Source of the DNA: an uncultured Elusimicrobia bacterium
GTDB taxonomy: Bacteria > Elusimicrobiota > Elusimicrobia > UBA1565 > UBA9628
Assembly: GCA_903830945.1 (NCBI GenBank)
Contig: CAIKVT010000002.1
Coordinates: 1-46,446 of the forward strand
Length of the DNA stretch: 46,446 nucleotides
Direction of reading: 5' to 3'
Shown here: positions 1 to 46,446 of the stretch, piece by piece
Layout of the letters: the number at the start of each line of letters is the position of its first letter
How positions within the stretch are numbered: the stretch's first letter is position 1
The notes under the pieces: model-generated
Databases searched by the model: none
Told to the model about the DNA's origin: nothing
What the model saw: only the letters and a program-made list of their open reading frames with translations
Position numbers and translations under genes: made by a program

Positions 1-1
1 A

Positions 2-178
2 GGCATGCAGTCCCAGTCCAACGGCGCCCGGCAGATCAACGAGGCCATGGTGATGCTCACGGAAACCACCCGCACCACCCTGGAATCCATCAAGGAATTC
101 AATAAGGCTACGAGCGCGATGCGCGGCGCCATGCAGGGCTTAAAGGATGAAATCTCAAAATTCAAGGTCGGAGCCTGA
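2..178 (+). CDS. Methyl-accepting chemotaxis protein, C-terminal fragment
   Basis: The window opens inside this gene. The last 58 codons are visible and end at TGA 176-178. The visible part is an uninterrupted amphipathic helix that begins with the QSQSNGARQINEAM pattern and ends with EISKFKV. That matches the C-terminal coiled-coil end of methyl-accepting chemotaxis receptors, where the signalling bundle folds back toward the membrane. These receptors couple ligand binding to CheA/CheW. The sensor domain lies outside the window, so the ligand is unknown. No pentapeptide CheR tether is visible at the end. The family call rests on this short tail only; another coiled-coil signalling protein is the main alternative. 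Confidence 0.6.
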   Translation, partial: GMQSQSNGARQINEAMVMLTETTRTTLESIKEFNKATSAMRGAMQGLKDEISKFKVGA

Positions 179-267
179 TGGGCGCTACGACATAAAGCGG
201 AGGATTACCGGTGCTTCCGGCTCCGCGAGAAGCAACCCGCGTTATGCTGAACGTTGCGGAAGTTGGG

Positions 268-498
268 CTAGTCCCTTAAGTAATACAAGGCCACGGTCAG
301 CGCGACCCCGATGGCGTACAGCAGAACCGTACTGGAGACGAAATACGAATAGGCCATAAGAATACCGCCGATGACCATGGGCTGGAACCGCCCCTGCTTC
401 TTGCCATACATGAAGGCCACGAATCCCACTCCGGAAAAGATCAGATTCCCGATTATACTCCAGGCCGACATGCTGCCCACGAGACTGCCCAGATCCAT
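268..498 (-). CDS. Small two-helix membrane protein
   Basis: A 76-residue protein with hydrophobic stretches at about residues 10-32 and 42-72, joined by a short basic loop (GKKQGRF). This predicts a small inner-membrane protein with both ends on the same side. I recognise no catalytic motif and propose no function. It is convergent with the chemotaxis receptor tail. There is no Shine-Dalgarno sequence before the ATG, but a TATGAT box lies 8 bases upstream, so it may be translated from a leaderless mRNA. A longer overlapping frame (242-511) has no membrane pattern and looks like a shadow. Confidence 0.6.
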   Translation of the reverse strand: MDLGSLVGSMSAWSIIGNLIFSGVGFVAFMYGKKQGRFQPMVIGGILMAYSYFVSSTVLLYAIGVALTVALYYLRD

Positions 499-506
499 AC
501 CCGGCC

Positions 507-512
507 ATCATA
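507..512 (-). promoter_or_regulatory. -10-like box (TATGAT) 8 bases before a start codon
   Basis: TATGAT on the minus strand, followed by 8 bases and the ATG at 498, with no Shine-Dalgarno sequence. This fits a leaderless promoter. No good -35 was found at the normal distance, so confidence is low. Confidence 0.35.
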
Positions 513-549
513 CCATGTCATGAGGCTCGCCGCCGTCATACCGAGCCCA

Positions 550-2406
550 TCAAGGAAGCAACTGCGGTTCAGTCTTCCCAAAAAGAATAGATTCTGAAGA
601 TGGGATAACCACGCCGGTATTTTCATTGCGTCCCTGAAGGATATATCTTGGCTCAGCGCTGCTCGCCTCATCGACAGCCTGTTTGCAAAGCTTTCCGATA
701 TCCCCGCCGAGCACCCTGTTCAAGATCAATGTCAATTGCATGCCCGGGAAGCCTGTTGACATCTCATAATCGCCGTCGCTGTCGCCGGCAGAGAATAATG
801 GATCCCAGCTATTGCCAAGTCCGGTCTTAATAACCATGTTGATAGCGTCGACCTTTCCTTGTCTGAATGGCTTAACCCATCCGGCTTTATATTCAGGCAG
901 GATTGTGCCGTCATTGGCTGTTGCCAGCTCCATACCGATCACGTTGCCGGAGGACACATTGTAACCATAAGTTACACCTGAAAAAACCTCAACAACAGGC
1001 TTATAACTTGCCGATACGATAAAAACATCAATACCACGACCTTTGAATGAAGCGATCAGGTTTTGCATCTCGGGAAAAACACGCAGCCCGGTTTTATATG
1101 AATAGCTGACGACACCTGCTTTGGTTTGAAAATCAACGGGTGATTGCCACGTCTGCCTGCTCAATTCGTTCCCAAGTTCGTACGAAATGGCTTCTTTAGC
1201 CAAGGCCCTCACTTCATCCGTTGTATATCCGGCAAATAAATAAAGCACCCACGGATAGCCATAATCATCTCCGATACCGGAGGTGTCGCAATAGCCGTCG
1301 TACAAAAAAGGGATTTTGGCTATAAAATCCTTATACTGCGGCGTCTTCTGTATTTCCGCAAGGGTCATCGTGCCGCCAAGCCCCGATAAATTATCATACA
1401 GGGAATTATAGTCAGTGATAAGGTCTTGGTTGATGTCGGCAAGACGCACATTTTGATAATCCGCCGATAATTGTGTCACTCCGTTGATATTGTCTTTGAG
1501 GAGATCTTTGAATTGATCCTTTGTCATTTTATATCGAAGATGAGACAGCTGATACCGCATCGCGGCTTCTTCGACATCGAAATGGGCGCAGGTCTGATCC
1601 CAGTCAAGAACAGCATACGGGGCCTTGCTTGCATCATAATGTATTCCGCCAGCGCCGTAATCAGTCAGCAATTGGTTCAAAACCCGGAAGTTATTGTCAG
1701 ACCAGTTCAATCTGCCCGCGAAATCTATCGGCGCGCCGCGCGCCTCCGCGCTCAGGATCGACTCCCCCGCCGCATTGAGCGCGGAGACCCGATAGTAATA
1801 CGCATCGTATAGCAACCCTGTATGAACATAGGGACTGATAGCGCCGCTGATTTTGTTTGACGCTTTTGTCACTCCCGCCGCGGCGCTCCAATAAATATTA
1901 TAAGAGGAAGCTCCCGCGACCGAATACCAGCTTAAAGTTGTTTGCCCACCGGCATTGACGCCCGCGACACCTTCGGGACGCAAGGGCAGTAACGCCGAAG
2001 GGAATATTTGCGATACAGACGCAAGGTTGGATTCTATGCCGTCCGCTACAGATGAGATTGCGTAATAGTAAGTTGCGCCATTAGTCAGTCCTGCCAGATA
2101 ATAAGGGCTGGTTACATTAGTGGTTTTGCTCGCAGGGCCCATGGCCTGCAGCTGGGACGTGTTGCCCCAGTATAAATTGTAGGAGGAAGCTCCCGGCACC
2201 GAGGCCCAGGTTATTTCAGCCGCGCCATTACCAGACTGTACGGCTAAGGATGTGGGTGTATTTTTTATTTTTGCTGCAGACAGCACTTTTTCATCCAGCT
2301 TGACCAACTGTTTTTTTATCGCGCCCGTCAGACCTATGCTTAAACCGGCATAAGAGATGCCTGCGCAATTCAAACCTATCAACAGGAATAGAATTATGCT
2401 TTTCAT
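550..2406 (-). CDS. Secreted fibronectin-III / HAD-superfamily phosphatase
   Basis: A 618-residue protein. Residues 1-20 form a signal peptide with probable cleavage after ISYA. Two fibronectin type III domains follow (about 50-135 and 143-224, each with the GASSYN-Y-W pattern). A HAD hydrolase domain then runs from about 255 to 575. HAD motif I is DWDQT (D268, D270), motif II is VSAS, and motif IV is GDSDGD (541-546), so the catalytic aspartates appear intact. The sequence after motif I (EEAAMRYQLSHL) recalls secreted HAD phosphatases of the phosphorylcholine-phosphatase type; the substrate is inference. It lies 9 bases after an outer-membrane barrel gene and is probably co-transcribed with it. 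Base composition is lower in GC than the rest of the window, which may mean transfer. Confidence 0.75.
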   Translation of the reverse strand: MKSIILFLLIGLNCAGISYAGLSIGLTGAIKKQLVKLDEKVLSAAKIKNTPTSLAVQSGNGAAEITWASVPGASSYNLYWGNTSQLQAMGPASKTTNVTSPYYLAGLTNGATYYYAISSVADGIESNLASVSQIFPSALLPLRPEGVAGVNAGGQTTLSWYSVAGASSYNIYWSAAAGVTKASNKISGAISPYVHTGLLYDAYYYRVSALNAAGESILSAEARGAPIDFAGRLNWSDNNFRVLNQLLTDYGAGGIHYDASKAPYAVLDWDQTCAHFDVEEAAMRYQLSHLRYKMTKDQFKDLLKDNINGVTQLSADYQNVRLADINQDLITDYNSLYDNLSGLGGTMTLAEIQKTPQYKDFIAKIPFLYDGYCDTSGIGDDYGYPWVLYLFAGYTTDEVRALAKEAISYELGNELSRQTWQSPVDFQTKAGVVSYSYKTGLRVFPEMQNLIASFKGRGIDVFIVSASYKPVVEVFSGVTYGYNVSSGNVIGMELATANDGTILPEYKAGWVKPFRQGKVDAINMVIKTGLGNSWDPLFSAGDSDGDYEMSTGFPGMQLTLILNRVLGGDIGKLCKQAVDEASSAEPRYILQGRNENTGVVIPSSESILFGKTEPQLLP

Positions 2407-2415
2407 TGTTCAGCC

Positions 2416-2913
2416 CTATTTGAAATAGAAATTAACACCGAAATTAATCACAAACTCCAAGCCGCTTTTCTCAACGGATGATTTGTCGTCTTTTAACGTC
2501 ATGTAATATGGTCCGACATCGGTCTGGACCGACAGGCGCTTATATAAAAAATATTCCACGCCTCCGATGCCGCCGACTGCCGCGCCGTTTCCTTTACTCA
2601 ATTGACCCCTGAATGACATGCAATCCCCCTCGACAGCAAGGAAAGGACGCAGGCGCGCATTATGAAAACCGGGGATCGAAGGATAAGAATACAACCGTGC
2701 GCCGCCGATCAGAATTCGATCTGAATATTGTCCTCTCAACTCGGCAGCGATACGGCCTGAAAGGAATATTTTAAAATTCCCGCCCGTATAATTAATGCCC
2801 AGCGCGGCAGAATGTCCAAACGTTTCCTGGCCTGCGGCCGCGGTATTTTCACTTGCCGCCAACGGCGCAATCGCCACTAGGAATATAAAGCAAGCGATGG
2901 GAATGTATCTCAA
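2416..2913 (-). CDS. Outer-membrane beta-barrel-like protein
   Basis: A protein of about 165 residues if it starts at TTG 2913, which puts a clean signal peptide (RYIPIACFIF...APLAAS) at the N-terminus. The open frame continues upstream to an ATG at 3096, but that part overlaps the divergent glycosyltransferase and looks non-coding. The mature part alternates hydrophobic and polar residues, with short turns and aromatic strand ends (AALGINY, FEFVINFGVNFYF-like). This is typical of a small eight-stranded outer-membrane barrel. It is followed after 9 bases by the secreted phosphatase. The start is uncertain because no Shine-Dalgarno sequence is visible. GC content is low for this window. Confidence 0.55.
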   Translation of the reverse strand: MRYIPIACFIFLVAIAPLAASENTAAAGQETFGHSAALGINYTGGNFKIFLSGRIAAELRGQYSDRILIGGARLYSYPSIPGFHNARLRPFLAVEGDCMSFRGQLSKGNGAAVGGIGGVEYFLYKRLSVQTDVGPYYMTLKDDKSSVEKSGLEFVINFGVNFYFK

Positions 2914-2998
2914 GAGAAAATGATGGGGTTGGCAAACGCCATAATACAATAAAGTCGCCGGAGTGCGGCAGCCGGATTTGATATCATTCGCCGCCACC

Positions 2999-3718
2999 AT
3001 GAGGCTCTCCATCGTCATACCGGCCTTCAATGAAGAAAAGCTGCTGGCCGGCTGCCTGTGCAGCGTGCGCAAGGCGGCCGCGGCCTGCGGCCTCACCGAC
3101 TACGAGGTGGTGGTCTGCGACAACAACTCCGCCGACGACACGGCCCGCATCGCGCGGCAAGCCGGGGCTAAGATCGTCTTCGAGCCGGTCAACCGCATCT
3201 CGCGCTCGCGCAACGCGGGCGCGGCCGCTGCCACAGGCGAATGGCTGCTCTTCATCGACGCGGACTCGCATCTCTCCGCCGAGACCCTGAGCGCCATGCT
3301 CGCGGCTGCGACCGGCGGGCGCTGGGTGGGCGGCGGATCGGTCATCGACTTCGACCAAAAACCTTGGTGGGGCGTCCTGATGGTCGGGCTATGGACCGCG
3401 CTCTCGCGGACCTTCCAGTGGGCGGCGGGCTCCTTCGTCTTCTGCCGCGCCGATGCATTCCGGGATGTCGGAGGCTTTCCTCCCGACATGGCCGCGGGTG
3501 AGGAAGTGGGCTTAAGCCGCGAGCTCAAGCGCTGGGGCAATAGCCGGGGCCTGGGCTTTATCATCCTCACCGAGGCTCCGCATGTGAGCTCAGGGCGCAA
3601 GTTCTACTTATACAGTCCTGGGGAGCTCCTGGGCGTGCTCCTGGAAATGGCAAAGTCCCCCAGGCAATGCCTGAAGGACACCGCTATACATAAGCAGTTC
3701 TACGACGGCCGGAGATAG
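2999..3718 (+). CDS. Family 2 glycosyltransferase
   Basis: A 239-residue GT-A fold glycosyltransferase. It transfers a sugar from a nucleotide-sugar donor, probably in the cytoplasm. It starts with the canonical MRLSIVIPAFNEE strand. The nucleotide-binding region has DNNSADDTA, and the metal-binding D-x-D is IDADS (D87, D89). An acceptor-side GEEVGLSREL element follows at about 170. I prefer ATG 2999 to an in-frame GTG at 2963 because the family fold begins exactly there. No transmembrane segments are obvious, although the stretch around residues 120-145 is hydrophobic. The gene stands alone between divergent and convergent genes, so the product sugar cannot be inferred. Confidence 0.85.
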   Translation: MRLSIVIPAFNEEKLLAGCLCSVRKAAAACGLTDYEVVVCDNNSADDTARIARQAGAKIVFEPVNRISRSRNAGAAAATGEWLLFIDADSHLSAETLSAMLAAATGGRWVGGGSVIDFDQKPWWGVLMVGLWTALSRTFQWAAGSFVFCRADAFRDVGGFPPDMAAGEEVGLSRELKRWGNSRGLGFIILTEAPHVSSGRKFYLYSPGELLGVLLEMAKSPRQCLKDTAIHKQFYDGRR

Positions 3719-3739
3719 GCTCCGGCGAGCCGCCCCGGC

Positions 3740-3913
3740 TCAGCTGCCCGCGGCGATGGCGCCTTCGGGGCAGGCCGATTCGCAGGCCGCGCAGTCGATG
3801 CATTTCTCCGCGTCGATCTTGTACTGGGGCTCGCCCTTGATGATGGCCTCGGATGGGCAAGTCTCAAAACAGGTCCCGCACGCATTGCACTTCTCGCTGA
3901 TCGTATAAGCCAT
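3740..3913 (-). CDS. 2[4Fe-4S] ferredoxin
   Basis: A 57-residue protein with two complete clostridial-type cluster motifs: C9-x2-C12-x2-C15-x3-C19-P and C38-x2-C41-x2-C44-x3-C48-P. Each feeds cysteines to both low-potential [4Fe-4S] clusters. This is a soluble cytoplasmic electron carrier. A strong Shine-Dalgarno sequence (GGAGG) sits 7 bases before the ATG. A perfect -10 hexamer (TATAAT) is further upstream on the minus strand. The gene is monocistronic and convergent with the glycosyltransferase. It is too short for standard ORF thresholds and easily missed. Its redox partner is not indicated by neighbours. Confidence 0.92.
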   Translation of the reverse strand: MAYTISEKCNACGTCFETCPSEAIIKGEPQYKIDAEKCIDCAACESACPEGAIAAGS

Positions 3914-3947
3914 TGATCCCTCCGGTGTGATTTGATACCGGCAAAAT

Positions 3948-3953
3948 ATTATA
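3948..3953 (-). promoter_or_regulatory. -10 box of the ferredoxin gene
   Basis: Perfect TATAAT on the minus strand, 34 bases before the ferredoxin ATG, which has its own Shine-Dalgarno sequence. No convincing -35 hexamer was found at 16-18 bases. Confidence 0.45.
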
Positions 3954-3998
3954 CCAACTCTTGGGCAAGCCGGGCGCCACCCAGTCTTAAAAATCGTT

Positions 3999-4004
3999 TA
4001 TAAT
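3999..4004 (+). promoter_or_regulatory. -10 box of the OPT transporter gene
   Basis: Perfect TATAAT on the plus strand, 33 bases before ATG 4038. It forms a divergent pair with the ferredoxin promoter in the 124-base gap 3914-4037. The -35 position (GCCACC) is poor. Confidence 0.45.
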
Positions 4005-4037
4005 CTTGTTGCTTCGGCGCCGCTCCAAGGAGATCCC

Positions 4038-5984
4038 ATGAAAGAACAGAACCCCGCGCACCCGGGACACGAGCACCACGAGCCCCTTGTGGAGACCATG
4101 GGAGAGGAGTTCACGGAGCTTCCCGATGAGAGCGCGCCGGGCGAACCACCCCGAGGAGCCAAAGGCCGCAAGCTCACCGCCGAGCAGATCGAAGCGCACT
4201 GGCTCAAGAACGTCTACCGGGGCGACATGCCGCAGTTGACCTGGCGGGCCATGCTCATGGGCGCGCTGCTGGGCGCCTTCATGTCCCTCTCCAACCTCTA
4301 CGTGGGCCTCAAGACAGGCTGGGGACTGGGAGTGGCCATCACGGCCTGCATCCTCTCCTACGCCATCTGCCAGGTGCTGCAGACCATCATGCCCGCCATG
4401 ACCGAGTTCACCATACTCGAGAACACCTGCATGCAGACCGCGGCGTCCTCCGCCGGCTATTCCACTGGCGGGACCATGACCTCGGCCATCGCGGCCTACC
4501 TGATCGTGACCGGACACCACATCGGCTGGATCCCGCTGACCTGCTGGACCATCTGTCTCTCGGGCCTCGGCTGCTTCATGTCCATCCCCATGAAGCGCCA
4601 GATGATCAACGTCGAACAGCTCAAGTTCCCCAGCGGCATCGCCGCGGCCGAGGTCCTCAAGAGCCTGCACACCAAAGGCAGCGATGCCACGGACAAAGCC
4701 AAGTCTTTGGGAATCGCTGGATTCTTCGGCGCCATCGTGTCCTGGTGCCGCGACTCGGGCAAGCCCTTCCCCTTCATCATCCCCAGCATGATGAACCTGC
4801 CCTGGACCGTCGGCGGCTACCCGATGAGCAAGCTCACCCTTTCTTTCGAGCCCTCCACCATCATGATCGCGGCCGGCGCCATCATCGGCTGGAAGGTGGG
4901 CTGGTCCATGCTCCTGGGCGGGATCATCAACTACGGCATCCTGGTCCCGAAGATGGCGCACATCGGCGCCATCGACGCGACCAAGCTCGGCTATCGGGAG
5001 ATCGTGCGCTGGAGCACCTGGACCGGCGCCTCGATCATGGCCACCTCAGGCCTCTTCATGTTCGCCCTGCAGTGGCGCACCGTGCTGCGGGCGCTCTCCG
5101 GCGTCACCGACATATTCTTTCCTCGTTCATCAAAGGTCACGGACCGGCTCGCGCACATCGAAGTGCCGTCCTCGTGGTTCTTAACTGGACTCTCCATATC
5201 AGGGCTGGGATGCATGATAGTCTTGAAGTTCTACTTCGGCACCACCTTCTGGATGGGATTCGTGGCCGTAGCCATGACCTTCTTCCTCTCCATCGTGGCC
5301 TGCCGCGCCACGGGCGAGACGGACACCACCCCCATCGGAGCCATGGGAAAGATCACACAGCTCATGTTCGGCGTGCTCGCCCCGTCGAACATCACCACCA
5401 ACCTCATGACGGCAAGCGTCACGGCCGGAGCGGCCGGCGCCTCAGCGGACCTCCTGACCAGCCTCAAGACCGGCTACCTGCTGGGCGCCAACCCGCGCAA
5501 GCAATTCCTGGCCCAACTCATCGGCGTCTTCGCAGGCCTGGCGGTGGTGGTCCCGGCCTTTTACATCCTGGTCCCCAACGCATCGGTGCTGGGCTCGGAC
5601 AAATGGCCGGCGCCCTCTGCCCAGATATGGGCCGCGGTGGCGCGGCTTTTAGCCAACGGGTTCGAGGCCCTGCACCCGACGGCGCGCTGGGGCCTCTTCA
5701 TCGGCGCGCTTTTAGGCATCCTCATACCGACCTTGGAACGGCTCTTCCCCAAATACCACAGGTTCATCCCCTCGGCCATGGGCCTGGGTCTGGCCTTCGT
5801 GATCCCGTTCTACAACGTTCTATCCATGTTCATCGGCGCGGCAATAACCACGGTCCTTGAGGTGAAAACTCCGAAAATCGCGGACAAGTACGTGGTCACC
5901 GTGGCCTCGGGGTTCATCGCGGGAGAGTCGCTGTTAGGCGTGGCCATAGCGCTCTTAGCCGCGGCCGGCATTCTGGGCGGCTGA
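4038..5984 (+). CDS. OPT family oligopeptide/metal-chelate transporter
   Basis: A 648-residue polytopic membrane protein of the oligopeptide transporter (OPT/YSL) superfamily. It has about 15 hydrophobic segments from residue 70 onwards. The N-terminal 65 residues are hydrophilic, acidic and proline-rich, and therefore cytoplasmic. The family signature is visible as NVEQLKFPSGIAAAEVLKSL (FPSG at 197-200). Family members import peptides or metal-siderophore/nicotianamine complexes by proton coupling; the substrate here is unknown. The start is supported by an AAGGAGAT Shine-Dalgarno sequence 5 bases before the ATG. A GT-C-like membrane protein follows 7 bases after the stop, so the two are probably co-transcribed. 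Confidence 0.9.
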   Translation: MKEQNPAHPGHEHHEPLVETMGEEFTELPDESAPGEPPRGAKGRKLTAEQIEAHWLKNVYRGDMPQLTWRAMLMGALLGAFMSLSNLYVGLKTGWGLGVAITACILSYAICQVLQTIMPAMTEFTILENTCMQTAASSAGYSTGGTMTSAIAAYLIVTGHHIGWIPLTCWTICLSGLGCFMSIPMKRQMINVEQLKFPSGIAAAEVLKSLHTKGSDATDKAKSLGIAGFFGAIVSWCRDSGKPFPFIIPSMMNLPWTVGGYPMSKLTLSFEPSTIMIAAGAIIGWKVGWSMLLGGIINYGILVPKMAHIGAIDATKLGYREIVRWSTWTGASIMATSGLFMFALQWRTVLRALSGVTDIFFPRSSKVTDRLAHIEVPSSWFLTGLSISGLGCMIVLKFYFGTTFWMGFVAVAMTFFLSIVACRATGETDTTPIGAMGKITQLMFGVLAPSNITTNLMTASVTAGAAGASADLLTSLKTGYLLGANPRKQFLAQLIGVFAGLAVVVPAFYILVPNASVLGSDKWPAPSAQIWAAVARLLANGFEALHPTARWGLFIGALLGILIPTLERLFPKYHRFIPSAMGLGLAFVIPFYNVLSMFIGAAITTVLEVKTPKIADKYVVTVASGFIAGESLLGVAIALLAAAGILGG

Positions 5985-5991
5985 CGAGGTA

Positions 5992-7497
5992 ATGAAACCC
6001 CCGTCGATCTGGCGCGCCAACCTAGAGCGGATCTACCCCTTCCTGATCCTGGTCTTCCTGCAAACGCTTTCGTTCGGGATATTCACGCATCGTCTCGGAT
6101 TCTATCACGACGACTGGTACAACTTGGAAGTGTGGAGTCGAGCCGAAAACTCCTGGCGGCTCGCCTGCGCGAGCGGACACTGGACGCGGCCCGCGGAGTA
6201 TGTGCTGGGCCCGGCGCTGTTCGCCGTGGGAGGGCTATCGCCGCTGCCCTACCACATCCTCATTCTCCTCCTCCAAACCGTCGAATCATTGCTGCTTTTT
6301 GTTTTTTTTGAACGCTTGACAGGCTGGCGCCCATTCGCCTTGATAGCCGCGGCCCTGGCTCTCATGTATCCCAATCGCGCCATTACCCATGTCTGGTTCT
6401 CCGGCATACCGCAGATATTAGCGCAGGGACTCGTCCTGGGCAGCCTGTTGTCCCATCTGCATTGGATCGGATCGCGCCAAGCCCGGCATTTGCTGCTCAG
6501 CCAAGCCCTGTATCTCTTGAGCCTTCTTTCTTATGAGTCCTGCATGTTCATGCCCGCGATGCTGGCCGGCGGCCTTTTACGCCCCGGCGGTCGGCCGGCG
6601 GCATGCATCCGGCAGACACTCCGGGACATCGCGCCCTATCTCGTCACCCTGGCACTCGCGCTATCATGGCAATGGCTCGCGGTCCCGCGACTTTTCCAAG
6701 CGGGCAACCCAAAATCCCATTTGCTCGGATTCTCCGCGCTCCATGCGCTCGAAGTCTACTGGCTCGGGCTGCAATGCGTGACGACCAAAGTGTTCCAGAC
6801 CAGCTTCGCCGACCTGCCCGACGCCGTGAGAAACGCCTCATGGACCGTCATAGCGCTCTGGGCGGCATTCACCGCAGGCGCGGTCGGCGTGCTTGAGCGG
6901 GAAGTCCGCGCGACGGGCCTGAAATGTCCTCAAGGCGGCGCCTTAGGCGCTGCCCTGGCCGGATTTGTCGCGGCCTATGCCCCTTATGCGGTGTCCAGAG
7001 GCTACCCTCCTCTGGATTACGGGCCCCTGAGCCGAGTCAACGGCTGCGGGGCATGGATTGGAGGACTCGTCCTGGCGACGTGCATCTTCCATGGGCTCCA
7101 GCGCAAACGCTGGCTCAGCACAGCGGCGTTGGCCGTAGTCATCGGCGCCTTTACCTGGAATAACTGGTACACGCTATCGCAATGGCAACGCTCCTGGATG
7201 GTGCAAAAGGATATCCTTACGAAGGCGCGACAAAAAGTCGCCCATCTGCCTGGACCGGCCATGATAATGCTGACCGATTACCCGTTGTGGATCAAGTCGG
7301 CTTTCGTGTTCGCCGCCCCCTGGGATTTCGGCTCCGCTCTATCGCTGAGCACCGGGCGCCGAGATATTTCAGGTGCCACGGTCGCATCACGCAAGACGGA
7401 GCAGGAACTGGAAGGGTTCCGCAGGAACGGTAGGCTTTATCTGTACGATTATGGCCACGACACCCTGACGCCGGACCTCCGCCCGCAGACGCCTTGA
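5992..7497 (+). CDS. GT-C-like integral membrane protein
   Basis: A 501-residue protein with about ten transmembrane helices. The first periplasmic loop carries FYHDDWYN (D40, D41) right after the first helix. That position and acidic pair are typical of GT-C fold, polyprenyl-phosphate-sugar-dependent glycosyltransferases. A soluble tail of about 100 residues follows the last helix (after about 395). A Shine-Dalgarno sequence (GAGGT) lies in the 7-base gap after the OPT transporter gene. I cannot assign sugar or acceptor. A general membrane protein with a coincidental DD loop is the alternative. Confidence 0.6.
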   Translation: MKPPSIWRANLERIYPFLILVFLQTLSFGIFTHRLGFYHDDWYNLEVWSRAENSWRLACASGHWTRPAEYVLGPALFAVGGLSPLPYHILILLLQTVESLLLFVFFERLTGWRPFALIAAALALMYPNRAITHVWFSGIPQILAQGLVLGSLLSHLHWIGSRQARHLLLSQALYLLSLLSYESCMFMPAMLAGGLLRPGGRPAACIRQTLRDIAPYLVTLALALSWQWLAVPRLFQAGNPKSHLLGFSALHALEVYWLGLQCVTTKVFQTSFADLPDAVRNASWTVIALWAAFTAGAVGVLEREVRATGLKCPQGGALGAALAGFVAAYAPYAVSRGYPPLDYGPLSRVNGCGAWIGGLVLATCIFHGLQRKRWLSTAALAVVIGAFTWNNWYTLSQWQRSWMVQKDILTKARQKVAHLPGPAMIMLTDYPLWIKSAFVFAAPWDFGSALSLSTGRRDISGATVASRKTEQELEGFRRNGRLYLYDYGHDTLTPDLRPQTP

Positions 7498-7570
7498 CCC
7501 CGAGAAGGCCAATGGCCCATACCCGCCTGGGCCCAAAGGCCCATACGCTCAAACCTGGCACGGATATCCT

Positions 7571-8299
7571 ATGCCCATGGACAGCCTCCGAATCGTTGGC
7601 GCAGCCTGCCTCCTCCTGCTTGGGTCCGACTCATGGGCGGCGCAGGAAAAAATCCAGCATCCCCGGACGCAGATCGACGTCCTGGAGCATAGCGCGGGCG
7701 ACCCCGACAATTTCAAGAACGTCGTAGATGGGTCGCTGGAGCGGCCGGGCAATCCCGCCGTGGCCGCCGTCCCGGACCTGCCGGGCACGGCCAGGCCGGC
7801 CCCGGCCTTGAGCCCCGGGCGCCCAAGCCTCCGGTCCGGCCCCGCGGAGTTCCCCCCGATCCCGACGTATGCAGAACGAACCGCGCCCTCCAGCAGGAAC
7901 AGCGCCTCCAATCTTTTCCTGCCCGGCCTGGCCGTGGGCTGGGGCCTGCTTTGCACCCTGCTGCTGCTGGGCGACTCTGCCGGACCGGCGCGCGCGCCGG
8001 CGCCGCTCGCATACACGCCTGAGCCCGTCGCTCCGGCTCCCATCCTGCTGACGGAGACGCCGGCCTCCCCCGCCTCGGCCGCGGTCATGCCGGCCCCCGG
8101 ACCATTCATCGACACCCGCATGCCCTGCCCCACCTGGCGGGCGATCTCCCAGCAGGAACAGCAACTCATCGACCAGTGGGACCGCAGCCGAGAGAAGACC
8201 CTGGGCCTGGCTTCCTTGGACGAATGGCTTGACTCCCGGGCCGGTGCACCGGGCGTGGATATCCAGCGCCTCAAGGCCAAGCTGCATCGGGACGTCTGA
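7571..8299 (+). CDS. Proline/alanine-rich exported protein with one membrane anchor
   Basis: A 242-residue protein of unknown function. Residues 1-24 form a signal peptide (cleavage near SWA). A proline-rich linker (60-110) follows, then a single hydrophobic helix (114-134), a second Pro/Ala linker (137-178) and a small charged C-terminal domain (185-242: QQEQQLIDQWDRSREKTLGL). The layout suggests an envelope protein with a periplasm-spanning flexible arm. An in-frame ATG at 7577 is an alternative start; a TATCCT box ends 6 bases before it. The 73 bases upstream hold short GGCCCATAC direct repeats (7514-7522, 7538-7546) of unknown meaning. No homologous family is recognised. Confidence 0.55.
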   Translation: MPMDSLRIVGAACLLLLGSDSWAAQEKIQHPRTQIDVLEHSAGDPDNFKNVVDGSLERPGNPAVAAVPDLPGTARPAPALSPGRPSLRSGPAEFPPIPTYAERTAPSSRNSASNLFLPGLAVGWGLLCTLLLLGDSAGPARAPAPLAYTPEPVAPAPILLTETPASPASAAVMPAPGPFIDTRMPCPTWRAISQQEQQLIDQWDRSREKTLGLASLDEWLDSRAGAPGVDIQRLKAKLHRDV

Positions 8300-8358
8300 A
8301 TCCTCGTCCCGTCCGCGCCGCGCGCTGACGCGAGTGCGCAATTAGAGCGGCCCAACTC

Positions 8359-9219
8359 CTATTGGCTTTTCCCGGAAGGCGGCTCTGGCTCCGCCTCCGG
8401 CCGGGCTTCGCCTTTCGACAAAGTCTGCGGCGCGGATTTTCGCTTAAGCTTCAGCTTCTCCTCATCCTGAGCCGCGTGCTTGGACTGAAGGTCCCGCATC
8501 TTCGCGTCCAGCCTCGCCCGCTCTGCCCGGCTCGAAGCGTTCGCGATGGCTCGCCCCAATCGGAACATCTGCAACTGGGCCGGGTCATCCTTCATCGTCG
8601 CCTCGATCTGCTTGTCCCGGTCCGCATCATTGACCGGGACCGGCGCCGATTTCCGCGGGGCGAGAAGGGCTTTGCGTAGTTCGGGCGTCAGCTTCGCCTC
8701 ATCCCGCGCCGCGCACTTGGACTGAAGGTCCCTCATCTTCGCGTCCAGCCGCGCCCGTTCCTCCCTGCTCGAAGCGTTCGCGATGGCTCGCCCCAGTCGA
8801 AACATCTGCAACTGGGCCGGGTCACCCTTCATCGTCGCCTCGATCTGCTTGTCCCGGTCCGCATCGCCGACTGGCGCTGATTTTAACGGGGCGCGCAGGC
8901 CTTTGCGTCGTTCGGGCGTCAGCTTCGCCTCATCCTGCGCCGCGCGTTTGGACTGGATGTCCCGCATCTGCGCGTCCAGCCTCACCCGCTCCTCCTTGGT
9001 CCCTGCATTGGCGATGGCTTGCCCCAGCTGGAACATCTGCAATTGGGCCGGGTCATCTTTTAATGTCGCCTCGATCTGTTGGGTGCGGGCGTCGTTCTCG
9101 ACGGGAACAGGCCTGGACTTATCCCCGGCCGCAGCGCCTTGAGCGAAGGCAGCTGATGTGAAAAAAAACGCCGCAGCCGATATGTTCAGGATTTCACGCA
9201 TACACGCTCGATCGCTCAT
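8359..9219 (-). CDS. Periplasmic protein with three tandem ~77-residue repeats
   Basis: A 286-residue protein with a signal peptide (cleavage near AFAQG, about residue 27), three near-identical helical repeats and a charged proline-rich tail. The repeats span residues 43-118, 119-197 and 198-264. The shared core reads QIEAT-K-DPAQLQMF, LG-AIANA and RLDA-MRD-QSK. High Lys/Glu/Arg content and regular spacing suggest paired helices or coiled coil. Function is unknown. The ATG at 9219 has a GAGGA Shine-Dalgarno sequence. The gene lies 30 bases downstream of an exported protein gene in the pseudopilin cluster and probably belongs to that operon. It is convergent with the proline-rich protein. Confidence 0.65.
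   Translation of the reverse strand: MSDRACMREILNISAAAFFFTSAAFAQGAAAGDKSRPVPVENDARTQQIEATLKDDPAQLQMFQLGQAIANAGTKEERVRLDAQMRDIQSKRAAQDEAKLTPERRKGLRAPLKSAPVGDADRDKQIEATMKGDPAQLQMFRLGRAIANASSREERARLDAKMRDLQSKCAARDEAKLTPELRKALLAPRKSAPVPVNDADRDKQIEATMKDDPAQLQMFRLGRAIANASSRAERARLDAKMRDLQSKHAAQDEEKLKLKRKSAPQTLSKGEARPEAEPEPPSGKSQ
8428..9093 (-). repeat. Three in-frame tandem repeats within the periplasmic protein gene
   Basis: The repeat units on the minus strand are 9093-8866, 8865-8629 and 8628-8428. Units 2 and 3 are the closest pair and unit 1 is more diverged (for example LKDDPAQLQMFQLGQ against MKGDPAQLQMFRLGR). This suggests an older first duplication and a recent second one. Confidence 0.85.
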
Positions 9220-9249
9220 GACGCGTCCTCATGTCCATGTCAAACCCGT

Positions 9250-10287
9250 TCAATACACTGTCCTTGAGACGCTGATATTCGAACAATCTATCGATTGAGT
9301 GAAATAGGGATATGACAGATAAGTCATAGGGCCCAGATGACCCGCAGTACCCGGAGAGTATTGTGTCTGCCCAGCGTATTCATAAAACACATATTTAGTC
9401 GTGTCTCCCGGATAAGTCGTCTCATTGTGGTGAGCGTAATAAGCCAAAGACGCGTAGAGATATACGTACATGCTGGTGTATCCGGCCGGGGCCGTGCCGG
9501 AAGCTTGCATCGTGAAGGAATAGTCATGAATGGATCCTTTGTTCTCGAAAACGGTGAGCGCGGGAAGGTTGTAAACCACCCAGCCGTTCAGATAGCTGTA
9601 CATGTAATATGCGACATCGAAGCTTAATGAGCCGGATGGATCGAGCTTCACATAATCGTTGGTGCCGCAAGAAGTTTTTGGGCATTTATATAACCTTTCG
9701 TAGTCGGGAAGACCGGTGATGGACAATTTGCATGAGCCTCTATAGACAGCGTTCCAGGACCCCTTGGGCATAGTAGCGTTATAAAGCAGATATCGATAGG
9801 AAGCTGGAACCGACCCGATCTCAGGAGGCGTGTCGAAAAGTAAATAATAATAGCCATAGCATAGCTTGTCTTTAGCCGTAGCATAATCGGTGGCATAGCC
9901 GCCGGAATATGTCACGCATGAGCCTTTCCCTTTCGCGAGGACTTCCTCGTTCTGTCTGTCCGCGGCCAGGCGCGTATACCAGGTGCTTTTGTCTTGCGGG
10001 TCCGCATTCGGGGACGTATAACATAGAAAGCCGGTGGTCTTATTGTAAAAGAAGCGGCCCGGCGCAGGCGGGGTGCTCGCGCTCTTTTCCTTATCCGTCT
10101 GCAGCGCCCCGGCGTCGATCTCATCCTGCGTGTAGCCGTTGAGTCGGAGCTGGTTCGAGTCCACCTTATCGTAAGCCCCCAGCGGCGAAGGATAGGAGGT
10201 CTCCATCGTGAAAGTCTCGGCCGTCGCCGCGGCCGCGAAAAAAGCAAACAGGCCCTGCAATAGGATGATCCCGATGCGTGATCTCAT
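9250..10287 (-). CDS. Exported protein of unknown function in the pseudopilin cluster
   Basis: About 345 residues from ATG 10287, which is preceded by a G-run that could serve as Shine-Dalgarno sequence. The open frame extends to 10359, but that part overlaps the upstream gene. The N-terminus is a signal peptide (RIGIILLQGLFAFFAAAATAE), followed at once by METSYPSPLGAYDKV. This matches a short Tyr-Pro-x-Pro-x-Gly-x-Tyr signature that I associate with exported proteins of Elusimicrobiota/Omnitrophota-type bacteria (recollection, not searched). The rest is very rich in tyrosine, glycine and serine, with at least eight scattered cysteines, as in a surface-exposed beta-rich domain. It lies directly downstream of three pilin-like genes and may be a cargo or tip component. 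Confidence 0.55.
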   Translation of the reverse strand: MRSRIGIILLQGLFAFFAAAATAETFTMETSYPSPLGAYDKVDSNQLRLNGYTQDEIDAGALQTDKEKSASTPPAPGRFFYNKTTGFLCYTSPNADPQDKSTWYTRLAADRQNEEVLAKGKGSCVTYSGGYATDYATAKDKLCYGYYYLLFDTPPEIGSVPASYRYLLYNATMPKGSWNAVYRGSCKLSITGLPDYERLYKCPKTSCGTNDYVKLDPSGSLSFDVAYYMYSYLNGWVVYNLPALTVFENKGSIHDYSFTMQASGTAPAGYTSMYVYLYASLAYYAHHNETTYPGDTTKYVFYEYAGQTQYSPGTAGHLGPMTYLSYPYFTQSIDCSNISVSRTVY

Positions 10288-10355
10288 ACGATCCCCCCCC
10301 GCCGGCATGTTCAAGTGTCCAGCCTTCGAGCCGGCAACATACACCGACTCCATCA

Positions 10356-10709
10356 TCATAGGTTATTTGTAATGCTTAATCGCAGAAGACACCTGCCGTT
10401 CTTCGCCGACAACGAAATCGTCAAGTCCTGCCCCTGCGCCTTCCTAGGGAGACAGCTTTTTTGGTTTTCATTCAAAACACAGTTGCCGGCCGGGGAAGGG
10501 TAAGGCCCCGCGTTCTGCAAGCAAGCGAACACCTCGTTCCTGGCGCTGTCCAATACGGCGCGGGCGGTGGCGCGCTCGACGGTACGGGCCTCCGAGAAAC
10601 GGCCAATGAAGGTCAGCTTGAGCGCCATCGTCACAATAATGAACATAAGCATCACCACGACCAGGACTTGGACCAGGATGCTACCGTCTTTCCGCCTTGG
10701 CTTTACCAC
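10356..10709 (-). CDS. PilX/GspK-like minor pseudopilin
   Basis: A protein of about 117 residues with a basic N-terminus (KPRRKDG) and then one long hydrophobic helix beginning SILVQVLVVVMLMF. It is followed by a soluble domain with four cysteines. The G9/S10 junction resembles a prepilin peptidase site. Position +5 is Gln instead of the usual Glu, which recalls the minor pseudopilins that lack Glu5 (GspK type). The start is uncertain. GTG 10709 follows the previous stop by 2 bases, while TTG 10715 overlaps that stop. Either way it is coupled to the upstream pilW-like gene. The open frame to 10778 is a read-back into that gene. Confidence 0.55.
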   Translation of the reverse strand: MVKPRRKDGSILVQVLVVVMLMFIIVTMALKLTFIGRFSEARTVERATARAVLDSARNEVFACLQNAGPYPSPAGNCVLNENQKSCLPRKAQGQDLTISLSAKNGRCLLRLSITNNL

Positions 10710-10711
10710 GG

Positions 10712-11350
10712 TCAAAACACCTGGGAATTGATAGTAGCCGGCTGCTGGGTCAGGGCAGTGAAATCCCATTTCAGCCAATTGGGAATCGCCGGGTTGTTCG
10801 AGGTCAGGGAGATCCTCAGAAGATTGGCCGGGGTTTTAGGCCGCGAGAACAGGATATCGAAATCCCCGGATCCGGAGGAGCTGAGCAGGGGGATCATCGC
10901 GCCGTCTGTGATGGCAGAGCCGCAGGAAGTCACGACGGGGGGCCTGCGAGAAGCCGTCAGGGTCCCGGAATAAAGGTACAGGTTTTTGCCTTGCGCCGTT
11001 TCAGCCAGACAGATGCAAAAGAATTCAGGGGCTTTTGAGTCATCTATGGGGGAGAGAAAATCCGGATAGCTGGCGTTGATATAGCCGGACAAGACCGTGG
11101 TCCCGGCGTCCCCCTGGCCGGGTGAACACAGGTATGAGGCCGCGGTCGCCATTTTCCTGATCGCGTCCACGGCGACGGAGAAGTTCACGAGCGCCACGTT
11201 CTTGCACGTTATGGATTGGGAGGCGTTCACCGTGAAACCCTGCACGGCATACATGGCCATGAAGATCAACGCGCTCAGGGAAAAGGCGACCAGGAGTTCC
11301 GTCAGAGAGAAGCCTCTCCTGGATCTACTTGGTCTGCGATGAATTATCAT
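10712..11350 (-). CDS. PilW-like prepilin-type protein
   Basis: A 212-residue protein with a textbook prepilin signal: the basic leader HRRPSRSRR, cleavage at G13/F14 in RRGFSLTELLVAF, and Glu18 at mature position +5, followed by a hydrophobic alpha-1 helix. It would be processed by a type IV prepilin peptidase and assembled in the inner membrane into a pilus or type II secretion pseudopilus. The soluble domain contains four cysteines. It overlaps the preceding pilV-like gene by 26 bases and abuts the next pseudopilin gene. No peptidase, ATPase or platform gene is in the window, so the assembly machinery lies elsewhere. Confidence 0.75.
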   Translation of the reverse strand: MIIHRRPSRSRRGFSLTELLVAFSLSALIFMAMYAVQGFTVNASQSITCKNVALVNFSVAVDAIRKMATAASYLCSPGQGDAGTTVLSGYINASYPDFLSPIDDSKAPEFFCICLAETAQGKNLYLYSGTLTASRRPPVVTSCGSAITDGAMIPLLSSSGSGDFDILFSRPKTPANLLRISLTSNNPAIPNWLKWDFTALTQQPATINSQVF

Positions 11351-11804
11351 CGAGGTGGATGCTGATGTTTCTGATCATGGCGCCGTTCGTATTGACTATC
11401 GTCACTTCGTAGGAAGCAGTGGCCGCATAATCCGTCCTGAACCTCACAGGCAGCCAAGACGTTATGTCATGCACGCAAGCCGCCAGTGCCCAGCAGTTCA
11501 TGCCGCAGGTGTCTCCGCAGGCGTCTCCAGGCAGATGCCAGGCCGGATTCCCAGGCGGATTTTCCACCACGTCCCGGTTCTCCGCCACGTAATTGGACAA
11601 TTCATCATTCAGAGCCTGGGCCAGCAAAACCGAATCTTTACGGAATTTCGTGGTTTTCGTCTGTGGCACAAAGGCCAACACCATCGACGATATCGCGGCC
11701 ACCGCCGTGGCCAGCAGCAGAGCCGCCATAACGAATTCAACAAGGATGGCCCCCCGGTGAACAAAAAGCGGCCTCTTCGTCAATTCGGAGATTCCGCACG
11801 ACAT
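11325..11804 (-). CDS. PilV-like minor pseudopilin
   Basis: A 159-residue first gene of the pseudopilin cluster. The likely cleavage site is G18/A19 in VHRGAILVEFVM, with Glu23 at mature position +5 and a hydrophobic helix to about residue 45. A soluble domain follows, with a cysteine-rich loop (CGDTCGMNC). It overlaps the next gene by 26 bases. The ATG has no Shine-Dalgarno sequence, and a TACAAT box ends 6 bases before it, so the operon mRNA may be leaderless. Assignment as PilV-like rather than another minor pilin rests on gene order only. Confidence 0.65.
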   Translation of the reverse strand: MSCGISELTKRPLFVHRGAILVEFVMAALLLATAVAAISSMVLAFVPQTKTTKFRKDSVLLAQALNDELSNYVAENRDVVENPPGNPAWHLPGDACGDTCGMNCWALAACVHDITSWLPVRFRTDYAATASYEVTIVNTNGAMIRNISIHLDDNSSQTK

Positions 11805-11810
11805 CGCCCT

Positions 11811-11840
11811 ATTGTAGCATCTGCCAAGAATTACTATTAA
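11811..11840 (-). promoter_or_regulatory. Probable leaderless promoter of the pseudopilin operon
   Basis: On the minus strand, TTAATA (11840-11835), 18 bases, TACAAT (11816-11811), then 6 bases to ATG 11804. There is no Shine-Dalgarno sequence. Transcription would start at or next to the start codon. Confidence 0.5.
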
Positions 11841-11876
11841 GAAAAAACCTTCACGATCTACAGCCGGAGGGTAGCC

Positions 11877-14800
11877 TCAGGGCCGCGCGCGCAGGGACCA
11901 ACGCTTCTCCCTCAGCCAACGGCCCGCGTCATCGAAGAGGCTGTAGGCCACGGGCACAATGAGAAGCGTGATCAGAAGGCACAAGGTCTGCCCGCCCACG
12001 ATGACCACGGCCATGGTGCCGCGGTTGGCCGAGCCCGGGCCACGGCTCAGGGCTACCGGGATCATGGCCGCGACCAGGACGCAGGTGGTCATAAGGATGG
12101 GGCGCAGTCTGGTCTTATTGGCTTCCAGGATGGCCTTGTCCCGTTCCATGCCCTGCCGGCGCAAGGTGTTGGTGTAGTCGACCTGCAGGATGGCGTTCTT
12201 CTTAACTATGCCGAAGAGCATGAACAAGCCCATGATGGAGAAGATGGTCAGGTACTGATTAAGCACGATCAAAGACAGTATGGCGAAGGGAATCGCCAGA
12301 GGCAAAGAGAGCATGATGGTGACCGGGTGCAGGAAATCTTCGAACTGCGAGGCCAGCACCATATACATGAAGATGGCGGCCAGAAAGAAGGCCAGAAGGA
12401 ACTCGCTGAGCATCTTTCCGAATTCCTTGGATCTCCCCTCCATACCGGTCGAGTAACCGGGCGCCATGTGCAGAGACCGGATCGTTTCCTCGGTCTTGTT
12501 GATGGCCACGCTGAGCGGAACACCCGTCAGGTTGGCCATGATGCCCACCTCGCGCTGGCGGTTCATGCGGTCGATCTGAGAGGGACCGGTGTCCTCCACC
12601 AGGCGGGCCACGTTGTCCAGGCGCACCAGCCCGACCTTAGAGGAGGGCACATAAAGGGCCCCCACGACTTCCTTGCGGTCGCGGAACTGCTTGTCCACCC
12701 GAATGCGCACCTCGTAGAGCTCGTCGCCTTCCTTGTACTTGGTGATTTTCTCGTCGCCGCTGACCATGGTGCGCAGGCAGTTGGCGATGTCCTCGATCTT
12801 GACGCCCAGGTCCTGGGCGCGGTCGCGGTCGATGCGCACCTTGACTTCCGGCTTGGCGAAGACCAAGGTGGTGTCCACATCCACGATGCCCGGGGTGGCC
12901 CTCAACGCCTCAACGACCTTGCTGGAGTAGGCGCGCAGCAACTCCAGGTCCGGGCCCGTGATATAGTACTGGAAGGAGGCGTCGCGCTGTTTGCCCGAAC
13001 TGCCGAAATGGGACACGGGCGAAACGCTCAGGCGCAGAGCCGAGTACTTAGCCAGGGCCCGACGGGCCAGATCGATGATCTGCCCCTGGGTGAGCCTGCG
13101 TTTGGAGATGTCGTCGAGCTTCACATAAACCCGCGCGTCATTGACGTTGGAGCCTTCTCCCTCGCCGATGGAACTCATGACCAGGCTGATATTGGGCAGA
13201 CGTCGGACCTCGACTTCGACCTGGCGCAGTATGCGGTCCGTGGCGGAGAGCGTCGTCCCCTCGGGCGCGGTGAAATTCACCTCGAACTCGCCCGAATCGT
13301 CCGGAGGGATGAAGTCCTTTCCCACGATTTTCAGGAATGGCACAGACGACAGCGCAATACCCACGGCGATGAGCACGACTTTCCAGCGGTTGGCCATGGC
13401 CCAGAGCACCAGGCGACCGTAATGCTCCCTGAGGAAGTCGTTGAGACGGTCCACCCAGCGCTGGAAACGGTTCTTATCGCGCTCCACCTTGAGGAACCTA
13501 GAACAGAGCATGGGGGTCAGCGTGAAGGCCACAAAGAGGCTCACGGCGACGGCGAAGGCCACGGTTAAACCGTAGCTCTTCAAGAATCGCCCGACGATGC
13601 CGCCCATGTTGGCCAGCGGCAAAAAGATGATGATCAAAGACAGAGTGGTGGCCATGACCGCAGGTCCGATCTCCTTGGTCGCCACCGAAGACGCCTCCAT
13701 GGCCGAAAGGCCGTCCTCCTCCATGTGCCGGAAAATATTCTCCAGGATCACGATGGCGTCGTCGATGACGATGCCCACGGAGATCGTCAAGCCCAGCAGC
13801 GTCATCATGTTGAGCGTAAATCCCGCACGATCGATGAGCAGAAAGGTCGCGACGATCGAGGTTGGGATGGCGCAGGCCGCGATCAAGGTCGGGCGCACCG
13901 CGCCCATGAACAGAAGCACCGCCAGCGCCGCCAAGATCGAGCCCAGAACCAGGTGCTCCTCTACGGTATGCACTGAAGCCACGATGAACCCGGACATGTC
14001 GCGGATGACCTCGGCCTTGATGCCGGCCGGCAAAATGGGCTTTATCTCCTCGAGCCGCTCCTTGACTTTGGCGATGACCTCCACCGTGTTCATGCCGGAC
14101 TGCTTCTGCACGATCAGCGACACCGCCTCCTTTCCCTCGAGGCGCGCCAACGAACGCGCCTCCTCGGCGGTATCCTCGGCCCGGCCGATGTCCTGGATGC
14201 GCACCGGCACCCCGTTGACGGTGGCCACCACGACCTTATTGAAATCGGCCGGCTTCTCGATGCGGCCCATGGTGCGCAGGATGAACTCCCGGCGCTCCTG
14301 CTCGACCCGCCCGCCGGGGATCTCGATGTTCTGCTCTTTCAGGGCATCCTTGACCTTCTTGACCGTAAGCTGGAAGGACGCCATCTTGAGCGGATTCAAG
14401 ACGATATGGATCTCGCGCTCACGTCCGCCCACGATGGAGACCTTGCCCACCCCGTCGACGGATTCCAAGCGTTCCTTGACCTGCTTTCGCGCGATGAAAG
14501 TGAGCTCCCGGATGGGCATGTCTCCGCTCACCGCGATCGACATGACCGGCATGGAGCCGGGGTCGAACTTCTGCACCACGGGAGGGTCCGTGCCCTCGGG
14601 CAGGTCACGCTGGACGCGGGAAACCGCATCGCGCACCTCCTGGGCCGCCACGTCGATGTTCTTCTCCAGGACAAAGGTGATGAAGACTTGGCTCATGCCC
14701 TCATAGCTGGTGGCCTTGAGGTTATCGATGCCGGAGATGGTGTTGACCGCTTCCTCGATGGGCTTGGTGATGGAGGTCTCGATCTCTTCCGGGCCGGAAC

Positions 14801-14957
14801 CCTGCAGGGTCGTGGAGACGATGACGAAGGGCAAATCGATGTTGGGGAAAAGGTCCAGGCCCAGGCGCTGGAAAGAGAAGACGCCGATCACCACCAGGGC
14901 GGACATCATCATGGTGGTGAAGACCGGGCGCTTGATGCAGACGTCGGAAAGCTTCAC
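11877..14957 (-). CDS. RND multidrug efflux permease (HAE1/AcrB type)
   Basis: A 1026-residue inner-membrane proton antiporter of the hydrophobe/amphiphile efflux family. It is the trimeric pump of a tripartite exporter. The N-terminus KRPVFTTMMM leads into helix 1 and two large periplasmic porter domains follow (about 40-330 and 560-860). The proton-relay aspartates are in GIVIDDAIVILENI (D399, D400, equivalent to AcrB D407/D408). The helix-10 lysine is in FGIVKKNAIL. Length is normal. The start overlaps the stop of the adaptor gene by 4 bases, and it is the last gene of the tetR-tolC-adaptor-pump operon. Substrates cannot be told from sequence. Confidence 0.95.
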   Translation of the reverse strand: MKLSDVCIKRPVFTTMMMSALVVIGVFSFQRLGLDLFPNIDLPFVIVSTTLQGSGPEEIETSITKPIEEAVNTISGIDNLKATSYEGMSQVFITFVLEKNIDVAAQEVRDAVSRVQRDLPEGTDPPVVQKFDPGSMPVMSIAVSGDMPIRELTFIARKQVKERLESVDGVGKVSIVGGREREIHIVLNPLKMASFQLTVKKVKDALKEQNIEIPGGRVEQERREFILRTMGRIEKPADFNKVVVATVNGVPVRIQDIGRAEDTAEEARSLARLEGKEAVSLIVQKQSGMNTVEVIAKVKERLEEIKPILPAGIKAEVIRDMSGFIVASVHTVEEHLVLGSILAALAVLLFMGAVRPTLIAACAIPTSIVATFLLIDRAGFTLNMMTLLGLTISVGIVIDDAIVILENIFRHMEEDGLSAMEASSVATKEIGPAVMATTLSLIIIFLPLANMGGIVGRFLKSYGLTVAFAVAVSLFVAFTLTPMLCSRFLKVERDKNRFQRWVDRLNDFLREHYGRLVLWAMANRWKVVLIAVGIALSSVPFLKIVGKDFIPPDDSGEFEVNFTAPEGTTLSATDRILRQVEVEVRRLPNISLVMSSIGEGEGSNVNDARVYVKLDDISKRRLTQGQIIDLARRALAKYSALRLSVSPVSHFGSSGKQRDASFQYYITGPDLELLRAYSSKVVEALRATPGIVDVDTTLVFAKPEVKVRIDRDRAQDLGVKIEDIANCLRTMVSGDEKITKYKEGDELYEVRIRVDKQFRDRKEVVGALYVPSSKVGLVRLDNVARLVEDTGPSQIDRMNRQREVGIMANLTGVPLSVAINKTEETIRSLHMAPGYSTGMEGRSKEFGKMLSEFLLAFFLAAIFMYMVLASQFEDFLHPVTIMLSLPLAIPFAILSLIVLNQYLTIFSIMGLFMLFGIVKKNAILQVDYTNTLRRQGMERDKAILEANKTRLRPILMTTCVLVAAMIPVALSRGPGSANRGTMAVVIVGGQTLCLLITLLIVPVAYSLFDDAGRWLREKRWSLRARP

Positions 14958-15850
14958 TGGCTCTCCGTCTCGTCACCCTTGAGCTCGGCCAGGACCTCGA
15001 CCGGACTGCCGTCCTTGAGCCCGTAAAGCCCGAACACCGCCACCTTCTCGCCGGGCTTGACGCCTTTGCGGATCTCCAAGAACCGGTCGCTTTGCAGGCC
15101 CAACTCCACCTCTCGCTTGATGGCCTTACCGTTCTCGATAACGAAGACCGCCGGCCCGCTGCCGTCGGTCAAGGCGTCCTTGGACACGGCCAGAACTCCC
15201 GACCGGCTGCCCGTGATGAGGGTCACCTCGCCGAACATCCCCGAACGCAGTTTGCCGACGGAATTATCGAGCCTGGCCTCGATCAAGGTGCTGCGCGTGG
15301 ACGGGTCCACCACCGGGCTCACCCGGCTTACGCGCCCCACGAATGAGCGGTCCGGGTAAGCCTCGACCCGAACTCGGACGGCCTCGCCCAAACTCGCCCG
15401 CGCCGCATAACGCTCCGGAACTTCGGCGCGCACAATGATCTCGCTGGAGTCCACGACAAGGGCGACCGGCGTCTGCAGGGCCACATCCTGCCCCCGATCA
15501 AGGTAGATACGCGCGACCGTACCGTTCAAGGTCGAAGGAACAGGGGCGGGCTCGAAACGCACGCCCACCTCGTCACGCTCTACCAAGCAAACAGCCTGGC
15601 CTTTGCGCACCGGTTCGCCTTCCTTAAGAAGGTTTTCCTGCAGCTTGCCGGGCACCCGGGAGAAGAGGGTCGCCTCGTCCTTGGCCTTGATGCTTCCGAC
15701 AAGGATGATGGTCTCCTCGAGGTCGCGGGCCTGCGCCGGGGCGGTCTTGACCGGGAAAGTGTCAAGCCGCGCCGCAGCGTCCTTCTTCTTGCCGCAGGCT
15801 GCCGCCAGCGGCAGGACCGTCGCCATCATCAAAATGGCCAGTCGTTTCAT
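14954..15850 (-). CDS. RND periplasmic adaptor lipoprotein (membrane fusion protein)
   Basis: A 298-residue adaptor that links the RND pump to TolC. The N-terminus MKRLAILMMATVLPLAAAC has a lipobox (LAAAC, Cys19), so it should be lipid-anchored to the inner membrane facing the periplasm. The two halves of the lipoyl domain (around VPGKLQENLLKEGEPVRKGQ and LNGTVARIYLDRGQDV) are separated by only about 20 residues. The long alpha-helical hairpin of AcrA-type adaptors is therefore missing, which makes it a short adaptor. A beta-barrel and membrane-proximal domain follow. It overlaps both neighbours by 4 bases. Confidence 0.92.
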   Translation of the reverse strand: MKRLAILMMATVLPLAAACGKKKDAAARLDTFPVKTAPAQARDLEETIILVGSIKAKDEATLFSRVPGKLQENLLKEGEPVRKGQAVCLVERDEVGVRFEPAPVPSTLNGTVARIYLDRGQDVALQTPVALVVDSSEIIVRAEVPERYAARASLGEAVRVRVEAYPDRSFVGRVSRVSPVVDPSTRSTLIEARLDNSVGKLRSGMFGEVTLITGSRSGVLAVSKDALTDGSGPAVFVIENGKAIKREVELGLQSDRFLEIRKGVKPGEKVAVFGLYGLKDGSPVEVLAELKGDETESQ

Positions 15851-17169
15851 CGTACGGCCTCCTCAACGGCCCCACCCACGGCGCGTTCCAGCGCCGCCAG
15901 GGCCACCCGATAGTCATGCAAAGCGTTGGCGTAAAGAAGCCGGGTCTGCTGCAGGGCCAAGGTGGCATCGTTCTGCTCGAGCAGGCCGGCTTGGCCGGCG
16001 CGGTAGCGGACCTCGGTGGCTTCCAGGGCCCGGCGCGCCTGGCTGATGGCTGATTCCTGGCTCTGTGCGCGCTCCAGGGCTTCCTTGACATTGAGCCACT
16101 CGCGCTTGACCTCAACCTTAATGGCCCGCGCCGCCTTGTCCATGACGGTACGGGCCTGGTCGAACTGAGAGCGCGCCTGCTGAATCTTGGCCACGGTCTG
16201 GCCTCCGGTGAAGATCGGGTAGTTAAGACGCAGACCGACCACGGAGCTGGTGGCCCGCTCGCTGGGTCCAGGCCAGGCGCCGCCGGACTCGGAATACCAC
16301 TGATAATCCGCATACGCGGAAAGCCACGGCCAGCGGAAGCCCTTCTGGATGGCCAGGATGGCATCGGCCTGCTCATACTGCTTGTGCGCGGCCTGATAAT
16401 CCGGATTGCGCTCCAAGGCCGCGGACTGCAGGGCCTCATAGGAAACCAGAGAGGAAGGAGTTCCCTCCAGTCCGCCCACGACACGCACCTGGGCGTCCAC
16501 GTCAAGGCCCAAAGCGTCCTTGAGCATGGTCAGAGAAAGCTCCTCGCTGTTGCGTGCGGCCAAGAGCGCCGGCTGCGCGTTGGCCACCTCCACTTTCTGG
16601 CGCAAGACCACAAGGTCGCTGTCGAGGCCCTGCCGGTAGCGTTCCTCGATGGTCTGAAGATGGTCCTGCGCCAGAGACAGGAAATCCCGCTGGATGGCAG
16701 CAGTCTCGCTGGCCAAGCACACCGCGTAGAAAAGCCTCTTGGCTGTGAGGACCACGTCGGCTTTAGCGGCCTGGAGCTGCGCACGCCCCCCCTCCACGCC
16801 GACGCGCGCCGCCCGCATCCCTTGCGAGACCATGCCGCCGGTGAAAAGGTACTGCTGGAGGCTTGCCACATAGCGCATGCTGTTGTCCTGGCCTGACTTG
16901 AGCACCATGCCGCCCAGGAAGAACGACGGCTTCTCCAGATTGCGATTGTAAAGCCCGGTCAAGTTCACGGCCGGAAGGGCCGCGCCGATGGCCTGGCGGC
17001 GCTGGGACTCGAAGTAGGCCAGCCTCTCCTGGGCCAGGGCGACGTCCAGGTTCTGTTGCAGGCCCAGGGCGACGGCTTTATCGAGTGTGAGTTCCAACGG
17101 CGCGACGGAAGTCTGCGACCGCGCGGGCAGAGCCCAGAACGCCGCCGCCAGGAGCCAGGCCGTCATCAT
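15847..17169 (-). CDS. TolC family outer-membrane efflux protein
   Basis: A 440-residue outer-membrane channel component with a signal peptide (cleavage near ARSQT). Two structural repeats of long helices are typical of TolC. One begins LELTLDKAVALGLQQNLDVALAQERL and the other begins near residue 245 (SYEALQSAALERNPDYQAAHKQ). Short strand segments are GLYN-N and LRLNYPIFTGGQT. It forms the trimeric outer-membrane duct for the RND pump encoded downstream. It is translationally coupled on both sides by 4-base overlaps, first with tetR and then with the adaptor gene. Confidence 0.93.
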   Translation of the reverse strand: MMTAWLLAAAFWALPARSQTSVAPLELTLDKAVALGLQQNLDVALAQERLAYFESQRRQAIGAALPAVNLTGLYNRNLEKPSFFLGGMVLKSGQDNSMRYVASLQQYLFTGGMVSQGMRAARVGVEGGRAQLQAAKADVVLTAKRLFYAVCLASETAAIQRDFLSLAQDHLQTIEERYRQGLDSDLVVLRQKVEVANAQPALLAARNSEELSLTMLKDALGLDVDAQVRVVGGLEGTPSSLVSYEALQSAALERNPDYQAAHKQYEQADAILAIQKGFRWPWLSAYADYQWYSESGGAWPGPSERATSSVVGLRLNYPIFTGGQTVAKIQQARSQFDQARTVMDKAARAIKVEVKREWLNVKEALERAQSQESAISQARRALEATEVRYRAGQAGLLEQNDATLALQQTRLLYANALHDYRVALAALERAVGGAVEEAVR

Positions 17170-17726
17170 GGCCTTCTCCGCCCCTGCCAGCCGAGCTCAG
17201 CCAAGAGCCTGATGCGTTTGCGAAGGATGGAGACAGAAGGGCGGTCGCTCTGCAGTCCCTTGATGGAAAGGATGACGAGTTCAGCGACATCCGCGCCGCT
17301 CACGAAGCGGGCCAGCACCCGGATCAGGTAGTCCTTGTATTTGACCCCGACCTCCTCCCAGGCGCGCATCCCCTCGTCCAAGAGCTCCCCGCCATGCGGG
17401 CTGTCCGCCCCCTTGGCATAGAGACCCACCCCCCACCGCTCCAGAACCTCGAGGAACTTATCCTTGTCGCCGGCATCGGACTGGAGCACCGCCTCGGTCT
17501 CCTGCCTAAGCTCTTGCAAGACATCCTGGACTACAGAAAGGAAGAGATGCTTCTTGTCCTTGAAATAGGCGTAAAGCAAGGAACGCGACACGCCGGCCTT
17601 GCGGGCCACGTCGTCGAAGACGGTCTTGGCGAAGCCGTATTGGATGAAGCACTCCAAGGCGGCGGCCAAGATCTCCTGGCGCCGGATGTTCTTGCGCTCT
17701 TCCGCGGGGCTCATGTCAATACACAT
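17166..17726 (-). CDS. TetR/AcrR family transcriptional regulator
   Basis: A 186-residue one-component repressor. The N-terminal HTH spans about residues 12-58 (RRQEILAAALECFIQYGFAKTVFDDVARKAGVS, then LLYAYFKDKKHLF), the canonical TetR DNA-binding module. The C-terminal helical domain would bind the inducer and dimerise. It is the first gene of the efflux operon and overlaps tolC by 4 bases, so it almost certainly controls that operon. Two starts are possible, ATG 17726 and ATG 17714. Neither has a Shine-Dalgarno sequence. A -10 box 8 bases before 17726 favours a leaderless start there. A perfect palindrome covers both start codons. Confidence 0.92.
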   Translation of the reverse strand: MCIDMSPAEERKNIRRQEILAAALECFIQYGFAKTVFDDVARKAGVSRSLLYAYFKDKKHLFLSVVQDVLQELRQETEAVLQSDAGDKDKFLEVLERWGVGLYAKGADSPHGGELLDEGMRAWEEVGVKYKDYLIRVLARFVSGADVAELVILSIKGLQSDRPSVSILRKRIRLLAELGWQGRRRP

Positions 17727-17734
17727 TTTGACAT
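17713..17734. promoter_or_regulatory. Palindromic operator over the tetR start
   Basis: ATGTCAA-N8-TTGACAT is a perfect inverted repeat with 7-base arms (17713-17719 and 17728-17734). It overlaps the predicted transcription start and the tetR start codons. A third half-site, TGTCAA, lies at 17748-17753. Position and symmetry are those of an autoregulatory TetR-family operator. Binding is inference. Confidence 0.65.
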
Positions 17735-17763
17735 ATTATATTTATTTTGTCAACACGTAAAAA
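17735..17763 (-). promoter_or_regulatory. Promoter of the tetR-tolC-adaptor-RND operon
   Basis: On the minus strand, TTTTTA (17763-17758), 17 bases, perfect TATAAT (17740-17735), then 8 bases to ATG 17726. It fills the 39-base AT-rich gap after the polyferredoxin gene and directly abuts the palindromic operator. An alternative -35/-10 pair is TTGACA (17753-17748) with CAAAAT (17730-17725). Confidence 0.55.
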
Positions 17764-17765
17764 CT

Positions 17766-19283
17766 CTAGAATGGAAAGCCGCCGGCTTCCTCGGCAGCGG
17801 CCGGCCTGCAGCGCCAGCAGGCCTGGCCGCCTTTGCCCACGGCACAGGTGCGGCAATCGATCTTGCTGCCGCACTTGGGCGGTGAGACGAAGGCATGGAC
17901 CTCCACCGGGTCGACCACGATGGCCTTGCGCGGCCGGGTCGGGCAGGCGAACTGGCAAGCCCCGCAGCCGATGCAGTAGTCCTCATGCTGGACCGGCGCG
18001 TAGACCGAGCGGAAAGGCTCCATGCTCAGCGCCCCGGTCGGACATTGCTCCTGGCAGGCGCCGCAGTCGCGCTCGAAAGCGTAAGGGATGCAGATCTCCC
18101 TGATGATGCGCGACTTGCCGATGCGGATGCGCTTCTTGGCCGCCAGCGGGAAATACGAGATGGCCCCGCTCGGACAAACGCCCAAGCAGGCGTTGCACTC
18201 GTAGGCGCAGTAGCTCACGCCGTAGTCGAGCCGCACCTTGGCCAAACCGCCGAGGCCCAGCCCGCGGCCCGCCGGGACCAGGACCCCGCTCGGGCAGACA
18301 GACACGCAGGTGTCGCAAGCCACGCATCGCTCCAGAAATGTCGCGTAAGCCTTGCCGCCGGGCGGCACCACGGCCGCGGCCGGACCTATCCCGAAGAAAC
18401 GCCTCTTCGCCCACGAACCGGCGGCCCAGCCCGCGACAGAGGAGCCGGCCCCGGCCAAAAACTCACGGCGGTTCAGAAATCCCACGGCTGAGGCCGAGGA
18501 CGGAGCAGCGCCGCGATTCCAGGGGCCTTGGAAGGTAAAAGCCATGACTTGCTCGGCGCACACGCTGGAGCACTCCAGACAGTTGATGCAGAGCTTGCCG
18601 TCTATGCGTCCATCCGATATACAAAGGGAAGGGCAGACCGCCGCGCATTTGCCGCACCCCCCCCCGCATCCCGCATTGCGGACCTTACCGGGCGCCACCG
18701 CCTGCATCAGCATGAAGAGAGTCCCCGAGGGGCACAGCGCGCCGCAGAACCAGCGCGGCCAACGCAAAGGGAGCAACATGACCACGGCCAGGAAAGCCAG
18801 CCCTAGAATAAAATTGGCGCCGAAGGGCCCGCCCGTGCGCAAGGCATGGAAGAGCCCATAGACGCGGCCCAAGCTGCTGAAATGGTCGAAATACAAATAG
18901 GCCGAAGACCGCTTGGCCAAGAAGGCCAGTCCCGAGGCCAGGACCAACAACCGCACCGCGGTCCAACCAGTGGTCGGCCGTCCGGCCAGGCCCAAGGCCT
19001 GGCCCACACGTCGGGAGATCTCCTGCAGGAACCCCACCGGACAAAGGAAGGCGCAGTAGAGCCGCCCGGTCAGGACCGTGACCGACAGCAGCCCGGCGGC
19101 CACGGCCAACGAAAAAAAGCCCAGGGGCGGAAGCGCGAACCAGGGCAAAGAGGCCATGGTAGGAAAAAGGTACAGGCCATGGTAGAAAGCCACGACATGG
19201 CGATCCGCGATCAAGCCGAAGCCTACGCTCAGGCTCAGCGCCAGGAAGGCGGACTGGGTCAGAAGGCGGATGCGGGGGACCAA
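17766..19283 (-). CDS. Membrane polyferredoxin, NapH-like/NapG-like fusion
   Basis: A 505-residue iron-sulfur membrane protein. Residues 1-195 hold about five helices with two NapH/NosR-type C-x3-C-P motifs (C77/C81 and C180/C184). A cysteine-rich segment (206-242) follows. At 271-290 there is a twin-arginine-like signal (NRREFLAGAG plus a hydrophobic stretch). After it come ferredoxin motifs at C320-C330, C359-C370, C407-C414 and C437-C447, and a last cysteine group at 471-492. The protein reads as a NapH-like quinol-interacting module joined to a MauM/NapG-like Tat ferredoxin. It probably moves electrons between the quinone pool and an extracytoplasmic partner. The DUF362 gene upstream ends 3 bases before it. 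Confidence 0.85.
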   Translation of the reverse strand: MVPRIRLLTQSAFLALSLSVGFGLIADRHVVAFYHGLYLFPTMASLPWFALPPLGFFSLAVAAGLLSVTVLTGRLYCAFLCPVGFLQEISRRVGQALGLAGRPTTGWTAVRLLVLASGLAFLAKRSSAYLYFDHFSSLGRVYGLFHALRTGGPFGANFILGLAFLAVVMLLPLRWPRWFCGALCPSGTLFMLMQAVAPGKVRNAGCGGGCGKCAAVCPSLCISDGRIDGKLCINCLECSSVCAEQVMAFTFQGPWNRGAAPSSASAVGFLNRREFLAGAGSSVAGWAAGSWAKRRFFGIGPAAAVVPPGGKAYATFLERCVACDTCVSVCPSGVLVPAGRGLGLGGLAKVRLDYGVSYCAYECNACLGVCPSGAISYFPLAAKKRIRIGKSRIIREICIPYAFERDCGACQEQCPTGALSMEPFRSVYAPVQHEDYCIGCGACQFACPTRPRKAIVVDPVEVHAFVSPPKCGSKIDCRTCAVGKGGQACWRCRPAAAEEAGGFPF

Positions 19284-19286
19284 GGC

Positions 19287-20219
19287 TTAAACCTTCAAAG
19301 AGATGCGCTTGATGGCGGCCCGGTCAAGGTCCATGCTGCCCACGCCCAGCTCAGCCGCCATTTTAAGGTATGGGACGCTCTCCGGGGTCCGGCCCAGAAC
19401 CTTGGCCGCCGCGCAATCCACGAGCACGGCGTCCGCGGAGAGGAGCTGCATCCTTTTCATGTCGAGGTCGTCGGTGGTGGCGCCGTAGGGGCCGTTCTCC
19501 ATCATGACCAAGAAGGCGTCAACGACGTTGAGGTCGGGCTTTCGCAGAAGAGGGAATTCCACGATGCAGCGCTGCAAATCGTTGCGGTGCCAGAAGCCGC
19601 GGTCCCAGACCACGCCCATGAGGTTCTTCAAGGCCGCGGTCATGCGACCCCCGCCATGGCTCTTCAAAATGGGAACGTTGATGACCGCGTCGCAGTCCAG
19701 ATAGAGCTCGTGGACCAGCGCTTCCTTGAGGACTTTCGCGCCGGGGATGGCGACCCTGCGGTAAGCCTTAATGTCAGAACTGGAACGCATCTCGCCGCCG
19801 TTGCGCTTGACCGCATCCGCGATGCCGGATCGGCGATAGCAGTCCTCTTCGCGGTTGACCGGATGGTCGAAACAATAGACCTTCTTGGCGCCGGCCTCGC
19901 AGGCAGCGGCCACGATTCGGCCGACCAGGTCGGGATTGGTGGTGGCGCCTTCGCTGGGCGTCTTGTCCCATCCGATGTTGGGCTTGACCAGGACGGTCTT
20001 GCCTTTCTTGACGAAGCGACCCAAGCCGCCCAGTGCCTTAATGCCCGCGTCGAACATCCGCGCCGGCGATCCGTCGCGCACCGCGACCAGGTCAGGCTGG
20101 GCGGGTTTAGAAGCGTCATCCTCCGTGCCCAAGAGCGGCATGCGCAAGAACGACGGCAGCAGCCCGCCGGCTGCGGCGGTCAGGCCGAGCTTGAGCAATC
20201 CCCTCCGCGTGATTTCCAT
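19287..20219 (-). CDS. Tat-exported DUF362 protein
   Basis: A 310-residue protein of the DUF362 family, whose biochemical role is not established. It has a twin-arginine signal (TRRGLLKLGLTAAAGGLLPSF). The family core is visible as VLVKPNIGW near residue 95 and, later, a DAVINVPILKSHG segment. The Tat signal implies export of a folded, possibly cofactor-containing protein. It is the first gene of a two-gene operon with the polyferredoxin. DUF362 proteins are often neighbours or fusions of ferredoxins, so a redox role is likely. A weak TATCAT box lies 9 bases before the ATG, and no strong Shine-Dalgarno sequence is seen. Confidence 0.85.
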   Translation of the reverse strand: MEITRRGLLKLGLTAAAGGLLPSFLRMPLLGTEDDASKPAQPDLVAVRDGSPARMFDAGIKALGGLGRFVKKGKTVLVKPNIGWDKTPSEGATTNPDLVGRIVAAACEAGAKKVYCFDHPVNREEDCYRRSGIADAVKRNGGEMRSSSDIKAYRRVAIPGAKVLKEALVHELYLDCDAVINVPILKSHGGGRMTAALKNLMGVVWDRGFWHRNDLQRCIVEFPLLRKPDLNVVDAFLVMMENGPYGATTDDLDMKRMQLLSADAVLVDCAAAKVLGRTPESVPYLKMAAELGVGSMDLDRAAIKRISLKV

Positions 20220-20310
20220 CGGCCCGCTATGATATCAAACCGGAAGGCCGGCTCGTACAGACCGCCGGCCGAGAGCCCCGGCGATGATGCCTTGCGCCAC
20301 CCTTCCAAAA

Positions 20311-20339
20311 TTGATAAATTCTATTCGGACTTCGATACG
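20311..20339 (+). promoter_or_regulatory. Tentative promoter of the purine operon
   Basis: TTGATA (20311-20316), 17 bases, GATACG (20334-20339) in the 146-base gap before guaB3. The -10 is a poor match. I see no purine or guanine riboswitch fold and no clear PurR-type palindrome in the gap 20220-20365. Confidence 0.25.
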
Positions 20340-20365
20340 CCTAGCCTGACCACGGAGGTGCCGAG

Positions 20366-21529
20366 ATGGCGTTCTTCATAGGCCGCGACCGGGAAGCCCG
20401 CCGAGCCTACGGATTCGACGAGATCGCCTTGGTCCCGGGCGATGTCACCGTCAACCCGGACGAAGTCGACGTCAGCCTCATCATCGGCGACGTCAAGCTC
20501 GCCATCCCCTTCCTCGCCTCCGCCATGGACGGCGTCGTGGACGCTCCCTTCGCCATCGCCATGGGCCAGGCCGGCGGCCTGGGGGTCTTGAACCTCGACG
20601 GCATCAACTCCCGCTATAAGAAACCCCGGGAGGTCCTCTCCGCCATCGCGGCCGCCAAGGCCGAAGACGCCACAAAGCTCCTCCAGGAAGTCTACCGCAA
20701 GCCGGTCCAGGAAGATCTCATCGCCGAGCGCGTCAAAGAGATTAAAAAGGCCAAGGTCCCCTGCGCGGTCTCCTGCATCCCGCAGAACGCCGAGCGCTTC
20801 GGCGCCATCGCGGAAGATGCCGGCTGCGACATCTTCGTGGTCCAATCCACCGTGGCCACGGTCCGGCACAAAGCGTCCCGCTACCAACCCTTCGACATCG
20901 CCCGCTTCATTAAAGAGAGGACCATCCCGGTCATGGTCGGCAACGTGGTCACCTACTCCGTGGCGCTCGAGCTCATGGAGGCCGGCGCCTCCGGCCTTCT
21001 GATAGGCGTAGGGCCCGGCGCGGCCTGCACCACCCGCGGGGTACTCGGCCTGGGCGTGCCTCAGGTCACGGCCACGGTGGACTGCGCCGCGGCGCGGGAC
21101 TTCCACTTCAAGCGCTCGGGCCGCTACGTCCCCATCATCACCGACGGCGGCATGTCCACGGGCGGCGACATCTGCAAAGCGATCGCCTGCGGCTCTGACG
21201 GCGTCATGGTCGGCTCCGCCTTCGCTCGGACCAAAGAGGCTCCCGGACAGGGATTCCACTGGGGCATGGCCACCCCGCACCAGAACCTTCCCCGCGGCAC
21301 CCGCATCCAGGTGGGCGTCACCGGCACCTTGGAAGAGATACTCTTCGGCCCCTCGCGGCTTGACGACGGATCGCAGAACCTCGTCGGCGCCCTGCGCACC
21401 TGCATGGGCTCGGTCGGGGCCTCCACGCTCCGCGAGATGCAGACCACCGAGATCGTCATCGCGCCTTCCATCAAAACCGAAGGCAAGCTCTTCCAGAAAG
21501 CACAGCGCATCGGGATGGGCAAGGGATGA
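20366..21529 (+). CDS. guaB3: IMP dehydrogenase, GuaB3 type
   Basis: A 387-residue IMP dehydrogenase-family (beta/alpha)8 barrel. It lacks the CBS tandem that canonical GuaB (about 490 residues) carries between barrel strands. The catalytic loop is [15 protein letters not shown] with nucleophile Cys221. The phosphate-binding [16 protein letters not shown] and VMVGSAFA elements are intact. This matches the GuaB3 subfamily known in Actinobacteria and Cyanobacteria. It should oxidise IMP to XMP with NAD, the first step toward GMP. GGAGGT lies 7 bases before the ATG. It opens the nine-gene purine operon and overlaps guaA by 4 bases, which supports a genuine role in GMP synthesis. Confidence 0.9.
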
Positions 21530-23100
21530 CCCGCCCTTTTGTCCCCACCGCGACCTCGCCGACGCTATTCCCCGGGCTCCTGATCCTGGACTTCGGCAGC
21601 CAGTACACACAGCTCATCGCCCGGCGCCTGCGCGAGCTCGAAGTCTACACCGAGATACTCCCCTACTCAGCGACGCCGGAGCAAATCCGCGGCCGCAACC
21701 CAGCCGGGATCATCCTCTCCGGCGGGCCGGACTCCGTGCACCGCGGCGGTTCTCCCCGGCCCGACCCGGAGGTATTCCGGATGGGACTGCCCATCCTGGG
21801 CATCTGCTACGGGATGCAGCTCCTGGTGTCCCTGCACGGCGGCCGCGTCGCGCCCACGCGCCGGCGCGAGTATGGCCACGCCGACGTCACCGTCACAGGC
21901 GCGACGCCTCTCTTCTCCGGCATTTCCAAGCGCCTGCAGGTCTGGATGAGCCACGGTGACGCGACCGTGCACCTGCGCAACGGCTTCAAGGTCCTCGCCC
22001 GCACCGCAGCCGCACCCTGCGCCGCCATCGGCGACGAGCGCCGACATTGGTACGGCGTCCAGTTCCATCCCGAGGTCGCGCACACCCCCCAAGGTGGCCG
22101 CATCCTGGAGAATTTCGCCCGCCGAATCTGCGGCCTCTCGCAGAGATGGACCATGGCGTCCTTGCTCAAAGGCCAGGTCGACGAGATCCGCAGCCGAGTC
22201 GCAGACGCCGACGTCGTCTGCGCGCTCTCCGGCGGCGTGGACAGCTCGGTAGCCGCGGCCCTCATCCATCGAGCCATCGGCAAGCGCCTGCACTGCATAT
22301 TCGTAGACACCGGCCTCCTGCGTCTGGGCGACCGGCAGCGCATGAAGAAGTACCTGGGCGGAGCCCTAAGCCTTGACATCAAGACCGTAGACGCCTCGGA
22401 CCTCTTTCTCAAGCGCCTCGCCGGCGTCAGCGACCCGGAGCGCAAGCGCAAGATCATCGGCCGGACCTTCATCGAAGTCTTCGACCGCGAGGCCAAACGC
22501 CTGCCGCGCGTCGCCTTCTTAGCCCAGGGAACCCTCTACCCCGACGTCATCGAATCCGTCTCCGTACACGGCCCTTCGGCCGTCATCAAAAGCCACCACA
22601 ACGTAGGCGGCTTGCCCAAACGCATGCGCCTCAAACTCATGGAGCCCCTGCGCGCCCTCTTCAAGGACGAAGTCCGGCGCTTGGGCCGCGAGATGGGCCT
22701 GCCTGCGGAGATCCTGAGCTGCCACCCCTTCCCCGGCCCCGGCCTGGCCATCCGCGTCCTGGGCGTGGTCACCCGCGAGCGGCTCGCGGTCCTAGCCCGC
22801 GCCGACGCCGTCCTACGCGAGGAACTCCACGCCTCGGGCTGGTACGACAAGGTCTGGCAAGCCTTCGCGGTGCTCCTGCCGGTGCGCTCCGTGGGCGTCA
22901 TGGGCGACTGCCGGACCTACGAGAACACGATCGTCCTGCGCAGCGTGGACAGCCGCGACGGAATGACCGCGGACTGGTCGCGCCTGCCCACCGAACTCCT
23001 TCAGAAGATCTCCAGCCGCATCGTCAGCGAAGTCAAGGGCGTCAACCGGGTGGTCTACGACGTCACCTCAAAGCCCCCCGCGACCATCGAGTGGGAATGA
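21526..23100 (+). CDS. guaA: GMP synthase (glutamine-hydrolysing)
   Basis: A 524-residue bifunctional enzyme that converts XMP to GMP with ATP and glutamine. The N-terminal class I glutamine amidotransferase domain has GGPDSV, the nucleophile elbow GICYGMQ (Cys94) and the FHPEV histidine/glutamate pair. The ATP pyrophosphatase domain carries the PP-loop [12 protein letters not shown] near residue 230. The C-terminal dimerisation domain ends with [17 protein letters not shown], the canonical terminus. It overlaps guaB3 (ATGA) and purC (ATGA), giving a direct IMP to XMP to GMP pair at the head of the operon. Confidence 0.97.
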
Positions 23101-24062
23101 ACGCCATCAAGACTCCGTCCCCGAACTCGGCGCCCGAGTGGCGCCGAGTCAGTCCTCCCCCCTATGAGGGGGAAGGACTTTCCGTTGGGGGCAGTCGTGC
23201 CGTCATCAACCTCCCCCTCCTGCGCCACGGAAAGGTCCGCGACGTCTACGACCTCGGTGATCGTCTGCTCATCGTGGCCACGGACCGTATCTCGGCTTTC
23301 GACGCCATCCTGCCTACCGCTGTCCCGGGCAAGGGCCGGGTGCTGACGCAAGTCAGCGCCTTCTGGTGCCGCAAGACGGAGCCGCTCATCTCCAACCATT
23401 TCATCTCCGCGGACCTCGCCGAAATCCGCCGCAGCCTGCCCGCGCCCTTGCGCCTCGGCGACGAATTCTCCGGCCGCGTCACCCTGGCGCACAAGGCGCG
23501 CCGCGTGGACGCCGAATGCGTGGTGCGCGGATACTTGGCCGGCTCCGGCTGGAAGGAATACCTCAAAACCGGAGCGGTCTGCGGACACCAGCTGCCAGCG
23601 GGACTACGGGAGGCCCAACGCCTGCCCGAGCCGATCTTCACCCCCTCCACCAAAGCCGAACAAGGCCACGATGAGAACATCACACGCGGGCATCTCGCCG
23701 ACCTCGTAGGCTCAGACACGGCGCGGCGTCTCGAAGCGGCCTCCCTCAAACTCTACGCCTTCGGCGCCGACTTCCTGGCGCCGCGCGGCGTGATCCTGGC
23801 CGACACCAAATTCGAGTTCGGCTTCCTGGGCGACGAGCTCATCGTCATCGACGAGATGCTGACCCCTGATTCCTCCCGCCTATGGCCCGCCGCCAGCCAC
23901 CGGCCCGGGACCTCTCCCGCAAGCTTCGACAAGCAATTCGTGCGCGACCATCTCGAGCGCATCCGCTGGGACAAGACCTCGCCGCCGCCCGTCCTGCCCG
24001 CCGAAGTCGTGGCCGGCACGGCGAGCCGCTACGAGGAATTCCTCAGGATAGTGACAGGGTGA
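23097..24062 (+). CDS. purC: Phosphoribosylaminoimidazole-succinocarboxamide synthase
   Basis: A 321-residue SAICAR synthetase of the longer ADE1-like type. It ligates aspartate to CAIR with ATP. The conserved fold begins at about residue 39 ([17 protein letters not shown]), and ATDRISAFD follows near residue 58. Family members normally start only a few residues before that strand. Here about 36 extra residues precede it, rich in Pro/Gly/Ser, and residues 10-28 are encoded by two hairpins. ATG 23097 overlaps the guaA stop (ATGA), and no other in-frame ATG or GTG lies between it and the core. The long N-terminus therefore seems to be translated. Confidence 0.95.
23125..23179. repeat. Double-hairpin palindromic element inside purC
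   Basis: Two adjacent inverted repeats. The first is ACTCGGCGCC (23125-23134), 5-base loop, GGCGCCGAGT (23140-23149), with perfect 10-base arms. The second starts at 23151 with AGTCCTCCCCCC, has a 5-base loop (TATGA), and closes at 23179 with GGGGGAAGGACT, giving 12 base pairs with one mismatch. Both lie in frame in the purC N-terminal extension. No T-run follows, so they are not intrinsic terminators. The layout recalls in-frame palindromic repeats such as the Rickettsia palindromic elements. Confidence 0.7.
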
Positions 24063-24067
24063 GGCCC

Positions 24068-24613
24068 ATGAACGACAAAACGGATGTCTTGACCAAAAAA
24101 ACGTCGGGGCCACTTCCCGCGCCAAAGCCGGCCCCGGCCGGCCCCGGCAGCTACCTAGTCGAAGTCAACCTCAAGCCCGACTTCACCGACGCGGAAGGCT
24201 CAGCGGCCCAGTGGTTGCTCCACTGTGCCGGGCTGGCGTCCAACGCCGTGCGCGTGGGACGGCTCTACGACTTGCGCGGCCCGCTCAACCTGGGCCACGT
24301 CCACACGGCCGTGCGAGAACTGCTCTGCGACTGCGTCACCCAAGAGTTCCGCATCTGCCCCAGCGCCGGCGCCGCGCCACACAACGGCTGCCTCTGGCGC
24401 GTGGAAGTATGGCTCAAAGCCACGGTCACGGATACGGTCGGAGAAAGCGTGCGTGAGGCGCTGCGCGATTTGGGGTTGCCCGATGTGTCCGTACGCTGCG
24501 GGGTGTCCTACCACATCACAAGCAAGTGCGGCCGCAACCAGCTCGACAAAGCCGTAGCCCGATCGCTTGCCAATCCCATCATCCACCACTTCAGTCTACA
24601 CGAGGCGCACTGA
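24068..24613 (+). CDS. purS: Tandem-duplicated PurS subunit of FGAM synthase
   Basis: A 181-residue protein with two PurS-like domains. PurS is the small (about 80 residues) subunit of the three-part PurSQL complex that turns FGAR into FGAM. Domain 1 (28-96) has YLVEVNLKP, the D-x-x-GSA-like helix start DAEGSAAQWLL and V-VGRLYDLR. Domain 2 (109-178) has RVEVWLKA, VSVRCGVSYHI and ends LANPIIHHFSL, the usual PurS C-terminus. Only domain 2 keeps that LANP-I motif, so domain 1 is more diverged. The PurS fold is dimeric, so the tandem copy may act as a built-in dimer. ATG 24068 has a GAGG site. It lies 5 bases after purC and shares one base with purL. Confidence 0.8.
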   Translation: MNDKTDVLTKKTSGPLPAPKPAPAGPGSYLVEVNLKPDFTDAEGSAAQWLLHCAGLASNAVRVGRLYDLRGPLNLGHVHTAVRELLCDCVTQEFRICPSAGAAPHNGCLWRVEVWLKATVTDTVGESVREALRDLGLPDVSVRCGVSYHITSKCGRNQLDKAVARSLANPIIHHFSLHEAH

Positions 24614-27036
24614 TGCCGACCCATACCGCCATACCGCCCCAGACTCCCGAGACCATAGCGATCTGCGGCTTGCGCCCGCAAGACCTCCAGGCCGCCAACG
24701 CCCGCCATGGCTGGTCCCTCAAAGAGGCCGAGCTGGCCGCCATCCAGTCCCATTTCCAGGCCCTCAAGCGAGAGCCGACCTTGGCCGAGCTCGAGACCCT
24801 GGCTCAGACCTGGTCCGAGCACTGCAAGCACAAGACTTTTACGAGCCCCATCCGCTACAACGACGGCAAGAAGACCCGCCTCATCCAAAGCCTCATCGAT
24901 GAGACCATCTTCAAGGCCACCAAACAACTCAACCGCCCGTGGTGCCTCTCGGTCTTTAAGGATAACGCGGGCATCGTGGCCTTCGGCTCGAAATGGGCAC
25001 TGGCATTCAAGGTGGAGACCCACAACCACCCGAGTGCCATCGAGCCCTACGGAGGGGCCGCGACCGGGGTAGGCGGCGTCATCCGCGACGTCATGGGCGC
25101 GGGGTTGGGCGCCAAACCGATATTAAACACCGACGTGTTCTGCTTCGCCCCACCGGACTACGACGGGCCACTGCCCAAAGGCGCCCTTCACCCGCGCCGA
25201 GTCTTGAGCGGCGTGGTCTGCGGTGTGCGCGACTACGGCAACCGCATGGGCATCCCCACGGCTGCGGGCGGCCTCTGGTTCGACGACGACTATCGCCTCA
25301 ACCCACTGGTCTTCTGCGGCGCCGTCGGCCTCCTGCCCGCCTGGGCCGTACGCAAGGAGGTCAAGGCGGGCGATCTCATCATAGCGGCCGGCGGGCGAAC
25401 GGGCCGCGACGGCCTGCACGGCGCGACATTTTCTTCCGCGGCCCTGGAAGGGGCCCAGCTCTCCGCCGTTCAGATCGGGCACGCCATCAACGAGAAGAAA
25501 CTGCTCGATGCGCTGCTGACGGCCCGCGACAAAAAGCTCTACCGCAGCCTAACGGATTGCGGCGCCGGCGGCTTTTCCTCGGCCATCGGAGAGCTCGCGG
25601 CCCAGTGCGGGGCGCGCGTACGCCTGGAAGCCGCGCGACTCAAGGCCTGCGACCTGTCCCCCCGGGAGATCTGGCTCTCCGAATCCCAGGAGCGCATGGT
25701 GTTCGCCGTGCCGCCGCGCAGTCTTAAAGCCTTCGCTGAAATCTTCGCTTCCGAGGGCTGCGAGACCGCGGTCCTAGGTGAGTTCACGTCCAGCGGCCGC
25801 CTCGAGGTCACCCATGGCAAGACCTCCGTGGTGGACCTGGACATGCGCTTCCTGCATGACGGCCTGCCTCGCATCGAACGTTCTGCGGTCTGGGCGCCCC
25901 AGAAACCCGCCCCGATCAAGGCTCCGACGCACAAAAAAAGCCTGTCCCAGATACTCGCCGAGTGCCTCGGCCATCTCAACGTCTGCAGCCGGGAATGGGT
26001 CGTGCGGCAGTACGACCACGAAGTGCAGGGCGGCACGGTCATCAAGCCCCTGCAAGGCATCCGTCACGACGGCCCGGGAGACGCCTGCGTCATCTGGCCC
26101 CATGCCGCCACCGGCGATCCTTCCGACTATCAAGGCTTCGCTGTCAGCCACGGCCTCAATCCGGCCTACGGAAAAATCGATCCTTATCGCATGGCCTTGG
26201 CCTGCGCGGACGAGGCCCTGCGCAACCTCCTCTGCGTGGGGGCCGACATCTCCCGCGCGGTCTTCCTCGATAACTTCTGCTGGGCAAGCCCCGATGACCC
26301 GGCCCGACTGGGAGCCCTGGTGCGTGCCGCGGAAGGTTGCCGCGACGCGGCCCTGGGCTTCGGCGTGCCCTTCATTTCCGGGAAGGACAGCCTCTACAAC
26401 CAGACCCGGGATGTGGACGGCAAGGACCTCGCCATCCCAGGGACCCTGCTCATCTCGGCAATGGCTCCGGTCGCGGACGTACGCAAAGCCCTGACCATGG
26501 AGATCAAGGGCCCGGGCAACGCCCTCTACCTCGTAGGATGGACCGCCGAAGAGCTGGGCGGCTCCCTGTTCCATCAGGTCTGCGGCCGTTGCGCCAGTTG
26601 CACCGCGCCGGCCGTTGACACGCGCATCGCGCTGGCCGCTTTCAAGAGCGTGCAGTCAGCCCTGGCCAAAGGCCTGGTCCTCTCCGCGCACGACCTTTCC
26701 GAAGGCGGCCTGGGCGTCGCGGCCGCCGAGATGTGCTTCACGGGCGAGTCCGGAGCCATCCTGGACCTTGACAAGGTCCCGCGCCGCGCGCCCATCTACT
26801 CCGATGAGATCCTGCTCTTCTCCGAGAGCGCCAGCCGCATCCTCCTCGAAGTGGCCCCGGAGCATGAGGCGGACTTCATCAAGGCGCTGCGCGGCGCGCC
26901 GGCCAAGCGCGTCGGGACAACCATGGCCAATCCGGTGTTCAAGGTGACCGGCCTAGACGGCCGGGTCGCTTTGGAGTCGGATCTCTGCGACCTCAAAAGT
27001 ACTTGGCAGCTCTCCCTGCCCAGGAGGCTGGGATGA
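24613..27036 (+). CDS. purL: FGAM synthase large subunit
   Basis: An 807-residue synthetase subunit of formylglycinamidine ribonucleotide synthase. It catalyses the ATP-dependent amidation of FGAR with ammonia from PurQ. Signature segments are SEHCKHKTF near residue 75, KVETHNHPSAIEPYGGAATGVGG (catalytic histidine region), SGKDSLYNQ near residue 594 and LSAHDLSEGGLGVA. No glutaminase domain is fused; PurS and PurQ are separate, as in the PurSQL type. The ATG overlaps the purS stop by one base (TGATG), and its end overlaps purQ by 4 bases. The open frame extends 29 codons upstream into purS, but that part is not PurL-like. Confidence 0.96.
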   Translation: MPTHTAIPPQTPETIAICGLRPQDLQAANARHGWSLKEAELAAIQSHFQALKREPTLAELETLAQTWSEHCKHKTFTSPIRYNDGKKTRLIQSLIDETIFKATKQLNRPWCLSVFKDNAGIVAFGSKWALAFKVETHNHPSAIEPYGGAATGVGGVIRDVMGAGLGAKPILNTDVFCFAPPDYDGPLPKGALHPRRVLSGVVCGVRDYGNRMGIPTAAGGLWFDDDYRLNPLVFCGAVGLLPAWAVRKEVKAGDLIIAAGGRTGRDGLHGATFSSAALEGAQLSAVQIGHAINEKKLLDALLTARDKKLYRSLTDCGAGGFSSAIGELAAQCGARVRLEAARLKACDLSPREIWLSESQERMVFAVPPRSLKAFAEIFASEGCETAVLGEFTSSGRLEVTHGKTSVVDLDMRFLHDGLPRIERSAVWAPQKPAPIKAPTHKKSLSQILAECLGHLNVCSREWVVRQYDHEVQGGTVIKPLQGIRHDGPGDACVIWPHAATGDPSDYQGFAVSHGLNPAYGKIDPYRMALACADEALRNLLCVGADISRAVFLDNFCWASPDDPARLGALVRAAEGCRDAALGFGVPFISGKDSLYNQTRDVDGKDLAIPGTLLISAMAPVADVRKALTMEIKGPGNALYLVGWTAEELGGSLFHQVCGRCASCTAPAVDTRIALAAFKSVQSALAKGLVLSAHDLSEGGLGVAAAEMCFTGESGAILDLDKVPRRAPIYSDEILLFSESASRILLEVAPEHEADFIKALRGAPAKRVGTTMANPVFKVTGLDGRVALESDLCDLKSTWQLSLPRRLG

Positions 27037-27809
27037 AGCGACCCCGAATACTCGTCCTGCGCGCGGCCGGTACGAACTGCGACTTGGAGACGGCCTCGGC
27101 CTGCAACCAGGTCGGCGGCGCGGCTGAGCGCGTGCACATCGATCTGATCCGGTCCGGCAAGATACGGCTCATGGACTTCGACATCCTGATCCTACCCGGG
27201 GGCTTCTCCTACAGCGACGATGTGGGCGCGGGGCGCATACTCGCCAACCAGATCAAGCTCTACCTCAAGGAACTGCGCCACTTCGTGCGCCTAGGCCGGC
27301 CGGTGCTGGGCATCTGCAACGGCTTCCAAGCCCTGGTCAAAGCCGGCGTGCTCCCCGCCGCGCACGGCGGCGAGCAGACCGCGGGATTTACGGCCAACGA
27401 TTCCGGCCGATTCGAGGCGCGCTGGGTCCATCTGCGCCTCAACACCCAGAGCTCCTGCCTGTTCTTCAAAGGCCTTCCCGAGATGATCGAGCTGCCCGTG
27501 GCGCACGGGGAGGGCAAGCTGGTCCTGAAATCTCCCCGCCAGCTCGAGGAGCTCAAGAAGAACAAATCCATCGCCATGCAGTACGTCAGCGACGACGGCA
27601 AGCTCGCGGGCTACCCGGCCAACCCCAACGGCTCCATCTTCAACATCGCAGCCCTCTCCAACCCAGAAGGCAACTGCCTGGGCATGATGCCGCATCCAGA
27701 GCGCTACACCACGAGGTTTCAGCATCCCAACTGGACCCGGCAGACCTTCGTCAAGGAAGGCGTGGGCCTGGAGATGTTCCGCAACGCCGTAGACTACTGC
27801 CGAGGCTAG
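27033..27809 (+). CDS. purQ: FGAM synthase glutaminase subunit
   Basis: A 258-residue class I glutamine amidotransferase that supplies ammonia to PurL. The N-terminal strand is RILVLRAAGTNCDLE. The LPGGFSYSDDVGAGRILA element is present. The nucleophile elbow is GICNGFQAL, and the His/Glu of the triad sit in MMPHPER. ATG 27033 overlaps the purL stop (ATGA). purF follows after 6 bases. At 258 residues it is a little longer than the usual 225-230 of PurQ from PurSQL systems. Confidence 0.95.
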   Translation: MKRPRILVLRAAGTNCDLETASACNQVGGAAERVHIDLIRSGKIRLMDFDILILPGGFSYSDDVGAGRILANQIKLYLKELRHFVRLGRPVLGICNGFQALVKAGVLPAAHGGEQTAGFTANDSGRFEARWVHLRLNTQSSCLFFKGLPEMIELPVAHGEGKLVLKSPRQLEELKKNKSIAMQYVSDDGKLAGYPANPNGSIFNIAALSNPEGNCLGMMPHPERYTTRFQHPNWTRQTFVKEGVGLEMFRNAVDYCRG

Positions 27810-27815
27810 AGTCCA

Positions 27816-29219
27816 TTGTGCGGAATCGTCGGGATCGCTGACTCGCCGCAGGCGGCCCAGCTCGCGCACCTGGGCCTCTTCGCGCTGCAGCACCGCGGCC
27901 AGGAATCCGCGGGGATCGTGACCTCCTACCGTTGCGAGCTGCGCCCGCACGTCGGCATGGGCTTGGTCTGCGAAGTCTTCGACCGCCAGGCCCTGCAGGT
28001 CCTGACCGGAGAGAGCGCCATCGGCCATGTGCGCTACTCAACGACCGGCGCCAGCCATCTCAAGAACGCCCAGCCACTGCTCTTCAAGACCGTTCACGGG
28101 CCGATCGCCATCGCGCACAACGGCAACCTGACCAACGCCGCCCGGCTGCGCCGCAGCCTCGAGCACCGCGGCGCCATCTTTCAGTCCGACACGGACACCG
28201 AGATTATCGCGCACCTGCTGGCCCGCGAGCCGGGCCCCCTGGTCAGTGCCGTGATCGCGAGCCTGCGGCAAGTGGAAGGCTCCGGATGCCTGCTCATCCT
28301 CACCCCCGAGCAACTCATCGCGGCGCGCGACCCCTATGGCTTCCGGCCTCTGGTGCTGGGCGACCTGGATGGGACCGCGATCCTGGCCTCCGAGACCTCG
28401 GCCTTGAACCTACTCAAAGCCCGGCTCGTCAGGGAGATCGCGCCCGGCGAGGTCCTCGTCCTGGAGCGCGGCCGCGCCCGCAGCCTCAAGCCCTTCCCTC
28501 CCGCCAAGCTTTCGCGCTGCGTCTTCGAACAGGTCTACCTGGCCCGACCGGATTCCAATATCTTCGGCCGCAACGTCCAAGCCGTGCGGCGAGAGATGGG
28601 CCGGGAGCTGGCCCGCCAGACCAAAGGGATCAAGGCCGACGTGGTGGTGCCCGTCCCGGATTCCGGCGTGTCGGCGGCCCTGGGATTCTCCGACGAGTCC
28701 GGCATCCCCTTCGAGATGGCCCTCGTGCGCAGCCATTATGTCGGCCGTACATTCATCAAGCCCAGCCAGGAACTGCGCGAGCTCGCCGCGGAGCTCAAGC
28801 TCGCCCCCGTGCCCGAAACCCTTCGCGGCAAACGGGTGGTGCTAGTCGACGACTCCATCGTACGAGGCACCACCTCGCTCAAAATCACCAATAGCCTGCG
28901 TTGGGCCGGAGCCCGGGAGATCCACATGGCGGTCTCCAGCCCCCCCATCGTCTCCCCCTGCCACTACGGCATCGACACGCCGCGCTGCGAGGAGCTCATC
29001 GCCAACCGGCGCTCCATCGAGGAAATACGCCGCTTCCTGAAAGTGGACAGCCTCCATTACCTGGAGCTGGGGCGCATGCTCAGAGCCGCGGGTGGAGGGG
29101 ATCCCTCCGGCTTCTGCACGGCCTGCTTCACCGGGGCATACCCCACGCCCATCCCTGACTACGAGCAGAGGATGGCCAAGCCGGATGGCCGCAAGCATAG
29201 GAAGGTGGACACGCGATGA
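27816..29219 (+). CDS. purF: Amidophosphoribosyltransferase
   Basis: A 467-residue enzyme of the first committed purine step, turning PRPP plus glutamine into phosphoribosylamine. The start codon is TTG 27816, which places Cys2 (MCGIVGIAD) as the N-terminal nucleophile after Met removal, with no propeptide. The glutaminase domain has HRGQESAG and a GHVRYSTTG loop. The PRPP-binding loop is VVLVDDSIVRGTTS. Cysteines in LSRCVFEQVY, SPCHYGIDTP and GFCTACFTG match the [4Fe-4S] ligands of Bacillus-type PurF, so the enzyme is probably oxygen-sensitive. It overlaps purD by 4 bases. Confidence 0.96.
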   Translation: MCGIVGIADSPQAAQLAHLGLFALQHRGQESAGIVTSYRCELRPHVGMGLVCEVFDRQALQVLTGESAIGHVRYSTTGASHLKNAQPLLFKTVHGPIAIAHNGNLTNAARLRRSLEHRGAIFQSDTDTEIIAHLLAREPGPLVSAVIASLRQVEGSGCLLILTPEQLIAARDPYGFRPLVLGDLDGTAILASETSALNLLKARLVREIAPGEVLVLERGRARSLKPFPPAKLSRCVFEQVYLARPDSNIFGRNVQAVRREMGRELARQTKGIKADVVVPVPDSGVSAALGFSDESGIPFEMALVRSHYVGRTFIKPSQELRELAAELKLAPVPETLRGKRVVLVDDSIVRGTTSLKITNSLRWAGAREIHMAVSSPPIVSPCHYGIDTPRCEELIANRRSIEEIRRFLKVDSLHYLELGRMLRAAGGGDPSGFCTACFTGAYPTPIPDYEQRMAKPDGRKHRKVDTR

Positions 29220-30484
29220 AGATACTCATCCTTGGTTCCGGCGGACGGGAGCATGCTTTGGTCTGGAAGGCCGCTCAGAGCCGCCTGGTGCAGAAGCTCT
29301 ACTGCGCCCCGGGATCCGACGCCATCTCCGATCTGGCGGAGTGCATCCCTCTCGACTGCTGCGACGGGACAGAGGTCGCCGGCTTCTGCGCTGAGAAATG
29401 CGTGGACCTGGTCATCGTGGGCCCAGAGAGACCGCTGGCCTCGGGCGTAGTCGACGTCCTGCGCCGGGCCGGGGTCCGGGTCTTCGGGCCGGGCCAGGCG
29501 GCTGCCAAGCTCGAGTCCTCCAAGGCCTTCGCCAAGCGGTTCATGGCCCGCCACCGCATCCCCACGGCGCACGGCCTGGTCTGCGCGACCCTGGAGCAGG
29601 CGGCGGCCGCCCTGGAAGCCATGAAATTCCCTCTGGTGGTCAAGGCCGACGGCCTGGCCGCAGGCAAGGGCGTACGCGTCTGCCAAGACCGCGAAGAAGC
29701 CGAGGAGACCATTGAAGATTTCATGCGCTTGAAGACCCTCCAGGCCGCGGGCCAGACCGTGGTCATCGAGGAGTGCCTCTCAGGCCCCGAGCTCTCGGCC
29801 CTGGCCCTGACGGACGGAAAGACCTACAAACTCCTGCCCCACAGCCGCGACTACAAGCGCCTCCTTGACGGCGACAAGGGCCCCAACACCGGCGGCATGG
29901 GCGCCTTCGCCCCGGTCGACGTCGGACCGCAGGTCCAACAGGCCATCCAGGCGGTCTTCGACGCGGCCTTGGCCGGCCTGCGCGCCGACGGGCTGGATTA
30001 CCGCGGCGTGCTCTACGCCGGCCTTATGCTGACGGCCCAAGGCCCCAAGGTTCTCGAGTTCAACTGCCGCTTCGGCGACCCGGAAGCGCAGGCGCTGCTG
30101 CCGCTGCTAGACTGCGACATCGCAGCACTGGCCCTGGCCTGCGCCGACGGGCGCCTCGGCTCGGCCGAGCTCAAGGTCCGGCCCGGCGCCTGCGTCTGCG
30201 TGTCCATCGCCTCCGAGAACTACCCGCGCGCGCCCATGACGGGCCGGCCCATCACAGGCCTAGAGGATTTCTCGACGGGCGCGGACCTGATGCTCTTCCA
30301 CGCCGGGACCGCGCACCCGGCAGGCCGCTGGGCCACCGCAGGGGGCCGTGTGCTGGGAGTGACGGCCTGGGGCCCGGACACGACAGCCGCGCGGCACCGC
30401 GCCTACGAGGGGGTCTCACGCATCCGTTTCAACGGGATGCACTACCGCCGCGACATCGCAGGCGAGATCCTGGCGATCCGATGA
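29216..30484 (+). CDS. purD: Phosphoribosylamine-glycine ligase
   Basis: A 422-residue ATP-grasp enzyme. It joins glycine to phosphoribosylamine to make GAR, the step after PurF. It begins KILILGSGGREHALVWK, the family's N-terminal hallmark. The ATP-grasp core shows FPLVVKADGLAAGKGVRVC, the DYKRLLDGDKGPNTGGMGAF loop and EFNCRFGDPEAQALLPLL metal ligands. Length is normal. It overlaps purF and purE by 4 bases each, so it is part of the continuous translationally coupled run. Confidence 0.97.
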   Translation: MKILILGSGGREHALVWKAAQSRLVQKLYCAPGSDAISDLAECIPLDCCDGTEVAGFCAEKCVDLVIVGPERPLASGVVDVLRRAGVRVFGPGQAAAKLESSKAFAKRFMARHRIPTAHGLVCATLEQAAAALEAMKFPLVVKADGLAAGKGVRVCQDREEAEETIEDFMRLKTLQAAGQTVVIEECLSGPELSALALTDGKTYKLLPHSRDYKRLLDGDKGPNTGGMGAFAPVDVGPQVQQAIQAVFDAALAGLRADGLDYRGVLYAGLMLTAQGPKVLEFNCRFGDPEAQALLPLLDCDIAALALACADGRLGSAELKVRPGACVCVSIASENYPRAPMTGRPITGLEDFSTGADLMLFHAGTAHPAGRWATAGGRVLGVTAWGPDTTAARHRAYEGVSRIRFNGMHYRRDIAGEILAIR

Positions 30485-30963
30485 GCCCGCCACTAGTCGG
30501 GATCCTTCTGGGCAGCCGCAGCGACTGGGGATCCATGAAGGCGGCCGCGGAGATGCTCGAGGAGTTCGGCGTCGCGCACGAATGCCGCGTCCTCTCCGCG
30601 CACCGGGCGCCGGACGCGGTGTCTCGCTACGCAGCATCCGCCGAAAGCCGGGGTCTTCGGGTCATCATCGCGGGCGCGGGCGCAGCCGCGCACCTAGCCG
30701 GGATGGTCGCGGCCAAGACGATCCTGCCGGTGCTGGGCGTGCCCATGGCCTCCCAGCACCTCGGGGGGCTAGATGCGCTGCTCTCCACCGTACAGATGCC
30801 CAAGGGCGTGCCGGTCGCCACGATGGCCATCGGCGAGAGCGGGGCGGCCAACGCGGCACTCCTGGCCGTCGCCATCCTTGCCCTCTCGGATGCGGGCCTG
30901 CGCCGCAAACTCAAGGTTTTCCGCCGGAGCCAGACCCGCGCCGTCCTCTCCCAAAAGCTCTGA
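30481..30963 (+). CDS. purE: N5-carboxyaminoimidazole ribonucleotide mutase (class I PurE)
   Basis: A 160-residue PurE. It converts N5-CAIR to CAIR, the substrate of PurC. The motif [13 protein letters not shown], the catalytic SAHRAPD and the [16 protein letters not shown] stretch are present. Its partner PurK is not in the window. The class I form with SAHR normally works with PurK, so purK should be elsewhere. It is the last gene of the purine operon. Its stop codon directly abuts the stop of the convergent flavoprotein gene with no bases between, so there is no dedicated terminator in a gap. Confidence 0.95.
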
Positions 30964-31593
30964 CTATTCCCTAAGAACACCGGCTCCGGGGCGGGGGTGG
31001 TCCTTCTCGTGGCGGCGCATGGCCTCGCCGAGCCAGGCGATGTTCTGCCCGAGGTCCTTCATATTGCGCGCTGCCTCGTCGTCCTTGGCCACGTCGCCTT
31101 TCTCCCGGCCGAAGCCGAGATTCCAATAGGTCGAGCCGGGGATGACGACGCCGGAAATGAGGAACAGATGGTTGATGGTATCGAAGGCATGGGTCCCCCC
31201 TCCCCGCCTGACCGCGACCACGGCCGCGCCGATCTTGCCGCGCCAGAGGCCGCCGCTGGCCAGACCCACGAGGCCGGCGCGGTCGATCAAAGCTTTCACT
31301 TCGGCGCTGACGTCGGTGAAATAAGTGGGAGAACCGATGATGATAGCATCGGCCTTGGTCATGCTCTCGATGACCTGATTGCAGACGTCCTTGGCCTGGG
31401 CGCAGCGGCCATCCTTTGTCTGAAAACACTTATAGCAGGCCAGACAGCCGTGGATATCCCAACCTCCCAATTGGATGAACTCGGTCTGCCAACCCGCGAC
31501 GGCGAGGGGCTCAAGCACCTGCTTGAGCAATATCTCAGTGTTGCCGCCTGGGCGCGGGCTTCCATTGATTGCGATGGCTTTCATGACTTTCAT
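30964..31593 (-). CDS. Iron-sulfur flavoprotein / NADPH-dependent FMN reductase family
   Basis: A 209-residue flavodoxin-like protein. The FMN phosphate loop is [13 protein letters not shown] (9-20), and [19 protein letters not shown] follows near residue 88. Four cysteines, C50-x2-C53-x2-C56-x7-C64, form a compact cluster motif like that of archaeal/bacterial Isf proteins, so a [4Fe-4S] cluster beside FMN is likely. Its role would be electron transfer or oxygen/quinone reduction in the cytoplasm. ATG 31593 has an AAGGAGG sequence only 2 bases away, so M4 (31584) is a possible start. A -10 TATAAT lies 23 bases upstream. Confidence 0.85.
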
Positions 31594-31616
31594 GCCCTCC
31601 TTGGTCGAGATCAGTC

Positions 31617-31645
31617 ATTATACTAGGTATGAATGATCCTGTCGC
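31617..31645 (-). promoter_or_regulatory. Promoter of the flavoprotein gene
   Basis: On the minus strand, GCGACA (31645-31640), 17 bases, perfect TATAAT (31622-31617). A 23-base stretch with an AAGGAGG site separates it from ATG 31593. It is divergent from the promoter of the large toxin-like gene in the same 104-base gap. Confidence 0.55.
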
Positions 31646-31662
31646 GCAAGAGGAAAAACCCC

Positions 31663-31691
31663 TTGAAATTCCTGCATTCTAGGGCTATATA
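31663..31691 (+). promoter_or_regulatory. Strong sigma70-like, probably leaderless promoter of the toxin-like gene
   Basis: TTGAAA (31663-31668), 17 bases, TATATA (31686-31691), then exactly 6 bases to GTG 31698. Transcription is predicted to begin at about the GTG. No Shine-Dalgarno sequence precedes it. Confidence 0.6.
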
Positions 31692-31697
31692 AAGGGC

Positions 31698-34600
31698 GTG
31701 GTCCCCATGTTATCCCGAGCCACAGCATCCCTTCTCCTAATATCGCTCCTTGCGGTCTTCGGCCGCGCAGTGGACCCGGCTTCGGCCCAAGTACTCATCA
31801 AGGACTTCCAGGCGGACATGACTCATCTGTCTCCGGCCGTGGGGCGGCTGCGCGCGGGGATCTATGGCCCGGAGGACCACGCCGCGACGAGCGCCGCGCT
31901 CCGAACCATGAACGCGCGCGCGACCGCACTCAAGGCGGCCTTGCCGGAGCTGAAGCGCGCCGAAGCGCTGAGCGCCGCCTTGACTGCTGCCTCGGCCAAG
32001 GAAGAGGATTTCTGGGCCGGAGAAAGGTCGGGCGCGGCCGCACAAGCCCTCGCCGAGCGGCTGGCATCCATCCCGGAGGATTTCACCGCGCTATTCCAGG
32101 CGCTGAGCCTCCAGGCGGAGGCCGCCCTGAGCTCCCGCCTCTCACAGCAGGGCGTCCCGATCACCGCATCGCGCCAGAATATGGCGGAGCGCGCCACAGC
32201 CCTGGACGCGGCGCTCAAGTCTGGCGACCCGGAATCCGTAGGCCGCCTGCTCGACGGGATCTTCAAGGATTCGCGCGGCTACACGGCCGGCGCTCTGGCC
32301 GAGGCGGTACGGGCCCATGGTCAAGCTGCCGCGCCAAAAGCCTGGACCGGCGCCAGCAAGCTCGAAGCCAAGGGCTTGATGGCCAAGGATGTCCCGCTAA
32401 CCGAGGCGAAGGCCGCCGGGCCGCTGGTGGGAGGCATCAAGCTAGCGCGAATCAAGGAAGCGGCGCTGCTAGGCCTGGACAATTGGCCGGCCAAGGACGT
32501 CATCGATCCGCAGCTGGCGGCCGAGGGCCGCGAGCGCAGGCTCCGCGAATCCTGCGCCGCCGCGGGCCAATGGCTCGCAAACGTAGGCGGGCCGCGAGCC
32601 CAGGCGCTCTTGAAGGATCTCGCCGCAGCGCAGGGACTACCGGCCGGAGCAAGAGATTCCAAGCTCGCTGAGTTCCTGCCCCAGACGGCGCGCCTGCTCG
32701 ACGACAGCCCGACCGGGGCCGCATCGGCGGGACTCCAGGCCCTGCAGAAAAAGGACCCCGCGTATTTCAAGGCACGGGGCCTGTGGGCGCAGTACGTGGC
32801 CTTCAACCGGGACAACCTGGCCCGGTTTTCGGACGGTACGCAATTCACTTTCGACGAGCTGGGTCTGCCGGCCGATATGGTCCCGGCGGATACGGTGGCC
32901 AAGTCCTCCCGCCTGGGACAGCCCGGTCTGAAATACCTCGCCAAAAACGGTCTATCCCATTTCCAGACACTCGACGGCAGGCTCACTCTCGACGAGATGC
33001 TGGTCAATAACCGGAGCTTCTTCATCGAAAACCGCAGCGAGGGCGGCAAGCTCCTCGTGGCCACTTACGACGGCAAGATGAACCAGCTCGACGCCCAGAC
33101 CTACGAGCCGGCCGAAGGCGGCCGGTTTGTCACCTCCTCCGAAAGCCGGCCTTGGCCGCGCACTACGGGGCGCTTCAAGAACGGCCGATTCGCGGCTGAA
33201 CGCATGGACAACGAGGACGGCAGCGCCCAGGTCCTGGTCAAGACGGCGCCTGGCCTCTGGGAACTTCTGAACAAGTCCAAGAACCCGGCAGGCTGGTCCT
33301 TGGACCCAGGCCTGCTCGTCTCACCGGACGACCAGGCCCGCGACTCGGCCCTGGCAGAGATCGCCAGGCACGTGGCCGGCAAACTCTATCCAGGCGCCGA
33401 CTCGGCCTACCGGGCTGATTGCATCACCGCTTTCCTCAAAGCCAGCTTCCGACACAGGCCCGAAGGCGCGGTCCAGGCAATCTTCGACAGCGAAGGAAAG
33501 GTCGTGATCAACGAATTCCTGAGCGGCGCCGGGAGCGTCCGGCAGACCCTGGCGAAGTTCGAGCCCACGGGCACGGGCCGGCCCGCCTACGGCAAGCTGA
33601 CCGAAGGACTGAGCGTCTATGTCCGAAAAGCCGCCTCGACTGGCGACCAAAGCGCCCCGTTCACCCGCCTGTTCCAGTATTTGGGCACCTGGGGCATGGA
33701 GCGCTTCTCCAGCCGGACGGAGAGCAACTCCGAGCGCTGGTACTGGTGGATCGTCGGGCCATCGGTCCAAGAGACCCCCAGGGTGCAGCGGCTCTACCGG
33801 CAACCCGACGGCACCTACGGCAAGGGTGACCTGCCGGTGGAGAAAGAGATCGTCACGCTCTATTCCGGCTCGGGCATCGTCGGCGCCACGGGCCGGGCCG
33901 TCGCCATCGCGGGCAAGGGCGCCGCGGATCTCGCCGGCTCGGCTTTCGCCTACGGCCTCGCCGCCAGCCCCGGCTATTACGCCTTGGTCAAGGCCACGGG
34001 CGGCGACGCCGCTTACGCGGCCCAGGACATGCTAGAACGGGGCCGGGTCAACTTCTTCAACAACGCCATCAGCACCGAGCTGGGAGAGCTTTACGGCGGC
34101 GAACGCTACCGCGAAGGCAAGGACGCCCTCGATCTCGACGAGACCCGCTCCATCCAGAATGTCGGCAAAGAGATGTCCGACATGGGCCACCACACGACCG
34201 GCGCGGTGCTCCAGGGCGGGATCAACGTCGCCAACAACACGGCGCCCATGCTGCTCAACCTCAAGGGCCTGCAAGTGATCGGCCAGTTGGGAAACACGGG
34301 CCGCGTCATCTCGGCCGGCACGGGCATCGTCTACAGCGGGGTCGGCGGCTGGCAGGCCGGCACCGCGGCGAACCAGTTCGGTACGGCCCTGGCCGACTAC
34401 GATGAAGGCAACCCTCTCTCTAAAGCGCGCTACCACGCTTCCATCACCGACCTGACCGAACAGGGCTTGAACCTCCCCATGCTCCTGGGCGGATTGAAAC
34501 AAGTCTATGCCCGGGGCAAGAGTCCCGCGGGAACGCGGACGCCCCTGCTGGGTGAGACCATCAACGCCAAAGAGGCGCTCTGGGACCCGGTGGTCAAGCT

Positions 34601-36083
34601 GCCGTCCGGTTTGACGGGATTAAGCGCCCAAGCCGCGGCTCCCTTCGCGGCGCTTGACGCAAGGATCCCCGGCTGGATAGGCTCATTGCCGGGAGGCTCA
34701 TGGCTGGCGCGCGAGCTCGACATCGAGCTGCCGCAGACCCGGCCAGCGGAGCCGACCGCCCGAACGCTGGCCGAGCAGGCCCAAAAGCTCGTAGCCGATA
34801 AATTCAGCGAGGCGCCGGAATCATACCGGACCGAGCTCGCCGCGCACAAGGCGCCCCAGGCTGAAGTCCTGGGCGTGCTCAGCGAGGAGGGCTCCAGCGC
34901 AGTGCTTCTCGACGCCCAGCTCGGCGGCATGGAAGTCGCGGTCAAGACCTACAAGCCGCCTATCGACTTCACCCATGAGTCCCAGGGCAAAGCCAAAGCC
35001 TGGGGCCATACCATCGATTATTTCCACGAGGAGCTCCGCATGGCCCGGGCCATGCAAAATGCCCTGGGCGATCAGGGCCTGGCCCCCAAGGTCTTCGGCG
35101 AGGTGGATGTAGGCAAGGGTGGGGACCCCTCCTGGGCGATGGAGAGGATCCGGGGCAAGATCCCCGAACAGCTCACGCCGACCGAAATCCAGACCTTGAT
35201 CACCCCGGAGACCCTGCGCCAGGCCGCAGAGGGCGTAGAGCGGCTCAAAGAGAAAGGTCTGGGCGGCGGCGACTCCCCGCAGGCCATGATCCTGACCGAG
35301 CCCCAACTCATCAACGGCGTGCCGCGTCATGCCGGAGACGTGGTATTCATGGATCCGGGCGGACTGACCACGCACCGGAGCATCTGGCAGACTCCGGAAG
35401 ACATGGCCAAGACGCTCGCCTTCAACATGGCCCGGGGCCGAGCCTATGCGCAGAGCTATCCCGACGTGCCCCTAGAGCAGCTGCCGCTGACTCCCGAGCT
35501 CAAGGAGCAGTTCCGCAACGAGGCCAAGCAGCTCGCGGCCGAGGCCCTCAAGCCCACCGTCCAGGCGCCGGCAGCCAAAGCCCCAAGGACCGGCGCCTCC
35601 GATCCGCCGCAAATGAAATTCACTCCGGACTTGGTCGCCAAATCTCAAAAAAACAACGACATGGGACACGGAGCGATCAGGCATTCCGAGATCCCCGATC
35701 AAGACCTTATGGCGAGAGTGGCCAAGGCCAAGGGGGCGCCTCGCGCGGCGACGAGATTCTCCTCAGGGGCAGAGCTTTCCGCTGCGCAGAAGCGGGCCTG
35801 GGACATCACACGGAGGATCGCCGCTGGAGACCAGGACATCGAGGGCTTGGTCAAAAAGGATCATTACCAGTTCGAGTCATTGCTGGCTGGAAAGATGAAG
35901 ATCACCGGCTTTGAATTCGAAATGGATGAGCCGGTAGGCTACGGCTACATCCTAGACGAGTCGGCAGGCATGCCCGCGCCGATTAAAACTGAAGGCATCC
36001 GCAGGGTTTACGCCGGCTTCGGCCGCCACAGCGACGGCACGCTCTTCATCAAGACCATTTATCCGAAATATGGAGCGAACTGA
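31698..36083 (+). CDS. Large exported polymorphic-toxin-like protein with kinase-like and RNase A-like C-terminal domains
   Basis: 1461 residues. Signal peptide 1-30 (cleavage near ASAQ). An Ala-rich helical region runs to about 230, with weak EF-hand-like loops near 426 (DGRLTLDE). A Gly/Ala-rich hydrophobic stretch (about 725-890) recalls pretoxin or membrane-passage regions. At about 1050-1290 there is a protein-kinase-like fold: glycine loop EEGSSAVLL, Lys1083 in VAVK, Asp1192 in GGGDSPQAM and DFG-like MDPGG (Asp1219). The catalytic-loop Asn is absent. The last ~140 residues (GHGAIRHSEIPDQDL with H1329, then VGYGYI and the end FIKTIYPK) resemble CdiA-type RNase A-like toxins; this is recalled, not searched. 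A small gene overlaps the stop. GTG 31698 is preferred; ATG 31707 is possible. Confidence 0.7.
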   Translation: MVPMLSRATASLLLISLLAVFGRAVDPASAQVLIKDFQADMTHLSPAVGRLRAGIYGPEDHAATSAALRTMNARATALKAALPELKRAEALSAALTAASAKEEDFWAGERSGAAAQALAERLASIPEDFTALFQALSLQAEAALSSRLSQQGVPITASRQNMAERATALDAALKSGDPESVGRLLDGIFKDSRGYTAGALAEAVRAHGQAAAPKAWTGASKLEAKGLMAKDVPLTEAKAAGPLVGGIKLARIKEAALLGLDNWPAKDVIDPQLAAEGRERRLRESCAAAGQWLANVGGPRAQALLKDLAAAQGLPAGARDSKLAEFLPQTARLLDDSPTGAASAGLQALQKKDPAYFKARGLWAQYVAFNRDNLARFSDGTQFTFDELGLPADMVPADTVAKSSRLGQPGLKYLAKNGLSHFQTLDGRLTLDEMLVNNRSFFIENRSEGGKLLVATYDGKMNQLDAQTYEPAEGGRFVTSSESRPWPRTTGRFKNGRFAAERMDNEDGSAQVLVKTAPGLWELLNKSKNPAGWSLDPGLLVSPDDQARDSALAEIARHVAGKLYPGADSAYRADCITAFLKASFRHRPEGAVQAIFDSEGKVVINEFLSGAGSVRQTLAKFEPTGTGRPAYGKLTEGLSVYVRKAASTGDQSAPFTRLFQYLGTWGMERFSSRTESNSERWYWWIVGPSVQETPRVQRLYRQPDGTYGKGDLPVEKEIVTLYSGSGIVGATGRAVAIAGKGAADLAGSAFAYGLAASPGYYALVKATGGDAAYAAQDMLERGRVNFFNNAISTELGELYGGERYREGKDALDLDETRSIQNVGKEMSDMGHHTTGAVLQGGINVANNTAPMLLNLKGLQVIGQLGNTGRVISAGTGIVYSGVGGWQAGTAANQFGTALADYDEGNPLSKARYHASITDLTEQGLNLPMLLGGLKQVYARGKSPAGTRTPLLGETINAKEALWDPVVKLPSGLTGLSAQAAAPFAALDARIPGWIGSLPGGSWLARELDIELPQTRPAEPTARTLAEQAQKLVADKFSEAPESYRTELAAHKAPQAEVLGVLSEEGSSAVLLDAQLGGMEVAVKTYKPPIDFTHESQGKAKAWGHTIDYFHEELRMARAMQNALGDQGLAPKVFGEVDVGKGGDPSWAMERIRGKIPEQLTPTEIQTLITPETLRQAAEGVERLKEKGLGGGDSPQAMILTEPQLINGVPRHAGDVVFMDPGGLTTHRSIWQTPEDMAKTLAFNMARGRAYAQSYPDVPLEQLPLTPELKEQFRNEAKQLAAEALKPTVQAPAAKAPRTGASDPPQMKFTPDLVAKSQKNNDMGHGAIRHSEIPDQDLMARVAKAKGAPRAATRFSSGAELSAAQKRAWDITRRIAAGDQDIEGLVKKDHYQFESLLAGKMKITGFEFEMDEPVGYGYILDESAGMPAPIKTEGIRRVYAGFGRHSDGTLFIKTIYPKYGAN

Positions 36084-36376
36084 TGGCGACCAAGCGCCTG
36101 GAGAAATTACGGGACCAATTGATGGCCTACTTCGGTTCCCGGGAAGAAGAGGACGAGGCCGTCGCCGAACTGCGCGCAGACGTCCAGAGCTATGCCGAAA
36201 CCGCCCGGACCCTCCGGGAAGGCCTCGTCGAAGCTCTGGCGGAGGATGGCAACGACTGCATCGATCTGGTGGAAGGCTGCGCGAACCACAACGTCCACGG
36301 CTCGCAGGCGGAGGCTCGCGCCTGGCTGAGAGATCTGCAGGCCAAGCTATTTGCTCCCCGCCCGGCTGACGGCTGA
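36083..36376 (+). CDS. Putative immunity protein for the upstream toxin
   Basis: A 97-residue acidic, all-helical-looking soluble protein with no signal peptide. It starts at the last base of the toxin stop (TGATG), so it is translationally coupled. The pattern LRDQLMAYFGSREEEDEAV, a middle helix (ETARTLREGLVEAL) and the end ARAWLRDLQAKLF recalls small CdiI-type contact-dependent-inhibition immunity proteins (from memory, moderate similarity). Size, charge, position and cytoplasmic nature all fit an immunity role against a cytoplasm-acting nuclease. The alternative is an unrelated small helical protein. Confidence 0.6.
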   Translation: MATKRLEKLRDQLMAYFGSREEEDEAVAELRADVQSYAETARTLREGLVEALAEDGNDCIDLVEGCANHNVHGSQAEARAWLRDLQAKLFAPRPADG

Positions 36377-36384
36377 GGAGCGAA

Positions 36385-36407
36385 AAAGGCCGAACCTTTG
36401 ATTTTTT
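36385..36407 (+). terminator. Weak possible intrinsic terminator after the immunity gene
   Basis: AAAGG, 5-base loop, CCTTT, then GA and a run of six T. The stem is short and AT-rich, so termination strength is doubtful. It sits 8 bases after the immunity gene stop. Confidence 0.3.
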
Positions 36408-36440
36408 CAGGACTCATCATGCGTTGGATGAATCTCCTCG

Positions 36441-36470
36441 TTGCCTTCCCCTCCCTCCGGTTAGTAGAAT
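36441..36470 (+). promoter_or_regulatory. Probable leaderless promoter of the xanthine dehydrogenase operon
   Basis: TTGCCT (36441-36446), 18 bases, TAGAAT (36465-36470), then 8 bases to ATG 36479. No Shine-Dalgarno sequence is present. Confidence 0.45.
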
Positions 36471-36478
36471 AGCTGCGC

Positions 36479-38725
36479 ATGGCCCGCCCCTCCCCCGCCA
36501 AGATCGGCATCGGCATCGTTCGCACCGACGCCCCCCAGAAGCTCACCGGCACGGCCAAATACATCGACGACTACAAGATCCCCGGCTGCCTGCACGCCGC
36601 CACCTTGCGCACCACCATCGCCCATGGCCGCATCAAAAAGATAACCTTCGATCCCGCCTTCCCCTGGCACCAATTCGCCATCGCCCGCGCCGCGGACATC
36701 CCCGGCCTCAACAACGTCCTGTTCATCGAGAACGACCAGCCCCTGCTCACCGAGGACAAGGTCATGCACCCGATGCAGCCCATACTCATCGTGGGCCACC
36801 AGGACCGTGCCCAAGCCTACGAAGCCCTCAAGCACATCGCGGTCGAATACGCTGAGGAAAACCCGGTTTTCTCCATAAAGGACTCTCTCGCCAGAAGACA
36901 ACTCCTGCGCGGCGAAGACAACATCTTCAAGAAATTCCTCATCGAAAAAGGGAACCTCGACGACGGCTTCTCCCAAGCCGACCTCATCGTGGAAGGCGAA
37001 TACAAAGTCCCCCATCAAGAGCAGGCCTACATCGAGAACCACGGCATAGCCGCATGGGTGGAAAATGACGGCACCATCGTCGTCCGCGGCTCGCTGCAGT
37101 GCCCCTACTACGTGCATAAAGCCCTGGTCAAGATATTCAACCGGCCCCCGGAAAAGATCCGCGTCATCAATGCCGTCACCGGCGGCGCCTTCGGCGGTAA
37201 AGAGGACTACCCATCTCTCATCGCCGGCCACGCCGCGCTCCTGGCCCTCAAGAGCGGCAAGCCCGTCAAGCTCATCTACGATCGCGCCGAGGACATGGCA
37301 GCCACCACCAAGCGCCATCCCGCCATCATCAAGCACAAGACCGGGGTGAGCAAGAATGGCAAGCTCCTCGCCCAGGACATCACCGTGTTCATGGACGGAG
37401 GCGCCTTTGCCACCTGCTCGGGAGTCGTCCTATCCCGAGGAACCCTGCACGCCACAGGCCCCTATGAGTGCCCCAACGTGCGCGTGCGCTCCTGCGTGCT
37501 CGCCACCAACACCCCCCCCAATGGAGCCTTCAGGGGCTTCGGCGTGCCCCAGACCATATTCGCAGCCGAACTCCAAATGGAGAAGATCGCCGCAGCCTTG
37601 AACCTCTCCTCCTTAGAACTGCGCCGCCGCAACTCCTGGAAGGTCGGCACTATCACCTCCACAGGCCAGGAATTGAAGGAAAGCGTAGGCGCCTCCAAGT
37701 GCCTCGAGCTCTGCGTCAAGAAGGCCCGCTACGACAAGAAGCGCAAGGAATACGCCCGCTGGAACGCCGATCCCGGCAAACCCACCTGGAAAGGCATCGG
37801 TTTAGCCCTTTGCCATCACGGAGCGGGTTTTACCGGCAGCGGCGAGACGATCCTGGCCAGCCGCGCCGCGGTCTCCCTGCTCAAGGACGGCCGCATCAAG
37901 ATCTTGACCGCTGCGACAGATATCGGCCAGGGCGCAGGCACCATATTCACCCAGATTGCGGCCCAGGCCTTGGGAATGCCCGCGTCTTTGATCCAAATCG
38001 AAATACCGGACACCGCGCTGGTGCCCAACAGCGGACCCACGGTCGCCAGTCGCACCACCATGGTCATCGGCCGCCTCATCGAGCGCGCCGCCGAACAGCT
38101 CAAGAACGAGCTGATGAAATCCACGGGCAAAGTGCCTCAGGACCGCACGGCCTTAAAAAAGGCTGCCCGGCTCCTTTGCGACGGCCGATCCGCCAAACGC
38201 TTCGAAGTCCAATACGAGAAGCCCGCTGACATCACCTGGGACGACGACCTCTACCACGGCGAAGCCTACGGAGTCTTCAGCTACGCCGCGATCGCAGTGA
38301 GCCTCGAAGTCGACCGCCTGACCTATGAGATCAAGGTCCGCAAGGTCACGACCGCGCAGGACATCGGCAAGGCCATCAACCCCACCTTGGCCAAGGGCCA
38401 GATCATGGGCGGAACAAACCAGGCCTTGGGCTACGCTTTACTCGAATATGCCGATTTCCGCGGCGGCTGGATGCGCAACTCCCAGTTCACCAACTACGTC
38501 ATCCCGACGTTCGCGGACACCCCGCCCATGGACGTATTCTTAGTCGAGGAACCCTATTCCCGCGGCCCCTACGGCGCCAAGGGCCTGGGCGAGATGCCTA
38601 TGGACCTGCCCGCGCCAGCAGTCGTCTCCGCTGTACACGACGCCACCAGCTTCTGGTTCAATGAGATCCCCGTCCGGCCCGAGCACATCTGCTCTGAGCT
38701 CATCAAGGCGCAGAGGCCCCTATGA
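36479..38725 (+). CDS. Xanthine dehydrogenase-family molybdopterin-binding subunit
   Basis: A 748-residue catalytic subunit of a xanthine dehydrogenase/aldehyde oxidase-type hydroxylase. It contains the N-terminal ald_Xan_dh module (KLTGTAKYIDDYKIPGCLHAA) and the molybdenum domain: GGAFGGKEDY, GAFRGFGVPQ, DIGQGAGTIFTQIAAQALG, and the active-site glutamate in KGLGEM (Glu705). The arginine in FRGFG is the one that orients purine substrates in true xanthine oxidases, so a purine substrate is plausible but not proven. It is first of three overlapping genes encoding the Mo, 2Fe-2S and FAD subunits. Cytosolic, as there is no Tat signal. Confidence 0.9.
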   Translation: MARPSPAKIGIGIVRTDAPQKLTGTAKYIDDYKIPGCLHAATLRTTIAHGRIKKITFDPAFPWHQFAIARAADIPGLNNVLFIENDQPLLTEDKVMHPMQPILIVGHQDRAQAYEALKHIAVEYAEENPVFSIKDSLARRQLLRGEDNIFKKFLIEKGNLDDGFSQADLIVEGEYKVPHQEQAYIENHGIAAWVENDGTIVVRGSLQCPYYVHKALVKIFNRPPEKIRVINAVTGGAFGGKEDYPSLIAGHAALLALKSGKPVKLIYDRAEDMAATTKRHPAIIKHKTGVSKNGKLLAQDITVFMDGGAFATCSGVVLSRGTLHATGPYECPNVRVRSCVLATNTPPNGAFRGFGVPQTIFAAELQMEKIAAALNLSSLELRRRNSWKVGTITSTGQELKESVGASKCLELCVKKARYDKKRKEYARWNADPGKPTWKGIGLALCHHGAGFTGSGETILASRAAVSLLKDGRIKILTAATDIGQGAGTIFTQIAAQALGMPASLIQIEIPDTALVPNSGPTVASRTTMVIGRLIERAAEQLKNELMKSTGKVPQDRTALKKAARLLCDGRSAKRFEVQYEKPADITWDDDLYHGEAYGVFSYAAIAVSLEVDRLTYEIKVRKVTTAQDIGKAINPTLAKGQIMGGTNQALGYALLEYADFRGGWMRNSQFTNYVIPTFADTPPMDVFLVEEPYSRGPYGAKGLGEMPMDLPAPAVVSAVHDATSFWFNEIPVRPEHICSELIKAQRPL

Positions 38726-39171
38726 TCTCTTTGACGGTCAACGGGAAAAAAAGGAACTACAAAGGCCCTCCCTTCAAGAGGCTCATCGACGTCTTGCGCG
38801 AGGACTTCGGCCTCACCGGCACCAAGGAAGGCTGCGGCGAGGGTGAATGCGGAGCCTGCACCGTCCTACTCGACGGCAAGCCGGCCGCCAGCTGCCTCAT
38901 ACCCGTCTGCCAGGTGCAAGGCCGCAAGGTCGAGACCGTGGAGGGCCTCGGCAACCCCGAGAGGCTCAATCCCTTGCAGAAATCCTTTGCGGAACATGCC
39001 GGGGTCCAATGCGGCTTCTGCACTCCCGGCATCCTCATGACCGCCTCCCGGATGAAGAAGACCGACGCGGAGTCCGTGCGGATAGGCTTGGCCGGACATC
39101 TATGCCGCTGCACCGGCTATATGCACATCGTGGAGTCGGTGACGAAAACTCCAAAAGGAAGGAAGCGATGA
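38722..39171 (+). CDS. 2x[2Fe-2S] subunit of the xanthine dehydrogenase-type enzyme
   Basis: A 149-residue iron-sulfur subunit that passes electrons from molybdenum to FAD. The plant-type [2Fe-2S] site has C38, C43, C46 and C58 in GCGEGECGACTVLLDGK. The second, helical cluster has C97, C100, C128 and C130 in CGFCTPG and HLCRCTGY. All eight ligands are present. It overlaps the catalytic subunit gene by 4 bases (ATGA) and the FAD subunit gene by 4 bases. The N-terminus carries a short basic KKRNYKG segment that is normal for the family. Confidence 0.95.
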   Translation: MISLTVNGKKRNYKGPPFKRLIDVLREDFGLTGTKEGCGEGECGACTVLLDGKPAASCLIPVCQVQGRKVETVEGLGNPERLNPLQKSFAEHAGVQCGFCTPGILMTASRMKKTDAESVRIGLAGHLCRCTGYMHIVESVTKTPKGRKR

Positions 39172-40025
39172 GAGGCGCGCCCCTGAGCATGACCGTACTG
39201 CGGCCGCAATCCGCCGAAGAAGCGGTCTCTCTCTTCGCCGACAATCCCTCGGCCAAGCCCTTGGCCGGCGGCACGGACTACATGGTGCTCTGGAACATGG
39301 GAGGCGCCAACGGCCAGTGCCTGCTCGACCTCTCCGGCGTGAAAGAATGGCGGACCATCCGCAAGACCGCGGCCGGCCTCTCCATCGGCGCGCTGGTCAC
39401 GCACGCCGAGCTCAGGGACGACCCCGTACTCAGGCGGGAATTCCCCCTGCTGGCGCGGGCGGCCGCCGTGGTAGGCGCGGAGCAGATCCAGAACCGCGGC
39501 ACCTTAGGCGGCAACATCGCCAACGCCTCGCCGGCCGCTGACACCTTCCCGGCTCTGGCGGTCTATGAAGCCACGGTCAAAACCGTATCACGTAAGGGGA
39601 CGAGGAGCCTGCCGCTGCTGCAGACGTTCTCGGGCGTCAAGAAGACAAATCTTGAGCCCGGCGAGCTCATCACGGCGATCGACATCCCCTACCTGCCCAA
39701 GCGGCCCCACCGGCAGCTTTTCCGAAAGGTCGGGACGCGCGCCGCGATGGCGATCTCCAAGACGGTGGCGGCGGCTCTGGTGTGGCTGGAGCGCGACCGC
39801 ACCGTCTGCGAGCTGCGCTTCGCCCTGGGCAGCATGGCGCCCACGGTGCGGCGCCTGAAGGCTGCGGAAGAGTTCGTAAAAGGAAAGCGGCTCACGGCCG
39901 AAGTCGCAGCCGTTGCCTGCGAACTCCTGAAGAACGATGTCTCTCCCATCGACGATATCCGCTCCACGGCCGAGTACCGTCTGCGCGTCTCACGAAATCT
40001 GCTTTCCGACTTCTTGCTGAGCTAG
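39168..40025 (+). CDS. FAD-binding subunit of the xanthine dehydrogenase-type enzyme
   Basis: A 285-residue flavin subunit of the CoxM/XdhB type. Two FAD pyrophosphate-binding motifs are visible: PLAGGTDYMV near residue 32 and GTLGGNIANASPAAD near residue 110. The C-terminal CO_deh_flav_C domain follows (KVGTRAAMAISKTVAAALVW). FAD would receive electrons from the [2Fe-2S] subunit and reduce NAD or another acceptor. ATG 39168 overlaps the preceding stop. The frame extends upstream into the previous gene without family similarity. Its stop shares the palindromic CTAG with the stop of the convergent gene. Confidence 0.93.
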   Translation: MRGAPLSMTVLRPQSAEEAVSLFADNPSAKPLAGGTDYMVLWNMGGANGQCLLDLSGVKEWRTIRKTAAGLSIGALVTHAELRDDPVLRREFPLLARAAAVVGAEQIQNRGTLGGNIANASPAADTFPALAVYEATVKTVSRKGTRSLPLLQTFSGVKKTNLEPGELITAIDIPYLPKRPHRQLFRKVGTRAAMAISKTVAAALVWLERDRTVCELRFALGSMAPTVRRLKAAEEFVKGKRLTAEVAAVACELLKNDVSPIDDIRSTAEYRLRVSRNLLSDFLLS

Positions 40026-41119
40026 CGCGCGCTGGCCGGCTCCAGTCCCCAATCCGTTCCCGTGTAATACGGCTTCTTCTCCGGACTAGCGTCCGGCGCG
40101 GGCAGCTGGAGCCCTTTCTCCAGGCAGACCTTGCGCCCCACGGCCGGCCGATCCGTGATGAGACCGTCGACGCCCATGTCAATGAACTTTTTCATATCTT
40201 CTTCCCTGTTGATGGTCCAAGGCACGACCTTCATCCCGAGCGCATGCGCCTCCTTCACCAAAGCCGGCGTCAACTCGCCGAAGTAGGGCGAAACCACGTC
40301 CGCCTTGACTGCATGCGCGGCCTTCACATAGTCCCCCCCGAAATCCTTGATGTCCAGCCCCGCCATCCAGGGCGACTTTTCCTTGCGCCCTTCCCAGCGA
40401 TAGCGCCCCTCGTCGCCCTCGTCGTTCCACTGAGGCTGCTCCGAGGTCAAGGCCACGGTCGCGATGGCTGGATCCAGCTCCTTCATGGCCTTGAGCGTCC
40501 GCCAATCGAAGGATTGCAGCATGACCTGATCCTCCATGCCGTACTTCTTGACCAAGGCGTAGAACTTCGCCACCCACCCATCAGGGTCCGGATTGTGCAA
40601 AGTCACGGGGTAGCAATAGGACTTAGTCTCGATGTTCATGAACACGTCCTTGCGGCCCCAGTCCCGGACCAGCTGGAACACATCCTCCAAGGTCGCCAGT
40701 TTCGCCCCCGGGACCTGTTTCTGGGTCCGGCCGTGAGCCTCCCAGTACCCCGAACGGTCCTTAGGATTCATTTCGCCGATATCGAACGTCCGCAGCTCCG
40801 CCAGGCTCGAGGTCCGGATATCCGGTATCTCGTTCTCCGTTATGAAGTCCCCGACTTTATTTTTCGTGAGAAGGGGCAGGAGATGGTTGTCATGCCGGAT
40901 CACGATGATGCCGTCACCCGTGATCTGCATGTCCATCTCCAAGGTGGTCACGCCCAAGGCCAAAGCATAAGCGAAGGAATAGAGCGTGTTCTCCGGCCGT
41001 GCGTCGCGGCCGCCACGGTGGGCTTGCAAGTCGAAAGACTGGGGAAGGCGGGCGAAAGCCTTGACCGGGAGCCAAGCGGCAGCCAGAAGGACCATCACGG
41101 ATCGAACGGTGGTTTTCAT
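40022..41119 (-). CDS. Exported glycerophosphodiester phosphodiesterase
   Basis: A 365-residue GDPD-family enzyme. It hydrolyses glycerophosphodiesters to glycerol-3-phosphate and an alcohol. There is a signal peptide at 1-23 (cleavage near AFA), so it acts in the periplasm. The TIM-barrel active site is visible: the QAHRGGRDARPENT start (catalytic His, Glu), LEMDMQ metal ligands and IVIRHD (second His). The C-terminal strand has VVPWTINREEDMKKFIDMGVDGLITDRP, typical of the family. The ATG lacks a Shine-Dalgarno sequence but has TATGAT exactly 6 bases upstream. Convergent with the FAD subunit gene, sharing 4 bases. Confidence 0.93.
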   Translation of the reverse strand: MKTTVRSVMVLLAAAWLPVKAFARLPQSFDLQAHRGGRDARPENTLYSFAYALALGVTTLEMDMQITGDGIIVIRHDNHLLPLLTKNKVGDFITENEIPDIRTSSLAELRTFDIGEMNPKDRSGYWEAHGRTQKQVPGAKLATLEDVFQLVRDWGRKDVFMNIETKSYCYPVTLHNPDPDGWVAKFYALVKKYGMEDQVMLQSFDWRTLKAMKELDPAIATVALTSEQPQWNDEGDEGRYRWEGRKEKSPWMAGLDIKDFGGDYVKAAHAVKADVVSPYFGELTPALVKEAHALGMKVVPWTINREEDMKKFIDMGVDGLITDRPAVGRKVCLEKGLQLPAPDASPEKKPYYTGTDWGLEPASAR

Positions 41120-41125
41120 TGGTGT

Positions 41126-41155
41126 ATCATAGCAACTCGGGACTGCTTCCGATAA
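41126..41155 (-). promoter_or_regulatory. Probable leaderless promoter of the glycerophosphodiesterase gene
   Basis: On the minus strand, TTATCG (41155-41150), 18 bases, TATGAT (41131-41126), then 6 bases to ATG 41119, without a Shine-Dalgarno sequence. Confidence 0.5.
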
Positions 41156-41195
41156 TACAGTGGCTTACCCGGAAACCCGCCCCTCCCTGCTAAAA

Positions 41196-42521
41196 TCAGC
41201 CCGCGAATCTCTCCAGACCCGACTCCAGAACCGCCAGGCCTTCTTCGAGCTGCCCATCCGTGATGACCAGGGGCATGAGCAGTCGGATGACGTTGCCGTA
41301 GGTACCCGCGCTCATAAGTATGAGGCCCCGCTCGTAGCAGTGCCGGATGACGGCCGCCACGGCCTCCTGGTCCGGCTCCTTGCTCTGGCGGTCCTTGACC
41401 AACTCCAGGGCCTGCATGGCGCCCTGACCTCGGATATCCCCCACCTTCCCAAAACGCCGCAGGACCGCCAGCCGCCCCGGAAGCTTCTCGGCCAGGGCTC
41501 GGGCCCGGCGCAGCAGGTCCCCCTGCTCGCAGAGCTCCAGTACGGCCAGAGCCGCGGCGCAGGACACCGGATTACCGCCGAAAGTCCCGCCGATTCCGCC
41601 CACCATGGGTGCGTCCATGAGTTCGGCTCGGCCCACCACGGCCGAGATGGGCATCCCGCCGCCCAAGCCCTTGGCCAAGGTCATCAGGTCCGGGACCACG
41701 CCCGACCGCGCGCAGGCGAAAAGCTCGCCCGTGCGGCCGAAGCCCGTCTGCACCTCATCGGCGATGAAGACGATCTTATGTTCCGTACAGAATGCCCGGA
41801 GCTTCTGCAAGAACGACGCGGGCGCGGGCACAAAGCCTCCCTCTCCCAAGACCGGCTCGATGATGATCGCGGCCACCTGGTCCGGCCCGACATCCCGCAC
41901 CGACTGCTCGAACGCGGCGAAGCACTCGGCCGAGACCCGCTCCGGGTCCTGGGTGCCAGGCCAGCGATAGCAATAAGGGAAGGGCGCCCGGACCACGCCC
42001 GGGTTGAACGGCCCGAAGCCCAGCTTGTAAGGCCTCTCCTTGGCGGTCAAGGTCATGGCCATATAGGTCCGGCCGTGGAAGCCATGCTCGAAGCAGACGA
42101 CCGCCGGCCGGCCCGTGGCCGCGCGCGCGATCTTGACCGCGTTCTCGACGGCCTCGGCCCCGCTGTTGGCCAGGAAGGATTTCTTGGGGAAAGTCCCGGG
42201 GGCCAAGCGGTTCAAAGCCGCGCAGAGCCGCACGTAGCCCTCGTAGGGCGTGACATGGAAGCAGGCGTGCAGGAATCCTCGGCTCTGCTCCCGCACGGCC
42301 TCGACCACGGGCACGGCCAGATGGCCCGCGCTAAGCACGGCCAGACCCGCCGCGAAATCGATAAAACGATTGCCATCCACATCCTCCAAGACCGCGCCCT
42401 CGCCCCGCGCGATGAACACGGGCGTCACGTGAGAAAGGCCGCGCGCCACCGCGGCTTGGCGCTCGGCCATCAGCTCCCGGCTGCGCGGGCCCGGCACCTC
42501 GGTTTTCAAGGAGATAGTCAT
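41196..42521 (-). CDS. gabT: Class III aminotransferase (4-aminobutyrate aminotransferase type)
   Basis: A 441-residue PLP enzyme of the omega-aminotransferase class. It moves the amino group of GABA or a similar omega-amino acid to 2-oxoglutarate. Landmarks are SGAEAVENAVKIAR, CFEHGFHGRTYMAMTLT (PLP phosphate/ring), IIIEPVLGEGGF, IADEVQTGFGRTG (Asp255) and the PLP lysine in LAKGLGGGMPISAV (Lys284). ATG 42521 has a GAGGT site 6 bases upstream. The longer open frame up to 43100 runs through the neighbouring gene in another frame and is not real. A TATTAT box at 42545-42540 may give it a separate promoter. Other omega-aminotransferases (for example ornithine) are possible. Confidence 0.88.
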   Translation of the reverse strand: MTISLKTEVPGPRSRELMAERQAAVARGLSHVTPVFIARGEGAVLEDVDGNRFIDFAAGLAVLSAGHLAVPVVEAVREQSRGFLHACFHVTPYEGYVRLCAALNRLAPGTFPKKSFLANSGAEAVENAVKIARAATGRPAVVCFEHGFHGRTYMAMTLTAKERPYKLGFGPFNPGVVRAPFPYCYRWPGTQDPERVSAECFAAFEQSVRDVGPDQVAAIIIEPVLGEGGFVPAPASFLQKLRAFCTEHKIVFIADEVQTGFGRTGELFACARSGVVPDLMTLAKGLGGGMPISAVVGRAELMDAPMVGGIGGTFGGNPVSCAAALAVLELCEQGDLLRRARALAEKLPGRLAVLRRFGKVGDIRGQGAMQALELVKDRQSKEPDQEAVAAVIRHCYERGLILMSAGTYGNVIRLLMPLVITDGQLEEGLAVLESGLERFAG

Positions 42522-42585
42522 AGTTGGACCTCGACCGGCATAATACAAAACGCACAGAACCAGGCATAGCCCGCAGAGCCCGGGC

Positions 42586-43143
42586 TCAGCTGTTCCAGTT
42601 GTCGTGGATGCAGGGATACGGGACAGGGATATCCACGACTCGACGCGAGCGCAGCCAGAGGTCCAGCCGGTCCCGGCCAGGGTCCAAGACGAGCAATCCG
42701 TCCTGGAGCCGCGGGGAAAGCAGCACAGGATGCCCCCGGCGTCCCCCCTCGAGCGGCGCCCAGGCATCCGCTTCTTCCGACGCAGCCGCGCGCTGTGCCA
42801 AAAGGCCAAAGACCTCCGGTTCCCAGACCCGCATGTCCACGTGATAGAGGAAAGTCTTGCGCCGCAAAGGCAGCATCCGAACCAAAGCCTGCACCGAAGC
42901 CAAGGCCGCAGCCTCCGGGTCCGTGACGACCCACACAGCTCGCGGCTCCAAGGCCCGGCAGCGCTCCAGCCAATCGGCCTGGATGGAGACGGCGACGTCC
43001 GAGACGGGCAGGACCTTGCGCAGGAACTCCAGCTGGCGCTGCAGCAGCGGCCGCCCCCCGCAGTCGCGCCAGGCCTTGGGCCCGCCGGCCCGGCGGCCAA
43101 GGCCTGCGGCCAGGAGATAAGCCTGGCACACAGGACGATTCAC
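42586..43143 (-). CDS. MocA-like nucleotidyltransferase
   Basis: A 185-residue GT-A-like nucleotidyltransferase. It starts at GTG 43143, whose last bases overlap the mscS stop (GTGA). The signature is YLLAAGLGRRAGGPKA (Lys23), the NTP-binding loop. YHVDMRVWEP would hold the metal-binding aspartate and GRRGHPVLLSP the MocA-type histidine loop. This is closest in style to molybdenum-cofactor cytidylyl/guanylyltransferases, which make the MCD or MGD cofactor. An MCD-requiring xanthine dehydrogenase-type enzyme lies about 3 kb away, which supports but does not prove the role. MobA or another sugar-phosphate nucleotidyltransferase is the alternative. Confidence 0.7.
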   Translation of the reverse strand: MNRPVCQAYLLAAGLGRRAGGPKAWRDCGGRPLLQRQLEFLRKVLPVSDVAVSIQADWLERCRALEPRAVWVVTDPEAAALASVQALVRMLPLRRKTFLYHVDMRVWEPEVFGLLAQRAAASEEADAWAPLEGGRRGHPVLLSPRLQDGLLVLDPGRDRLDLWLRSRRVVDIPVPYPCIHDNWNS

Positions 43144-44198
43144 CCGATCCGGGGAGCGCCCGCTCCGGGCGCTTGATGGAATACGGTGGCGGGCATGGCG
43201 AAGGCGATGCCCTCCTTGCAAAAGGAGTCGAGGACGGCCAGGTGGATGGCTTGGTTGACTTCCATGTACACCGCATAAGCATGATCGATGACATAATAAA
43301 CGAGCTCGAAGGAAAAACCGGACTGCTCGAAGGCCTTCAGATGCGCCCGGTCGAAACGCGCCTGAGCCTGGGCCGAAACCGCCGACCGAAGCAGACCCGG
43401 GATCTTCCTGACCTGCTCGGCGGAAGTCTGGTAGGGAACGCCCACGATGATCACGACGCGCCGCTCGCGCAGCTGCCGGAAATTCTGGATGTCGGCCGAG
43501 GTGAGCTTGGAGTTGGCGAAGACCAGCATCTCGCCGGAAAGCGAGCGGACCCGGGTGGTCTTGATTCCGATCTGCTCGACGGTGCCCTGCTTGTCTCCAA
43601 CCACGATGAAGTCCCCGGCAACGAAAGGCCGGTCCAGGTAGATGGCCAGGGCGCTAAAGAGGTCTCCCAGGACGGCCTGAGCGGCCAGGGCCACGGCCAC
43701 GCCGCCGATTCCCAGGCCCGCGAGCATGGAGCTCACGTTGAAGCCCAGGTTGCTCAGGGCGAAGAGCACGGCCAGGATCCACAAGAGGGCCGCCACCAAG
43801 TAGGAGATGCCGCGGGCGGTGCCGCGGTCCGCCTCGGCGGTACTTCCTTTGGAGGCGAGCAGCCGCAGGACCGCGTAGTCCAACGCAGCCTGGAGCATGG
43901 TCAAGGCCCGGTAGGTCAAAGCCAGAAGGACGCCGGAATAGATGAGCCGGTCCAGGCGGTGGGGTATCTGGAGATGGCGGGTAGCCAGGTACAGCGCCAG
44001 CAGTCCGCATTCCAGCATGCGGACCTTCGCCAGAAGGGCCACCAGCAGCTCCTGCAGGTCCGCACCCCGGCTTCGCCTGAGCATCCGCTCGAGGCCCAGC
44101 CGCCGCGCCAGCAGGCCGCCTCCCAGGACGGCCCCGAAGGTGACCAGCGCGGCCAGGTATTCCCAAAGCGTGTTGCCGAAGAACTCGCGCTCGAACAT
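43140..44198 (-). CDS. MscS-family mechanosensitive ion channel
   Basis: About 352 residues from ATG 44198. Several N-terminal helices precede the MscS pore helix and beta domain: [45 protein letters not shown], then [13 protein letters not shown] and [14 protein letters not shown]. The channel releases solutes on hypo-osmotic shock. The frame opens further to 44294, but that would cross the divergent ahcY start and promoter, so I chose the internal ATG. No Shine-Dalgarno sequence is visible. Its stop overlaps the GTG start of the MocA-like gene, so the two are co-translated. Confidence 0.88.
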
Positions 44199-44225
44199 GA
44201 TTGGGATGATGATAACAAAAAAAGG

Positions 44226-44231
44226 TATAAT
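44226..44231 (+). promoter_or_regulatory. -10 box of ahcY
   Basis: Perfect TATAAT, 28 bases before ATG 44260. A TTGGGA at 44201-44206 could be a -35 at 19 bases. The 20-odd base leader has a GGAG Shine-Dalgarno sequence. It is too short for an S-adenosylhomocysteine riboswitch. Confidence 0.5.
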
Positions 44232-44259
44232 CAGAAACCTTCCGACGGAGAAAGAAAGA

Positions 44260-45606
<1,347 letters not shown>

Positions 45607-45610
45607 TTTT

Positions 45611-45817
45611 GTGAAAACAATCATATCCGGCGTCCTCGAAAGAACCAAGGAAAATCAGACGGCGATCCGGGCGAGCATGCGGCGCTGGAGAGGCCATAAT
45701 AAATACGGCGACTCCATTGGTCGTGGTTTGAGCGAGTCCGAATTGATCGATAAGGTGGCGGATGAGACAGGCGCCAGCAAGGCGCACGTGCGCCACTCGC
45801 TCAGACAAGCCGACTGA
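45611..45817 (+). CDS. Small protein with possible helix-turn-helix end
   Basis: A 68-residue open frame starting at GTG 45611, 4 bases after the ahcY stop. The C-terminal half (LSESELIDKVADETGASKAHVRHSL) has the helix-turn-helix spacing of a small DNA-binding domain, with a basic segment (MRRWRGHNKYG) before it. There is no Shine-Dalgarno sequence, so either it is read through from ahcY or it starts later at ATG 45677. It overlaps the 3' end of convergent dapB by 17 bases. Coding status is uncertain and no family is recognised. Confidence 0.4.
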   Translation: MKTIISGVLERTKENQTAIRASMRRWRGHNKYGDSIGRGLSESELIDKVADETGASKAHVRHSLRQAD

Positions 45818-46446
45818 CCAGCAGGTCCGGCATGTCGTAAAGTCCGGGTTTCCTTCCCGCCAGCCAGAGGGCTGCTCTTAAAGCGCCCCGCGAAAAAACA
45901 TCCCGCGAAAGGGCGCGGTGGGTGAGTTCCAGCCTTTCATGGGGTCCGGCTAAAGTCAGTGTGTGGTCGCCGACCGCGTCGCCGATGCGGTGGGAGACGA
46001 TGGACGGCTTGCCGCCGTGGCGGGCGTCCATGACGATCCGCGCCAGGTTCAGGGCCGTGCCCGAGGGCGCGTCCTTCTTAAGGCGGTGGTGCGTCTCGCT
46101 CAATGTGATCTCATAATCCTTGAGCAGGAGGGATGCTGTTTTGGCCAGGAGGCCTAGGACATGGATGCCGGGGCTGAAATTAGGAGCCATGAAAATGGGG
46201 ATGCGACGGCTCAAAGCCTTGAGCTGAGCGGATTGCATGGTGTTGAATCCTGTCGTGCCGATGACGGCGGCTTTGCGGGCTCGCGCGGCTGCGGCCGCAA
46301 ATCGCACGGCGGCGGCTGGCGCGGAGAAATCCACGAGCACGTCGGCCCGGGAGAGGGCCGCGGGTAGGGATTCCGGCCCCAGGCAGCCCGCGCCGGGGCC
46401 GAGGTCCACCAGGGCTGCGATCCGGAAACGCTGATCCTCAGCGGCC
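45801..46446 (-). CDS. dapB: 4-hydroxy-tetrahydrodipicolinate reductase, 5' end outside window
   Basis: C-terminal ~215 residues of DapB, the NAD(P)H-dependent reductase of lysine and diaminopimelate synthesis. The frame is open to the right edge, and the residues there (RFRIAALVDLG) are still DapB-like, so the start lies beyond 46446. Visible family features are VLVDFSAPAA, the VIGTTGF loop, APNFSPGIHVL, and the catalytic HHRLKKDAPSGTAL (His pair, Lys and the DAPSGTA substrate loop). The tail DMPDLLVSRLV is close to the usual GLYDM.DVL end. Convergent with the small HTH-like frame. Confidence 0.94.
   Translation of the reverse strand, partial: AAEDQRFRIAALVDLGPGAGCLGPESLPAALSRADVLVDFSAPAAAVRFAAAAARARKAAVIGTTGFNTMQSAQLKALSRRIPIFMAPNFSPGIHVLGLLAKTASLLLKDYEITLSETHHRLKKDAPSGTALNLARIVMDARHGGKPSIVSHRIGDAVGDHTLTLAGPHERLELTHRALSRDVFSRGALRAALWLAGRKPGLYDMPDLLVSRLV

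Follow-up and report, generated by a model that had tools for sequence, protein, structure and literature searches.

A probable Sec- and Tat-assembled polyferredoxin paired with a DUF362 protein in an uncultured Elusimicrobia bacterium

Introduction

How is a polytopic membrane protein assembled when a Tat-type signal stands in the middle of its chain, and which partner would receive electrons from the iron-sulfur clusters that follow this signal? The question is raised by a gene in a stretch of 46,446 nucleotides (the window; contig CAIKVT010000002.1 of assembly GCA_903830945.1) from an uncultured Elusimicrobia bacterium, whose product joins a NapH-like membrane half to a NapG-like ferredoxin half. 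The initial annotation of the window presented this layout as an unusual one, but it belongs to a published family. In a genome search for this layout, Tooke et al. (2017; PMC5449189) arrived at the NapH-NapG "polyferredoxin" of MLMS-1 (Q1NSB0), homologues of which occur in Chloroflexi, Nitrospirae, and Euryarchaeota. According to that study, MBP and AmiA fusions of the protein are exported by Tat only when the twin arginines are intact, the membrane part inserts without Tat so that the protein needs both Sec and Tat, and the hand-over from Sec to Tat is associated with a last helix of low hydrophobicity and with C-terminal positive charges.

The window gene would extend the small set of Sec-plus-Tat proteins to one more phylum and to a member with a constant DUF362 partner. 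The occurrence of both fused and split genes next to the same DUF362 gene and tatC provides a natural test of a fusion versus a fission origin, and TatC proteins without the residue for the second arginine, beside substrates without the second arginine, provide one of why Tat needs two.

Anatomy of the fusion protein

The gene (positions 17766..19283, minus strand) has a TTG start and encodes 505 amino acids; its assignment is based on the open reading frame, on matches to Fer4 families, and on NapH, NapG, and MauM profile matches below cut-off. The membrane half (residues 1-270; 18474..19283, minus strand) was delimited by hydropathy peaks, Fer4_5, and the NapH profile and shows four main hydropathy peaks plus a borderline one at a CX3CP site; a comparable ambiguity in the number of transmembrane helices (TMDs) before the motif is found in the MLMS-1 study (PMC5449189). 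The NapG/MauM-like half (residues 292-505; 17769..18410, minus strand) is marked by four 4Fe-4S motifs, a Cys-rich tail, and a C-terminal GFPF. Inspection by eye gave two CX3CP motifs in the membrane half (C77/C81 and C180/C184) and, for the whole protein, two cytoplasmic-side [4Fe-4S] motifs before the twin arginines (RR) and four distal ones after them.

Pfam gives two Fer4_5 matches within the membrane half and matches to several Fer4 models downstream of the RR, and NCBIfam places NapH at residues 69-252, NapG at 271-462, and MauM/NapG at 302-461, all far below the model cut-offs: the equivalogs NapH and NapG reached 59.6 of 234 and 44.6 of 269 bits and thus missed their curated thresholds. 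Together with the motifs, these matches bear out the proposed fusion of a NapH-like to a NapG-like half. A sequence comparison with the PDB returned polyferredoxin relatives, and homologues in the alignment are 42-82% identical. At least four ferredoxin motifs had been announced downstream of the RR; four were found (C320-C330, C359-C370, C398-C414, and C437-C447), and they are invariant in the nine fusions of the window's clade. An AlphaFold model calculated with four homologues had a mean pLDDT of 33 and was discarded.

Two features of the C-terminus may be recorded separately. The chain ends in F-P-F or F-A-F in 9/9 fusions of the clade despite a variable preceding stretch, and a Cys-rich tail after the last ferredoxin motif (e.g., CRTC...CWRC; 17769-17873, minus strand, in the window) is present in only four of the nine.

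The internal Tat-type signal

Between the two halves lies a Tat-type signal, NRREFLAGAGSSVAGWAAGSW (residues 271-291; 18411..18473, minus strand), followed by AKRR and assigned by the Tat profiles PF10518 and TIGR01409, by its low hydropathy, and by its basic flank. Translation of the minus-strand frame puts NRREFLAGAG at residues 271-280, as originally described, i.e., N271-R-R-E-F-L-A-G-A-G, then SSVAGWAAGSW and AKRR, directly before the last TMD. The helix behind the RR has a Kyte-Doolittle hydropathy of 0.82 (17 residues). In 53 fusions, the median is 1.72 for the post-motif helix versus 2.09 for the helices of the N-terminal half (17- and 19-residue windows), and a mean of 4.6 K/R occurs in the 25 residues after the post-motif helix.

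Scans of the organism's own 3.24-Mb genome gave two matches with TIGR01409 and three with PF10518, and in both the best match was the signal of the DUF362 protein encoded next door, followed by the internal fusion segment. As the E-value of the latter is about 0.6, the result ranks the segment and does not prove it. With R272 invariant in the nine close homologues and the second-best Tat-profile match of the genome, the claim of an internal Tat-type signal was upheld.

A lack of conservation of the RR segment had been named as an argument against this claim, and it applies to the second arginine only. The latter is replaced in two of the nine closest homologues (RA in G002, RK in G041), and 19 of the 56 Elusimicrobiota rows have a residue other than R at the second motif position. 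The first position is basic in each of 60 rows, 52 with R and 8 with K (56 from Elusimicrobiota and 4 from Bacteroidales), and across relatives S/T/N-R-[R/K/A]-x-F-L is kept while the preceding linker varies.

The DUF362 partner and the distribution of the fusion

The fusion gene is preceded, at a spacing of 3 bp, by a gene for a DUF362 protein of 310 amino acids (19287..20219, minus strand; PF04015, E-value 1.9e-45, 155.8 bits versus a gathering cut-off of 24), which is the first gene of a two-gene unit. Its product begins MEITRRGLLKLGLTAAAGG and contains the N-terminal Tat signal MEITRRGLLKLG; the Tat signal ascribed to this upstream gene was thus confirmed, both in the sequence and as the best Tat-profile match of the genome. 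A DUF362 gene lies directly upstream of the fusion in 9/9 members of the window's clade, where it is the sole constant neighbour seen, and the two-gene unit contains no reductase gene. The same order, DUF362 before a fusion, is present in a Parabacteroides distasonis plasmid record. In Pfam, DUF362 and the LarA family DUF2088 belong to one clan (PMC11770544); a profile search for solved relatives gave one match with an E-value of 1.2 and hence none of use. In the one literature collection searched, nothing was found that links DUF362 to such NapH-NapG fusions, and DUF362 has no mention in the main text of PMC5449189; the pairing, as read from gene order, appears to be new. Two Bacteroidales copies of the fusion (L038 and L039) adjoin aldo/keto reductase genes, whose products may be another electron partner.

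A single-sequence search of genome contigs returned only four close loci, all from Elusimicrobia. Among 57 genomes including the organism's own, full-length fusions were found in the latter, in five of the same genus, in two others of the same family, and in one of a sister family. Across the phylum, 56 of 340 genomes gave matches, and 56 fusion-type genes were counted in 48 genomes, one of them a split pair and some cut by contig ends; eight of the 56 genomes with separate NapH- and NapG-like matches only and an N-terminal-half fragment of G319 were excluded. For 32 of the 56 fusion genes (26 genomes), tatC lies within 4 kb on the same contig, some of the misses being due to contig ends; the figure for the window's clade is 0/9, and in the organism's own genome TatC and TatA are encoded outside the window (at C60 and C5). 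This linkage across the phylum, again judged from gene order, also appears to be new.

The order tatA-tatC-DUF362-fusion is frequent among the tatC-linked relatives; other arrangements in the phylum are tatC-DUF362-fusion, DUF362-fusion-tatC, and fusion-tatC. Six Elusimicrobiota genomes (L064, L070-L077, L083, L084, L087) possess two tatC genes, each less than 4 kb from its own fusion.

Split homologues next to DUF362, for which the initial annotation had proposed a search, were found in one genome (G323, locus L103): behind tatC and DUF362, a NapH-like frame of about 300 amino acids is followed by a separate NapG-like frame of about 210 amino acids with another reading frame and its own start, which carries the signal L-T-R-A-Q-F-L. 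The split may be a sequencing error at the junction. In a tree of the C-terminal halves, the fusions and the split gene of G323 are separated from the phylum's standalone NapG-like proteins with an SH-aLRT of 98. G323 falls into an unresolved part of this tree, which is compatible with both fusion and fission.

Proposed assembly and function

With a probability of roughly 0.78, we regard the window gene product as a polyferredoxin that is assembled by both Sec and Tat and carries electrons to its Tat-exported DUF362 partner. Sec would insert the NapH-like half with its four helices and, by analogy with the protein studied by Tooke et al. (2017), would release the weakly hydrophobic fifth helix, which follows N-R-R-E-F-L and has AKRR behind it. 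The clusters of the NapG-like half would fold in the cytoplasm before Tat moves this half across the membrane, and electrons would then pass from the membrane or the cytoplasmic side via the extracytoplasmic clusters to the DUF362 protein. The anatomy of the fusion, its conservation, the pairing with DUF362, the tatC linkage in relatives, and TatA and TatC in the organism's own genome are observed; the topology and the Tat dependence are predicted from them, the direction and the substrate of electron transfer are presumptive, and it is the gene pairing that suggests DUF362 as the acceptor.

The window protein is likely a member of the dual Sec/Tat polyferredoxin family because its low-hydropathy helix and AKRR recall the weak fifth helix of the MLMS-1 protein with basic residues after it; it also shares with the latter the NapH-like helices, the Tat motif before TMD5, and a NapG-like domain with four clusters. 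The MLMS-1 protein has seven clusters, three of them cytoplasmic (PMC5449189), whereas the motifs of the window protein account for six. Sec-inserted helices followed by an internal Tat signal are likewise found in the actinobacterial Rieske protein Sco2149/QcrA, which differs in having three helices and an unrelated cofactor domain.

Alternatively, the NapG-like half could stay in the cytoplasm, with the RR acting as a positive-inside topology signal next to a weak helix. The incomplete conservation of the RR, the poor hydrophobicity of the following stretch (0.82), and the weak Tat-profile scores (E-value near 0.6) would fit; the NapH and NapG scores far below cut-off and the remoteness of tatC in the window's clade also speak against the main reading. 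The motif with the conserved F-L is nevertheless maintained behind a variable linker, basic residues follow the helix, tatC and tatA are linked to the gene in relatives, the DUF362 partner has a matching N-terminal signal, and the reporter data on the MLMS-1 protein of the same architecture (PMC5449189) demonstrate export, so that a cytoplasmic location is improbable.

Less remote, though still doubtful, is a role as NapGH-type quinol dehydrogenase that serves another periplasmic reductase; DUF362 would then be an accessory or assembly factor and not the acceptor. Both halves resemble NapG and NapH by profile; moreover, the Bacteroidales paralogues beside aldo/keto reductase genes have no DUF362 there, and one fusion type adjoins tatC with no DUF362 gene in the DNA that was read. 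Against such a role, DUF362 is the only constant neighbour seen in the window's clade, and no reductase gene was seen in its unit. Of the known systems, the NapG plus NapH (MauM/MauN) quinol dehydrogenase resembles the window protein in both halves, and its two-gene state recurs in L103; the window protein differs in being fused, in scoring below the model cut-offs, and in belonging to a clade apart from standalone NapG-like proteins.

TatC and the second arginine

The phoD-tatAd-tatCd genes of B. subtilis form a dedicated Tat operon. The tatA-tatC-DUF362-fusion arrangement of the relatives likewise combines translocase and substrate in one operon; it differs in that its substrates are a polytopic fusion and a DUF362 protein with R[KA] motifs, and it is absent from the window's clade. 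A natural Tat signal without one of the arginines was reportedly described in 2001.

TatC residues are numbered as in E. coli (checked on K-12). In a cryo-EM study from 2026 (PMC13323110), the first arginine of the signal is located at E15/F94 of TatC and the second forms a salt bridge with E103 and packs on Y100, E103A serving as binding-negative control. Of 57 rows of Elusimicrobiota TatC, 27 have E103 and 30 have another residue; the 30 comprise 13 TatC of the window's order (L, W, or F; L in the own genome) and 17 of a second clade (Q, K, R, H, A, P, V, I, or L), with a TatA-like frame upstream of tatC at 14 of the 17 loci of the second clade. Y100 occurs in 0/30 TatC without E103 versus 21/27 with it; H12 is conserved throughout, and F94 with a single exception. 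Among ten TatC encoded in plasmid records from other bacteria, position 103 is E in nine and S in one, and the literature collection searched yielded nothing on E103-less TatC in Elusimicrobiota.

Counted as gene copies, which are not independent events, E103-bearing TatC are paired with R at the second position in 26/26 fusions and 5/5 DUF362 proteins, i.e., with no loss of the second arginine among 26 paired fusions, and E103-less TatC with another residue in 18/25 fusions and 21/26 DUF362 proteins. Both fusion and DUF362 protein of the second TatC clade carry [ST]R[KA]xF instead of RR, the DUF362 signals wherever the N-terminus lay in the stretch, and in the E103-less family of the window RR, RK, and RA all occur. 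In the five genomes from which both TatC types were retrieved, each TatC adjoins a fusion of the matching kind. As genomes of the window's order that lack E103 contain RR signals as well, loss of E103 would permit but not force loss of the second arginine. The pairing leaves out G297 and G318 (no TatC found), the TatC of G005, G007, G008, G011, and G031 are without fusion, and a second TatC of G295 lies outside the set. G297 does not fit neatly: its only TatC is E103-less and adjoins a DUF362 gene with TRK, yet its only fusion, on another contig, carries KRR.

The pattern is a testable lead from sequence comparison and not a statistical proof. At even odds, Elusimicrobiota Tat translocases without the second-arginine pocket (E103, Y100) read a single-arginine code; in the second clade, this would include a tatA-tatC-DUF362-polyferredoxin operon exporting or inserting two [ST]R[KA]xF substrates, sometimes beside an RR-reading TatC in the same cell, and in the window's family the pocket would be lost as well, with the second arginine drifting between RR, RK, and RA. 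A phylogenetic coincidence, in which two old lineages happen to differ in both traits, appears somewhat unlikely. It would agree with the TatC tree, which has only two E103 changes and provides one independent pair, too few for significance in an independent-pairs test, and with an event test in which all three losses fall on E103-less branches that make up 54% of the length (fusion rows; p about 0.16). The contact of the second arginine with E103 in the structure (PMC13323110) speaks against coincidence, as do later losses of this arginine within the window's clade (fusions of G002 and G041; DUF362 proteins of G002, G003, G004, and G006) and the matching motif beside each TatC where two paralogues share a genome.

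When 400 kb from each of G308 and G324 were scanned for additional Tat signals, only that of the G308 DUF362 protein was convincing; this is a weak negative result because the known DUF362 signal of G324, with its long n-region, was missed. Covariation between the first arginine and position 15 was not seen, six TatC with A15 and E103 being paired with fusions that keep the first arginine. Position 15, which holds the first arginine in E. coli, is A or D in several E103-bearing TatC (L070, L077, L084, L123, and others), yet their fusions keep the first arginine.

Genes downstream of the fusion

Downstream of the fusion and on the same strand (11877-17726), a TetR regulator is followed by TolC-type, membrane-fusion, and RND efflux-like reading frames, named by eye except for TetR (Pfam). 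Similar DNA is also conserved in the vicinity of the L032 fusion, and a partial match is present in L034.
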